Assembly (NCBI GenBank): GCA_023384495.1
Contig: JAHDWG010000014.1
Location: 1 to 36,118 of the forward strand
DNA from: Caldilineaceae bacterium
GTDB taxonomy: Bacteria > Chloroflexota > Anaerolineae > Caldilineales > Caldilineaceae
Length of the DNA stretch: 36,118 nucleotides
Reading direction: 5' to 3'
Below, one piece after another: positions 1-36,118 of this stretch. The notes under the pieces are model-generated. The model was not told the origin of the DNA, did not search any database, and worked only from the letters and a program-made list of their open reading frames with translations. Within the stretch, counting starts at the first letter, position 1, and the number at the start of each line of letters is the position of its first letter. The position numbers and the translations under genes were made by a program.

Positions 1-805
1 CGGTGTGATACCACCAGCCGCCCCGCCGCGGGGTGTCGCCAATCGGCATGAGGCCGAACATCTGGTATTGGTGGATCGTCCCGCGTGACATCTGGATGTC
101 GTGGGTGCGCTGCGCCACATGGTTGGCCCAGTATTCCTCGCCTTGGGTGGCGATCCACTCGTCCAGCGCGGGGTACATGTTTTTGCCGCGGTAAAAGAAG
201 TGGGTGAGCCAGATATTGTGGTTGAGGCCAGGCGCCTGCCAGGTCAAATCTTTGAGGTTGGTGAGGTCACAGCCCAGCACACGGGCGATCTCATAGACAC
301 CATAGTGGCCGTGGCAGAGGCCACAGACCTTGATGCTCGTCTCGCGCGTCATGAGGGTGCAGCCCTCGTAGACCGGGTTGCCCGACTGGATCAGCCACGC
401 GTCGGGGCAGACCGCCTCCATCTCGCGGGCCACGTCGAGCATCAACTGCAAGTTATGGTGATTTCCCAGATTGAGGCCACCATAGTAATAGCCATACCTG
501 GCCGTCAACTCGCGGATGTCGCGCTGCATATAGTGGCTGTGGGCCGAAGCCGTGTTGATCACAAAGCCGGCGTCGGAGAGTGAATCGCGCCGATTGGTGG
601 TGCTCTCAAACTGAAGGTCGGCGCCCAGTTCGTTGGCGTAGCGCACGCCGAGCTTGTGGATCATGTCCAGCCGGTCGGCGTCGATGTCCATAAAGCTAAT
701 GAGGCTGCCCGCCAGCCCCGGCGTAAGGCAGATGTCCTTGACCAGCCCCAGCGAAAACTGCGCGCTGCCCGCGCCGATGACCGAAAGCTTGATGGGTGTA
801 GACAT
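1..805 (-). CDS. Glycoside hydrolase family 4 protein (alpha-glucuronidase/alpha-galactosidase-like), partial
   Basis: The left edge cuts off the C-terminus; 268 residues are visible. GH4 enzymes hydrolyse glycosides by an unusual NAD- and Mn-dependent redox/elimination mechanism in the cytoplasm. The sequence shows an N-terminal Rossmann fold with GAGSAQFS (residues 11-18) and acidic MDID (39-42), then SGNPVY (141-146), the metal/active-site motif CHGH (164-167), and a later GLNHN histidine. In GH4 the residue pattern after the Cys tracks substrate. As I recall, CHG-type motifs go with alpha-glucuronidases and CHS-type with alpha-galactosidases, so a uronic acid substrate is possible but not proven. 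The ATG at 805 is preceded by GGAGGA at a good distance. It lies at the end of the minus-strand transporter train but appears to have its own promoter (861-889). The family call is firm; the substrate is a guess. Confidence 0.9.
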   Translation of the reverse strand, partial: MSTPIKLSVIGAGSAQFSLGLVKDICLTPGLAGSLISFMDIDADRLDMIHKLGVRYANELGADLQFESTTNRRDSLSDAGFVINTASAHSHYMQRDIRELTARYGYYYGGLNLGNHHNLQLMLDVAREMEAVCPDAWLIQSGNPVYEGCTLMTRETSIKVCGLCHGHYGVYEIARVLGCDLTNLKDLTWQAPGLNHNIWLTHFFYRGKNMYPALDEWIATQGEEYWANHVAQRTHDIQMSRGTIHQYQMFGLMPIGDTPRRGGWWYHT

Positions 806-860
806 TCACTTCCTCCAAAGTGGGTGCAGTTAAATACGAATCAACATGGCTTCAACGCTC

Positions 861-889
861 AGTATACCCCGACCAGGCTGGAATGTCAC
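861..889 (-). promoter_or_regulatory. Sigma-70-type promoter of the GH4 gene
   Basis: Read on the minus strand, GTGACA (884-889) is followed after exactly 17 bases by TATACT (861-866). The GH4 start codon lies about 55 bases downstream. This is a 5/6 match at -35 and a strong -10. The spacer contains a short palindrome, CCAGGCTGG, which recurs upstream. Confidence 0.5.
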
Positions 890-919
890 ATCCAACACGA
901 TGGGCCACGCCAGCCTGGT
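872..919. repeat. Paired palindromes CCAG(G/C)CTGG at the GH4 promoter, possible operator
   Basis: ACCAGGCTGG (872-881) and CCAGCCTGGT (910-919) are perfect inverted copies of each other, and each is itself a near-perfect 9-base palindrome. One copy lies between the -35 and -10 boxes and the other just upstream, with centres 38 bases apart. This is the layout expected for a repressor with two operator sites. It could also fold as a 10-bp hairpin with a 28-base loop. No regulator gene is visible nearby. Confidence 0.35.
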
Positions 920-940
920 GAAGGCGCGCCCATCAACACA

Positions 941-970
941 AATGCCCTGAGCAGTCCGCTTCAGGGCATT
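941..970 (-). terminator. Hairpin after the 866-residue gene, weak terminator or attenuator
   Basis: AATGCCCTGA (941-950) and TCAGGGCATT (961-970) form a perfect 10-bp stem with a 10-base loop. On the minus strand the stem is followed by a mixed TTTGTGTT stretch, not a clean T run. It sits between the 866-residue gene and the GH4 promoter and would at least partly separate the two transcripts. Confidence 0.45.
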
Positions 971-1028
971 CACAGAGGCCACAAACACAATTCCATCTTC
1001 CTACATGCCGGCGCTCACCCCGCCTCGC

Positions 1029-3629
1029 TCACGGCGGCGTACGCAGCGAGAAATCCAATCGCAGCAATTGGTCGAGAAATTGTATCTCCATCGCGTCGGC
1101 ATTGAGGTCAACAGTGCAGAAGGGGCTTTCGTAGTGATGGAGGAAGCGCAGCGGCTGCTCCCGTTCGTTGACCAGCAACGGACCCTCCCAGCCAAAGTCA
1201 ATCGAGTCGCCGCGCAGGGTGGTGGCATGGATCGACAATGCCTCGAAGGTGACATCCAACCCCAGCATGCGCGCCTGAAAATCGTCGAAATCCCCGTCCA
1301 CCGCGCGCCGGCCAAGCTGCGCCACCCAGACATTCCGATCACCATACGAGCGTAATTCTTCCAGCGCCTGCGCGCCCTCCCCAATCGGTTGCAACCCATT
1401 TGCCGCCGTGAGGGCCAGATAGCCATCGCCCTTGCGGGCAAACGCCCAGCCGTCGCGCAGTTCGTATTCGTCAAACGCCCAGGCCGGGAAGTAAGCATGG
1501 GTAAAACCGAGGCGCTCTCCCCTGGGCAGCTTGTGGACTGCCACCAGCAGGTCCTTCCACTGGGCGACGCGCGGCAACACACCATTGCCGCGCTGCCAGT
1601 TGGGGCGCTGGGCGTTTGCCTCACTCACACAGGCAGGGTGATTGACGAAGACCACCGCGTCGGGGCCAAGGGTTACCTGCCAAATGTGTTCCTGCCCGCC
1701 CGGCTCGCCCGGTCGATAATTCTGCGCCGAGGCGAGCAGATAGTCTGCCGTACGATAGGTGACCTTGTGGATCTCCCAGTCGCCTGTGTGGCCGTCGCTC
1801 CACGCTTCGCAGCGGCCCGCGTGGCGCTCCCGGCTCCACAGCTCTTCGGGTTGCGCCGTAGCGATCTGCCCAATGATGGGTGGCAAATCGTAGCCTGCGG
1901 CGCAGGCCAGCGCCACCACCGCCGCAACATGCCCGTTGAAGGCGCCCATGCCCCAGAGCAAGCGAGCAATGCCGGCCATAGGCGAAAGACGCCCACCTAT
2001 GAGCGTCTCGGTATCGGCGCGCCCCTGCGTCGAGCCAAAGACACCCTTATGCGAGTTGAGCGCCACAGTGAAAAAGAGCTTATCCAGCATTACCGCGGCC
2101 AGCTCGGCCAACTCGCTGTTGGCTGTCAGCTCCGCCAGATGGCTCAGGGCCAGGGTGATATGAGCGAAGTCGGCGTGGGAATCCCACTGTTGGAAGCCGC
2201 CGGCGGCGCGTTTGCGGATCCAAGTCAACGCCCGCGCCTCCCCCTGCGCCTGATGCCATGCCCCATCCTGGCCGGCATTGGGGAAGACGTGATCAGGGAC
2301 GAGCTGGCCGGCCAGGGCCTGCGCCGTATGAAAGAGGATCTGATGGCTTTCGGTCTGGTAGCACATGACATCCAGGCCGGGTTCGTCGATCCAGTATTTG
2401 GCGTTACGAACACGCTCGATGATGGACTCGCGCAGCGGCAAGGGGAATGACGGGTCCTGCCCATAGCGATGAAGCATCCCCGCCAGACCCAAGAGATCGA
2501 CGATGCTGCCATCGCCCCGGCGCAGGATATTGGCGAGCGCCGCCTCGATGGCGGTGAGCTTGACCTGCTGCCATCGCCCCAATGCCATCTTGGCGATTTC
2601 GGAATAGAGCCCCGCGTCACGGCGGGCGGCCAGGTCGAGCGCCTCGTTGCGCCGTTGTTCGGCGTCGCCATAGGGTTCGGCGGCGTATTTGTCGGTGGCA
2701 AGCTGGACGTTGATGCGCCGTTGCAGCTTCAACCCATGTTCATAGAACTCGGCGGGGGTGGGCATAAGCACCACCTGGTATGCACCGGCGGGAAACTGGT
2801 AGGCCCGGCCCAGGCTCAGCTCGAAGCCAGGGCCAACCTGCGCATTCGCATCAGCGTAAATTCGGCCGCTAGGCGTTTGCAGCCGCACGGTGATCTCGCC
2901 GGCCACCCGCGCCGCGTCGGGCCATTTGAGCCTGATCTCCTGATCCCGATGGTAGATGCGTTGGGTCAGGAAGGCAGGCGCAAACAATTTCTCCAGACTC
3001 TGGCGGCGCGCAAAGAGGGGCATGGCGGTCGGCAACAACACCTGCGCTGTCGGAGCATCGACGCCCGCAATCTGGAATGCCATGACGAAAGGGCAGGTGC
3101 GCACCGCCACTTGCTCGATGCGGATGAGCACTCGATTGCGACCGGCGCTCAATGGCGCCAGCAAGGTCTGGCTGGCCGGCAATTGCCCGTGGAACCCGGC
3201 CTGGTGGTGGCTCAGCGCATCGTTGATCCAGACCGACGCCGGGCCGTTGGCGGTCAAGCTACACGTGACGGTGACATCGTTGCTGATCTCCACCTCGGCG
3301 TAGGCCCAGGCGCACAGATAGTGACAGGTGGGATGGTAGTCGCTCAGGTTGACCAGGTGATCCGCCGCGCAGTGGGTGGCGCGCCACGTGAGCGTCTGGT
3401 GGCCATCGGCGGCGGTCACTGTCAACTGGCTTTGCTCGGCGGGCGGGTTGGCAAAGGCCGCGGTGGGCCGGCAACGCTCGACGACCTGCCCCCTAAAGTC
3501 ATCGCCCGCGAAGGCCGTCAGATCATCGATGGGCCGGGCATAGGGCCCAGCGATGAGCCAGTCGTGGATGTAGCCATCGATCAGGGGATAGCTAAGCTGG
3601 TTACGTGTAGTTGCTATCGGTTGGGTCAT
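1029..3629 (-). CDS. Large cytoplasmic protein of unknown function, possibly an alpha/alpha-toroid carbohydrate-active enzyme
   Basis: I do not recognise the family of this 866-residue protein. It has no signal peptide or membrane segment. The first 180 or so residues look like beta-sandwich sequence (WLIAGPY near residue 24; a VWIND-type segment typical of galactose-binding-like domains). Residues about 330-600 are mainly helical with repeated Leu/Ala-rich pairs, as in (alpha/alpha)6 toroid lyases and hydrolases, and include a conserved-looking RADTET...GGRLSP stretch. The last 250 residues return to beta-rich sequence. That order (beta, toroid, beta) resembles heparinase/alginate-lyase-like proteins, but I cannot identify catalytic residues. 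It starts 9 bases after the dioxygenase stop and is probably translationally coupled to it, since no Shine-Dalgarno is seen. The context between a transporter and GH4 suggests glycan breakdown. Coding is certain; the function is not. Confidence 0.8.
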   Translation of the reverse strand: MTQPIATTRNQLSYPLIDGYIHDWLIAGPYARPIDDLTAFAGDDFRGQVVERCRPTAAFANPPAEQSQLTVTAADGHQTLTWRATHCAADHLVNLSDYHPTCHYLCAWAYAEVEISNDVTVTCSLTANGPASVWINDALSHHQAGFHGQLPASQTLLAPLSAGRNRVLIRIEQVAVRTCPFVMAFQIAGVDAPTAQVLLPTAMPLFARRQSLEKLFAPAFLTQRIYHRDQEIRLKWPDAARVAGEITVRLQTPSGRIYADANAQVGPGFELSLGRAYQFPAGAYQVVLMPTPAEFYEHGLKLQRRINVQLATDKYAAEPYGDAEQRRNEALDLAARRDAGLYSEIAKMALGRWQQVKLTAIEAALANILRRGDGSIVDLLGLAGMLHRYGQDPSFPLPLRESIIERVRNAKYWIDEPGLDVMCYQTESHQILFHTAQALAGQLVPDHVFPNAGQDGAWHQAQGEARALTWIRKRAAGGFQQWDSHADFAHITLALSHLAELTANSELAELAAVMLDKLFFTVALNSHKGVFGSTQGRADTETLIGGRLSPMAGIARLLWGMGAFNGHVAAVVALACAAGYDLPPIIGQIATAQPEELWSRERHAGRCEAWSDGHTGDWEIHKVTYRTADYLLASAQNYRPGEPGGQEHIWQVTLGPDAVVFVNHPACVSEANAQRPNWQRGNGVLPRVAQWKDLLVAVHKLPRGERLGFTHAYFPAWAFDEYELRDGWAFARKGDGYLALTAANGLQPIGEGAQALEELRSYGDRNVWVAQLGRRAVDGDFDDFQARMLGLDVTFEALSIHATTLRGDSIDFGWEGPLLVNEREQPLRFLHHYESPFCTVDLNADAMEIQFLDQLLRLDFSLRTPP

Positions 3630-3638
3630 GGTATTGGT

Positions 3639-4493
3639 TCAGAACTTCTTGGCCGCGGCGAGTTCGGCGTGTTCAGGCAGATAGGGCACATCGCTGCGAT
3701 CCCATGAGGCGCGGCCATGCACGGCGTGGATGCCCATGAGTTGGCGGCGTAGGGGCGTATTGGCCCAGTTGACAATGGTATCGGGGGGCGTCTGGCTTTC
3801 CCATTTCTTTACCCAGAAGGGCATATAGCCGTAGATGAGCAACCTGCGGTCGCAGGTGCTCGTGTTGGCCGTGCCTGTGTGCCAGAGCGTAACATCCCAC
3901 ACAAGCACGCTGCCGGCGGGGCCCACCATCTTTTTCATGCCCGGCATCTGTTCGAGCGTTGCGCCGGTGTAGCGATCTTTGGGTGGGTCTTCGTCCCACT
4001 GGTGGCTGCCCGGCACGACGGTGAAGCAGCCCATAGCTTCGGTCTGATCATCCAGAAAATAGAAGGCCTTGACCTTGAGCGCATACTTGGGGTGGCGATA
4101 GGGGGGCCAGTCGCGGTGCCAGCCAGTGTGGGCGGCGGTTCCACCGTGGTGGCAATGGGCGACAATCTCCATGGATTGGACATTGGGGCCGACCACTTGT
4201 TCCAGCAGGGGCATTATCACCGGGTTTTCGGCCACGTCGAGGAAAAGGTGATCGTATTCATAGACGCCGCTCATGGTATGGGCGTCGGGACCATTGCCAT
4301 AGCCCCCTTTATAGACGCCGCTCTGCACCATAGCGCGCCAGGCCGGCTCGGTGGCGCGTTGCGCGTGCTCGAAGGCGGCCCGGACGCGGGACATACCATA
4401 CGGCGCCAAGGCGTTTTCAATCAACACAAACCCATCTTCGCGGAATTGGCGCATTTGCTCATCAGTGATGGTTGTTTGGGGCATTGCAATCAT
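3639..4493 (-). CDS. Phytanoyl-CoA dioxygenase (PhyH)-family Fe(II)/2-oxoglutarate oxygenase
   Basis: PhyH-family enzymes hydroxylate or oxidatively cleave small molecules using Fe(II), O2 and 2-oxoglutarate. The facial triad is visible: H126-R-D128 in the GWHRDWPP segment and distal H205 in LWHTGTAN, with R216/R217 about 11 residues later as the 2-oxoglutarate ligand. PGSH (161-164) is also typical. The length of 284 residues fits the family. I chose the ATG at 4493 because AAGGA lies upstream; an in-frame TTG at 4526 would add 11 residues but has no ribosome site, and an ATG at 4484 is also possible. The gene lies between the OppD-type ATPase and the 866-residue protein in the same direction. 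Its substrate is probably the compound that the transporter brings in, but this is inference from position. Confidence 0.88.
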   Translation of the reverse strand: MIAMPQTTITDEQMRQFREDGFVLIENALAPYGMSRVRAAFEHAQRATEPAWRAMVQSGVYKGGYGNGPDAHTMSGVYEYDHLFLDVAENPVIMPLLEQVVGPNVQSMEIVAHCHHGGTAAHTGWHRDWPPYRHPKYALKVKAFYFLDDQTEAMGCFTVVPGSHQWDEDPPKDRYTGATLEQMPGMKKMVGPAGSVLVWDVTLWHTGTANTSTCDRRLLIYGYMPFWVKKWESQTPPDTIVNWANTPLRRQLMGIHAVHGRASWDRSDVPYLPEHAELAAAKKF

Positions 4494-4585
4494 GAGTGAA
4501 TCTGATTCCTTATGGATGGGGCTCAAAGCAGGCAGGAAGAGGCCTCACAGCGACGACGCCCGGCGGGCGAACCCTCGCGCAGCAA

Positions 4586-5650
4586 TTACGCAGCCGCCGG
4601 CGTGGCCACGGCAGGTTCGTACAACACACAGCGCACCTTGTGCCCTGGCTCAGTCTCCAAGAAAGGGGGTGGGCGCTGGTCACAGACACCCCGGATCACG
4701 TGGCGGCAGCGCGGGTGAAATGGGCAGCCCTGGGGAATCGAGTAGGGATCGGGCACCGAGCCGCGAATGGCGGTCAGGCGGGCGCTGGCGCCCTGCGTTG
4801 ACTTGCGCCCCAAGCGTGGGATCGAACGGAGCAGCGATTGGGTGTATGGGTGCTTGGGGTTGTAAAAAATGGTGTCCACATCGGCCATCTCCACCACTTC
4901 GCCCAGATACATAACGATCACATAGTCCACCATCTGTGCAATCACCCCCAAATCGTGGGTGATAAAGATGATCGCCATACCCAGCTCGTTTTGCAGGTTG
5001 CGCATGAGGGTGAGGATTTGCGCCTGGGTGGTGACATCGAGCGCGGTGGTCGGTTCATCGGCAATCAGCAGCGACGGACGGCACGAGAGCGCCATCGCGA
5101 TCATGGCGCGCTGGCGCATGCCACCGCTCAGTTGGTGTGGGTAACGGTCGACGGTGCGTTCCGGGTGCGGCATGTTGACCAGGGCCAGCATCTCGATGGC
5201 CTGTTGGCGCGCCTGCTCGTTGGACACCTGCTGGTGCAGCCGGATCGCCTCGGTAATCTGGTTGCCAATGGTATGCACCGGGCTGAGCGACGTCATCGGC
5301 TCCTGAAAGACCATCGAAATCTCAGCGCCACGGATGCGCCGGATCTCGGGGCCCATGGGGTCCAGCTTGGCCAGGTCGACCAGGTTGCCGGCGTCTGCGC
5401 CATTGGTGCGACCGCTCAGTTGGCGATGAAATTGGATTTCACCTTCGACGATCTTGCCGGGCGATGGCTCAATGCGGAGGATCGAGCGCGCCAACACCGA
5501 TTTGCCACAACCGCTTTCACCCACCAGGCCCACCGTCTGCCCGCGCTTGACTGTGAAATCCACCCCATTGACGGCGCGGACGGTTCCCTGCACCAGGGGG
5601 AAATAGGTTTTGAGATTGCGGACATCCAAAAGTAAAGATTGATTCGTCAT
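4586..5650 (-). CDS. ABC transporter ATP-binding protein, OppD/DppD type
   Basis: This is one of the two ATPases of a family-5 (peptide/nickel/oligosaccharide) importer; it powers uptake at the inner face of the membrane. It shows Walker A GESGCGKS near residue 43, Q-loop FQEPMTSL, signature LSGGMRQR, Walker B LLIADEPTTALD and H-loop THD. The C-terminal oligo_HPY region carries the cysteine set CPFHPRC...C...C seen in OppD/DppD proteins, where it can hold an iron-sulfur cluster. At 354 residues the length is usual. It follows the two permease genes, separated from the nearer one by only 42 bases that contain a 14-base tandem duplication. The partner ATPase lies at the other end of the transporter block (11868-12872). 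Confidence 0.95.
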   Translation of the reverse strand: MTNQSLLLDVRNLKTYFPLVQGTVRAVNGVDFTVKRGQTVGLVGESGCGKSVLARSILRIEPSPGKIVEGEIQFHRQLSGRTNGADAGNLVDLAKLDPMGPEIRRIRGAEISMVFQEPMTSLSPVHTIGNQITEAIRLHQQVSNEQARQQAIEMLALVNMPHPERTVDRYPHQLSGGMRQRAMIAMALSCRPSLLIADEPTTALDVTTQAQILTLMRNLQNELGMAIIFITHDLGVIAQMVDYVIVMYLGEVVEMADVDTIFYNPKHPYTQSLLRSIPRLGRKSTQGASARLTAIRGSVPDPYSIPQGCPFHPRCRHVIRGVCDQRPPPFLETEPGHKVRCVLYEPAVATPAAA

Positions 5651-5664
5651 ATTTGATAGCGTCC

Positions 5665-5692
5665 CGAATGCGTTTGGCCGAATGCGTTTGGG
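5665..5692. repeat. 14-bp tandem duplication between permease and ATPase genes
   Basis: CGAATGCGTTTGG occurs at 5665-5677 and again at 5679-5691, a 14-base period. It fills most of the 42-base gap between the permease stop and the OppD-type ATPase start. It looks like a simple local duplication; no function is evident. Confidence 0.7.
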
Positions 5693-6880
5693 TTAGCGGG
5701 CGTAGGGGTCGGCGGCGTCGCGGATACCGTCACCGAGAAAGTTAAAGGCCAAAACCGATACGATGACGGCAATGGCGGGCGTCAGCACCCACGGCGCAAA
5801 GGCCATAGAGCGGACGTTTTGCGCCTCTTGCAGCAACACCCCCCAACTGATGGCCGGCGCGCGCAACCCCAACCCGATAAAGCTGAGGCCCGTCTCGGCG
5901 AGGATAATCGCCGGAATCGCCAGCGTCAGCGATGCGATGATGTGGCTCAGAAACGACGGCAACATATGGCGGAAGATGACCCGCATCTGGCTTGAGCCGG
6001 CCAGCCGCGCCGCCATGACAAAGTCTTCTTCGCGCAGGCTGAGAAAGCGCCCGCGCACCACGCGGGCCAACCCGGTCCACCCGATCACCGAGAGCACCAG
6101 GGTGATGCCAAAGTAGAGCCGCGTGATCGGCCAGTCGGCCGGCAGTGCGGCGCCCAACCCCATAATGAGTGGAATTTCGGGCACCGAGCGGATAAATTCG
6201 ATCAGCCGCTGGATCAGGTTATCGATGGTGCCGCCATAGTAACCGGAAAGGCCACCGAGCACAATGCCAAGCACCAGGCTGACCACCACACTGACCAGGC
6301 CGATGGTAAGCGAGATACGCGCGCCAAAGCTGATGCGCGAGAAGACATCGCGGCCGAGCCGGTCGGCGCCCAACAGAAAGACGCCACGTTCCACTTCCCC
6401 GGCGTCGATGCCGAAAAGTCGCATGTTCATGGGGATGCGATTCCAGAGTTTGTAGTCGCTGCCTTGCACAAAAAAGCGAATGGGGTGGATTTGTGACGTA
6501 TCTTCGGTGTAGATGCGGCGCAACGTCTCTGGGTCGCGCGTCAGTTCGACGCCGTAGATAAAGGGCCAACGCAAATTGCCTTCGCTATCAATCACGCGCA
6601 CACGGCTCGGCGGCGCCAACTGGTATTGAACAAACGAATACTCCGGGTCGTAGGGGGCCACAAACTCGCAAAAGGCCGCCACCCAATAGAGCACAAAAAT
6701 GATCACCGCACTAATGACCGCCATGCGATGTTTGAGAAAACGCCACCACATCAGTTGCCAATACGAGGCAACGTAGATCTTCTCTTCCTTCTCGACAAGC
6801 GCATCAACCAGCGTCTCATCTGCCGCAACCGTTTCTTCTTGGTCAGTACGTTCAAACCAGGTTTTTTCCGCCGATTGCAT
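5693..6880 (-). CDS. ABC transporter permease, OppC/DppC type
   Basis: This is the second membrane subunit of the importer. At 395 residues it is longer than the usual 300 or so. The first 40 residues are acidic and cytoplasmic, followed by a first membrane helix near residues 50-75, a periplasmic segment of about 100 residues containing RDPETLRRIYTEDTS, and then the usual five-helix core. The ATPase-contact (EAA) loop is visible as AARLAGSSQMRVIFRHMLPS. The TGLSFIGLGLRAP segment is typical of OppC/DppC. The ATG at 6880 has GAGGGAG upstream. It lies 45 bases after the first permease gene. The substrate cannot be read from the sequence. Confidence 0.94.
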   Translation of the reverse strand: MQSAEKTWFERTDQEETVAADETLVDALVEKEEKIYVASYWQLMWWRFLKHRMAVISAVIIFVLYWVAAFCEFVAPYDPEYSFVQYQLAPPSRVRVIDSEGNLRWPFIYGVELTRDPETLRRIYTEDTSQIHPIRFFVQGSDYKLWNRIPMNMRLFGIDAGEVERGVFLLGADRLGRDVFSRISFGARISLTIGLVSVVVSLVLGIVLGGLSGYYGGTIDNLIQRLIEFIRSVPEIPLIMGLGAALPADWPITRLYFGITLVLSVIGWTGLARVVRGRFLSLREEDFVMAARLAGSSQMRVIFRHMLPSFLSHIIASLTLAIPAIILAETGLSFIGLGLRAPAISWGVLLQEAQNVRSMAFAPWVLTPAIAVIVSVLAFNFLGDGIRDAADPYAR

Positions 6881-6925
6881 CGTTCCAGACTCCCTCTATC
6901 CATGCGCAGATTGCGCAGTTTTTCT

Positions 6926-7912
6926 TTAGTTCAACCGGATCCGCGGGTCGACAATCGCCAGCAAAATATCTGAAATCAACGTACCGATCACGGTCATCAC
7001 GCTCAACAACAGGATAAAACTGCCGGCCAGATACATATCCTGCGAAGTCAGCGCGCGCAGAAGCAGCGGCCCAGTGGTCTGCAAGTTCAGCACCAGCGAC
7101 ACCAGCGTAACGCCAGAGATGAGCGAGGCCAGCGACCAGCCGACGGTGCTGAAAAAGGGGTTGAGCGCCACACGCACCGGGTATTTCCAAATCAACCGGC
7201 GCTCGGTTAGACCCTTGGCGCGCGCCGTTTCCACATAGGGTTTGTTCAGTTCATCGAGCAGGTTGGCGCGCGTGATGCGAATGTTGCCGGCTGTGCTGCC
7301 CACGGCAACGATCACCAATGGAATCCAAAGACGTTGCAGCATGTCGAAAAACTTGGCCCAGCTCCACGGCGCCATAATATACTGTTCGGAAAAGAGACCG
7401 CCAACACTCATGCCAAGCGCCGATTGGGCCCAGAACATCACAATGAGCGCCAACAAAAAACCGGGGGTGCCCAAGCCCACAAAGCTAAAGAGGCTGAGCG
7501 CATAGTCGAGCCATGAATATTGATGCGTTGCCGAATAGACACCAATCGGAATGGCGACAAACCAACTGACCAAAAGCGCCGCGGCAGAAATCAGCACCGT
7601 CAGCCAGAGCCGCTCCCAGATCAAATCCTTCACCGGCTTTCTCCACTCCATCGACTGGCCCCAATCATTGCGCAGCACAATGCCCGTGATCCACTTGGTG
7701 TATTGGACATAGACCGGCTGGCCAAGGCCATAACGTTCGCGTAGATTGGCCAATTCGATTTCGTCAATCGATTCACCCTGTGCGCGCAGTTGTGCGGCAT
7801 AGGAGGTCAAGAAGTCTCCCGGCGGTAGTTGGATAATCATAAAGGAGAGAATCGAGATCGCCACCAAGGTGGGAATCATCAGCAAGATGCGACGCACAAT
7901 ATACAACAACAT
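6926..7912 (-). CDS. ABC transporter permease, OppB/DppB type
   Basis: This is the first membrane subunit of the importer, 328 residues with six predicted helices. It opens with the standard OppB-type N-terminus (RRILLMIPTLVAISILSFMI) and has QLPPGD shortly after. The EAA loop is TARAKGLTERRLIWKYPVRVAL. I chose the ATG at 7912, which has GGAGGA nine bases upstream; an in-frame TTG at 7918 is the alternative. It is separated from the solute-binding-protein gene by 85 bases containing a perfect 15-bp hairpin. Confidence 0.94.
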   Translation of the reverse strand: MLLYIVRRILLMIPTLVAISILSFMIIQLPPGDFLTSYAAQLRAQGESIDEIELANLRERYGLGQPVYVQYTKWITGIVLRNDWGQSMEWRKPVKDLIWERLWLTVLISAAALLVSWFVAIPIGVYSATHQYSWLDYALSLFSFVGLGTPGFLLALIVMFWAQSALGMSVGGLFSEQYIMAPWSWAKFFDMLQRLWIPLVIVAVGSTAGNIRITRANLLDELNKPYVETARAKGLTERRLIWKYPVRVALNPFFSTVGWSLASLISGVTLVSLVLNLQTTGPLLLRALTSQDMYLAGSFILLLSVMTVIGTLISDILLAIVDPRIRLN

Positions 7913-7943
7913 CGACAACCCTCCTCCATCGATACAACTTGAT

Positions 7944-7988
7944 TTTTGGAGTCCATGCGCAGCGCCTGTCCGTGCATGGACTCCAAAA
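7944..7988 (-). repeat. 15-bp perfect intergenic hairpin between solute-binding protein and permease
   Basis: TTTTGGAGTCCATGC (7944-7958) pairs perfectly with 7974-7988, leaving a 15-base loop. There is no T run after the stem on the minus strand, so it is not a classical terminator. Its position just after the binding-protein gene is where many importers carry a structure that stabilises the upstream mRNA or causes partial termination, so that the binding protein outnumbers the permeases. Confidence 0.7.
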
Positions 7989-7997
7989 CCCTACATG

Positions 7998-10022
7998 CTA
8001 CGCGTGATTTTCCGGGTCATCCCAGAAATAGGTCTCGGTGTTGGCCAGATGCTCATCGCCGGTCGGGTCGTCGATGGGCAGGCCCTGCGGGAAGTTGCGC
8101 ACCCCATTTTTAACGATGATGGGGGCCGGCAACTGCCCCAGATAGGCGATCATCGGCAGCTCTTCGGCCCAGATGTCCAGGATCTGGTAGAAGAGTGCGT
8201 TGCGCGCATCCGCATCCGGCTCCGCTGCGCACTGGTCCCACAGATCCCAAATCGTGCGGATCCAGTGGTCGGCGGGCGGTTCTTCAGCCACCGGGTTGGA
8301 GGGATCGGTGCGATAGTAGCCCCAGCCCACGGCCCATGGGCGGTCGGGCTGGGTGCCGATCCAGATGATGGGCGCCACCAGCGGCAACACGGTGCGGTCG
8401 CCGCCCCACCAGGCCGCCTCGATCTCGTTGGCCCGATAGTGCTCCTCATAGAGCGAACGCTCCACGCCGCGATAGGTGGCCTTGACGCCGACCGCCGCCA
8501 AGTAGCGGATCACCTGATTCACGGCGTCTTCGTCGGCAGAGCCGGGCAGCGCCGTACCTTCGATGATAAAGCTGAGCGTCTCACCGCTGCCGTCCTTCCA
8601 CAGCCGGAAGCCGTCGGCATCCTTCTCCGTATAGCCGGCGGCGTCCAGCCGGGCGTTGGCCTCATTCGGGTCATACTGGATATAGGCGTTGCTCAGCTTT
8701 TCGTAATACTGGGGCGAGCTGCTGATGGGGCTATATTGGCGGGGGGTGGCCAGCCCATCAAAGATCAACTCGTTGAGCGCGTTGCGGTCCACCGCCACCG
8801 ACAGCGCGATGCGGACATCACGATTTTGGAAGAATTCGCGCAGGCGCGGGTTCTTGGTTGTGTGGTTGGGTTGGAGCGCCTGATGGCCCGAGCTCGTGCC
8901 GACGAATACGCTATAGGCGCCGTTGGCCTCGTTCTCTTTGAAGAGCGTAAAATCGGCGATGCTCACATGGCGATTTTGGAAGTCGATCTCGCCGTTGGTG
9001 ATCCACAGATTGAAGACCTCGGTGGAATCGAACAAGCGGTGCGAGATGCGGTCCACATAGGGCAATTGGTTGCCGTCGGCGTCCACAGCAAAGTAGTAGG
9101 GGTTCCGCTGCATCAAGAACACTTCATCCGAAAGCTCGTTCTGGGCAAGCCAGGGCGCCGTCGTCGGCAGTTCTGTGTTAAAGAACCAGAGACGGCGATT
9201 GTCCAGGTAATAACTCGACCACGAGTCAAAGCCCGCCGTCGACACCTTCTCCTCCAGCCCGGCTGGGTCGTCGGTCACCGCCATATGCCACTGCGCCAAA
9301 TGGTGCCCAGGCGAGTAAGGCGGCGGTGTGGGGCGGGCCAGCCGGTAGCCGAACAGCGGGTTGGAGTGGGCAAAGGTGAACTTGAACGTATAGTCGTCGA
9401 TCACATCCAGTTGCATCAACGTGCGTTCGGCGCCGGTTACCCAATCAGCCGGTGGCGCGGGAAAGAGATCGGTGTTGGTGATTTCGTTCTCGTACCACCA
9501 CTGCACATTGGCGGCGGTAAACGGTGCGCCGTCAGACCATTTCATCCCCTGGCGCAGATGGAAGGTCCACTCGGTGGCGTCGTCATTGACCTCCCAAGAT
9601 TCGGCAATGTGAGGGCGCAGGTTCAGGTTCTCGTCATACCAGACCAGGCCATGGTCCTGGCACTTGGTTGGCCCCCAGCGATCCGACACGCCACGGAAGG
9701 CGCGGCGGAATGTGCCGCCATAGTTGCCTGTCTGTTCGACAACCGGCAACACGCCAGGATTGGTGGGCAGGCGCTCGTCTACCGGCGGCAACGAACCGGC
9801 CTGCACCAGTTCGGTCAGCATAGGCGCTTCGTTGTACTGACCTTGCGGCACGGACGCAGCAGGCGCTGCTGGCGCGGCGGCTGCCGGCGCTTCGGCGGCG
9901 GGCGCCTCTGCGGCCGGGGCGGCGCCGCCGCCACACGCAGCCAATGCCGCCCCGACTGCCGTATACGCAGACAGGCGCATGAACTGGCGACGGGAGACCG
10001 CGCGCTTTTGGATAGGTTCCAT
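7998..10022 (-). CDS. ABC transporter solute-binding protein, family 5 (SBP_bac_5), Tat lipoprotein
   Basis: This is the extracytoplasmic ligand-binding subunit of the importer. The N-terminus has a twin-arginine motif (S10-R11-R12-Q13-F14), a hydrophobic stretch and a lipobox LAAC with C30 as the lipidated residue, so it is probably exported folded and anchored to the membrane. An Ala/Pro/Glu-rich linker (31-57) follows. The mature 610 residues show family-5 features such as the WTFHLRQGMKWSDGAPFTA segment and DVRIALSVAVDRNAL. The ATG at 10022 has a very strong ribosome site, AAAGGAGGA. The family binds peptides, nickel, opines or oligosaccharides; GH4 and other catabolic neighbours favour a glycoside. 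Inverted repeats flank the gene on both sides. Confidence 0.95.
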   Translation of the reverse strand: MEPIQKRAVSRRQFMRLSAYTAVGAALAACGGGAAPAAEAPAAEAPAAAAPAAPAASVPQGQYNEAPMLTELVQAGSLPPVDERLPTNPGVLPVVEQTGNYGGTFRRAFRGVSDRWGPTKCQDHGLVWYDENLNLRPHIAESWEVNDDATEWTFHLRQGMKWSDGAPFTAANVQWWYENEITNTDLFPAPPADWVTGAERTLMQLDVIDDYTFKFTFAHSNPLFGYRLARPTPPPYSPGHHLAQWHMAVTDDPAGLEEKVSTAGFDSWSSYYLDNRRLWFFNTELPTTAPWLAQNELSDEVFLMQRNPYYFAVDADGNQLPYVDRISHRLFDSTEVFNLWITNGEIDFQNRHVSIADFTLFKENEANGAYSVFVGTSSGHQALQPNHTTKNPRLREFFQNRDVRIALSVAVDRNALNELIFDGLATPRQYSPISSSPQYYEKLSNAYIQYDPNEANARLDAAGYTEKDADGFRLWKDGSGETLSFIIEGTALPGSADEDAVNQVIRYLAAVGVKATYRGVERSLYEEHYRANEIEAAWWGGDRTVLPLVAPIIWIGTQPDRPWAVGWGYYRTDPSNPVAEEPPADHWIRTIWDLWDQCAAEPDADARNALFYQILDIWAEELPMIAYLGQLPAPIIVKNGVRNFPQGLPIDDPTGDEHLANTETYFWDDPENHA

Positions 10023-10065
10023 CTAGTCCTCCTTTGTTGAAACGACTCAGTTGCTTACCGACATT

Positions 10066-10095
10066 CATTCACAATCACTGATGACATTGTGAATG
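10066..10095. repeat. Perfect 10-bp inverted repeat upstream of the solute-binding-protein gene
   Basis: CATTCACAAT (10066-10075) and ATTGTGAATG (10086-10095) are exact inverse copies separated by 10 bases. The half-site centres are 20 bases, about two helical turns, apart, as in an operator for a dimeric regulator. It could also form an RNA hairpin just after the stop of the radical SAM gene. No T run follows, so a plain terminator is unlikely. Confidence 0.55.
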
Positions 10096-10098
10096 GGT

Positions 10099-11871
10099 TC
10101 ACGCCACCGCCGTCTCCTGAGCCAGCCAAGGCGGGCGGACAAGGCCACGCTCGCTCAGATGGCTGGCATAGAGAAAACGATAGACATCACTCACATAGAA
10201 CTGTGGATAAGGCTTGATCGGCAGCGTCGCCAAAAAACGCTCCTCGACGAGGCTGGCCATCCGGTCATCCATACCCCGCTCCACCTCATAATCGAAGTAG
10301 ATCGCAAGATCCTTATCCGGGTCTTCGAGAATCAACTTCACGCCAAACGACTGCGGCGCCACATGCGCTGGGGAGTAGCGCTCCATGAGAAAGGTGCCCA
10401 GCGCCGCCGAATTGATATAATGCTTGTGGGCGTACAAGAAATTGACCGTCTGTTGGGCGTCCTCCAGCGTTTCACCGGGGAAGCCAAAAAAGAAGAAGGT
10501 GTGGTTCCAGATACCCACCTCGGCGCTCTCGCGCAAGATGCGGCTCATTTGGGGCAACTCGGTGCCCTTGACCATTGCCTGCATAATCGCCTCAGACGCG
10601 CTCTCTAGCCCAAAGAGGATCATGCGACAACCGCCGTCATACATGCTCTGCAAGAGCGGTTTGCTCACAACCTTTTCGAAGCGAGCGCAGCCGCCCCAAT
10701 GCACCGGCGCGCCGACCTCCGCCAACAGCGGCGAAAGCGCCCGCAAGTTTCGCGGCGTGATCGCCTCGTCGGCAAAAAAGATGTGGCGGACGCCGTAGCG
10801 TTCGTGCAGGGTCATCATCTGGGCTGCCAGGTGTTCGGCGCGCAGTTGGCTAAAACTTTCCGCCTCGCCATAACCCACATTACAAAAGGCGCACTTGCCG
10901 AAATAGCAGCCGCGCGCCGTCAACAGCGGCAACACCAGTTTGGGCGCCAGGTAGCGGTCTAGCGGCAACCCATCAAAATCGGGCAAGGGAAGGTCGCTGA
11001 TCTTTTCCGGCTCCTTGCGGGCGTTGACAACGATGCGCTCGCCATCCCGGTGGATGAGATTGGGCACGTTGCCCAAATCCCTCCCGGCGGCCAACGCCTC
11101 GGTCAGGCGCAGAAGCGCCACTTCGCCGTCAAAGACCACCGCGCTGTCGATCAAGCCAAAGAGCGCGGGAACCTGTGGCAATTGCTCGCGCAACATGCTG
11201 ATGTGGGGACCGCCCACAGTAACATGACAGGGCAGACCGGCCTCCTTGATGAGAAAGGCGAGGGTCATGCCCGCCAACATCTGCGGCATAGACGGGATCG
11301 AGATGCCCACCACATCGGGCTGCTCCCGTTCGATCTCACGCAGCGCGCCCTGTCGGTAGAGATCGAGAAAGATGTTGTGTTGCGGGTCGCGCACCGCATG
11401 GAGCAAAGCGCGGCTACTATCCACCGGTGCGGCTGCTTCGTATGTCTGTAGCTGAAGTGAAGCGGGGAAGTAGGGGAGTGAGGCCAGGTCCAGACAATCG
11501 GCGATCACCTGAAAGGCGCGCAGCCCCACAGGGCCATCGAAGAATGCATCGCTGCGCAGGGTGCGCTTTGCGCTTTCCACCTGGGCGGCCAGTTGGGGGC
11601 CGTTGCGCAGCGCCCACTGGATCGCCTCGGGGTTGGGCGCCGGCCCGCGTGCGGCCGTGTGGCCGGCGGCGTGCGGCCCATAGCGCGCCCGCAACCGATC
11701 CAGGCTGGCGCGCAGATAGTCGCGGCTGAGGATTGTGTCAAAAAGCTCAGCATTGAGATCCCGCTGGATCACATTCACGCCGTGGGTCCGCAGATAGGCC
11801 GTCAACGTGGGCAGCGCCAGATGCGGCATCGTTGGCGTCCAGTTGGGCGGGAAGAACAGCATGACTTTCAT
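10099..11871 (-). CDS. B12-binding-domain radical SAM protein
   Basis: The protein has an N-terminal cobalamin-binding-like domain ([10 protein letters not shown] start; [10 protein letters not shown] near 188 and VTVGGPH near 218) followed by a radical SAM domain. The cluster-binding cysteines C322, C327 and C330 are spaced CX4CX2C ([10 protein letters not shown]), not the usual CX3CX2C; this wider spacing also occurs in some members of the B12-type group. The [10 protein letters not shown] segment is the usual SAM-binding beta strand. Family members methylate unactivated carbons or rearrange small molecules; the substrate here is unknown. The ATG at 11871 overlaps the stop of the upstream ATPase gene by four bases (ATGA), so the two are translationally coupled. 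An insertion of about 100 residues (55-160) in the N-terminal domain is unusual. At 590 residues it is slightly long for the group. Confidence 0.88.
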
Positions 11872-12872
11872 GCACCGACCCCAACAAGATTCAGTGTATC
11901 CGCAAAGTGACATCGCACCACATGGCCCGGCTGAACCTCACGGAGCGCCGGCGTCTCAGTGGTGCATCGTTTGCCATCACTGTAGCGACAGCGGGGGTGA
12001 AAATAGCAGCCGCTGGGCGGGTTGGCTGGGTCAGCCACGTCGCCCGGCAACACAATCGGTTCGCGGCGGGCGCGCGGGTCGGGCTGCGGCACGGCGGAAA
12101 GCAGCGCCTCGGTGTAGGGGTGCAACGGATTGGTGAACAACTGCTCGGTGGTGGCGCTTTCGACAAGTTGCCCCACATACATCACCGCCACCCGGTCGCT
12201 AATATGCTCAACGACACTCAGGTCGTGGGCAATGAAGAGATAGGTGAGCCCAAATTGCTGTTGCAGATCCTGCAACAGATTGAGAATCTGCGCCTGGACC
12301 GATACGTCGAGCGCGGAGACCGGTTCGTCGAGCACCACGAGCTTGGGGTTGAGCGCCAGCGCGCGGGCAATGCCGATGCGCTGGCGTTGGCCGCCGCTAA
12401 AGGCGTGGGGGTAGCGGTTCATGTATTCGGGCCGCAGCCCGACCACACGCAGCAAAGAGGCGACCCGATCTTCTAGTTCGCGCCCCTTGGCCACATTGTT
12501 CACCGTCAGCGGCTCGCCCACATTTTGCAGCAAGGTCATCCGTGGATTGAGCGACGAATAGGGGTCTTGAAAGACCATCTGCATGTTACGACGAAGCCGT
12601 TTCAGGCCGGCGGCGTCCAGCGTCGCCACGTTGACGCGCCCCATCTCTGGGTCGGTAAACCAGATTTCACCATCCGACGGATCCATCGCCCGCAAGATCA
12701 CGCGCCCCGTGGTCGTCTTGCCGCAACCGCTTTCGCCGACAAGGCCCAACGTCTCGCCAGGCTCCACATGGACATTGACGCCGTCGACGGCTTTGACATG
12801 ACCAACGGTGCGTGAGAAGAAACCGCGCTTGATGGGAAAATACTTTTTGAGGTTATTGACTTCGAGCAGCAA
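11868..12872 (-). CDS. ABC transporter ATP-binding protein, OppF/DppF type
   Basis: This is the second ATPase of the family-5 importer. It shows Walker [10 protein letters not shown]-loop [13 protein letters not shown], signature FSGGQRQR, Walker [14 protein letters not shown]-loop AHDLS, and the C-terminal oligo_HPY segment with FHPRC. The [11 protein letters not shown] signature is typical of OppF against OppD. Unusually, it is the first gene of the cluster and is separated from its partner ATPase by the radical SAM, binding-protein and permease genes. The start appears to be TTG at 12872, with AGGAG about nine bases upstream; no in-frame ATG is suitably placed before the conserved [11 protein letters not shown]. 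Confidence 0.94.
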
Positions 12873-13088
12873 CGTCCCTGTTCTCCTGCTTTGAGACTGG
12901 ATACGCCGTCAGCGCGCTGAGGGCGATTCAATACAGTAATCCGACACCAACCATCTCGGTCAATCCCGTCCGCTCCGCGACGATCATCGCAGCCGCGTGT
13001 GCGTTAGTGCATCTTTAGCAGAGTGAGTTTGCAAATCGACAGGTGGTAAGAGCACCACTCGTCACACAGCTGGGTTGCCGAACAAGCA
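12873..13088. other. Intergenic region upstream of the transporter cluster
   Basis: No gene is seen in this stretch. It contains a perfect 12-base palindrome, TCAGCGCGCTGA (12909-12920), about 40 bases upstream of the first ATPase gene, which may be an operator. A minus-strand TTGACC lies further upstream but is not followed by a good -10 at the proper distance, so I do not call a promoter. Confidence 0.4.
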
Positions 13089-13457
13089 TTAGGGAGCCAC
13101 CACCCACCGCAGCCCATACGACAGAATGCCAAGCGTCCCCATCGCCAGCGCCACTCGCCCAATGCGTTTCCATAGTTGGTGGTGGTCGACGCCATGTCGC
13201 AAGTAGCTCTCAAGCCACAATACGAAGAGAAACCAGAAGATGCCCAGCCCGTAGATCGCAAAGCGATCAACCGTTCGCACCTGCCAGCCATTCAATTGTA
13301 GAGCCGTCGCCAGGTCGAAGACATTCGTACGCAGCGAGCCAAAGAGCAGGAAACCAAGGGCTGAAAAGGCCAGCCAGAACAAATAGCAAGCCACATAAAA
13401 CAAGACAAGGCGCCATGTCTCTACGGGCTGGTTGTTATGTGAGGAGTGAATACCCAT
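13089..13457 (-). CDS. Small membrane protein, unknown function
   Basis: This 122-residue protein has three hydrophobic segments: about 17-40 (LVLFYVACYLFWLAFSALGF), 66-83 and 98-118. Charged loops lie between them, including a His-rich stretch (RHGVDHHQLWKR). I recognise no family. The gene stands alone, same strand as the transporter cluster but 216 bases from it. The ATG at 13457 has no obvious ribosome site. A perfect 14-base palindrome (13482-13495) lies 25 bases upstream. The reading frame is clean and the membrane pattern is good, so it is probably real. Confidence 0.6.
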   Translation of the reverse strand: MGIHSSHNNQPVETWRLVLFYVACYLFWLAFSALGFLLFGSLRTNVFDLATALQLNGWQVRTVDRFAIYGLGIFWFLFVLWLESYLRHGVDHHQLWKRIGRVALAMGTLGILSYGLRWVVAP

Positions 13458-14048
13458 TTGTCAACAGATTGGCCGACCGTTCTGCGGCGCCGCAGCCATT
13501 TGGCAAGTCGGATACGCCGGTGAGTTTCAGGTGTTGGGTGGCCGCCACCATGCCTCAGCGCCGCCAACGTGGCCAGCATGAATCGTGGCGACAATCAAGC
13601 AGATCGGTCGAGGCATCCACAATGGCGCAAGCCGCAGCAGTTGGTTGCACCCTTTCACGCACACGGGTCGGTTTTGCTGGATCCGGATTGGCCGATGTCC
13701 CTAACGCCGATTGGGAAGTACTGACGGCATCGAAACAATAAACAGGATGTCACGGCAGGCAATGGTGGGCGAAGCTCGGATAGTTCTGTAACGAAATATA
13801 GGCAGGTTTTCACATCATAGCCGACGATTGTTGTTGTGTCAAATACATTGTGTCAAATGTGGTGATCCTTCGGGTGACAAAGACCCGCTCCCCGGATGCG
13901 CCCCCAGCCATGCAGACTCTTTACACTTTGCGGGTTTCAAGCTACACTGTTGTCAACGCGCGCGGGCCCGGCAGACCTTTGCAAACAGTCTGAAGGTAAT
14001 CGCCGCTGAACGCATCAGGGGACGTCTGCTGTCCAGGAAGATCCGTTC
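13458..14048. other. 591-bp non-coding region upstream of the STAND regulator
   Basis: No convincing gene is present. The left end has the palindrome CTGCGGCGCCGCAG (13482-13495). The right half contains two direct copies of TTGTGTCAAAT (13834-13844, 13848-13858), again at a 14-base period, and the promoter of the STAND gene (13920-13948). The central 250 bases are GC-rich and could be a decayed gene, but I see no homology. Confidence 0.5.
13920..13948 (+). promoter_or_regulatory. Sigma-70-type promoter of the STAND ATPase gene
   Basis: TTTACA (13920-13925), a 17-base spacer and TACACT (13943-13948) match the -35/-10 consensus well. A transcript would start near 13955, giving a leader of about 95 bases before the ATG at 14049. 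The direct repeat TTGTGTCAAAT lies 62-86 bases upstream of the -35 box and is a possible binding site. Confidence 0.5.
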
Positions 14049-16919
14049 ATGAACCAAGAACGCAACGCACCCATAGCACGCACGGAAGACCCGTTGCACA
14101 CACACAAGTCGAATGTCGCCGCACGTTCAGCGATCTCCGCTGCTCCGCCACTCAACAACCTGCCGGCGCCGTTGACAACCATGGTGGGCCGGCAGGCTGA
14201 GTCACAACATATCTACGACAGACTGCTCAACCCATCGTGTCGCCTGTTGACCATCGTGGGGCCCGGTGGCGCCGGCAAGACGCGACTTGCGCTGGAGGTG
14301 GGCTTTCGCATCCTCAATTCCCACGTCGCTGCGCTTCACTTCCCCGATGGCCTGATCTGGACCTCCCTGGCCGATGTGGAACGGATCGAGCAGGCGCCCG
14401 GCGCATTGGCGGCGGCGCTCGGTTTCCAGTTTTTGCCCGACACCGACGCCACAATGCAGTTGGTCAGTTCGCTGCGCAACCGCAAGCTATTGTTGCTGGT
14501 GGATAATTTGGAACACCTGGTGGCCGGCAGTGCGCTCTGGTTGACAATTCTTCAAGCCGCGCCTGGGGTGAAGATTTTGGCGACGTCGCGGGAAAGGCTC
14601 CATCTGGATGGTGAGTGGTTGGTGGAATTGGAAGGTCTGCCAACCCCAGCCTCTGTGCACGAAGCAGGCTTTTCGCGCTATCCCGCCATTGAACTGTTTG
14701 TACGCACGGCGCAGGCAACGGCGCCGGCCTTTGCACCCGCAGCCGAGTGGCCCACGATTATCGAGATCTGCCATCAGTTGCAGGGGCTGCCCTTGGCGAT
14801 CCAGATGGCCGCCGGCGCTGTACGAACCTATTCATGCCGCCAGATCGCCAATGCGCTGCGCGAGCAGCTCGACTTCCTCTCGGCCACTGCGCTGAACACG
14901 CCAGAACGCCACCGTACGTTGCGCGCGGTTTTCGAGCACTCGTGGGTTTTGCTCACACCAGCAGAGCAGCAGTTGCTTCAGCAGCTCTCCATCTTTGCGA
15001 ATGGGTTCACCGTGACGGCAGCGGCTGAGCTGGCGGGCGCTACCCCCACCTCGCTCGGCGCGCTGGCCGACAAATCGTTGATCCATCGGAGCCAGGCCCA
15101 ACAGTTCGCCGAGCAGACAGAAAACGAATTGTCTCCACTCGAGCCACGTTATCGCCTGCACCCGCTGATCCGTCACTTTGCCGCTGAAAAGCTGGCTGAC
15201 AATCCGCCGCATCAACAACGTTTGGGTGAACGGCACAGCCATCATTTCTGCCAGCTTTTGGCCGAGCAGGGCAAGCGATTGAGCACCGCACACGCTGCGC
15301 GCGCCATCCATCAATTGCGGGCTGAGCACGAAAACATTCGGGCAGCGTGGCAATGGGCGGCAAACAACCAGCAATTGGATCTACTGTCACAAGCCACGCC
15401 CGGCCTCACTGCATATTATTTGTCACAAGGGCCTGTGGCCGAACTCCAGCAGGCGCTGCAACACGCCGTTGCTGGCGTGCGACCCCTTGCTGCAAAAATG
15501 GGCGACGCCCTGCAAGCAAAGGCCATTGCTGTGTTGGGCTTGCTGTTGAGCCGGTTGGCCGAGGCATATAACGAGCAGGGCGCCTATGCGGAAGCGGCGC
15601 AGACGGCGCAGGAGGCGATTCAGCTTGCCCAGAACGGGCGACACGCCGATGTCGAAGGCATGAGCTTTCTACAGTGGGGACGGGCATTCTTTTTTCGCGG
15701 GCAATATGAAGAAGCGCAAAAAAAGCTGAGCGCGGCGCTGACAATTGCGCTCTCGGTTCGCAATACGGCGCTGGCGGCGGCAGGCCACACATCGCTTGGC
15801 GCCAACCGCCTTTATCGGGGTGATTACGTGGCCGGCAGTGATCATTTTGAGGAGGCGCTTCGGATCTATCAGACGCTGGGCGACGAGGGCAACATCCTCA
15901 AAATGCGCTACAACATGGCGCTCCTTCTCTTTTATAGCGGCGACTTTCTCAATGCGCGCGCGGTCTTTGCCGATTGCCTTGAACAATACCATCAGCGCAA
16001 CGACCAACGGGCTGCTGGGCTGCTCCTCAACAATTTGGGGGCCGTTCACACCCAATTGGGCGACTATGAACAGGCGCGCCGCCACTATCAAGAGGCGCTC
16101 GCCAACAAACGCGCGCTGGGGGATCGTCCATCCGAAAGCCTGATTCTGGCCAACCTGGGCCTTCTTGCTTGCTACCGGCTCGACTATGAGGCGGCCGCGG
16201 CCTATTGTCGCGATGCGTTGCAGATTAGCCAGACCCTGGAAGAGCGCGCGATCATGGCCTTTGCTCAGACGTGTCTGGGTCATGCGCTGGTCGGGCTGGG
16301 GTGGCTGGCCGAGGCCGCCGAGGTCTTTGGTGAAGCCGTGGCGCTGCGCAAGGAGTTGGGCCAGCGCGACCCCATGCTGGAACCGCTGGCAGGGTTGGCG
16401 GGCGTCTTCCTGGCGATGGAGCAACCTGCCCAGGCGCAGACTTATGTGGAGCAGATCTTGCCCCACATGCAAAACATTACTGCCGCCGGCATTATCGAGC
16501 CGTTTCGGATCTACTGGACCTGCTATCGTGTTTTAGAGGCCAATCGCGACCTGCGCGCGACCGAGGTGCTCACCGTGGCGCAGGCGGCGCTAATGGCGCG
16601 CGCAGCCAAGATCACAGACGATACCCTCCGCCGTCATTATCTGGAACAGATCGCGATTCACCGGGCGATAATGGCGGCGCACGCACAGTTGCCAAGCGAA
16701 CGGCGCACCGAAAGCAGCAATCGCTGGCGTCAGCGCGTCGAAGAACATGCTGATCTGGTCGAAGACCTGGAAAACTTGCTGCGCCCTCATCGCGAGCCAG
16801 AAGACGCGCCCCACCATGCGCCAGAAGACGCGCCAGTAAACATGCCAGAAGCTAGGCCAACCGACGATGCCGCCAGTCCGGCGCATCCATCGCCACCCAA
16901 CCCGCCAGGAGACGCATGA
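14049..16919 (+). CDS. STAND-family signalling ATPase with TPR repeats (AfsR/NB-ARC-like), no DNA-binding domain seen
   Basis: STAND proteins use ATP binding and oligomerisation as a molecular switch. The N-terminal 40 residues are disordered. A VGR motif (46-48) leads into an NTPase module with Walker A GPGGAGKT (71-78), Walker B LLLLVDN (147-152), the sensor segment ILATSRER (176-183) and GLPLAI (246-251). From about 430 to 860 come tandem TPR helices (for example GDYEQARRHYQEALANKRALGD). The C-terminal 60 residues are Pro/Asp/Ala-rich with repeats of EDAP. There is no winged-helix or LuxR-type DNA-binding domain at either end, unlike AfsR or MalT, so it may act through partner proteins. 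AGGAAG precedes the ATG. Its stop overlaps the next start. Confidence 0.88.
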   Translation: MNQERNAPIARTEDPLHTHKSNVAARSAISAAPPLNNLPAPLTTMVGRQAESQHIYDRLLNPSCRLLTIVGPGGAGKTRLALEVGFRILNSHVAALHFPDGLIWTSLADVERIEQAPGALAAALGFQFLPDTDATMQLVSSLRNRKLLLLVDNLEHLVAGSALWLTILQAAPGVKILATSRERLHLDGEWLVELEGLPTPASVHEAGFSRYPAIELFVRTAQATAPAFAPAAEWPTIIEICHQLQGLPLAIQMAAGAVRTYSCRQIANALREQLDFLSATALNTPERHRTLRAVFEHSWVLLTPAEQQLLQQLSIFANGFTVTAAAELAGATPTSLGALADKSLIHRSQAQQFAEQTENELSPLEPRYRLHPLIRHFAAEKLADNPPHQQRLGERHSHHFCQLLAEQGKRLSTAHAARAIHQLRAEHENIRAAWQWAANNQQLDLLSQATPGLTAYYLSQGPVAELQQALQHAVAGVRPLAAKMGDALQAKAIAVLGLLLSRLAEAYNEQGAYAEAAQTAQEAIQLAQNGRHADVEGMSFLQWGRAFFFRGQYEEAQKKLSAALTIALSVRNTALAAAGHTSLGANRLYRGDYVAGSDHFEEALRIYQTLGDEGNILKMRYNMALLLFYSGDFLNARAVFADCLEQYHQRNDQRAAGLLLNNLGAVHTQLGDYEQARRHYQEALANKRALGDRPSESLILANLGLLACYRLDYEAAAAYCRDALQISQTLEERAIMAFAQTCLGHALVGLGWLAEAAEVFGEAVALRKELGQRDPMLEPLAGLAGVFLAMEQPAQAQTYVEQILPHMQNITAAGIIEPFRIYWTCYRVLEANRDLRATEVLTVAQAALMARAAKITDDTLRRHYLEQIAIHRAIMAAHAQLPSERRTESSNRWRQRVEEHADLVEDLENLLRPHREPEDAPHHAPEDAPVNMPEARPTDDAASPAHPSPPNPPGDA

Positions 16920-17707
16920 TGACGCTTCGCTTTGCGCCCAATTTGACGATGCTCTATCCCGAAATACCCTTTTTGGATCGCTTTGCGCGCGCGGCGGCGG
17001 CAGGGTTCACTGCGGTCGAGTTTCTCTTCCCCTATGAGTTTGGGGCGCCGGCCATCAAAAATCGCCTGGATGAATACGGCTTACGCGCCGTCTTGTTCAA
17101 TATCAATCCCGGCAATGTCGCGGCTGGGGAACGCGGCTCGCTCAACGATCCGGCTCGCCGCGATGCGTTTCGGCAAAGCATGCAAGAGGCGCTGGAGTAC
17201 GCTCATCATTTTGCCTGCCCGCGTATTCACGTCATGGTGGGCAATCGGCTGCCAGGCTTGACCACCGAGGCGCAACTGGCCTGTGTGCTGGAAAATCTTG
17301 CCTGGGCAGCGCCCCTCGCCGCCGCCGCTGGGGTGACACTGCTCATTGAGCCGCTCAACGCGATCGACATGCCGTGCTATTTCGTTCACTCACCCAGCGA
17401 GGGGATGCAGATTGTGCGCGGGGCCAATCACCCTGCTGTCAAGCTGCAGTATGATGTATACCACACCCAAATGACCGAGGGCAACTTGATCCAATCCATG
17501 ACCACCCTGATGCCCTACATTGGTCACATCCAGATCTCAGACGTGCCCGGTCGCCATCAGCCCGGCACAGGCGAGATCAACTATCCGGCGATCTTCGCCG
17601 CAATTGAGCGACTGGGGTACACAGGTTATATCGGCCTCGAATATCGACCGGATGGCGACACCGATGTGTCGCTGGCCTGGTTGCCCCGTGAGGCGCGCGG
17701 CCGTTGA
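16919..17707 (+). CDS. hyi: Hydroxypyruvate isomerase-like sugar-phosphate-isomerase-fold protein
   Basis: Hydroxypyruvate isomerase converts hydroxypyruvate and tartronate semialdehyde into each other. The protein is a 262-residue TIM barrel of the AP-endonuclease-2/xylose-isomerase-like superfamily. It begins with the typical LRFAPNLTMLYPEIPFLDRF stretch and carries the two catalytic glutamates in LIEPLN and GLEYRP, together with HVMVGN, DVYH and HIQISDVPGR metal/substrate segments, as in E. coli Hyi. AGGAG lies seven bases before the ATG at 16919 (four before an alternative ATG at 16916), and the start overlaps the STAND stop, so the two genes are coupled. With the oxidoreductase downstream, this suggests glyoxylate/glycerate metabolism, although related isomerases act on other sugars. 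Confidence 0.82.
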   Translation: MTLRFAPNLTMLYPEIPFLDRFARAAAAGFTAVEFLFPYEFGAPAIKNRLDEYGLRAVLFNINPGNVAAGERGSLNDPARRDAFRQSMQEALEYAHHFACPRIHVMVGNRLPGLTTEAQLACVLENLAWAAPLAAAAGVTLLIEPLNAIDMPCYFVHSPSEGMQIVRGANHPAVKLQYDVYHTQMTEGNLIQSMTTLMPYIGHIQISDVPGRHQPGTGEINYPAIFAAIERLGYTGYIGLEYRPDGDTDVSLAWLPREARGR

Positions 17708-17780
17708 GCATCAACCGTAGTGATAGCGTGAATTTGAATCTGCACGCTGCAAATCGTGCGGTCTCTTGAAAGCGACCACC

Positions 17781-18872
17781 ATGATTACCGAGAGCGCAGA
17801 GCGCCGGATCGACGCCCCCCGGCTGCAAAAGCTTGTCACCAATATCTTTGAGCACTGTGGTATGAACGGCGAGGATGCGGCGCTCCTGGCCGATTCACTT
17901 GTCTTTGCCGACTTGAACGGCGTCCACTCCCACGGCGTGCTCCGTGTGCCCGACTATGTCCGCAAGCTCACCGTTGGCGGGGTAAACCCACGCGGGCAGC
18001 CGAAGATCGTACGCGATAGCGCCGCCTGCTTGGTGGTGGATGGGGGCAATAGCATGGGGCAGATCGGCGCGGCGTTTGCCATGCAACAGGCCATCGAACG
18101 CGCCTATAGCTTTGGCATTGCGGCCGCCGCCGTCTGTGGCAGCAACCACTGTGGCGCCATGGCCTATTTTACACGCATGGCGTTGAGCTACGACATGATC
18201 GGCATCGCCACCACCAATGCGCTGCCCACCATGGCGCCCTGGGGTGGGGCAGACCGCATTGTGGGGATCAACCCCTTGTCGATTGCCATCCCCACCGGGC
18301 GCCATACCCCGATTGTCTACGACGCAGCCTTCAGCGGTTCTTCGCATGGCAAGATCCGAGTCCATCACCAGAAAGGAATCCCTTTGCCCGAAGGCTGGGC
18401 GCTCGATCCGGAAGGCCGCCCTACCACCGACCCAGCCGTGGCGCTCGACGGGCTGTTGGCGCCGATTGGTGGGTTCAAAGGTGTGGGGTTGGCCCTCGCA
18501 ATGGGCATCCTCTCGTCGATGTTGTCTGGGGCAGCGTATGGCGCTGAACTGGGCGATATCATCAACGGGCCGCGCCCTGGGCTGGATGGTCACTTCGTGA
18601 TGGCGCTTCGAATCAGTGCGTTTGAAGAGGTGGCCACCTTCAAGACACGCGTCGACCGCGTCATCGACGAGATGCACGCCAGCCGCGTGGCGCCTGGGTT
18701 CGACCGCATCTATGCCCCCGGCGAAGTCGAAGAGCGCACTCGCGAGGCCCATCGACGCATGGGCATCCCGCTCAACGCCGTCACCCTGGCCGACATCGCC
18801 CAAACGTCTGCCCAATTGGGCATCGACGCATCCTGGCTCACTGCCCAGGCCGCCGCCAAACTTGCGGAATGA
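17781..18872 (+). CDS. Malate/L-lactate dehydrogenase-family (Ldh_2) NAD(P)-dependent oxidoreductase
   Basis: This family (AllD, YiaK, ComC, YlbC and relatives) reduces 2-oxo acids or oxidises 2-hydroxy acids such as ureidoglycolate, malate, sulfolactate or diketogulonate. It does not have a Rossmann fold. Family marks include HSHGVLRVPDY near residues 48-58, GSNHCGAMAYF, the NALPTMAPWGG segment and GGFKGVGLALAMGILS in the C-terminal half. The length of 363 residues is usual. I chose the ATG at 17781; an in-frame TTG lies at 17766. It follows the isomerase gene by 73 bases in the same direction and is probably cotranscribed. Its substrate is likely a hydroxy- or keto-acid of three or four carbons, but the exact one is not readable. 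Confidence 0.88.
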   Translation: MITESAERRIDAPRLQKLVTNIFEHCGMNGEDAALLADSLVFADLNGVHSHGVLRVPDYVRKLTVGGVNPRGQPKIVRDSAACLVVDGGNSMGQIGAAFAMQQAIERAYSFGIAAAAVCGSNHCGAMAYFTRMALSYDMIGIATTNALPTMAPWGGADRIVGINPLSIAIPTGRHTPIVYDAAFSGSSHGKIRVHHQKGIPLPEGWALDPEGRPTTDPAVALDGLLAPIGGFKGVGLALAMGILSSMLSGAAYGAELGDIINGPRPGLDGHFVMALRISAFEEVATFKTRVDRVIDEMHASRVAPGFDRIYAPGEVEERTREAHRRMGIPLNAVTLADIAQTSAQLGIDASWLTAQAAAKLAE

Positions 18873-18930
18873 AAAAGCGCGATTGGCCTTCGCAAGGGGT
18901 AAAAAGAAATTATGTTCGATTTTATCCCTG

Positions 18931-18939
18931 TGCTATAAT
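18931..18939 (+). promoter_or_regulatory. Extended -10 promoter upstream of recO
   Basis: TGCTATAAT (18931-18939) is a perfect TGnTATAAT extended -10 element. No good -35 is seen at 16-18 bases, which extended -10 promoters tolerate. The predicted start near 18946 gives a recO leader of about 125 bases that contains the long hairpin at 18967-19042. Confidence 0.45.
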
Positions 18940-18966
18940 GCATTCTATCTCTGCAAATTTATGTTC

Positions 18967-19042
18967 AACGCAAAGACGCAGAGGAGCAAAGACGCCAAGC
19001 GGTTGGTCGAGCCACTTCTTTGCGTCTCTGCATCTTTGCGTT
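18967..19042. repeat. Long imperfect palindrome in the recO leader built from CAAAGACGC units
   Basis: The left arm (18967-18992) pairs with the right arm (19017-19042) over 26 positions with three mismatches, leaving a 24-base loop. The arms contain repeated CAAAGACGC/GCGTCTTTG-like units. Similar CGCAAAGACGC palindromes are scattered in many bacterial genomes as intergenic repeats. It lies between the oxidoreductase stop and recO and may end the upstream transcript or structure the recO leader. Confidence 0.7.
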
Positions 19043-19070
19043 CAAAGTGCAAACATAGCATAGTTGAGCA

Positions 19071-19901
19071 ATGGCGAATCAAGCAGACCAGCAGGCTCCA
19101 AGCCCCAATCCAAACGACACCCATCGGGAACGGCTCTATCGAACCCGCGCCGTGGTGCTGAGTCGCCGCGACCAGGGTGACGCCGACCGCATCCTGACCG
19201 TCTTCACGCCGGAGCTGGGCAAGCGCGAGTTGATCGCCAAAGGCGCGCGTAAGACAACCAGCCACAAGGCAGGCCACCTGGAGCCCTTCACCCACACGGC
19301 GCTGTTGGTGGCGCAGGCGCGCACGTGGGACATTATCACCGAGGCCGTTACGGTGGAGTCGTTTCGCCACCTGCGCAGCGAACTGGAGACAATCGCCGGC
19401 GCAGGCTATCTGTGCGAGTTGATTGCAAGCTTCACCGAGGCCGATGACGACAGCCGCCCCCTGTGGGATCTATTGCTGTTTGGCCTGCGAACGCTCGATG
19501 AATTCAGCGCTAGCGGAGCGCCGGTCGATCTGCGCTTGCTGCTGCGGTGGTTCGACCTTCGTCTCCTCAGCGTCACCGGTTTTCAGCCCCAGTTCTTTGC
19601 CTGCCTTGGCTGCGAGGATGATCTGCAACCGACGGTCAATTATATGAGCCTGAGCGAGGGGGGTGTCTTTTGCCCGCGCTGCGCAACGCGACGCAACGAT
19701 GTCGAGTCGCTCGAACTGGATGTGCTGAAGGTGTTGCGCCATCTCCAACGAAGCCCGTGGGCCGATGTGGCTGGGCTAAGCATTCGGCCACACATTCACC
19801 AACAGGTGGAATCGATCCTCTATCGCTATTTATTGCATCTGTTGGAGCACCACCTGAAATCCACCGATTTCCTGCGCAAACTGCGAACACTGGTCGTGTA
19901 A
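19071..19901 (+). CDS. recO: DNA repair protein RecO
   Basis: RecO helps load RecA at gaps by binding SSB and RecR in the RecF pathway. The 276-residue protein has the N-terminal OB-fold (YRTRAVVLSRRDQGDADRILTVFTPELGK; GARK near 60), a helical core and a zinc-finger-like set CLGC...CPRC at about 181-208. About 20 extra polar residues precede the OB-fold. It begins a plus-strand run of repair/housekeeping genes with the MazG-like gene and lexA. Confidence 0.95.
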   Translation: MANQADQQAPSPNPNDTHRERLYRTRAVVLSRRDQGDADRILTVFTPELGKRELIAKGARKTTSHKAGHLEPFTHTALLVAQARTWDIITEAVTVESFRHLRSELETIAGAGYLCELIASFTEADDDSRPLWDLLLFGLRTLDEFSASGAPVDLRLLLRWFDLRLLSVTGFQPQFFACLGCEDDLQPTVNYMSLSEGGVFCPRCATRRNDVESLELDVLKVLRHLQRSPWADVAGLSIRPHIHQQVESILYRYLLHLLEHHLKSTDFLRKLRTLVV

Positions 19902-19925
19902 CCACCCAGGCTTGCGGCTATCCGT

Positions 19926-19954
19926 TTGACACAAAACAACCATCCGAGTACGTA
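19926..19954 (+). promoter_or_regulatory. Possible promoter of the MazG-like gene
   Basis: TTGACA (19926-19931), a 17-base spacer and TACGTA (19949-19954). The -35 is perfect but the -10 is weak (4/6). It lies 14 bases before the ATG at 19968, so the transcript would have almost no leader. Confidence 0.3.
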
Positions 19955-19967
19955 ACGAGCACCCACC

Positions 19968-20372
19968 ATGCATATCCGTGAATATCAACGATGGCTGGAA
20001 GCGTGGGATCACGAGCGCGCGTGGGACAAGGTGCTGCCCAGCCACACCCTGCTCCATGCGCTGGAAGAGCTGGGTGAAATCAGCAAGCTGGTGCAGATGA
20101 TCGAAGGCTATCGTGCGCCCAACCCGGCTGACCTCGAAACGTTGCGCAGCGAGTTGGCGCTTGAATTGAGTGACCTTCAGGTCATGCTCTTCAAAATCGC
20201 CTATCTCTGTGGCGTCGACATGGAAGAGGCCATGATCCGCGGCCAGCAGAAAGCCGACGCCCGCTTCCCCAACCCGGCAGCCGGCCCCGCCGATCAACGG
20301 GCTTACTGGGCTCGTTTTCAGCGCTACCTGGCCGAAGCCGGGCTCGGCAGCGAAGAAGACCCGTCGGCCTGA
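19968..20372 (+). CDS. MazG-like nucleotide pyrophosphohydrolase
   Basis: MazG-fold enzymes cut NTPs or dNTPs to the monophosphate and pyrophosphate and clean the nucleotide pool. The 134-residue protein has the metal-binding set of the fold: EELGE (EExxE) near residues 32-36 and ELSDL (ExxD) near 64-68. The short single-domain form is common. It stands between recO and lexA, which suits a role in limiting DNA damage. Nothing shows the preferred nucleotide. Confidence 0.8.
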   Translation: MHIREYQRWLEAWDHERAWDKVLPSHTLLHALEELGEISKLVQMIEGYRAPNPADLETLRSELALELSDLQVMLFKIAYLCGVDMEEAMIRGQQKADARFPNPAAGPADQRAYWARFQRYLAEAGLGSEEDPSA

Positions 20373-20405
20373 CCCCCGTCGCCGCCGGCGCTGCGACACC
20401 CAATA

Positions 20406-20456
20406 GAACAAACGTCCAATGTCGGGCTTGACACCGCACATATGTTCGTGTATACT
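20406..20456 (+). promoter_or_regulatory. lexA promoter with two LexA (SOS) boxes
   Basis: TTGACA (20428-20433), a spacer of exactly 17 bases and TATACT (20451-20456) make a strong sigma-70 promoter. Inside the spacer, GCAC-ATAT-GTTC (20436-20447) matches the Gram-positive-type SOS box GAAC-N4-GTTC with one mismatch. A second box, GAAC-AAAC-GTCC (20406-20417), also has one mismatch and lies 30 bases upstream. LexA bound here would cover the promoter and shut off its own gene, which is the normal autoregulation of lexA. Confidence 0.8.
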
Positions 20457-20494
20457 TTGGGAAATTTGGGAAACAGACGTTCTGATTTGGGAAA
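20456..20494 (+). repeat. Three copies of TTTGGGAAA in the lexA leader
   Basis: The 9-mer TTTGGGAAA occurs exactly at 20456-20464, 20465-20473 (tandem) and 20486-20494. A shorter relative, TTTGGAAA, follows at 20510. They start at the end of the -10 box and run through the transcription start. They do not resemble SOS boxes. Confidence 0.7.
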
Positions 20495-20523
20495 TTCTTG
20501 GGTTATCACTTTGGAAAGACCCA

Positions 20524-20576
20524 CAGGCGCTCCTCGGTCTTCCCTGAGACCGAAGGGCCATCCTGAATAGCGCCTG
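20524..20576 (+). ncRNA. Nested hairpin in the lexA 5' leader
   Basis: An outer 8-bp stem (20524-20531 with 20569-20576, CAGGCGCT/AGCGCCTG) encloses an inner 7-bp stem (20534-20540 with 20547-20553, TCGGTCT/AGACCGA). Both are perfect. The structure ends 20 bases before the ribosome site of lexA and lacks a T run, so it is a leader structure and not a terminator. It may stabilise the mRNA or tune translation. Confidence 0.5.
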
Positions 20577-20610
20577 TTCATGTTGCAAAGTGTACAGAAA
20601 GGAAACGAAC

Positions 20611-21348
20611 ATGTCGGCAAACGGTGACAAGGCGAAGAAACTGTCGGAGCGTCAGAAAGAGATCCTGCGCTTCATCGTAACATTCTTCCGCGCCAATCGC
20701 TTCCCGCCGTCGATTCGCGAGATCGGCGAAAAGGTGGGCATCTCCAGTACATCGGTTGTCAGCTACAATCTGCGCAAACTGGTGGATGAAGATCTGCTGG
20801 AACGCCGCGCCGATGTCAGCCGCGGGTTGAGTGTCAAGTGGGATCGGCTGCGCGAGCTTGGCATGGTTGACGACCACGACGGGGCCGATGTCGAGAGCGC
20901 GCCGCCACGCCCGCGACAGACAGAGGCCAGGCGTTCGTTCAACCTGATTCAGGTGCCCGTGCTGGGGCACATTGCGGCAGGCGTGCCGATTCAGGTTGAG
21001 GGGCGTGAGGCAAGCAACCCCGAAGACGTGATCGAGATGGCTGAGGCCTTACTCGGCAACACTGACAATCTGTTTGCCCTCCGCGTCACGGGCGACTCGA
21101 TGATCGACGCCAGCGTGCTGGATGGCGACATTGTGATCCTCCGGCAACAGGAAACTGCGGACAATGGTGACATGGTGGCGGCGTGGATCGTGGATGAGGA
21201 AGAAACAACCCTCAAGTATCTCTTCCGCGAAGGGCCGAATGTGCGGCTCCAGCCCGCCAACCCCAACCCGACCTATCAGCCGCTCATCAAGCCGGCGGAC
21301 AAGGTACGCGTCAACGGAAAAGTAGTTTCCGTGATCCGAGTGGTGTAA
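20611..21348 (+). CDS. lexA: SOS repressor LexA
   Basis: LexA represses DNA-damage genes and cleaves itself when RecA filaments form. The 245-residue protein has an N-terminal winged helix-turn-helix (about 11-75; SERQKEILRFI, SIREIGEKVGI) and a C-terminal S24 peptidase domain. The cleavage bond A123-G124 (HIAAGVPI), catalytic S163 (GDSM) and K202 (TLKYLF) are all present, so it should be active. The linker (85-110) is longer than in E. coli. I chose the ATG at 20611 because AAGGAAA lies seven bases upstream; a GTG at 20590 in frame has no such site. The promoter carries two LexA boxes. Confidence 0.97.
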   Translation: MSANGDKAKKLSERQKEILRFIVTFFRANRFPPSIREIGEKVGISSTSVVSYNLRKLVDEDLLERRADVSRGLSVKWDRLRELGMVDDHDGADVESAPPRPRQTEARRSFNLIQVPVLGHIAAGVPIQVEGREASNPEDVIEMAEALLGNTDNLFALRVTGDSMIDASVLDGDIVILRQQETADNGDMVAAWIVDEEETTLKYLFREGPNVRLQPANPNPTYQPLIKPADKVRVNGKVVSVIRVV

Positions 21349-21383
21349 CACGAAGCGCGACGAGGGTGATGGCGGCTTGGCCC

Positions 21384-22013
21384 CTATGCAAGCAGCGCAC
21401 AGGCCGCAGCCCACTCCGCCGGTGTGTTGACGTTCAAGAAGGAATACAGGTGAGGGTCGAAGGGACGCAATTCCTCCTCAGCGACCCACCGTGTCCGCAC
21501 TTGGTGAAGAAGGGCAACCACGCGCCGTTCTCCGGTCGCCAATTGTTGCTCGGCTACCGGCAACACGGCGCGATGATAGAGTGCATGAAGCGGCTGTTCA
21601 CGCCCGCCCACCACAGGCACAATCGCTTCGTGCGCTTGTGCTGGCCCTGGGCCAGCGCCTTCTGCCAGCGAATACAGAAAGCGACAGAGCGCCGGGTTGA
21701 TCAGCGGCAGATCACATGCGACCACCAGCGCCCAATCAGCGCAGATAGCCAGACCGGCGATCAGGCCGGCCAGTGGGCCTCGGCCTGTCTCGGCGTCGGT
21801 CATCACCCGCACACGCCCTGTGAGGCCGGCGGCAGCCACCAAGTTCGGGTCGTTGACGACGACGATCACCTGCTCAAGGGGCAGCGCCGCCAGCCGCATG
21901 ATGACATGGCGTAGCAACGGCTCCCCTGTGTTTGGAACACGCAAAAGCGCTTTGGGCTGGCCCATGCGCCGGCTTGCCCCTCCCGCATTGACGACCAGCG
22001 ACAGACCGGCCAT
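21384..22013 (-). CDS. mobA: Molybdenum cofactor guanylyltransferase MobA
   Basis: MobA joins GMP to molybdopterin to give the guanine dinucleotide cofactor of DMSO-reductase-type enzymes. The 209-residue protein has the nucleotidyltransferase P-loop-like start NAGGASRRMGQPKALL (9-24), ETGRGPLAGL near 75-84, the metal-binding CDLP (about 99-102) and C-terminal LNVNTPAEW. It is convergent with lexA and follows the acyl carrier protein gene, from which it is separated by a strong terminator. Related CTP- and nicotinate-type enzymes (MocA) share the fold; the LNVNTPAE ending favours MobA. Confidence 0.88.
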   Translation of the reverse strand: MAGLSLVVNAGGASRRMGQPKALLRVPNTGEPLLRHVIMRLAALPLEQVIVVVNDPNLVAAAGLTGRVRVMTDAETGRGPLAGLIAGLAICADWALVVACDLPLINPALCRFLYSLAEGAGPGPAQAHEAIVPVVGGREQPLHALYHRAVLPVAEQQLATGERRVVALLHQVRTRWVAEEELRPFDPHLYSFLNVNTPAEWAAACALLA

Positions 22014-22039
22014 GCCATCCCTTCATTCCCCACAAACGC

Positions 22040-22069
22040 AAAAAGGCAGGCCAGGCGGCCCGCCCTTTT
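22040..22069 (-). terminator. Rho-independent terminator of the acyl carrier protein gene
   Basis: On the minus strand a 13-bp GC-rich stem with two G-U pairs and a 4-base loop ends in TTTTT. It begins 12 bases after the acpP stop codon. Read on the plus strand it also ends in TTTT, so it could work in both directions. Confidence 0.85.
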
Positions 22070-22080
22070 GTGGCCAAGTC

Positions 22081-22308
22081 CTAGTTGTCGAGAAAGTTCA
22101 CAGCATCGCCCACCGAAACAATCTGCTGGGCTTGCTCATCGCTGATGTCGCCCCCAAATTCCTCTTCAAAGCGCATGATCAGCTCGACCAGGTCCAGGCT
22201 ATCGGCCTCCAGATCGTCACGGAACTTTGCTTCCATGGTGACTTCTTCGGGCTCGACTCCCAGTTGATCCACAATGATATCGCGTACGCGTTCAAAGGTG
22301 GTAGCCAT
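22081..22308 (-). CDS. acpP: Acyl carrier protein
   Basis: ACP carries growing acyl chains in fatty-acid synthesis. The 75-residue acidic protein has the DSLDLVEL motif; S37 receives the phosphopantetheine arm. It shows the usual four-helix pattern and the [16 protein letters not shown] segment. GAGGAG lies about eleven bases before the ATG. It is monocistronic: a strong promoter lies at 22428-22456 and a terminator follows directly. No other fatty-acid genes are nearby, which is less common than a fab-cluster location. Confidence 0.95.
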
Positions 22309-22427
22309 TCGAAAATCTTCTCCTCTAGGTTTTGAATTTCAGATCACTACATTCAAATCATGATGCTCCGACTGGGGCCCAATTGCTCAACCCTCACCCA
22401 GACGGCCATTGTTGGCAATGCCCGGCA

Positions 22428-22456
22428 ATTGTAGTCAGCACTGAGACGGCTGTCAA
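22428..22456 (-). promoter_or_regulatory. Promoter of the acyl carrier protein gene
   Basis: On the minus strand TTGACA (22451-22456), a 17-base spacer and TACAAT (22428-22433) form a near-consensus sigma-70 promoter. The start near 22421 gives a leader of about 110 bases. Confidence 0.65.
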
Positions 22457-22669
22457 ACGTACGCCCAACCGTTTTCACCCACGGATCAATGCGCCCTAGT
22501 TCCCCCAAAGAGACGATTCGAATCACACGGCCGCCGACTCCGTTCGTAGGTGTAGCGATTGGGCGGCACAACTGTGATACGGATCGGCTCTAGGCTTGCG
22601 CCCCGATTCGGGTTAACCCTCCCGATTATCGAAAGCTTGTAACACCCAATGCGAAATAGAGTTGCGCGA

Positions 22670-22755
22670 TATACTGCGGTTACTTTGAAAACCGGACGTT
22701 GCAATGGTGCTTACTTCTTCGGGTAACTCCGATTTTCAAGCAGAGCTCACGATAG
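22670..22755 (+). repeat. Palindromic intergenic repeat, copy 1
   Basis: The element starts with TATACTGCGGTT and ends with CAGAGCTCACGATAG. It matches the reverse complement of 30052-30136: about 25 of 27 positions in the left arm and 25 of 30 in the right arm, with a diverged centre. The length differs by one base. Its arms are partly complementary, so it can fold back on itself. Conservation of the arms and not the middle fits a mobile or structured non-coding repeat. Confidence 0.6.
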
Positions 22756-23087
22756 GCCTCATTTTGAGTTCATCTCCGGGTGCATTCCACAAAAGAGCGT
22801 GGTCAATCGCCACTTTTATGTGACTCCCATCGCCGTAATTCCTACCCATAGAACTTTCGACAAAATCTGGCAGATCATTCGACAAAATGCGAAAAACCCT
22901 ACAGAGTTGTAACTGAAATGTAACTATACTGGCTATAGTAGAGACACGATTGTGAATGTCGTAACAAATGGTCGCCGGTAACTGCGTGATGGTGCGGCAA
23001 ACATTTTCGACCCACAATCTGAGGTTGTAGGTGATTCCGGCAAGCAGCGAAGTCACGGGTTTGACAAGTAGATTTGGCTATTTACCG

Positions 23088-23207
23088 GAGCTGTGAAGTT
23101 TGAGGGGAGCTTACTTCACAGCTCTACGTTAGCACCTCTTTGGTTCCTCCTTTGTTGAAAGCCCATCACCCTGTATCTCCATACAGGGTGGTGGGCGACC
23201 TCTTTTT
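23088..23207 (+). ncRNA. Candidate small RNA with two hairpins and a terminator
   Basis: A perfect 12-bp stem (GAGCTGTGAAGT 23088-23099 with 23113-23124) is followed by a 36-base linker containing CCTCCTTTG, which resembles the anti-Shine-Dalgarno end of 16S rRNA. Then comes a 16-bp hairpin with one G-U pair (23161-23176 with 23181-23196) and TTTTT (23203-23207), a strong intrinsic terminator. A TTGACA lies at 23061-23066 but the -10 is poor. No coding frame is associated. Confidence 0.4.
23161..23207 (+). terminator. Strong plus-strand intrinsic terminator
   Basis: The stem 23161-23176/23181-23196 (16 bp, one G-U pair, CTCC loop) is followed six bases later by TTTTT. No protein gene on the plus strand precedes it within 1.8 kb, which points to an unannotated transcript. 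Confidence 0.7.
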
Positions 23208-23340
23208 AGGCGCAATGATCATTGCTGACCAAATGGCCGCCGCCAACTCCATCATTTGGCGCACTCGCATCTGCGTCTTTTGTGTCACCTCAAACCACCA
23301 GCAAAAATACGCCAATTGGCGGATGCGCAAAGCCAGCCCC

Positions 23341-23449
23341 TATGATAGACTCTGGGCGAGTAGAAATGGTGCATCTACTCGTCTCCTTTTGGGGTTTCCT
23401 TTCTCCTTGCAAACTCGCCGGCTCGATGAGCCGGCGAGTTTGCATTTTG
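23341..23449 (+). ncRNA. Second candidate small RNA ending in a perfect 15-bp hairpin
   Basis: TATGAT (23341-23346) could be a -10, with TTGGCG 19 bases upstream as a weak -35. The transcript would carry an 8-bp hairpin (CGAGTAGA 23357-23364 with 23374-23381), a pyrimidine-rich linker, and a perfect 15-bp stem (23409-23423 with 23429-23443) followed by ATTTT. The final hairpin points along the plus strand and so does not serve the minus-strand gene that ends at 23470. Confidence 0.4.
23409..23447 (+). terminator. Perfect 15-bp hairpin with short T run
   Basis: GCAAACTCGCCGGCT (23409-23423) pairs perfectly with 23429-23443 around a CGATG loop, followed by ATTTT. It works as an intrinsic terminator on the plus strand. 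On the minus strand the stem is followed by AAGGAG, so it is a poor terminator for the cystathionine gamma-synthase gene. Confidence 0.65.
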
Positions 23450-23469
23450 GGTTTGCCATAACCCTCGCC

Positions 23470-24687
23470 CTATGCCAGGCTTTCCAACGCCTGCTTTAGG
23501 TCAGCAATCAGATCGTCGGCCTCCTCGATGCCCAGGCACAGCCGCACCAGCTCGTCGCGGATGCCCATTGCCGCCCGATCCTCTGGTGGGACATTGGCGT
23601 ACCCCATCAACGCCAACGGGCTGACCATGCTCTCGACGCCGCCCAGGCTGGGGCCAATCGTGGGGATGGTCAGCGCATCCATGAAGCAGTGGGCCCGCGC
23701 CGCGTCGCCCTCAATCTCAAAGCTGACAACGCCACCAAACCCCCGCATCGTCGCCGTGGCCAGCGCATGGTCGCGGTGACATGCCAAACCTGGATACCAG
23801 ACTTGGCGTATCTGAGGCTGCTCGGCCAAATAGCGAGCCACCGCCAGCCCGTTGGCATTCTGTCGCGCCACCCGGAGCGCCAGCGTTTTGATGCCGCGCA
23901 GGATCAGGTACGCAGCATGGGGATCGACCACATACCCCAACATGCTGTGCGCCTGGCGCAGGCGGGTTGTCAGGTCATACGAGCCCACAATGGCGCCCGC
24001 CATCACATCATTGTGCCCGGCCAGATATTTGGTGACACTGTGGATCACCAGATCGACGCCATAATCGAGGGCGCGCAGGTTGACGGGTGTGGCAAACGTC
24101 GTATCGATCACCGTCTTGATCTGGCGCGGCTTCGCTATGTCGACCAGGCGAGCGAGATCAATGCAATGGTTGAACGGATTTGTGGGCGACTCGGAAAAGA
24201 TGAGGCGGGTATTTGGTCGGATAGCCGCCTCCAGCGCCGCATAGTCGCCGTGGGGCGTCACCGTGACTTCGATCCCATATCGGGGAAGAAAGTTCTGGCA
24301 ATAGAGCAACGTGTTGTAATAGCACTCATCGGTGAGGATCAGATGGTCGCCGTGGCTGAGCATGAGCAACAAGGTCGCTGTCACCGCGGCCATTCCGCTG
24401 CTAACGAGGATGGCGTCCTCAGCGCCCTCCAGCGCAGCGATCTTGGCCTCTACTGCGCGCACCGTTGGGTTGCCATAGCGACCATACTCTTCGCGCTCCG
24501 GCTCTTCCCAGAACATGTGCTCTTCGGTATAGTTGACGAGCGCGGCCGTCGATTCAAACGTATAAACAGCCGTCTGCACAATCGGCACGGTAAGGCTGTT
24601 GTGGGCGCGAAAGCGCCGCTCTCCGGCGTGGACTGTGGCCGTTCCCAGTGTCGGTGAAGGAGGCCGTGAATTGGCGTCAACTGTCAT
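23470..24687 (-). CDS. Cystathionine gamma-synthase/lyase-type PLP enzyme
   Basis: Cys/Met-metabolism PLP enzymes form or split thioethers in the exchange between cysteine, homocysteine and methionine. The 405-residue protein has the family marks: YGRYGNPT (68-75), SSGMAA (96-101), ESPTNP (166-171), D195 that binds the PLP nitrogen, and the Schiff-base K220 in [13 protein letters not shown]. The C-terminal GVESMVSPL segment is typical. Synthase, lyase and O-acetylhomoserine sulfhydrylase cannot be told apart safely. I chose the ATG at 24687 because family homology starts here; in-frame starts at 24768 and 24810 would add unrelated residues, though the ribosome site at 24687 is weak. A highly structured region lies upstream. 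Confidence 0.88.
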
Positions 24688-24820
24688 ATTGTCATTTTCG
24701 TCCAAAGAATATTGAGGCTCTCCAGCGTCGGACGGGAATACGCGCATTCTGGACTGCAAAATCCGCATGGCGCATTCCCCAGAGAAATCCAGAGAACCAA
24801 AATTGATCACCTGTAAAAGT

Positions 24821-24908
24821 CATAGCGGGGCCACCACCGGGGACCAGAAGTGCATTGCACTCCATTCCCCGCCATGCTATGTTCCGGCGCCACCATCATA
24901 GCAGGAAC
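24821..24908 (-). ncRNA. Structured leader with possible pseudoknot upstream of the cystathionine gamma-synthase gene
   Basis: On the minus strand GTTCC (24908-24904) can pair with GGAAC (24885-24881), while TGCTAT (24903-24898) can pair with ATAGCA (24880-24875); the two stems interleave as in an H-type pseudoknot. CATAGC at 24881-24876 with CGGGG (24871-24867) can instead pair downstream with CCCCG-CTATG (24830-24821). A small AGTGCA/TGCACT palindrome lies between. Alternative pairings of this kind are typical of regulatory leaders. It does not match the SAM-I or SAM-II consensus that I can recall. Confidence 0.35.
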
Positions 24909-24972
24909 TCCCCAAAAATCTATCATTCACATTGGCGAGGGGGTGAGATTCTCGAATCCTCTCCCCAGACAA

Positions 24973-25030
24973 GGAAACAGGTAGACAGGCGCACAGGGGC
25001 CATACCCTGTCTTCCTATCTACCTGTTTCC
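24973..25030. repeat. 17-bp hairpin with nested 6-bp hairpin after the PFOR genes
   Basis: GGAAACAGGTAGACAGG (24973-24989) pairs with 25014-25030 with one mismatch. Inside it ACAGGG (24993-24998) pairs with CCCTGT (25005-25010). It begins 41 bases beyond the end of the second PFOR gene. No T run follows on the minus strand. It may be an intergenic repeat or the processed 3' end of the PFOR message. Confidence 0.6.
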
Positions 25031-25070
25031 CTGACTCCTGTGGCAGAGGCGCTATCTCTGACGGTTGATG

Positions 25071-27077
25071 TTACTCTTTGCCCTGGGCTTTGGCCGCCGC
25101 ACGCGCCTTGGCGGCGGCGATGCGCTCCTGGGCAGTCGTGCTCAACTTCGGTGTTGCAGGAGCGGCGGGCGGCGCCTCTGCAGCAGGTTCGGCGGGCGCT
25201 GGCGTAGCAGGGGCGGCCGCACCGCCGGCTGCGGCAAGTTTGGCCGCTGCGCGGGCCTTGGCGGCAGCAATGCGGTCGGCGGCGGCGCCGCTCAAGTTAC
25301 CAGGTGCAGCCGGCTCTTTGGCTACTGCCGGTGCGGCAGGCGCAGGTTTGGCGGCGGCGTGGGTGCTCTTCTCCGGCTGGAGAAGGCCGGCCAGATCCTG
25401 CAACAGATGCCAGTTGTTGAGACGATCCTGCTGGGCAGCGAGCAACATTTCGCCCGGGTTGCCATCCTTGTCAAAGTGCTTTTCAAAGCGCCCTTCTCCG
25501 CGGGCAAAGTCGATAAAGGTGAAGGGCTGCTTTGTCTTGGGGTCCACATACCAATCGTCATTGATGGCGGGGTTGCCCTTGAGGTCGAGCCGTTCGCGGA
25601 TCGTGCGCCCCTTGCGAGGATCGTAGACCAGCAGCGGGAAGGCGCGGCTGTCTACCGCCGCGCGCGCCCGTTGGGCGGCTTCATGGTCGCCCACACCATG
25701 TTCGGGCTGGCAGGTGGTAAAGACGCTGATGATGGCCGGGCCGGGATACTCGTTGGCGTCCAGCACGGCCCGGTAGAAGTGGTTCATGTGGGCGGCGGTG
25801 GTCTGCGCCACAAAGACATTGGGGTGCATCATGGCGATCTGGGCAATCTCTTTGCGCGCTTCGGATTTACCCAGCTCTTCCTTGCCAAAGGGGCTCATCT
25901 TGGTGCCCTGGCCCTGGAAGCTGCCGGTGGACGCCTGCCCGCCGGTGTTGGAGTAGACCTGCGTGTCGAGCAGCAACACCTTGATGTCCATCCCGCTGGC
26001 AAACATGCGGCTGAGCGCGCCAAAACCGATGTCAAGCATGGCGCCGTCGCCGCCGATCACCCAGAGCCGCTTCTTCTCCCACCCCATCTGGTCCCAGCGG
26101 GCGCGCACGCCCATGGCGTCGGTGGGGCCATTCTCAAAGAGCGAATTGGTCCACGGGACGCCCCATGGATTGTAAGGGTAGGTGCTGCCATAGACAGTCG
26201 TACAGCCGGTGGAGTTGACGATGCCGATGTTCTCCTGACCCACCTGGAAGGCGGTGGCGGCCAGCCACATGCGCAGCGCGGTCGCTTCGCCACAGCCGGC
26301 GCACGAACCGGCCCCGCCCACATAGAGCAGGCTGCGGTCGGCCAACATCATGTCCACCAACACCCGTTCGTTGATAAAGCGTTCTGGCGTGGGCGGCAGC
26401 TTACGGAAGAAATCAAAGGCCTCACGATATTGGGGGACGGTCTTCTCTTCCTTCTGGATCATCTTGAGCGCGTTGTAGCCCAGGTCGGCGCAGACCTGGA
26501 CACACTCGGCGCACCCCTTGCACTTGGTCGGGTCGATAAAGATGCCAAACTTGCCGCCCGAACCGGCTTCCTTCTTCTCCGGCACACTGTAAAACTTGTT
26601 GGTGACCGCCCACTGGCGACCCAACCAATCGCGCTCCTCTTCGGGCGTCTGCGCCAGGGCCAGTTCGAGCACCGACCCCTCCGTCACCTTGCCCAAGATG
26701 GCGGTGTCGGGGCATTCGGTGACACAGGTCATGCAGCCCACACAGTTGTCCTGGTAGAATTCAGGGATTTCAGGGGCAATGTAGGAAAAATCGCGATAGG
26801 CGCCCGTGCCCGCCGGGATGAGCGACCGGGCCACGCTGAGATCAGCGATCAGGTCATCGTCCTGGCCGGCTTCGTAGGCGCTGACAATGCGGGCGTTGAA
26901 ATCAGCGATATAGGCGTCGAGGTTGAGCTCAAAGAGCGCGCCGGGGATGTCACAGGCATCGGCGCCATTGGTTGCGCCGTGGGTGTGGCCGTTTGCCTGG
27001 CCATTGGTATGCCCGTTGGTTGCGGCCTGTTGTTCAACCGGTTCGTCGTCGATCAGGAAAATCGGGCTTGCAGCCAT
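25071..27077 (-). CDS. Pyruvate:ferredoxin oxidoreductase, ferredoxin plus TPP-binding subunit (beta-delta type)
   Basis: PFOR splits pyruvate with CoA into acetyl-CoA and CO2 and passes electrons to ferredoxin. This 668-residue subunit covers the C-terminal part of NifJ-type enzymes. Residues 18-40 are an Asn-Gly/His-rich linker. Two [4Fe-4S] sites follow: C112/C115/C118/C122 and C186/C189/C192/C196. The cluster cysteines of the TPP domain begin with C259 and C262 (GSCAGCGE), and GGDGAMLDIG near 355 binds TPP-Mg; NTGGQASTG follows. Residues about 570-668 are an Ala/Pro-rich tail that contains RIAAAKARAAAK twice. I chose the ATG at 27077, which has AAAGGAG upstream; an ATG at 27098 overlaps the previous stop. 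It is coupled with the CBS-bearing subunit. Confidence 0.92.
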   Translation of the reverse strand: MAASPIFLIDDEPVEQQAATNGHTNGQANGHTHGATNGADACDIPGALFELNLDAYIADFNARIVSAYEAGQDDDLIADLSVARSLIPAGTGAYRDFSYIAPEIPEFYQDNCVGCMTCVTECPDTAILGKVTEGSVLELALAQTPEEERDWLGRQWAVTNKFYSVPEKKEAGSGGKFGIFIDPTKCKGCAECVQVCADLGYNALKMIQKEEKTVPQYREAFDFFRKLPPTPERFINERVLVDMMLADRSLLYVGGAGSCAGCGEATALRMWLAATAFQVGQENIGIVNSTGCTTVYGSTYPYNPWGVPWTNSLFENGPTDAMGVRARWDQMGWEKKRLWVIGGDGAMLDIGFGALSRMFASGMDIKVLLLDTQVYSNTGGQASTGSFQGQGTKMSPFGKEELGKSEARKEIAQIAMMHPNVFVAQTTAAHMNHFYRAVLDANEYPGPAIISVFTTCQPEHGVGDHEAAQRARAAVDSRAFPLLVYDPRKGRTIRERLDLKGNPAINDDWYVDPKTKQPFTFIDFARGEGRFEKHFDKDGNPGEMLLAAQQDRLNNWHLLQDLAGLLQPEKSTHAAAKPAPAAPAVAKEPAAPGNLSGAAADRIAAAKARAAAKLAAAGGAAAPATPAPAEPAAEAPPAAPATPKLSTTAQERIAAAKARAAAKAQGKE

Positions 27078-27097
27078 CAAAGGTTCTCCTTTCCGCA

Positions 27098-29506
27098 TTA
27101 TGCGGCCACCGCGGTCAATTCGGTTTCAGACAGGACGCCAACCGGTTTTTGATGCCCATTCTCTTGTTGCACCACCACCAGGCTGTGGAGCCCGTGCTCG
27201 ACCAGCTTCTTGCGAGCGTCCTCCAGATGATCGGTCGGCATAGCCGTGAGCACATCCCGGCGCATGATCTGGGCCGAGGAGAGGTCGGCGAGCGACTTGT
27301 GTTCGCCATTGCCGCCGTTGCCTGCACGGGCTTGCTCGATGTCGCTGCTGCTGACCAGCCCTTGCAGGTTGCCCTCGTTGTCGATGACGACCACCGCGCC
27401 GACACCGTGCGTCTCCATCGCCTGGGCGATCTTGGCGACTGGGGTAGTCAGGCGGCAGGCAAAGACCGGGCTGCGCATGACATCTTGCACCAGTTTGCCG
27501 TTGGTGTGGCCTGCTTTTCCATTGGTCTGGACGCCGTTGGTTTCGACTGCGACCTGCCCGTCGGCGAGGATGACCTCGCGGGGGATCTCCAACACTTCGG
27601 TAAAGCCGCGGCGGACACAGGTCAGATTGTCCTGGACGATCCGCTCCCCACGCTTGCCAAAGTATTTGCGCAGGCTCTTCTCGACCCCGGCCATTAGTTC
27701 CTGTTCACCGATGTGACGCCGCTCGAGGAAGGGGGTGGCCTTCAAAAAGACCCCCAAGAGGACGATGCCCTGCATACGCACTTGCAGGTCGGGCACCGAG
27801 GCCACCGTACGGGCAATCGCGGCTGCGTCGAGGTAGAGCACCCGGATGTCGCGCTCGCGGATGATGCGCCGTGCATAGGCCGGGATATTGTTCCAAACCT
27901 GCTGCGGGTCGGTGTAGCTCGACTGGACAAAGACGGCGCCCCCCGGCTGCAACCCGGCCAGCGGGTTGCCCGAATTGAAGGCGTTGACATCGTTGAGCGG
28001 CACAAACTCGACAAAGTTCATCTCGCAGTGAGTGCGCACCGGTTGGTCCGCCACCGTCAGATAATAGGTTGTGGGAAGTCCCTTCTTCTCCGAGCCATAT
28101 TTGGGATAGGCCTGGACATAGAGATCGAAGAGGTCGCCGACAATGGTGGCGATGACCTTATTGGTGGTGACCGAGCCATACCCACCCACCGAATGGCCGC
28201 GCATGGAGAAGGCGCCATTGGGCCGCACATCGGGGTCAAAATTGTTGGTCAGCGCCAGTTCGTGTTTGATGCCGAGGACAAAATAGCGGCGCCCTTCGTG
28301 AATCATATTCTCGACCGTGGCGATAAAGTCGCCGGGGCGCACGTCGCGGCTGCCCAGGCCGGCGGCGCCGCTGTAGATCACCGGCAGGCGCTCCACCTTG
28401 GGGTAGCCATCGGTTCCCACCAACGCATCGGCAAAGGCGGCCTTGATCTCGGCGGTCAACGGGTTACTCTGGCCCATGGGGTTGTCCATGCGTTCGAGCA
28501 CGGCAAAGGCTTTGGTGTTGCGCAGGCACGCCACCAATTCGGGGCCGGGGAAGGGGCGGAAGCTGGTGACGTGGACGACGCCGACCTTCCAGCCGCGCTG
28601 TTCGCGCAGGTAATCGCACGTCACTTCGGCGGTTTCGGCCATGCCGCCCATGCACACAATCGCGTACTCGGCGTCCTCCATGCGGTATGGCTCGATCAGG
28701 TCGTAGCGCCGCCCGGTGAGTTCGTAGAATTCGTCCATGGCCGCCTTGAGCGCGGGCTTGACGCGGTCGTAGAAGGCGCGCTGGGCGATCTTTCCCTTCA
28801 TGTAGCTGTCTTGATTTTGGACCACACCCGACATCATGGGCTTGTCGGGGTTCATCAGGTTGCGCAGCTTCTCTTCCGGTTTGCCCATAAACTGCTTCAT
28901 CAATTCGGGTTCGAGCAGCCGTACATTTTCCACCGTGTGGGTCGTCAGAAAGCCGTCTTGGGCGCTCAGGAAGGGAGTCTGGCTGTCTTCGGCGGCGCGG
29001 CGGGTGATGAGCGCCATGTCGCCGGCGCCCTGGGCATTCTTGGCGATGGTGATGCCCCAACCCGTATCGGCCACGCCCATAATATCATCATGGCCGGCGT
29101 GTACGTTCAACCCCTGGCTGGTGAGCGCACGCGCGCCGATATGAAAGACGATAGGCAACCGTTTGCCGGAGATGACGTAGAGCACCTCTTTCATCAAGAT
29201 CAGACCCTGGCCCGATGTAAAGTTGGTGACACGGCCACCGGCCACGGCAAACCCTTCGGCGGCTGAGGCGGACGAGTGTTCGCTTTCTGGCTCCATGAAG
29301 ATCAGCGGGTCTCCCCACAGATTCTTTTGGCCGTTGGCCACGGCAAGCGCATAGTGCTGCCCCATCACCGTCGACGACGTGATCGGGTACGCACAGGCGC
29401 CCTGTGTGATATTTACCTCCACCCAGGCGACGGTTCCGCTGCCATCATCGGTCGTAGGGATACCCGGGTAGCGGACTGCGCCAGGGGACTTGCCATTGTT
29501 ACTCAT
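27098..29506 (-). CDS. Pyruvate:ferredoxin oxidoreductase alpha-gamma subunit fused to a C-terminal CBS pair
   Basis: This 802-residue subunit holds the N-terminal domains of PFOR. Residues about 15-250 form the pyrimidine-binding domain I (TQGACAYPITSSTVMGQ; EPESEHSSASAAEGFAVAGGR), about 270-390 domain II, and about 410-630 the gamma domain (RGHSVGGYGSVTTNK). After a TNG-rich linker (about 650-670), residues 671-802 form two CBS motifs (VQDVMRSPVFACRL...GLVSSSDI and QIMRRDVLTAMPT...GVLSETEL). CBS pairs usually bind AMP, ATP or S-adenosyl compounds and regulate the attached enzyme. I do not know this fusion as a standard PFOR layout. The ATG at 29506 has GGAGGTG seven bases upstream. It is first in the operon and divergent from the dehydrogenase genes. 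Confidence 0.92.
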   Translation of the reverse strand: MSNNGKSPGAVRYPGIPTTDDGSGTVAWVEVNITQGACAYPITSSTVMGQHYALAVANGQKNLWGDPLIFMEPESEHSSASAAEGFAVAGGRVTNFTSGQGLILMKEVLYVISGKRLPIVFHIGARALTSQGLNVHAGHDDIMGVADTGWGITIAKNAQGAGDMALITRRAAEDSQTPFLSAQDGFLTTHTVENVRLLEPELMKQFMGKPEEKLRNLMNPDKPMMSGVVQNQDSYMKGKIAQRAFYDRVKPALKAAMDEFYELTGRRYDLIEPYRMEDAEYAIVCMGGMAETAEVTCDYLREQRGWKVGVVHVTSFRPFPGPELVACLRNTKAFAVLERMDNPMGQSNPLTAEIKAAFADALVGTDGYPKVERLPVIYSGAAGLGSRDVRPGDFIATVENMIHEGRRYFVLGIKHELALTNNFDPDVRPNGAFSMRGHSVGGYGSVTTNKVIATIVGDLFDLYVQAYPKYGSEKKGLPTTYYLTVADQPVRTHCEMNFVEFVPLNDVNAFNSGNPLAGLQPGGAVFVQSSYTDPQQVWNNIPAYARRIIRERDIRVLYLDAAAIARTVASVPDLQVRMQGIVLLGVFLKATPFLERRHIGEQELMAGVEKSLRKYFGKRGERIVQDNLTCVRRGFTEVLEIPREVILADGQVAVETNGVQTNGKAGHTNGKLVQDVMRSPVFACRLTTPVAKIAQAMETHGVGAVVVIDNEGNLQGLVSSSDIEQARAGNGGNGEHKSLADLSSAQIMRRDVLTAMPTDHLEDARKKLVEHGLHSLVVVQQENGHQKPVGVLSETELTAVAA

Positions 29507-29637
29507 GTTGAACACCTCCAAATTACGGATTACACAGGCGTTTGCAGATCGAGAAAATCGCGAGATGGTAGCCAGTGCGGAGACTCCTCACGCAAGTGAG
29601 GGCGCAACGCGCCACTAGCAAACTAAAACAGAGTCCT

Positions 29638-29684
29638 GTATGAAAACGACGGGTTTGCCGCCGCAGAAGCCGTCATTTTCATAC
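29638..29684. repeat. 15-bp hairpin in the PFOR upstream region
   Basis: GTATGAAAACGACGG (29638-29652) pairs with 29670-29684 except for one position, with a 17-base loop. The right flank, ACAACCACGAGTATAG, resembles the flank of the 30052-30136 repeat and a segment near 34630, so it may be a diverged member of that family. Confidence 0.5.
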
Positions 29685-29928
29685 AACCACGAGTATAGTT
29701 CATCAATCCAACGATGACCGCTGAAGCCAATTGAACCGTTGAAGCCAGGTGAAGATGTGAATAAACAGGAGCTTGATCTTGCGATCAGTTCAGGTAATTG
29801 CGTCACTTGTATTTGGCGCAGCCGCGCCCAGATCAACCATCCAGCACGGTTACACAACTGAACGCTGATAGTATATCGGAAAAGTCGTAAAAAGGGAAGA
29901 ATAACTACAAAGCGCAATTGCCATAATT

Positions 29929-29956
29929 TGAGCCTACTTCCCCCTGCGGGTATAAT
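29929..29956 (+). promoter_or_regulatory. Possible distal promoter toward the dehydrogenase operon
   Basis: TTGAGC (29929-29934), 16 bases and a perfect TATAAT (29951-29956) face the E1alpha gene. The leader would be about 430 bases and include the T-arm-like hairpin and the palindromic repeat. It could instead drive a short RNA. Confidence 0.4.
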
Positions 29957-29975
29957 GAAATGGCATTTATGATCC

Positions 29976-30008
29976 TCGCCGCGGGTTCGAGCCCCGCCTG
30001 GGCTCCGT
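29976..30008 (+). pseudogene. tRNA-like 3' fragment (T-arm and acceptor-like sequence)
   Basis: GCGGG-TTCGAGC-CCCGC (29981-29997) is a perfect tRNA T-arm with the invariant TTCGA loop, followed by CTGGGCT (29998-30004), which could be the 3' side of an acceptor stem. An AGCCTAC at 29932 could pair partly, but the D and anticodon arms between are not tRNA-like, and no CCA follows. It may be a decayed tRNA, an integration scar or chance. Confidence 0.3.
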
Positions 30009-30051
30009 AGCGCGCCTGGAAGGTGAGAAGCATAGGAGAATGGATGCGCGT

Positions 30052-30136
30052 CTATACTGAGCTCTGTTTGACAACCGGAGTCCTCTGTAGCGGTAACAGT
30101 CGCGCAAATTCCGGTTTTCAAAACAACCGCAGTATA
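30052..30136 (-). repeat. Palindromic intergenic repeat, copy 2
   Basis: The two 27-base ends (30053-30079 and 30110-30136) are inverse copies: both read TATACTG at the outside and end inward with TTTGA(C/A)AACCGGA, with a variable 6-base stretch between. The element is the reverse-complement relative of 22670-22755. It can form a long hairpin with a loop of about 30 bases. Confidence 0.6.
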
Positions 30137-30395
30137 GCGATTGGGACCGCGCGCCATGCCAGATGGGTGTTGGCCGATGATCACCGGCTTGATTTATGGG
30201 CGACCTCACTGCTCGATTCCTCGCCCCGCTGGCAATTCCACCAGTTGACGCCAAAGCCATTCGACACAGCCCGCTGAATGAAGGTTCGGGCCGGCTGTAT
30301 GCTATGTCAGTGTTGGCCAGGTTGCAGCTGCGCGTCGCTCATCAATGCGGCTGGATCTGCGCTGTCTCAATTACGCAAATAGGAGAATTCAATCG

Positions 30396-31460
30396 ATGGT
30401 AGCACCAGCCAAGACACGGGCAAAGAACAAGACAAAAAGCAAGGGCATCTCCATGAACGCGGCGATCCCATCCGTAGCGGCTGCGGATGGGCGGGCGACG
30501 AGCGTGCTTCCCACCGAGACACTGCTAGAAATGTACCGCCGCATGTTCCTCATCCGCCGCGTCGAAGAATCGTTGCTCAAATTGACCGAAGCCGACCTCA
30601 TCGGGGGCGCCATGCACACGGCCATCGGCCACGAGGGCAACGCTATTGGCGCGGCCTGGGCGCTCCGCCCCGACGACTACCTGACTTGCACCTATCGTGG
30701 CCACCATCACTCGCTTGCACGCGGGATGGACCCGAAACGAGCCATCGCCGAAGTGCTGGGTCGCAGCGACGGATTTGCCAAGGGCAAGGGCGGCTCCATG
30801 CACTTCATCGATCCCGCGCTGGGCCTGATGGGCGCCAACGGCATTGTGGGCGCTCAGGTTCCCCATGCGGCGGGCATGGCGATGGCCAGTATGATGCGCG
30901 GTGACGACCGCATTGCCATCACCTTTTTTGGCGAGGGGGCCATCTTCCAAGGCGTCATGCATGAAACCTTTAACATGGCCGCCAAGTGGAAGCTGCCGGT
31001 CATCTTCTATTGCGAGAACAATCGCTATTCTGAGATGACACCCATCTCACGCACATCTGCGATTGACAATCTCTATGAGTTTGCCCGCGGTTATGGCATG
31101 GAAAGCGTCCAGATCGATGGCAATGATGTGGAGGTAGTCCACCATGCGGTGAGTGAGGCCGTGGCCCACGCCCGAGCCGGCGCCGGCCCTACCTTTGTCG
31201 AAGGCATCACCTACCGGCTCGCCGGCCACATGGCCAAGGATCTGGAGACCTACCGCAGCAAGGATGAAATCGAAGCGCAACGGGCGCATGAACCGTTGGT
31301 GGTGCTGCACGACAAGCTCATTGAGCGAGGGGCGGCGGAAGAGACGCTCGAACAGATCCGCGGCGAGGTGGAGCGAGAGGTCAACGAGGCCGTGGACTTT
31401 GCCCAGAACAGCCCCTGGCCGCCACGAGCAGAAGCATATACCGACGTCTTCGCCGTGTAG
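30396..31460 (+). CDS. pdhA: 2-oxoacid (pyruvate) dehydrogenase E1 component, alpha subunit
   Basis: E1alpha with E1beta decarboxylates a 2-oxo acid on TPP and acetylates the lipoyl arm of E2. The protein has 354 residues from the ATG at 30396, which has AGGAG ten bases upstream; the first 35 residues are a basic, probably flexible tail. Conserved segments are [36 protein letters not shown] and the TPP/Mg motif GEGAIFQG (179-186) with ENN (207-209). The second residue of that motif is Glu where Asp is usual (GDG). AcoA-type acetoin dehydrogenases have the same architecture, so pyruvate is likely but not certain. Tandem 14-base repeats begin at its stop codon. Confidence 0.9.
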
Positions 31461-31513
31461 ATGCAGCAGTGTAAATGCAACAGTGTAGATGCAACAGTGT
31501 AGATGCCGTGTAG
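31455..31513 (+). repeat. 14-bp tandem repeat across the E1alpha stop codon
   Basis: Units GTGTAGATGCAGCA (31455-31468), GTGTAAATGCAACA (31469-31482), GTGTAGATGCAACA (31483-31496), then GTGTAGATGCC and GTGTAG. The first unit contains the TAG stop of the E1alpha gene, and each copy repeats a stop triplet. It fills most of the gap before the E1beta gene. Confidence 0.85.
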
Positions 31514-31533
31514 TATAGCACAGAAAGTCACCT

Positions 31534-32535
31534 ATGCGTACAACAACCTATATTCAAGCAGTCAACGAGGCCATGAAGGATGAGATGCGGCGCGACCCTA
31601 GCGTCTTCCTCATCGGCGAAGACTTGGCCTACTATGGCGGGCTGTTCCGTGTGACCCGCAACTTGATGAACGAGTTCGGCGCGTTCAATGACGACCCCAA
31701 GGGCCGTCTCGTCGATACCCCCATCAGCGAGCAAGGTTTTATGGGGATGGCGCTGGGCGCGGCCATGGTGGGCATGCGCCCCATTATCGAACTGATGTAT
31801 ATGGACTTCTTTCTCGTCTGCGCCGACCAGATTCTCAATCAGGCGGCCAAGATGCACTATATGACCGGCGGCTTGGTTCATGCCCCTATGGTCATCCGCG
31901 GTCAACACGGCGGCGGCAAAGGCTATGGCTCGCAACACAGCCAGTGCGTCGAGAGCGCGCTCGCCCACTTCGCCGGCATCAAGGTGGTGGCCCCGGCCAC
32001 GCCCTATGATGCAAAGGGGCTGCTGATCTCCGCCATCCGCGACCCGAATCCGGTCGTCTTTCTCGAACATAAGATGCTCTATTTCACCCGGGGTGAAATG
32101 CCCGCCGCCAATGAGGAATTTACCGTGCCCCTGGGCCAGGCCGATGTCAAACGTCAAGGCGCAGACCTGACCATCGCCACGTTTAGCTATTGCCTGCTCG
32201 AAGCACTGGCCGCCGCCGAAGAACTCAAGGCCGAACAAGGCATCGACATCGAGGTGGTGGACCTGCGCAGCATTGTCCCCCTCGATATGGAAACAGTCTT
32301 TGAATCGGTGGCGAAGACAGGTCGCCTGCTGGCCGTGCATGAGTCCCAGTCCAACTGTGGCATCGGAGGGGAAATCGTGGCCCGCATCTACGAAGAAGCG
32401 CCTCATCTGCTCAAGGCGCCCGCCCGCCGCCTCGGCATGGCGCCCGTCTCCATCCCCGTGTCCGAGGCGCTAGAGCAAGAAGTGTTGCCGTGGAAGAAGA
32501 ATATCAAGGCCGCCGTCCTGCAAATGCTAGGGTGA
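31534..32535 (+). CDS. pdhB: 2-oxoacid (pyruvate) dehydrogenase E1 component, beta subunit
   Basis: This subunit completes the TPP active site with E1alpha. The 333-residue protein opens with [31 protein letters not shown] and contains [24 protein letters not shown], with the glutamate that activates TPP, as well as [16 protein letters not shown] and the C-terminal transketolase domain [14 protein letters not shown]. The length and order are standard. It lies 73 bases after the E1alpha gene, across a tandem repeat, and is clearly in the same operon. Confidence 0.95.
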
Positions 32536-32553
32536 ATGAGTGGGGGGATGATC

Positions 32554-32620
32554 AGTGACGAGTGATGAGTAGATTATCCCTCACTTATCACTGCCCACAT
32601 ATCACTCCTCACTTGTCGCT
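32554..32620. repeat. Imperfect palindrome made of GTGA-type repeats between E1beta and E2 genes
   Basis: The arm 32554-32570 (AGTGACGAGTGATGAGT) pairs with 32604-32620 over 17 positions with two G-U pairs and one mismatch. A second, inner pairing is possible between 32561-32570 and 32583-32592. Short (A/G)GTGA units recur throughout, as in simple intergenic palindromes known from many genomes. It fills the 112-base gap between the two genes. Confidence 0.6.
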
Positions 32621-32647
32621 CCTCATGAAGAAGAAGCGAGGGAAATC

Positions 32648-34177
32648 ATGGCGACAGAAGTCAAATTGCCCGAACTGGGCGAAGGCGTGGAAGACGCCGC
32701 GGTCAGCCGCTGGCTGGTCAAGGTGGGCGATCAGGTCAAGGCCGGCGATGTCATCCTGGAGGTCGCAACCGACAAGGTGGACACCGAAGTCACTGCGCCC
32801 GCCGACGGCGCGGTGCTCCAGATCAACGCCGACGAAGGAGAAATCGTGGCGCTCGATGCGGTGCTGGCCGTGATTGGCGCCGAAGGCGAAAGCACAGCCG
32901 ACGATGCCCCCAAGGCCGCGCCCAAGCCGCCGGCATCCGCCCCCGACGCGGACGCAGCCGACGCCGAGCCGGCATCCACCGCGGTGGAGGTCTCGGTTAA
33001 CGGCCATGAGGTGAAGGCCACCCCGGTCGCCAAGCGCATTGCGGCGGAAAAAGGGGTGTCGCTCGACGGTGTGACGGGCTCGGGCCCGGGCGGCGCCATC
33101 ACCAAAGAAGATGTGTTGGCTGCCGCCGATGGCAAGGGCCCAGCGCCAGCCCAAACCGAGGCTCTCCCCGGTGACCTGGCTGATGTGCCCACGTTGAGCG
33201 TCCAACGGTTGGCCGCCGAACACAACCTTGATCTGAGCGAGATCGCGGGCGGGCGGCCCCTTAGCGCGCTCACCCGCTATGATGTGCTCAGCGCCGTCGC
33301 CAGCCGCGAGGCGGGCAAGCCGGTCACGGTGGAACCCCGGTTTCTCGCCCCCCAGGGCGCGCCCACGCCCGCCGCTCCGCCGGAACAGCCTACCAGCGAG
33401 CCGCCTGCCGCCAAGCCCACACCGCCGCCAAGCGCGCCAACCGAGCCCAGAGGGGGTGAAACACTGGTGGCGCACTCGCGCATGCGCGCGGCGGTGGCGC
33501 GCAACACCACGCAAAGCGCCTTCACCGCCCCCCATGTCACCGCCTGGTGGGATGTGGACATGACGGCCGTGTTGGGTCACCGCAAGGCGCACAAGGCCGA
33601 ATTTGCCGCCGGCGGCGTCAACCTGACCGTAACCGCCTATCTCATCGAGTCAATTGTGGCAGGGTTGAAGGCTGTCCCCGCCGCCAATGCCAGCTATACC
33701 GATGAGGGGGTGGTGCTCAAGCACTATTACAATGTGGGCATGGCTGTGGCGCTGCCGCCCGACCAGCATGGGCTGGGTGGGCTGATCGTCCCGGTGATCA
33801 AAAACGCCGGCGACCTCAACCTCATGGGCATTGCGCGCGCTGTCAACGACCTGGCCGAAAAGGCGCGCGCCAACAAGCTGCGCGGCGAGGATCTGCAAGA
33901 CGGCACCTTTACGCTCACCAATTATGGCACGTCGGGCAGCGTCTTTCAGACCCCGATTATTGTGCAGCCCCAAGTGGGCATTTTGGGCACGGGCGCGATT
34001 GAAAAACGCCCCGTAGTGGTCAGCAATGGTAGCCCGCTCGAAGCCAACCTGGGCGACTATCTCACCTTCAAACCGATGATGACCATGGCGCTCAGCTATG
34101 ACCATCGCGTGCTCGATGGGGCGACCGCCGACGCCTTTTGCGCGGAAGTGAAAAAGGCGCTGGAAGGTTACCGATGA
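32648..34177 (+). CDS. pdhC: Dihydrolipoamide acyltransferase (E2) of a 2-oxoacid dehydrogenase, two peripheral-subunit-binding domains
   Basis: E2 forms the core of the complex and transfers the acyl group from lipoyl to CoA. Residues 1-78 are a lipoyl domain with K43 in TDKVDTE. After an Ala/Pro linker, a peripheral-subunit-binding domain lies at about 123-158 (ATPVAKRIAAEKG...GAITKEDVL) and a second at about 181-217 (SVQRLAAEHNLDLSEI...LTRYDVL). A Pro-rich linker leads to the catalytic domain at 270-509 with H486 and D490 in SYDHRVLDG. Most E2 proteins have one binding domain, so the second is unusual. GAGGGAAATC precedes the ATG. It is the last gene of the operon, followed by a terminator. 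No E3 (dihydrolipoamide dehydrogenase) gene is adjacent. Confidence 0.95.
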   Translation: MATEVKLPELGEGVEDAAVSRWLVKVGDQVKAGDVILEVATDKVDTEVTAPADGAVLQINADEGEIVALDAVLAVIGAEGESTADDAPKAAPKPPASAPDADAADAEPASTAVEVSVNGHEVKATPVAKRIAAEKGVSLDGVTGSGPGGAITKEDVLAAADGKGPAPAQTEALPGDLADVPTLSVQRLAAEHNLDLSEIAGGRPLSALTRYDVLSAVASREAGKPVTVEPRFLAPQGAPTPAAPPEQPTSEPPAAKPTPPPSAPTEPRGGETLVAHSRMRAAVARNTTQSAFTAPHVTAWWDVDMTAVLGHRKAHKAEFAAGGVNLTVTAYLIESIVAGLKAVPAANASYTDEGVVLKHYYNVGMAVALPPDQHGLGGLIVPVIKNAGDLNLMGIARAVNDLAEKARANKLRGEDLQDGTFTLTNYGTSGSVFQTPIIVQPQVGILGTGAIEKRPVVVSNGSPLEANLGDYLTFKPMMTMALSYDHRVLDGATADAFCAEVKKALEGYR

Positions 34178-34205
34178 TCGGGACGGAAAAATGAGATTGA
34201 ACAAG

Positions 34206-34235
34206 AGGCGGGCCGCACGGCTCGCCTTTTTGTTT
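34206..34235 (+). terminator. Rho-independent terminator of the dehydrogenase operon
   Basis: AGGCGGGCC (34206-34214) pairs with GGCTCGCCT (34219-34227) with one G-U pair, followed by TTTTTGTTT. It begins 29 bases after the E2 stop. Confidence 0.88.
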
Positions 34236-34273
34236 GTAACCCTTTTGAGGATATGGTGTGTCTGCAACTCAAG

Positions 34274-34294
34274 TGCAACCGGTTGCGTTATGAT
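34274..34294 (+). promoter_or_regulatory. LacI-type palindrome next to a -10 box upstream of the small protein gene
   Basis: TGCAACCGGTTGCG (34274-34287) contains the perfect palindrome GCAACCGGTTGC and fits the general LacI/GalR operator pattern with a central CG. TATGAT (34289-34294) follows directly and could be a -10; no good -35 is seen at the right distance. Binding would cover the promoter. Confidence 0.4.
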
Positions 34295-34408
34295 AGTGGC
34301 TTGGCGAATGTTTTGCGGCGCCGGCGCAACGGACGGTCCGTTGGTCAATCAGCAAAGGCGCCCAACCCGCCTGTGACGTGCGTGAACCACGTCACGAAAG
34401 GAGCCAAT

Positions 34409-34612
34409 ATGTTCGACCTAACAATGGTAAACCTTGCCCAACAAGCCTACGAGGAACGCCTGGCGCAAGCCGAGATGCAGCGCCGGTTTCGTCGCGTCGC
34501 CCAGAGCGAACCGGGTCTCGTCGACCACCTGCTGGCCAACCTGGGTCGGCTGCTCGTCGATACGGGCGAACGGCTGCAACACCGGGCCGAGATGCGACCC
34601 GGCCTCAGCTAG
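34409..34612 (+). CDS. Small helical protein of unknown function
   Basis: This 67-residue protein is highly charged, with many Arg, Glu and Gln (QQAYEERLAQAEMQRRFRRV), and is predicted to be almost entirely helical; a coiled coil is possible for residues 8-32. I recognise no family. The ATG at 34409 is preceded by AAAGGAG at six bases, an excellent ribosome site, and codon usage matches the genome. It stands alone between terminators, with a LacI-like palindrome upstream and a strong terminator 140 bases downstream. Confidence 0.6.
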   Translation: MFDLTMVNLAQQAYEERLAQAEMQRRFRRVAQSEPGLVDHLLANLGRLLVDTGERLQHRAEMRPGLS

Positions 34613-34752
34613 ACTCGGTGCGGTTTGAAAACAACCACGAGGATAACAATGTTGTTGCCGTGGCGAAACCCCACCCGATAACTGAATAAGAAACGCTGCG
34701 CCGAGCGCAGGTAATCACATAACAACCAGAGAAGGAGCAACCAGGTCACACC

Positions 34753-34806
34753 GGCCACCCGTAGCCATTCCCTACATGGGGATGTCGCTACGGGTGGTCT
34801 CTTTTC
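34753..34806 (+). terminator. Long intrinsic terminator downstream of the small protein gene
   Basis: GGCCACCCGTAGC (34753-34765) pairs with 34787-34799, and inside it CATTCCC pairs with GGGGATG, giving a 20-bp stem with a 2-base bulge. TCTTTT follows. It should end the small-protein transcript, which would leave a 3' region of about 140 bases. Confidence 0.75.
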
Positions 34807-34909
34807 TGGGCTCTCCGACAGACGACGACGATCCGACCTCGGTTCCTGGTTGCTTGACGAGCATACCACGCAGCGCCTGTTTGAAACGGGGAGACCGTAG
34901 CCGATCTAT

Positions 34910-35004
34910 GTGATCAGGACTTACGCAAGCCTTGGCTGAAGATCTGTTCGTTGACCTAGTTGCCTCTCCTGATAACCATCAGGCGCTGCGTAAGTCAGGG
35001 TGAT
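34910..35004. mobile_element. 85-bp MITE-like element with 13-bp terminal inverted repeats and 5-bp target duplication
   Basis: CAGGACTTACGCA (34915-34927) and TGCGTAAGTCAGG (34987-34999) are terminal inverted repeats that match at 11 of 13 positions. GTGAT flanks the element on both sides (34910-34914, 35000-35004), as a transposition target duplication would. The inside has a 6-bp hairpin (CCTGAT/ATCAGG, 34968-34983) and no coding capacity. GACTTACGCA-type ends are reminiscent of some insertion sequences, but I cannot name the family. Confidence 0.65.
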
Positions 35005-35033
35005 TTGATTCTACCACCAAACACAGCTACAAT
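35005..35033 (+). promoter_or_regulatory. Promoter of the enolase-superfamily gene
   Basis: TTGATT (35005-35010), a 17-base spacer and TACAAT (35028-35033). The -35 box begins at the base directly after the target duplication of the MITE-like element. The ATG lies 35 bases downstream of the -10. Confidence 0.55.
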
Positions 35034-35068
35034 AAATGGATAAACCCATCACACAGGAATCAAAGCCC

Positions 35069-36118
35069 ATGACCACAGCCACACACATTGAGTCGGTCAA
35101 AGCCTACGAGGTGATTGTGCCGGCCAAACCGGGCTCGATCAACAGCCCAGCATGGACCGGCCCCGGCGACGACTGGGACCGGATGCCCATTGTGCTGCTC
35201 GAAGTAACGATGGACGATGGGATTACCGCGCTGGGCGAGGTGGAGCGCGGCAACTCGCTCCAGGCCATCGAACCGTGGCTGCACCAGCTCCCCGGCGTGG
35301 CGTTGCGCGGGTGGAGCCTGCAACCGTTGCCCGCCAACTGGCGCGGCGCAATGCGCTGGGGTCTTCTCGAAAAACAGCCACCCGCACTCTGGCAATCGCC
35401 GTCGCCCGCCATCCGCGCCGTCGAGGTGGCGCTGCTCGACTGGGCCGGCAAACGACTGGGCTGCCGCGCCGTCGATCTGCTCGGCGGCCAGGTGCATGAG
35501 ACCGTCCCCGTGGACTGGTGGTGCGCCCGCCAGACGCCCGACGACCTGGCGCGCATTGTCCGCCAGGCGCGGGCGATGGGCTTCAGCGGGCTCAAGATGA
35601 AATCGAGAATCGGCGACCCGGTGGTCGAGCAGGTGCAGGCGTGCAAGGAGGCGGGCGGCCGCGACTTCCACCTCACCATCGACCCCATGTGCCAGTGGCT
35701 CAGCCCCGCCGATGCGCTCGCCATGCTCAAGCGCCTTGAGCCCCTCGCCGAAAATGTGCAGATCGAAGACCCCTTCCCGCAAGACATGCCCGAAATGTGG
35801 CAACGGGTGCGCCAGGTGTCGCCGATCCCGCTCGTGCTCCACGCGCGCGGGCTAGATGTGCTGCGCCGGGGGCTGCAAGAGCGCTTTGCCGACAACTTCA
35901 ACGTGAGTGGGCAGACGATCTCCGAATTTCTCACCCTGGCGCGCACGGTGGAGGTGGCCGGCTACTCGTGCTGGCACGGTTCGTCGCTGGAGATGGGGGT
36001 CATGCAGGCGGCCCGCCTCCACGCCACCGCCGCCGCCCGCCCTTGTGTGCTGCCGTCAGACTTCCAGAGCCATCTGGTGCGCGAATCGACCCTCATCACG
36101 TGGGATTGGCCCTATCGA
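35069..36118 (+). CDS. Enolase-superfamily protein (mandelate racemase/muconate lactonizing enzyme-like), partial
   Basis: The right edge cuts the C-terminus; 350 residues are visible, nearly the full usual length. The family abstracts a proton next to a carboxylate (racemases, sugar-acid dehydratases, cycloisomerases). The N-terminal capping domain spans about 5-130, followed by the barrel. The general-base pair K176-M-K178 (GLKMKS) is present, as are the metal ligands D205 (TIDP) and E233 (QIEDP). The place of the third ligand, usually Glu or Asp, reads LVLHARG with H258. The position of the usual His-Asp dyad partner is N277, but H303 and E308 (WHGSSLEMG) remain. So it is either a variant with a different metal site or a different reaction. 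AGGAA lies about ten bases before the ATG. Confidence 0.82.
   Translation, partial: MTTATHIESVKAYEVIVPAKPGSINSPAWTGPGDDWDRMPIVLLEVTMDDGITALGEVERGNSLQAIEPWLHQLPGVALRGWSLQPLPANWRGAMRWGLLEKQPPALWQSPSPAIRAVEVALLDWAGKRLGCRAVDLLGGQVHETVPVDWWCARQTPDDLARIVRQARAMGFSGLKMKSRIGDPVVEQVQACKEAGGRDFHLTIDPMCQWLSPADALAMLKRLEPLAENVQIEDPFPQDMPEMWQRVRQVSPIPLVLHARGLDVLRRGLQERFADNFNVSGQTISEFLTLARTVEVAGYSCWHGSSLEMGVMQAARLHATAAARPCVLPSDFQSHLVRESTLITWDWPYR

Follow-up and report, generated by a model that had tools for sequence, protein, structure and literature searches.

Gene context and layout of the locus

The window, by which we mean the whole stretch of 36,118 nucleotides of Caldilineaceae DNA analysed here, contains a predicted small-RNA gene of this little-studied family on the plus strand (Table 1). 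The two strong hairpins originally predicted on this strand, the second of them an intrinsic terminator, lie where they were placed, and the fold energy of 23061-23207 (-60.7 kcal/mol) is far below the shuffled mean of -38.8 (z -5.7; 0 of 200 shuffles equal it). A start at 23061 is too late, since the closing stem and the promoter are found further upstream. This segment is probably the 3' portion of a free-standing, previously unnamed small-RNA gene that extends over about 22946-23207 and has its own promoter and its own terminator, as judged by sequence alone. The original statement that no gene precedes the hairpins holds for the plus strand and fails for the minus strand, where acpP and a MobA-like gene, both located between LexA and the RNA, do lie upstream. 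Further downstream, at 25071-29521 on the minus strand, are two adjacent genes that carry pyruvate:ferredoxin-oxidoreductase-type domains, and the larger of them also has CBS domains near its end.

Table 1. Features of the predicted small RNA, its surroundings, its candidate target and its putative relatives
Feature	Position	Strand	Remarks
Candidate target gene, extracellular solute-binding protein family 5 (SBP_bac_5)	7998..10022	-	PF00496, 8.8e-61
Candidate target site, SBP ribosome site TTTCAACAAAGGAGGA	10027..10042	-	Shine-Dalgarno (SD) sequence just upstream of ATG
acpP	22081-22308	-	Named from sequence; 637-nt gap before predicted RNA
Direct repeat TGTAACT-4-TGTAACT, period 11	22908..22925	+	Probable activator site, by sequence
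Predicted -10 box TATAGT	22934..22939	+	TATACT at same spacing in L005, L006
Predicted small RNA	22946..23207	+	About 262 nt, from promoter and terminator positions
P1 closing stem, 5' arm CCGGTAA	22975..22981	+	7 bp in window
P1 closing stem, 3' arm TTACCGG	23082..23088	+	Abuts P2 flush
Conserved core of predicted small RNA	23084-23202	+	Matches model R1
P2 hairpin (hairpin 1)	about 23088..23124	+	SD-like loop GAGGGGAG at 23102-23109
Linker, tandem anti-SD motifs CACCTCTTTGG then TTCCTCCTTTG	23133..23154	+	CACCTCCTTTGGTTCCTCCTTTG in most homologues
16-mer complementary to SBP ribosome site	23145..23160	+	TCCTCCTTTGTTGAAA
Intrinsic terminator	23161..23207	+	16-bp stem 23161-23196, tail GACCTCTTTTT to 23207
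Second small-RNA-like element	23349-23450	+	Hairpin, C/U-rich linker CTCCTTTTGGGGTTTCCTTTCTCCTT, 17-bp terminator; z -8.2
Next downstream gene	23470-24810	-	Opposite orientation to RNA
Type B RNA, own genome (G000)	C168		L043
Type B RNA, G013	C5		L029
Type B RNA, G017	C205		L070/L110
Type B RNA, G022	C47		L098
Type B relative, divergent, G011			L027

The linker between the hairpins carries two anti-SD motifs, the first of which has one C fewer in the window than in the homologues described below. In the predicted RNA of the window the two motifs are unpaired with probabilities of 0.62 and 0.74, and the second is unpaired at only 0.25-0.50 in the predicted folds of L002, L003, L005, L006 and L008. 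The conserved linker sequence, CACCTCCTTTGG, resembles the 3' end of 16S rRNA as it is generally known, not as read from this genome.

Exact period-11 repeats of at least 7 nt occur near the promoter in three of six lineages (L001, L005 and L008), and L006 has a shorter one. From the end of the second repeat to the -10 box there are 9 nt in L001, L005 and L006, and 10 nt in L008, where the -10 box is poorer. A rough, post hoc estimate puts the chance of such repeats at P about 1e-5. This spacing is typical of OmpR/PhoB-type regulators, and the repeat may be a response-regulator site common to several of these loci.

Distribution and conservation

A blastn search with 22880-23250 against 61 genomes (60 relatives plus the window's own) gave matches in eight: the own genome, six true homologues (G002, G004, G009, G013, G022 and G026, all Caldilineaceae of the Chloroflexota), and G059. 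With the own genome, the carriers of this RNA, here called type A, number seven genomes in five genera. The G059 match (L007) was rejected as a homologue, being an SBP ribosome site without the RNA. Of the 396 genomes in the class, 7 were matched by R1, a model built from the seven sequences; the matches are five A loci, a divergent, B-like locus in G011 (type B is described below), and G250, whose match (L028) was rejected as a chance lone terminator beside coding sequence. A pattern scan of contigs returned six loci, four from Caldilineaceae, one from Chloroflexi bacterium CFX7 and one from an uncultured Litorilinea. The sister genera g8, g6 and g16 yielded no homologue, and no Rfam family reached its gathering score, the only two sub-threshold matches having E values of 0.49 and 0.82.

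The motif CCTCCTTTGGTTCCTCC matched in 29 of the 396 genomes; among the part of the listed places that were read, most were rejected as apparent coding sequence or an unrelated g78 repeat, the exceptions being the A loci, L043 and G013:C5. Genomes of genus g78 (G113, G173, G190, G226; for example L053, L054, L055) each hold many CCTCCTTTGNTTCCTCC-like copies, and those read belong to a dispersed repeat that has nothing to do with the RNA.

In A2, the alignment of type A sequences, the proportion of cells that pair is 96.3%, compared with 88.3 on average after shuffling, and both sides have changed in 12 of 31 pairs, where shuffles average 4.9 (0 of 500 reach 12) and slid controls give 0-2. The comparison with the slid controls is biased in favour of the structure, which was drawn by hand on the same sequences. 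Such double changes affect 5 of 13 pairs in P2 and 7 of 13 in the terminator. RNAalifold independently predicts both of these hairpins; in the linker it proposes other helices (GGAG with CUCC, ACC with GGU) than the weak hairpin drawn by hand. The closing stem P1 is more variable, with 13-18 bp flush with P2 in L002, L003, L009/L004 and L006 as against 7 bp in the window; for L005 and L008 a scripted search gave no convincing flush P1 stem. By contrast with the freely changing terminator sequence, the linker is nearly invariant (most of CACCTCCTTTGGTTCCTCCTTTG is unchanged), is more conserved than its flanks and is the best-conserved single-stranded part, and the P2 loop GAGGGGAG is identical in all seven A sequences. 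The observed signal is much more than chance structure.

Homologues of RecO, LexA or both lie upstream on the RNA's strand at all seven A loci, RecO at six and LexA at five by the script's choice of open reading frames. This conserved neighbourhood fits vertical inheritance, not a mobile element, and we think it probable that the gene has been passed down by vertical descent within part of the Caldilineaceae. Compensatory changes, synteny and the conservation of the linker together give strong support to the original proposal of a small RNA with an anti-SD linker.

A paralogous RNA and a second downstream element

A second RNA, type B, occurs in five genomes including the own one, a count that is a lower bound, and has the same plan as A: P2 with a TGGGGA loop, a CTCCTTTGGTTCCTCC linker and a terminator. 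In its P2 all 43 of 43 cells pair, and both sides have changed in 4 of 9 pairs. A and B occur together in three genomes, with their genes on separate contigs. Four of the five B promoter regions (L029, L027, L070 and L098) contain a palindrome, TTGTGC-N5-GCACAA or TGTGCA-N3-TGCACA, which resembles Rex- or Crp-type operators.

The element at 23349-23450, which follows directly downstream and has a similar plan, scores 22.3 bits against R1 (E 9e-5; 6 kb searched, filters off), a weak yet significant match, and is perhaps a diverged tandem relative of A. Its match to suhB/mmgR (RF00519), at 23376-23451, reaches 17.7 bits against a gathering score of 41. No such element was seen beside the A copies in relatives, and no phage record was similar to it.

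Complementarity to ribosome sites of solute-binding-protein genes

The original prediction had also pointed to a 16-mer of the linker, TCCTCCTTTGTTGAAA, that recurs where its complement is the ribosome site of a solute-binding-protein (SBP) gene. Both points hold: the 16-mer is present exactly twice in the window, at 10027-10042 and 23145-23160, where 0.05 matches would be expected with up to 3 mismatches, and the complement of the first copy is a minus-strand SD before the ATG of that gene. Across the whole own genome it has three exact occurrences, one in the RNA, one at the window SBP and one at another SBP gene, on contig C384; two further places have 2 mismatches.

Across eight carrier genomes there are 21 non-self ACAAAGGAGGA sites, 18 of them in genomes whose own linker contains the complement of ACAAAGGAGGA. 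In a flank-swap test an own-flank extension of at least 4 nt was found at 3 of these 18 sites, and the swapped flanks gave 0 of 54 (p=0.014, or 0.06 once the window site, which prompted the test, is removed). This count omits three G009/G011 sites because their linkers lack that complement; with them included, the figures are 3/21 own and 1/105 swapped (p=0.015). All three extended sites precede SBP genes, two in the own genome (G000) and one, an 18-mer, in G013; in the own genome two of eight non-self ACAAAGGAGGA sites share a 5-nt extension, both at SBPs. At G013:C7 a perfect 18-nt complement coincides with an SBP ribosome site.

The orthologue of the window SBP in G022 (67% identity) has a leader that forms a predicted 28-bp duplex with its own linker (-37.2 kcal/mol); among 500 shuffles that preserve the SD, 3 do as well. 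The corresponding duplex in the window (-31.0) is equalled by 13 of 500 such shuffles of the leader, and the window leader pairs slightly better with the G022 linker (-32.1) than with its own. Pairing of the G002 orthologue is poor (-17.2). Its leader and that of G026 are almost identical in sequence, and the orthologous leader in G013 has a plain SD. A loss of complementarity in relatives, which the original prediction named as grounds for its refutation, is seen in three of the four readable orthologous leaders, extended pairing being absent in G002, G026 and G013.

Among 89 unselected SBP leaders from seven carrier genomes (90 fetched minus one without a start codon, the start codons being script-chosen) no preference for the own linker was found (p=0.97), and a co-evolution of leaders and linker across SBP genes at large is not supported by this test. 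The same 16-mer precedes a lipoprotein gene in G059, where no RNA was detected, and 3 of 10 AAAGGAGGAACC loci read in genomes of genus g8, likewise with no RNA detected, precede SBPs. Counts of AAAGGAGGAACC are on average higher in RNA-carrying genomes, mostly owing to G013, with genome size and SD usage as confounders. Each of the seven A-carrying genomes has 38-69 matches to PF13416. A block of this particular SBP message by the RNA is suggested at most, favoured by the extended own-lineage complementarity and the G022 duplex and weakened by the three orthologues that lack extended pairing, the shuffles that equal the window duplex and the lack of preference in the 89 leaders. We regard the SBP ribosome site as a plausible specific target, and SBP genes as a class would be good candidates because their SDs are strong.

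Proposed action and alternative explanations

Our preferred explanation is that a vertically inherited small-RNA gene encodes a repressor that would act in trans through its anti-SD motifs, with SBP messages as its likely targets. In the fold that we propose for the RNA, a closing stem of variable length is followed by a hairpin whose loop is SD-like, then by the linker with its pair of anti-SD motifs and finally by the terminator. The linker would then pair with G-rich ribosome-binding sites of mRNAs and exclude ribosomes, and lineage-specific bases flanking the anti-SD would add selectivity; mRNAs for the solute-binding proteins of ABC transporters would be among the likely targets. Because it carries copies of the anti-SD, the RNA probably masks the ribosome-binding sites of nutrient-uptake genes and thereby silences them, and antisense occlusion of these sites appears to be the most direct reading of the mechanism. 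Conservation, structure, synteny, the paralogue and complementarity are observed, transcription, pairing in vivo, repression and the SBP regulon are what we infer, and we put the probability of this explanation at roughly 0.7.

The most serious competing account accepts a real small RNA whose true targets are other mRNAs, and puts the 16-nt SBP match down to chance at a strong SD; we give it slightly less than an even chance. It bears on the target alone and does not conflict with the opening part of the preferred explanation. The 13 of 500 shuffles that equal the window duplex, the 89 leaders without own-linker preference and the same site in G059 all favour coincidence, whereas the two SBP sites sharing the 5-nt extension in the own genome and the 28-bp duplex at the G022 orthologue speak against it.

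The linker may instead mimic the 16S rRNA 3' tail through its tandem CACCUCCUUU motifs, so that the RNA titrates a factor that reads the tail, or the initiating complex, with a global effect and no chosen mRNAs. The likeness to the 16S 3' end, a conservation above that of the flanks and the absence of own-linker specificity in unselected SBP leaders would all suit such a mimic. Lineage-matched extensions at SBP sites do not, and in alpha-r14 anti-SD motifs suffice for antisense repression (PMC10746234); we consider mimicry unlikely. Less probable still is a cis-acting leader or attenuator, with riboswitch-like hairpins and a terminator ahead of a downstream gene. A switch could arise where one RNA combines a terminator, an SD-like loop and an anti-SD, and in G022 a plus-strand reading frame begins about 80 nt beyond the linker, but the orientation of genes disfavours this arrangement: the next gene in the window is on the minus strand, and downstream reading frames vary among loci, several being convergent.

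Comparison with known regulatory RNAs

Two reports describe alpha-r14/NfeR1 of the Rhizobiales as having several identical anti-SD motifs in unpaired parts with divergent stems, and predicted targets that are mostly ABC transport systems, two SBP mRNAs being confirmed (PMC10746234, PMC3927594). The likeness lies in the repeated anti-SD motif, the divergent stems and the ABC/SBP targets, which here are candidates. The differences are that alpha-r14/NfeR1 has CCUCCUCCC in three hairpin loops, where the Caldilineaceae RNA has CCUCCUUUG twice, once in a putative weak hairpin and once in the linker, drawn as single-stranded, and that the Caldilineaceae RNA belongs to a different phylum and has no Rfam match. 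An Rfam model exists for alpha-r14.

The AbcR1 and AbcR2 RNAs of alpha-proteobacteria are siblings that regulate ABC transporters (PMC3712013). A and B may be compared with them as siblings coexisting in three genomes, with no sequence relation to AbcR apparent. The AbcR1/2 genes of S. meliloti are in tandem, unlike those of A and B. In the Firmicutes, RoxS/RsaE binds G-rich sites on its targets through several C-rich regions, and RoxS is repressed by Rex (PMC5419742). The predicted pairing of the Caldilineaceae anti-SD linker is similar, C-rich regions facing G-rich sites. RoxS answers to Rex; in the promoter region, A carries a period-11 repeat and B a palindrome, and no relation to RoxS is apparent. 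Our best reading is that the RNA would work like alpha-r14/NfeR1, AbcR or RoxS and yet be unrelated to them; beyond the anti-SD principle, no tested family feature is common to it and these systems.

In the literature available to this analysis, no base-pairing small RNA was described from Caldilineaceae or Chloroflexota, and the excerpt of a survey of 104 candidate RNAs gives for the phylum only Chloroflexi-1, from Chloroflexus aggregans, and the pan motif (PMC2864571). A wider reading, which we hold to be rather doubtful, is that the two sibling anti-SD RNAs of the Caldilineaceae would be a main post-transcriptional control of a very large ABC solute-uptake repertoire, with a promoter repeat of the two-component type for A and a palindromic operator for B. 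Their linker and the SBP leaders would co-evolve by lineage, and the resulting riboregulatory uptake system of the Chloroflexota would have converged on what alpha-r14/AbcR do in alpha-proteobacteria and RoxS does in Firmicutes. If the preferred explanation is confirmed, the Chloroflexota would have a defined regulatory RNA family with SBP genes as a ready target hypothesis, and anti-SD control of nutrient uptake would seem to have arisen repeatedly.

Follow-up and report, generated by a model that had tools for sequence, protein, structure and literature searches.

Background

Pyruvate:ferredoxin oxidoreductase (PFOR) is a central and ancient enzyme that makes acetyl-CoA and low-potential electrons, and no regulatory subunit dedicated to it is known to us. 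We describe here a two-gene PFOR encoded in a 36,118-nucleotide stretch of contig JAHDWG010000014.1 from a Caldilineaceae bacterium (Chloroflexota), the whole of which is henceforth called the window. The one-chain PFOR/NifJ enzymes of Moorella thermoacetica (6cin-6ciq) and Desulfovibrio africanus (1b0p/2c3y) have domains I, II and III in common with the alpha-gamma subunit of the window, and resemble its delta-beta partner in having a pair of 4Fe-4S motifs as well as a TPP domain whose four cysteines serve the proximal cluster. The window enzyme differs from them in being split between two genes, in bearing a CBS pair after domain III, and in its divergence (about 29% identity). Untailed two-gene PFORs of Caldilineaceae, Planctomycetota, Verrucomicrobiota and Nitrospinota share its gene order and are about 60-75% identical in the core, but their alpha-gamma subunit ends at about residue 650.

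CBS pairs are diverse: they can serve for dimerisation, and their ligand may be SAM or a metal ion, or they may have none. Bateman modules sitting in or on a metabolic enzyme and acting allosterically, as we propose here, are found in IMPDH, AMPK gamma and CBS-pyrophosphatase, none of which, to our knowledge, is an oxoacid:ferredoxin oxidoreductase. IMPDH and AMPK have been named as CBS-regulated in work on AcuB, a CBS-ACT energy sensor of Bacillus and Geobacillus whose loading with AMP controls an acetyl-CoA pathway (PMC13121692). AcuB and the tail in the window agree in their CBS-pair fold and in the placing of the ribose-binding Asp residues, the second of which is Glu in the window; however, AcuB is an independent adaptor protein containing an ACT domain, and its target is a deacetylase, whereas the CBS pair of the window is joined to the acetyl-CoA-forming enzyme itself. 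The original prediction was aware of no described PFOR of this layout, and in the searchable open-access literature we likewise found no description of a PFOR or ferredoxin oxidoreductase with a CBS or Bateman domain.

Results and discussion

Domain architecture of the two-gene PFOR

The features of the locus are as follows:

27098..29506, minus: PFOR alpha-gamma subunit with C-terminal CBS pair, 802 aa (ATG at 29506, GGAGG upstream, stop ending at 27098)
28742..29398, minus: POR_N, residues 37-255, TPP/pyruvate-binding domain I (Pfam, 1.5e-53)
28424..28672, minus: PFOR_II, residues 279-361 (Pfam, 6.6e-17)
27602..28186, minus: POR, gamma, domain III, residues 441-635 (Pfam, 1.6e-30)
27494..27571, minus: linker, residues 646-671, Thr/Asn/Gly-rich (alignment and AlphaFold2)
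27329..27490, minus: CBS1, residues 673-726 (above the curated Pfam cut-off, genome scan)
27110..27271, minus: CBS2, residues 746-799 (above the curated Pfam cut-off, genome scan)
25071..27098, minus: PFOR delta-beta partner, 675 aa (4Fe-4S motifs and TPP domain)
30345..34177, plus: lipoyl-type pyruvate dehydrogenase (PDH) genes, divergent from PFOR, context outside the enzyme (Pfam)
30345-31460, plus: PDH E1 alpha
31534-32535, plus: PDH E1 beta
32648-34177, plus: PDH E2

The original prediction of a PFOR subunit that runs past its gamma domain into two CBS motifs is borne out by the Pfam domains, the open frame and the fold match. In the Pfam search of the 802-residue protein, POR_N, PFOR_II and POR each score above their curated cut-offs, and CBS matches twice, with a whole-protein E-value of 3e-23 and a score of 82 bits where the cut-off is 24. 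The POR_N domain, nearly invariant among the compared sequences, displays the YPIT, ExESEH and GARAL motifs. That prediction had given no strand and left the partner subunit undiscussed; a forward-strand reading of 27098-29506 is rejected, as it contains two internal stops.

The stop of the alpha-gamma gene overlaps the ATG of the delta-beta gene (TAATG), with a downstream ATG (MAASP) as an alternative start for the latter. The delta-beta protein contains two 4Fe-4S ferredoxin motifs (C119-129 and C193-203) and a TPP domain with C266, C269, C299 and C463 (TPP_enzyme_C, 2e-10, Pfam), giving 12 cysteines at the spacings expected for three 4Fe-4S clusters, including the proximal cluster. From these motifs the two-gene enzyme is a PFOR with pyruvate as its predicted substrate. 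The one-chain PFOR equivalog TIGR02176 (cut-off 911 bits) is not reached by the two subunits (366 and 201 bits), each of which covers part of the 1167-position model; such low scores are expected of a split, divergent form, and the model therefore does not fix the substrate. Delta-beta ends (25071-25331, minus) in a tail rich in Ala and Pro that contains two [DE]RIAAAKARAAAK repeats.

As the window derives from a fragmented metagenome-assembled genome (MAG; 764 contigs, 8.23% contamination), a frameshift or assembly error joining two genes deserves consideration. However, separate assemblies contribute 13 other loci with the identical fusion (L006-L015, L019, L083 and the partial L137, several recurring as the named MAG records L035-L041), in which the whole tail aligns in frame, and this recurrence leaves practically no room for a joining artefact, the outcome that would have undone the original prediction. 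The frame is moreover open throughout, and GC content by codon position is similar in the core (0.62/0.42/0.79) and the tail (0.71/0.39/0.78).

Distribution and history of the fused tail

A survey of this architecture, as suggested with the original prediction, shows that besides the window the tail is present in 12 Chloroflexota genomes and in one MAG contig labelled Deltaproteobacteria (L083), which at 6.75 kb is too short to confirm that label. A family that we designate f15 has it in 9/9 genomes possessing the gene, and it is also seen in G034 (locus L019). In the window's order, a strong core match is found in 31/46 genomes, three of which (G000, G336, G374) are tailed. The untailed core is widespread in other Caldilineaceae, Planctomycetota, Verrucomicrobiota, Nitrospinota and elsewhere, while in Acidobacteriota the core lies within one chain of about 1200 residues. 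As most close homologues do without the tail, the CBS pair is dispensable for catalysis. The flanks of the untailed loci, examined over 1.5 to 8 kb, yielded no CBS domain save for one weak, distant match.

The window core is 77-82% identical to the fusions of the Caldilineales group, 71% to L019 and 61% to L083, and its tail is 45-52% identical to the other Caldilineales-group tails; its linker exceeds that of most relatives by 12 residues. The core tree places the window at the base of a fused clade with support of 100. Its genus is represented by one genome, and its tail branch is about 1.0 against 0.17-0.19 for the core, as against 0.1-0.3 and about 0.07-0.16, respectively, in its siblings. 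Three changes between fused and unfused states are needed on the core tree, which raised the possibility of independent origins; yet a single origin survives an AU test (p-AU 0.40), and in the CBS tree the tail of L083 joins an f15 tail on a long branch (98/91). Hence, we claim neither independent origins nor a single one.

CBS pairs as separate genes in PFOR operons

In another Chloroflexota class, where the gene is present in 45/151 genomes sampled, alpha-gamma stops near residue 645, and between it and delta-beta, on the same strand, stands a separate gene for a CBS pair, about 131-158 codons long, in 27/30 loci, with an ATGA overlap at the alpha-gamma/CBS junction in 14/16 measured. In the CBS tree, the fused tails cluster with a stand-alone CBS protein of L019 (93/81), and the separate operonic CBS proteins form the next group (84/74); the remaining CBS proteins from the genome of the window fall elsewhere. 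The fused tail is the equivalent of the separate CBS gene in the same operon of relatives, and the encoding of the same pair in either form supports a regulatory link between it and PFOR. The stand-alone gene of L019 (2543-3193) precedes delta-beta and accompanies a fused tail, so that this one PFOR operon has four CBS motifs and one genome combines both forms.

Fold and ligand-site residues

The AlphaFold2 model of the window protein has a mean pLDDT of 84.5. With Foldseek its core matches Moorella PFOR (6ciq_C, 2.8 A over 646 columns) and its tail AMP-bound AcuB (9s52_B, 1.9 A over 129 columns); the best alignments of the tail are with 9zni_6 and AcuB, and adenine-nucleotide sensors are among the closest solved CBS pairs. 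Two CBS motifs above the Pfam cut-off, along with the predicted CBS-pair fold, identify the tail as a Bateman module. Residues 650-669 fall below a pLDDT of 50, marking the linker as a flexible tether.

In AcuB, ribose is bound by Asp52/Asp122 (B. subtilis) or Asp53/Asp123 (G. stearothermophilus), and Arg33/His34 contact the phosphates (PMC13121692). The ribose-binding Asp of CBS1 is kept in all 31 PFOR-linked pairs (D722 in the window) and that of CBS2 in 30/31, the sole exception being the window with E796; both are present in the other 13 fused tails. The CBS1 Arg-His of AcuB has no counterpart in CBS1 of the PFOR-linked pairs, which instead have a His-Arg pair in CBS2 (30/31, the window having S775 for the Arg); this pair was absent from the 5 other CBS proteins compared. 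Thus, the second site of the window protein may be altered, and having lost two otherwise invariant CBS2 residues this copy is a poor basis for inferring binding. These substitutions, with the fast-evolving tail, call for caution regarding full sensing in the window's organism.

Proposed function and its alternatives

We posit, with a probability of roughly 0.6, that the Bateman module has an adenosine ligand and that the two-gene PFOR is tuned through it. In this alpha-gamma plus delta-beta enzyme, the gamma domain carries the fused CBS pair at its C-terminus, at the point where a one-chain PFOR would pass from domain III towards its ferredoxin domain. The pair would most likely bind AMP, ADP or ATP in the first place, and Ap4A or another adenosyl compound in the next; the ligand would then alter PFOR activity or ferredoxin coupling via the flexible tether and probably dimer contacts. 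Judging by the tether and by its location between gamma and delta, the module may act close to the ferredoxin end of PFOR, or else across dimers. Given its altered CBS2, the window protein might bind one ligand per chain or another ligand, or its regulation might be weakened. That a nucleotide is bound, which one it is and in which direction it acts are inferences. As to direct control by energy state, which the original prediction envisaged, the regulatory link between CBS pair and PFOR and the adenine-nucleotide sensing of the nearest solved pairs speak for it, but the loss of the conserved residues at E796 and S775 weakens the case for the window protein.

The Ap4A-sensing role also reported for AcuB (PMC13039410) raises the possibility that the pair senses not adenylate charge but some other adenosyl ligand, such as SAM, Ap4A, NAD(H) or CoA, or recruits a partner protein. 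The general diversity of CBS pairs and the presence of the basic pair in CBS2 instead of CBS1 would accord with this, and nothing specific speaks against it; nevertheless, we consider it unlikely, if by no means negligible, as adenine nucleotides are the ligands of the nearest solved tails for which a ligand is known. CBS pairs usually dimerise, and a module that senses nothing and simply keeps the two subunits, or PFOR dimers, in contact would explain why the window retains the predicted fold after losing CBS2 ligand residues. However, it would hardly explain why the ribose-binding Asp is kept in almost all relatives, fused or separate, and untailed homologues with the same core in many phyla are evidently functional without it, making such a purely structural role improbable. 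A similarly low probability attaches to the window's lineage retaining in its tail the decaying remnant of a sensor that relatives keep in working order: the long tail branch, unlike that of the siblings, and the E796 and S775 substitutions would fit decay, but the intact frame, both CBS motifs above the Pfam cut-off, normal codon-position composition, the retained CBS1 Asp and the preserved overlap with the next gene would not, and the change from D to E is conservative.

A ligand-binding regulatory module thus remains our preferred reading, and the occurrence of the domain both fused and as a separate gene within the operons of relatives suggests that the conversion of pyruvate to acetyl-CoA may be directly tuned by nucleotide state. 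A conserved CBS partner, fused or in-operon, would give PFOR a dedicated regulatory subunit with an obvious ligand class. It would also parallel the recent finding on AcuB, according to which a CBS protein links acetyl-CoA synthesis to the energy state by a different route (PMC13121692).

Genomic context of the locus

The genes divergent from PFOR encode PDH E1 alpha, E1 beta and E2, and thus the lipoyl-type dehydrogenase recognised in the original prediction. Its further suggestion, that CBS control decides whether pyruvate takes the PFOR or the PDH route, is not upheld, as PDH adjacency is uncorrelated with the tail. PDH adjoins PFOR in many Caldilineaceae loci, mainly untailed (L048-L056, L059, L098, L103), and among the tailed loci with long flanks it lies beside PFOR only in L040, being absent in L035, L036 and L041. 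The co-localisation is hence real but, occurring mostly at untailed loci, uninformative on the CBS tail. The divergent genes are separated by an 838-base intergenic region (29507-30344), a search of which found no tRNA.

Downstream of the PFOR genes (23470-24810, minus) lies a methionine gamma-lyase/cystathionine gamma-synthase-like PLP enzyme, which could be a source of 2-oxobutyrate; relatives of it occur near PFOR, often divergently, in the untailed loci L027, L029, L060, L062, L065 and L130.

CBS genes beside a distant one-chain PFOR

A distant one-chain PFOR of 1186 aa is present in the genome of the window as well (L115, own genome C143; 6664-10224, minus). Within 3705-11256 of L115, two CBS-pair genes lie directly upstream of it; downstream are a third CBS gene and genes for a DHODH-like protein and a universal stress protein. 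A CBS-pair gene directly upstream of a one-chain PFOR is found in 8/16 loci of the window's order. With about 20 CBS genes in the 7.6 Mb of the window's genome, chance adjacency is unlikely, by a rough estimate that ignores shared ancestry among non-independent loci. Together, the fused tail, the separate operonic gene and the gene upstream of one-chain PFOR indicate, at the level of gene organization, that CBS pairs are repeatedly coupled to PFOR. We more tentatively extend this to a general, hitherto undescribed control layer on acetyl-CoA formation, in which PFOR would be directly and allosterically controlled by adenylate (energy-charge) sensing through a dedicated CBS subunit, encoded by its own operonic gene in one bacterial class, fused in another, and attached separately to the distant one-chain PFOR, a proposal to which we give somewhat less than an even chance. 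The gammaproteobacterial relatives of the one-chain form (L112, L113, L114) are about 1660 aa long with a long extra region, to which L112 adds a C-terminal 4Fe-4S ferredoxin-like domain.
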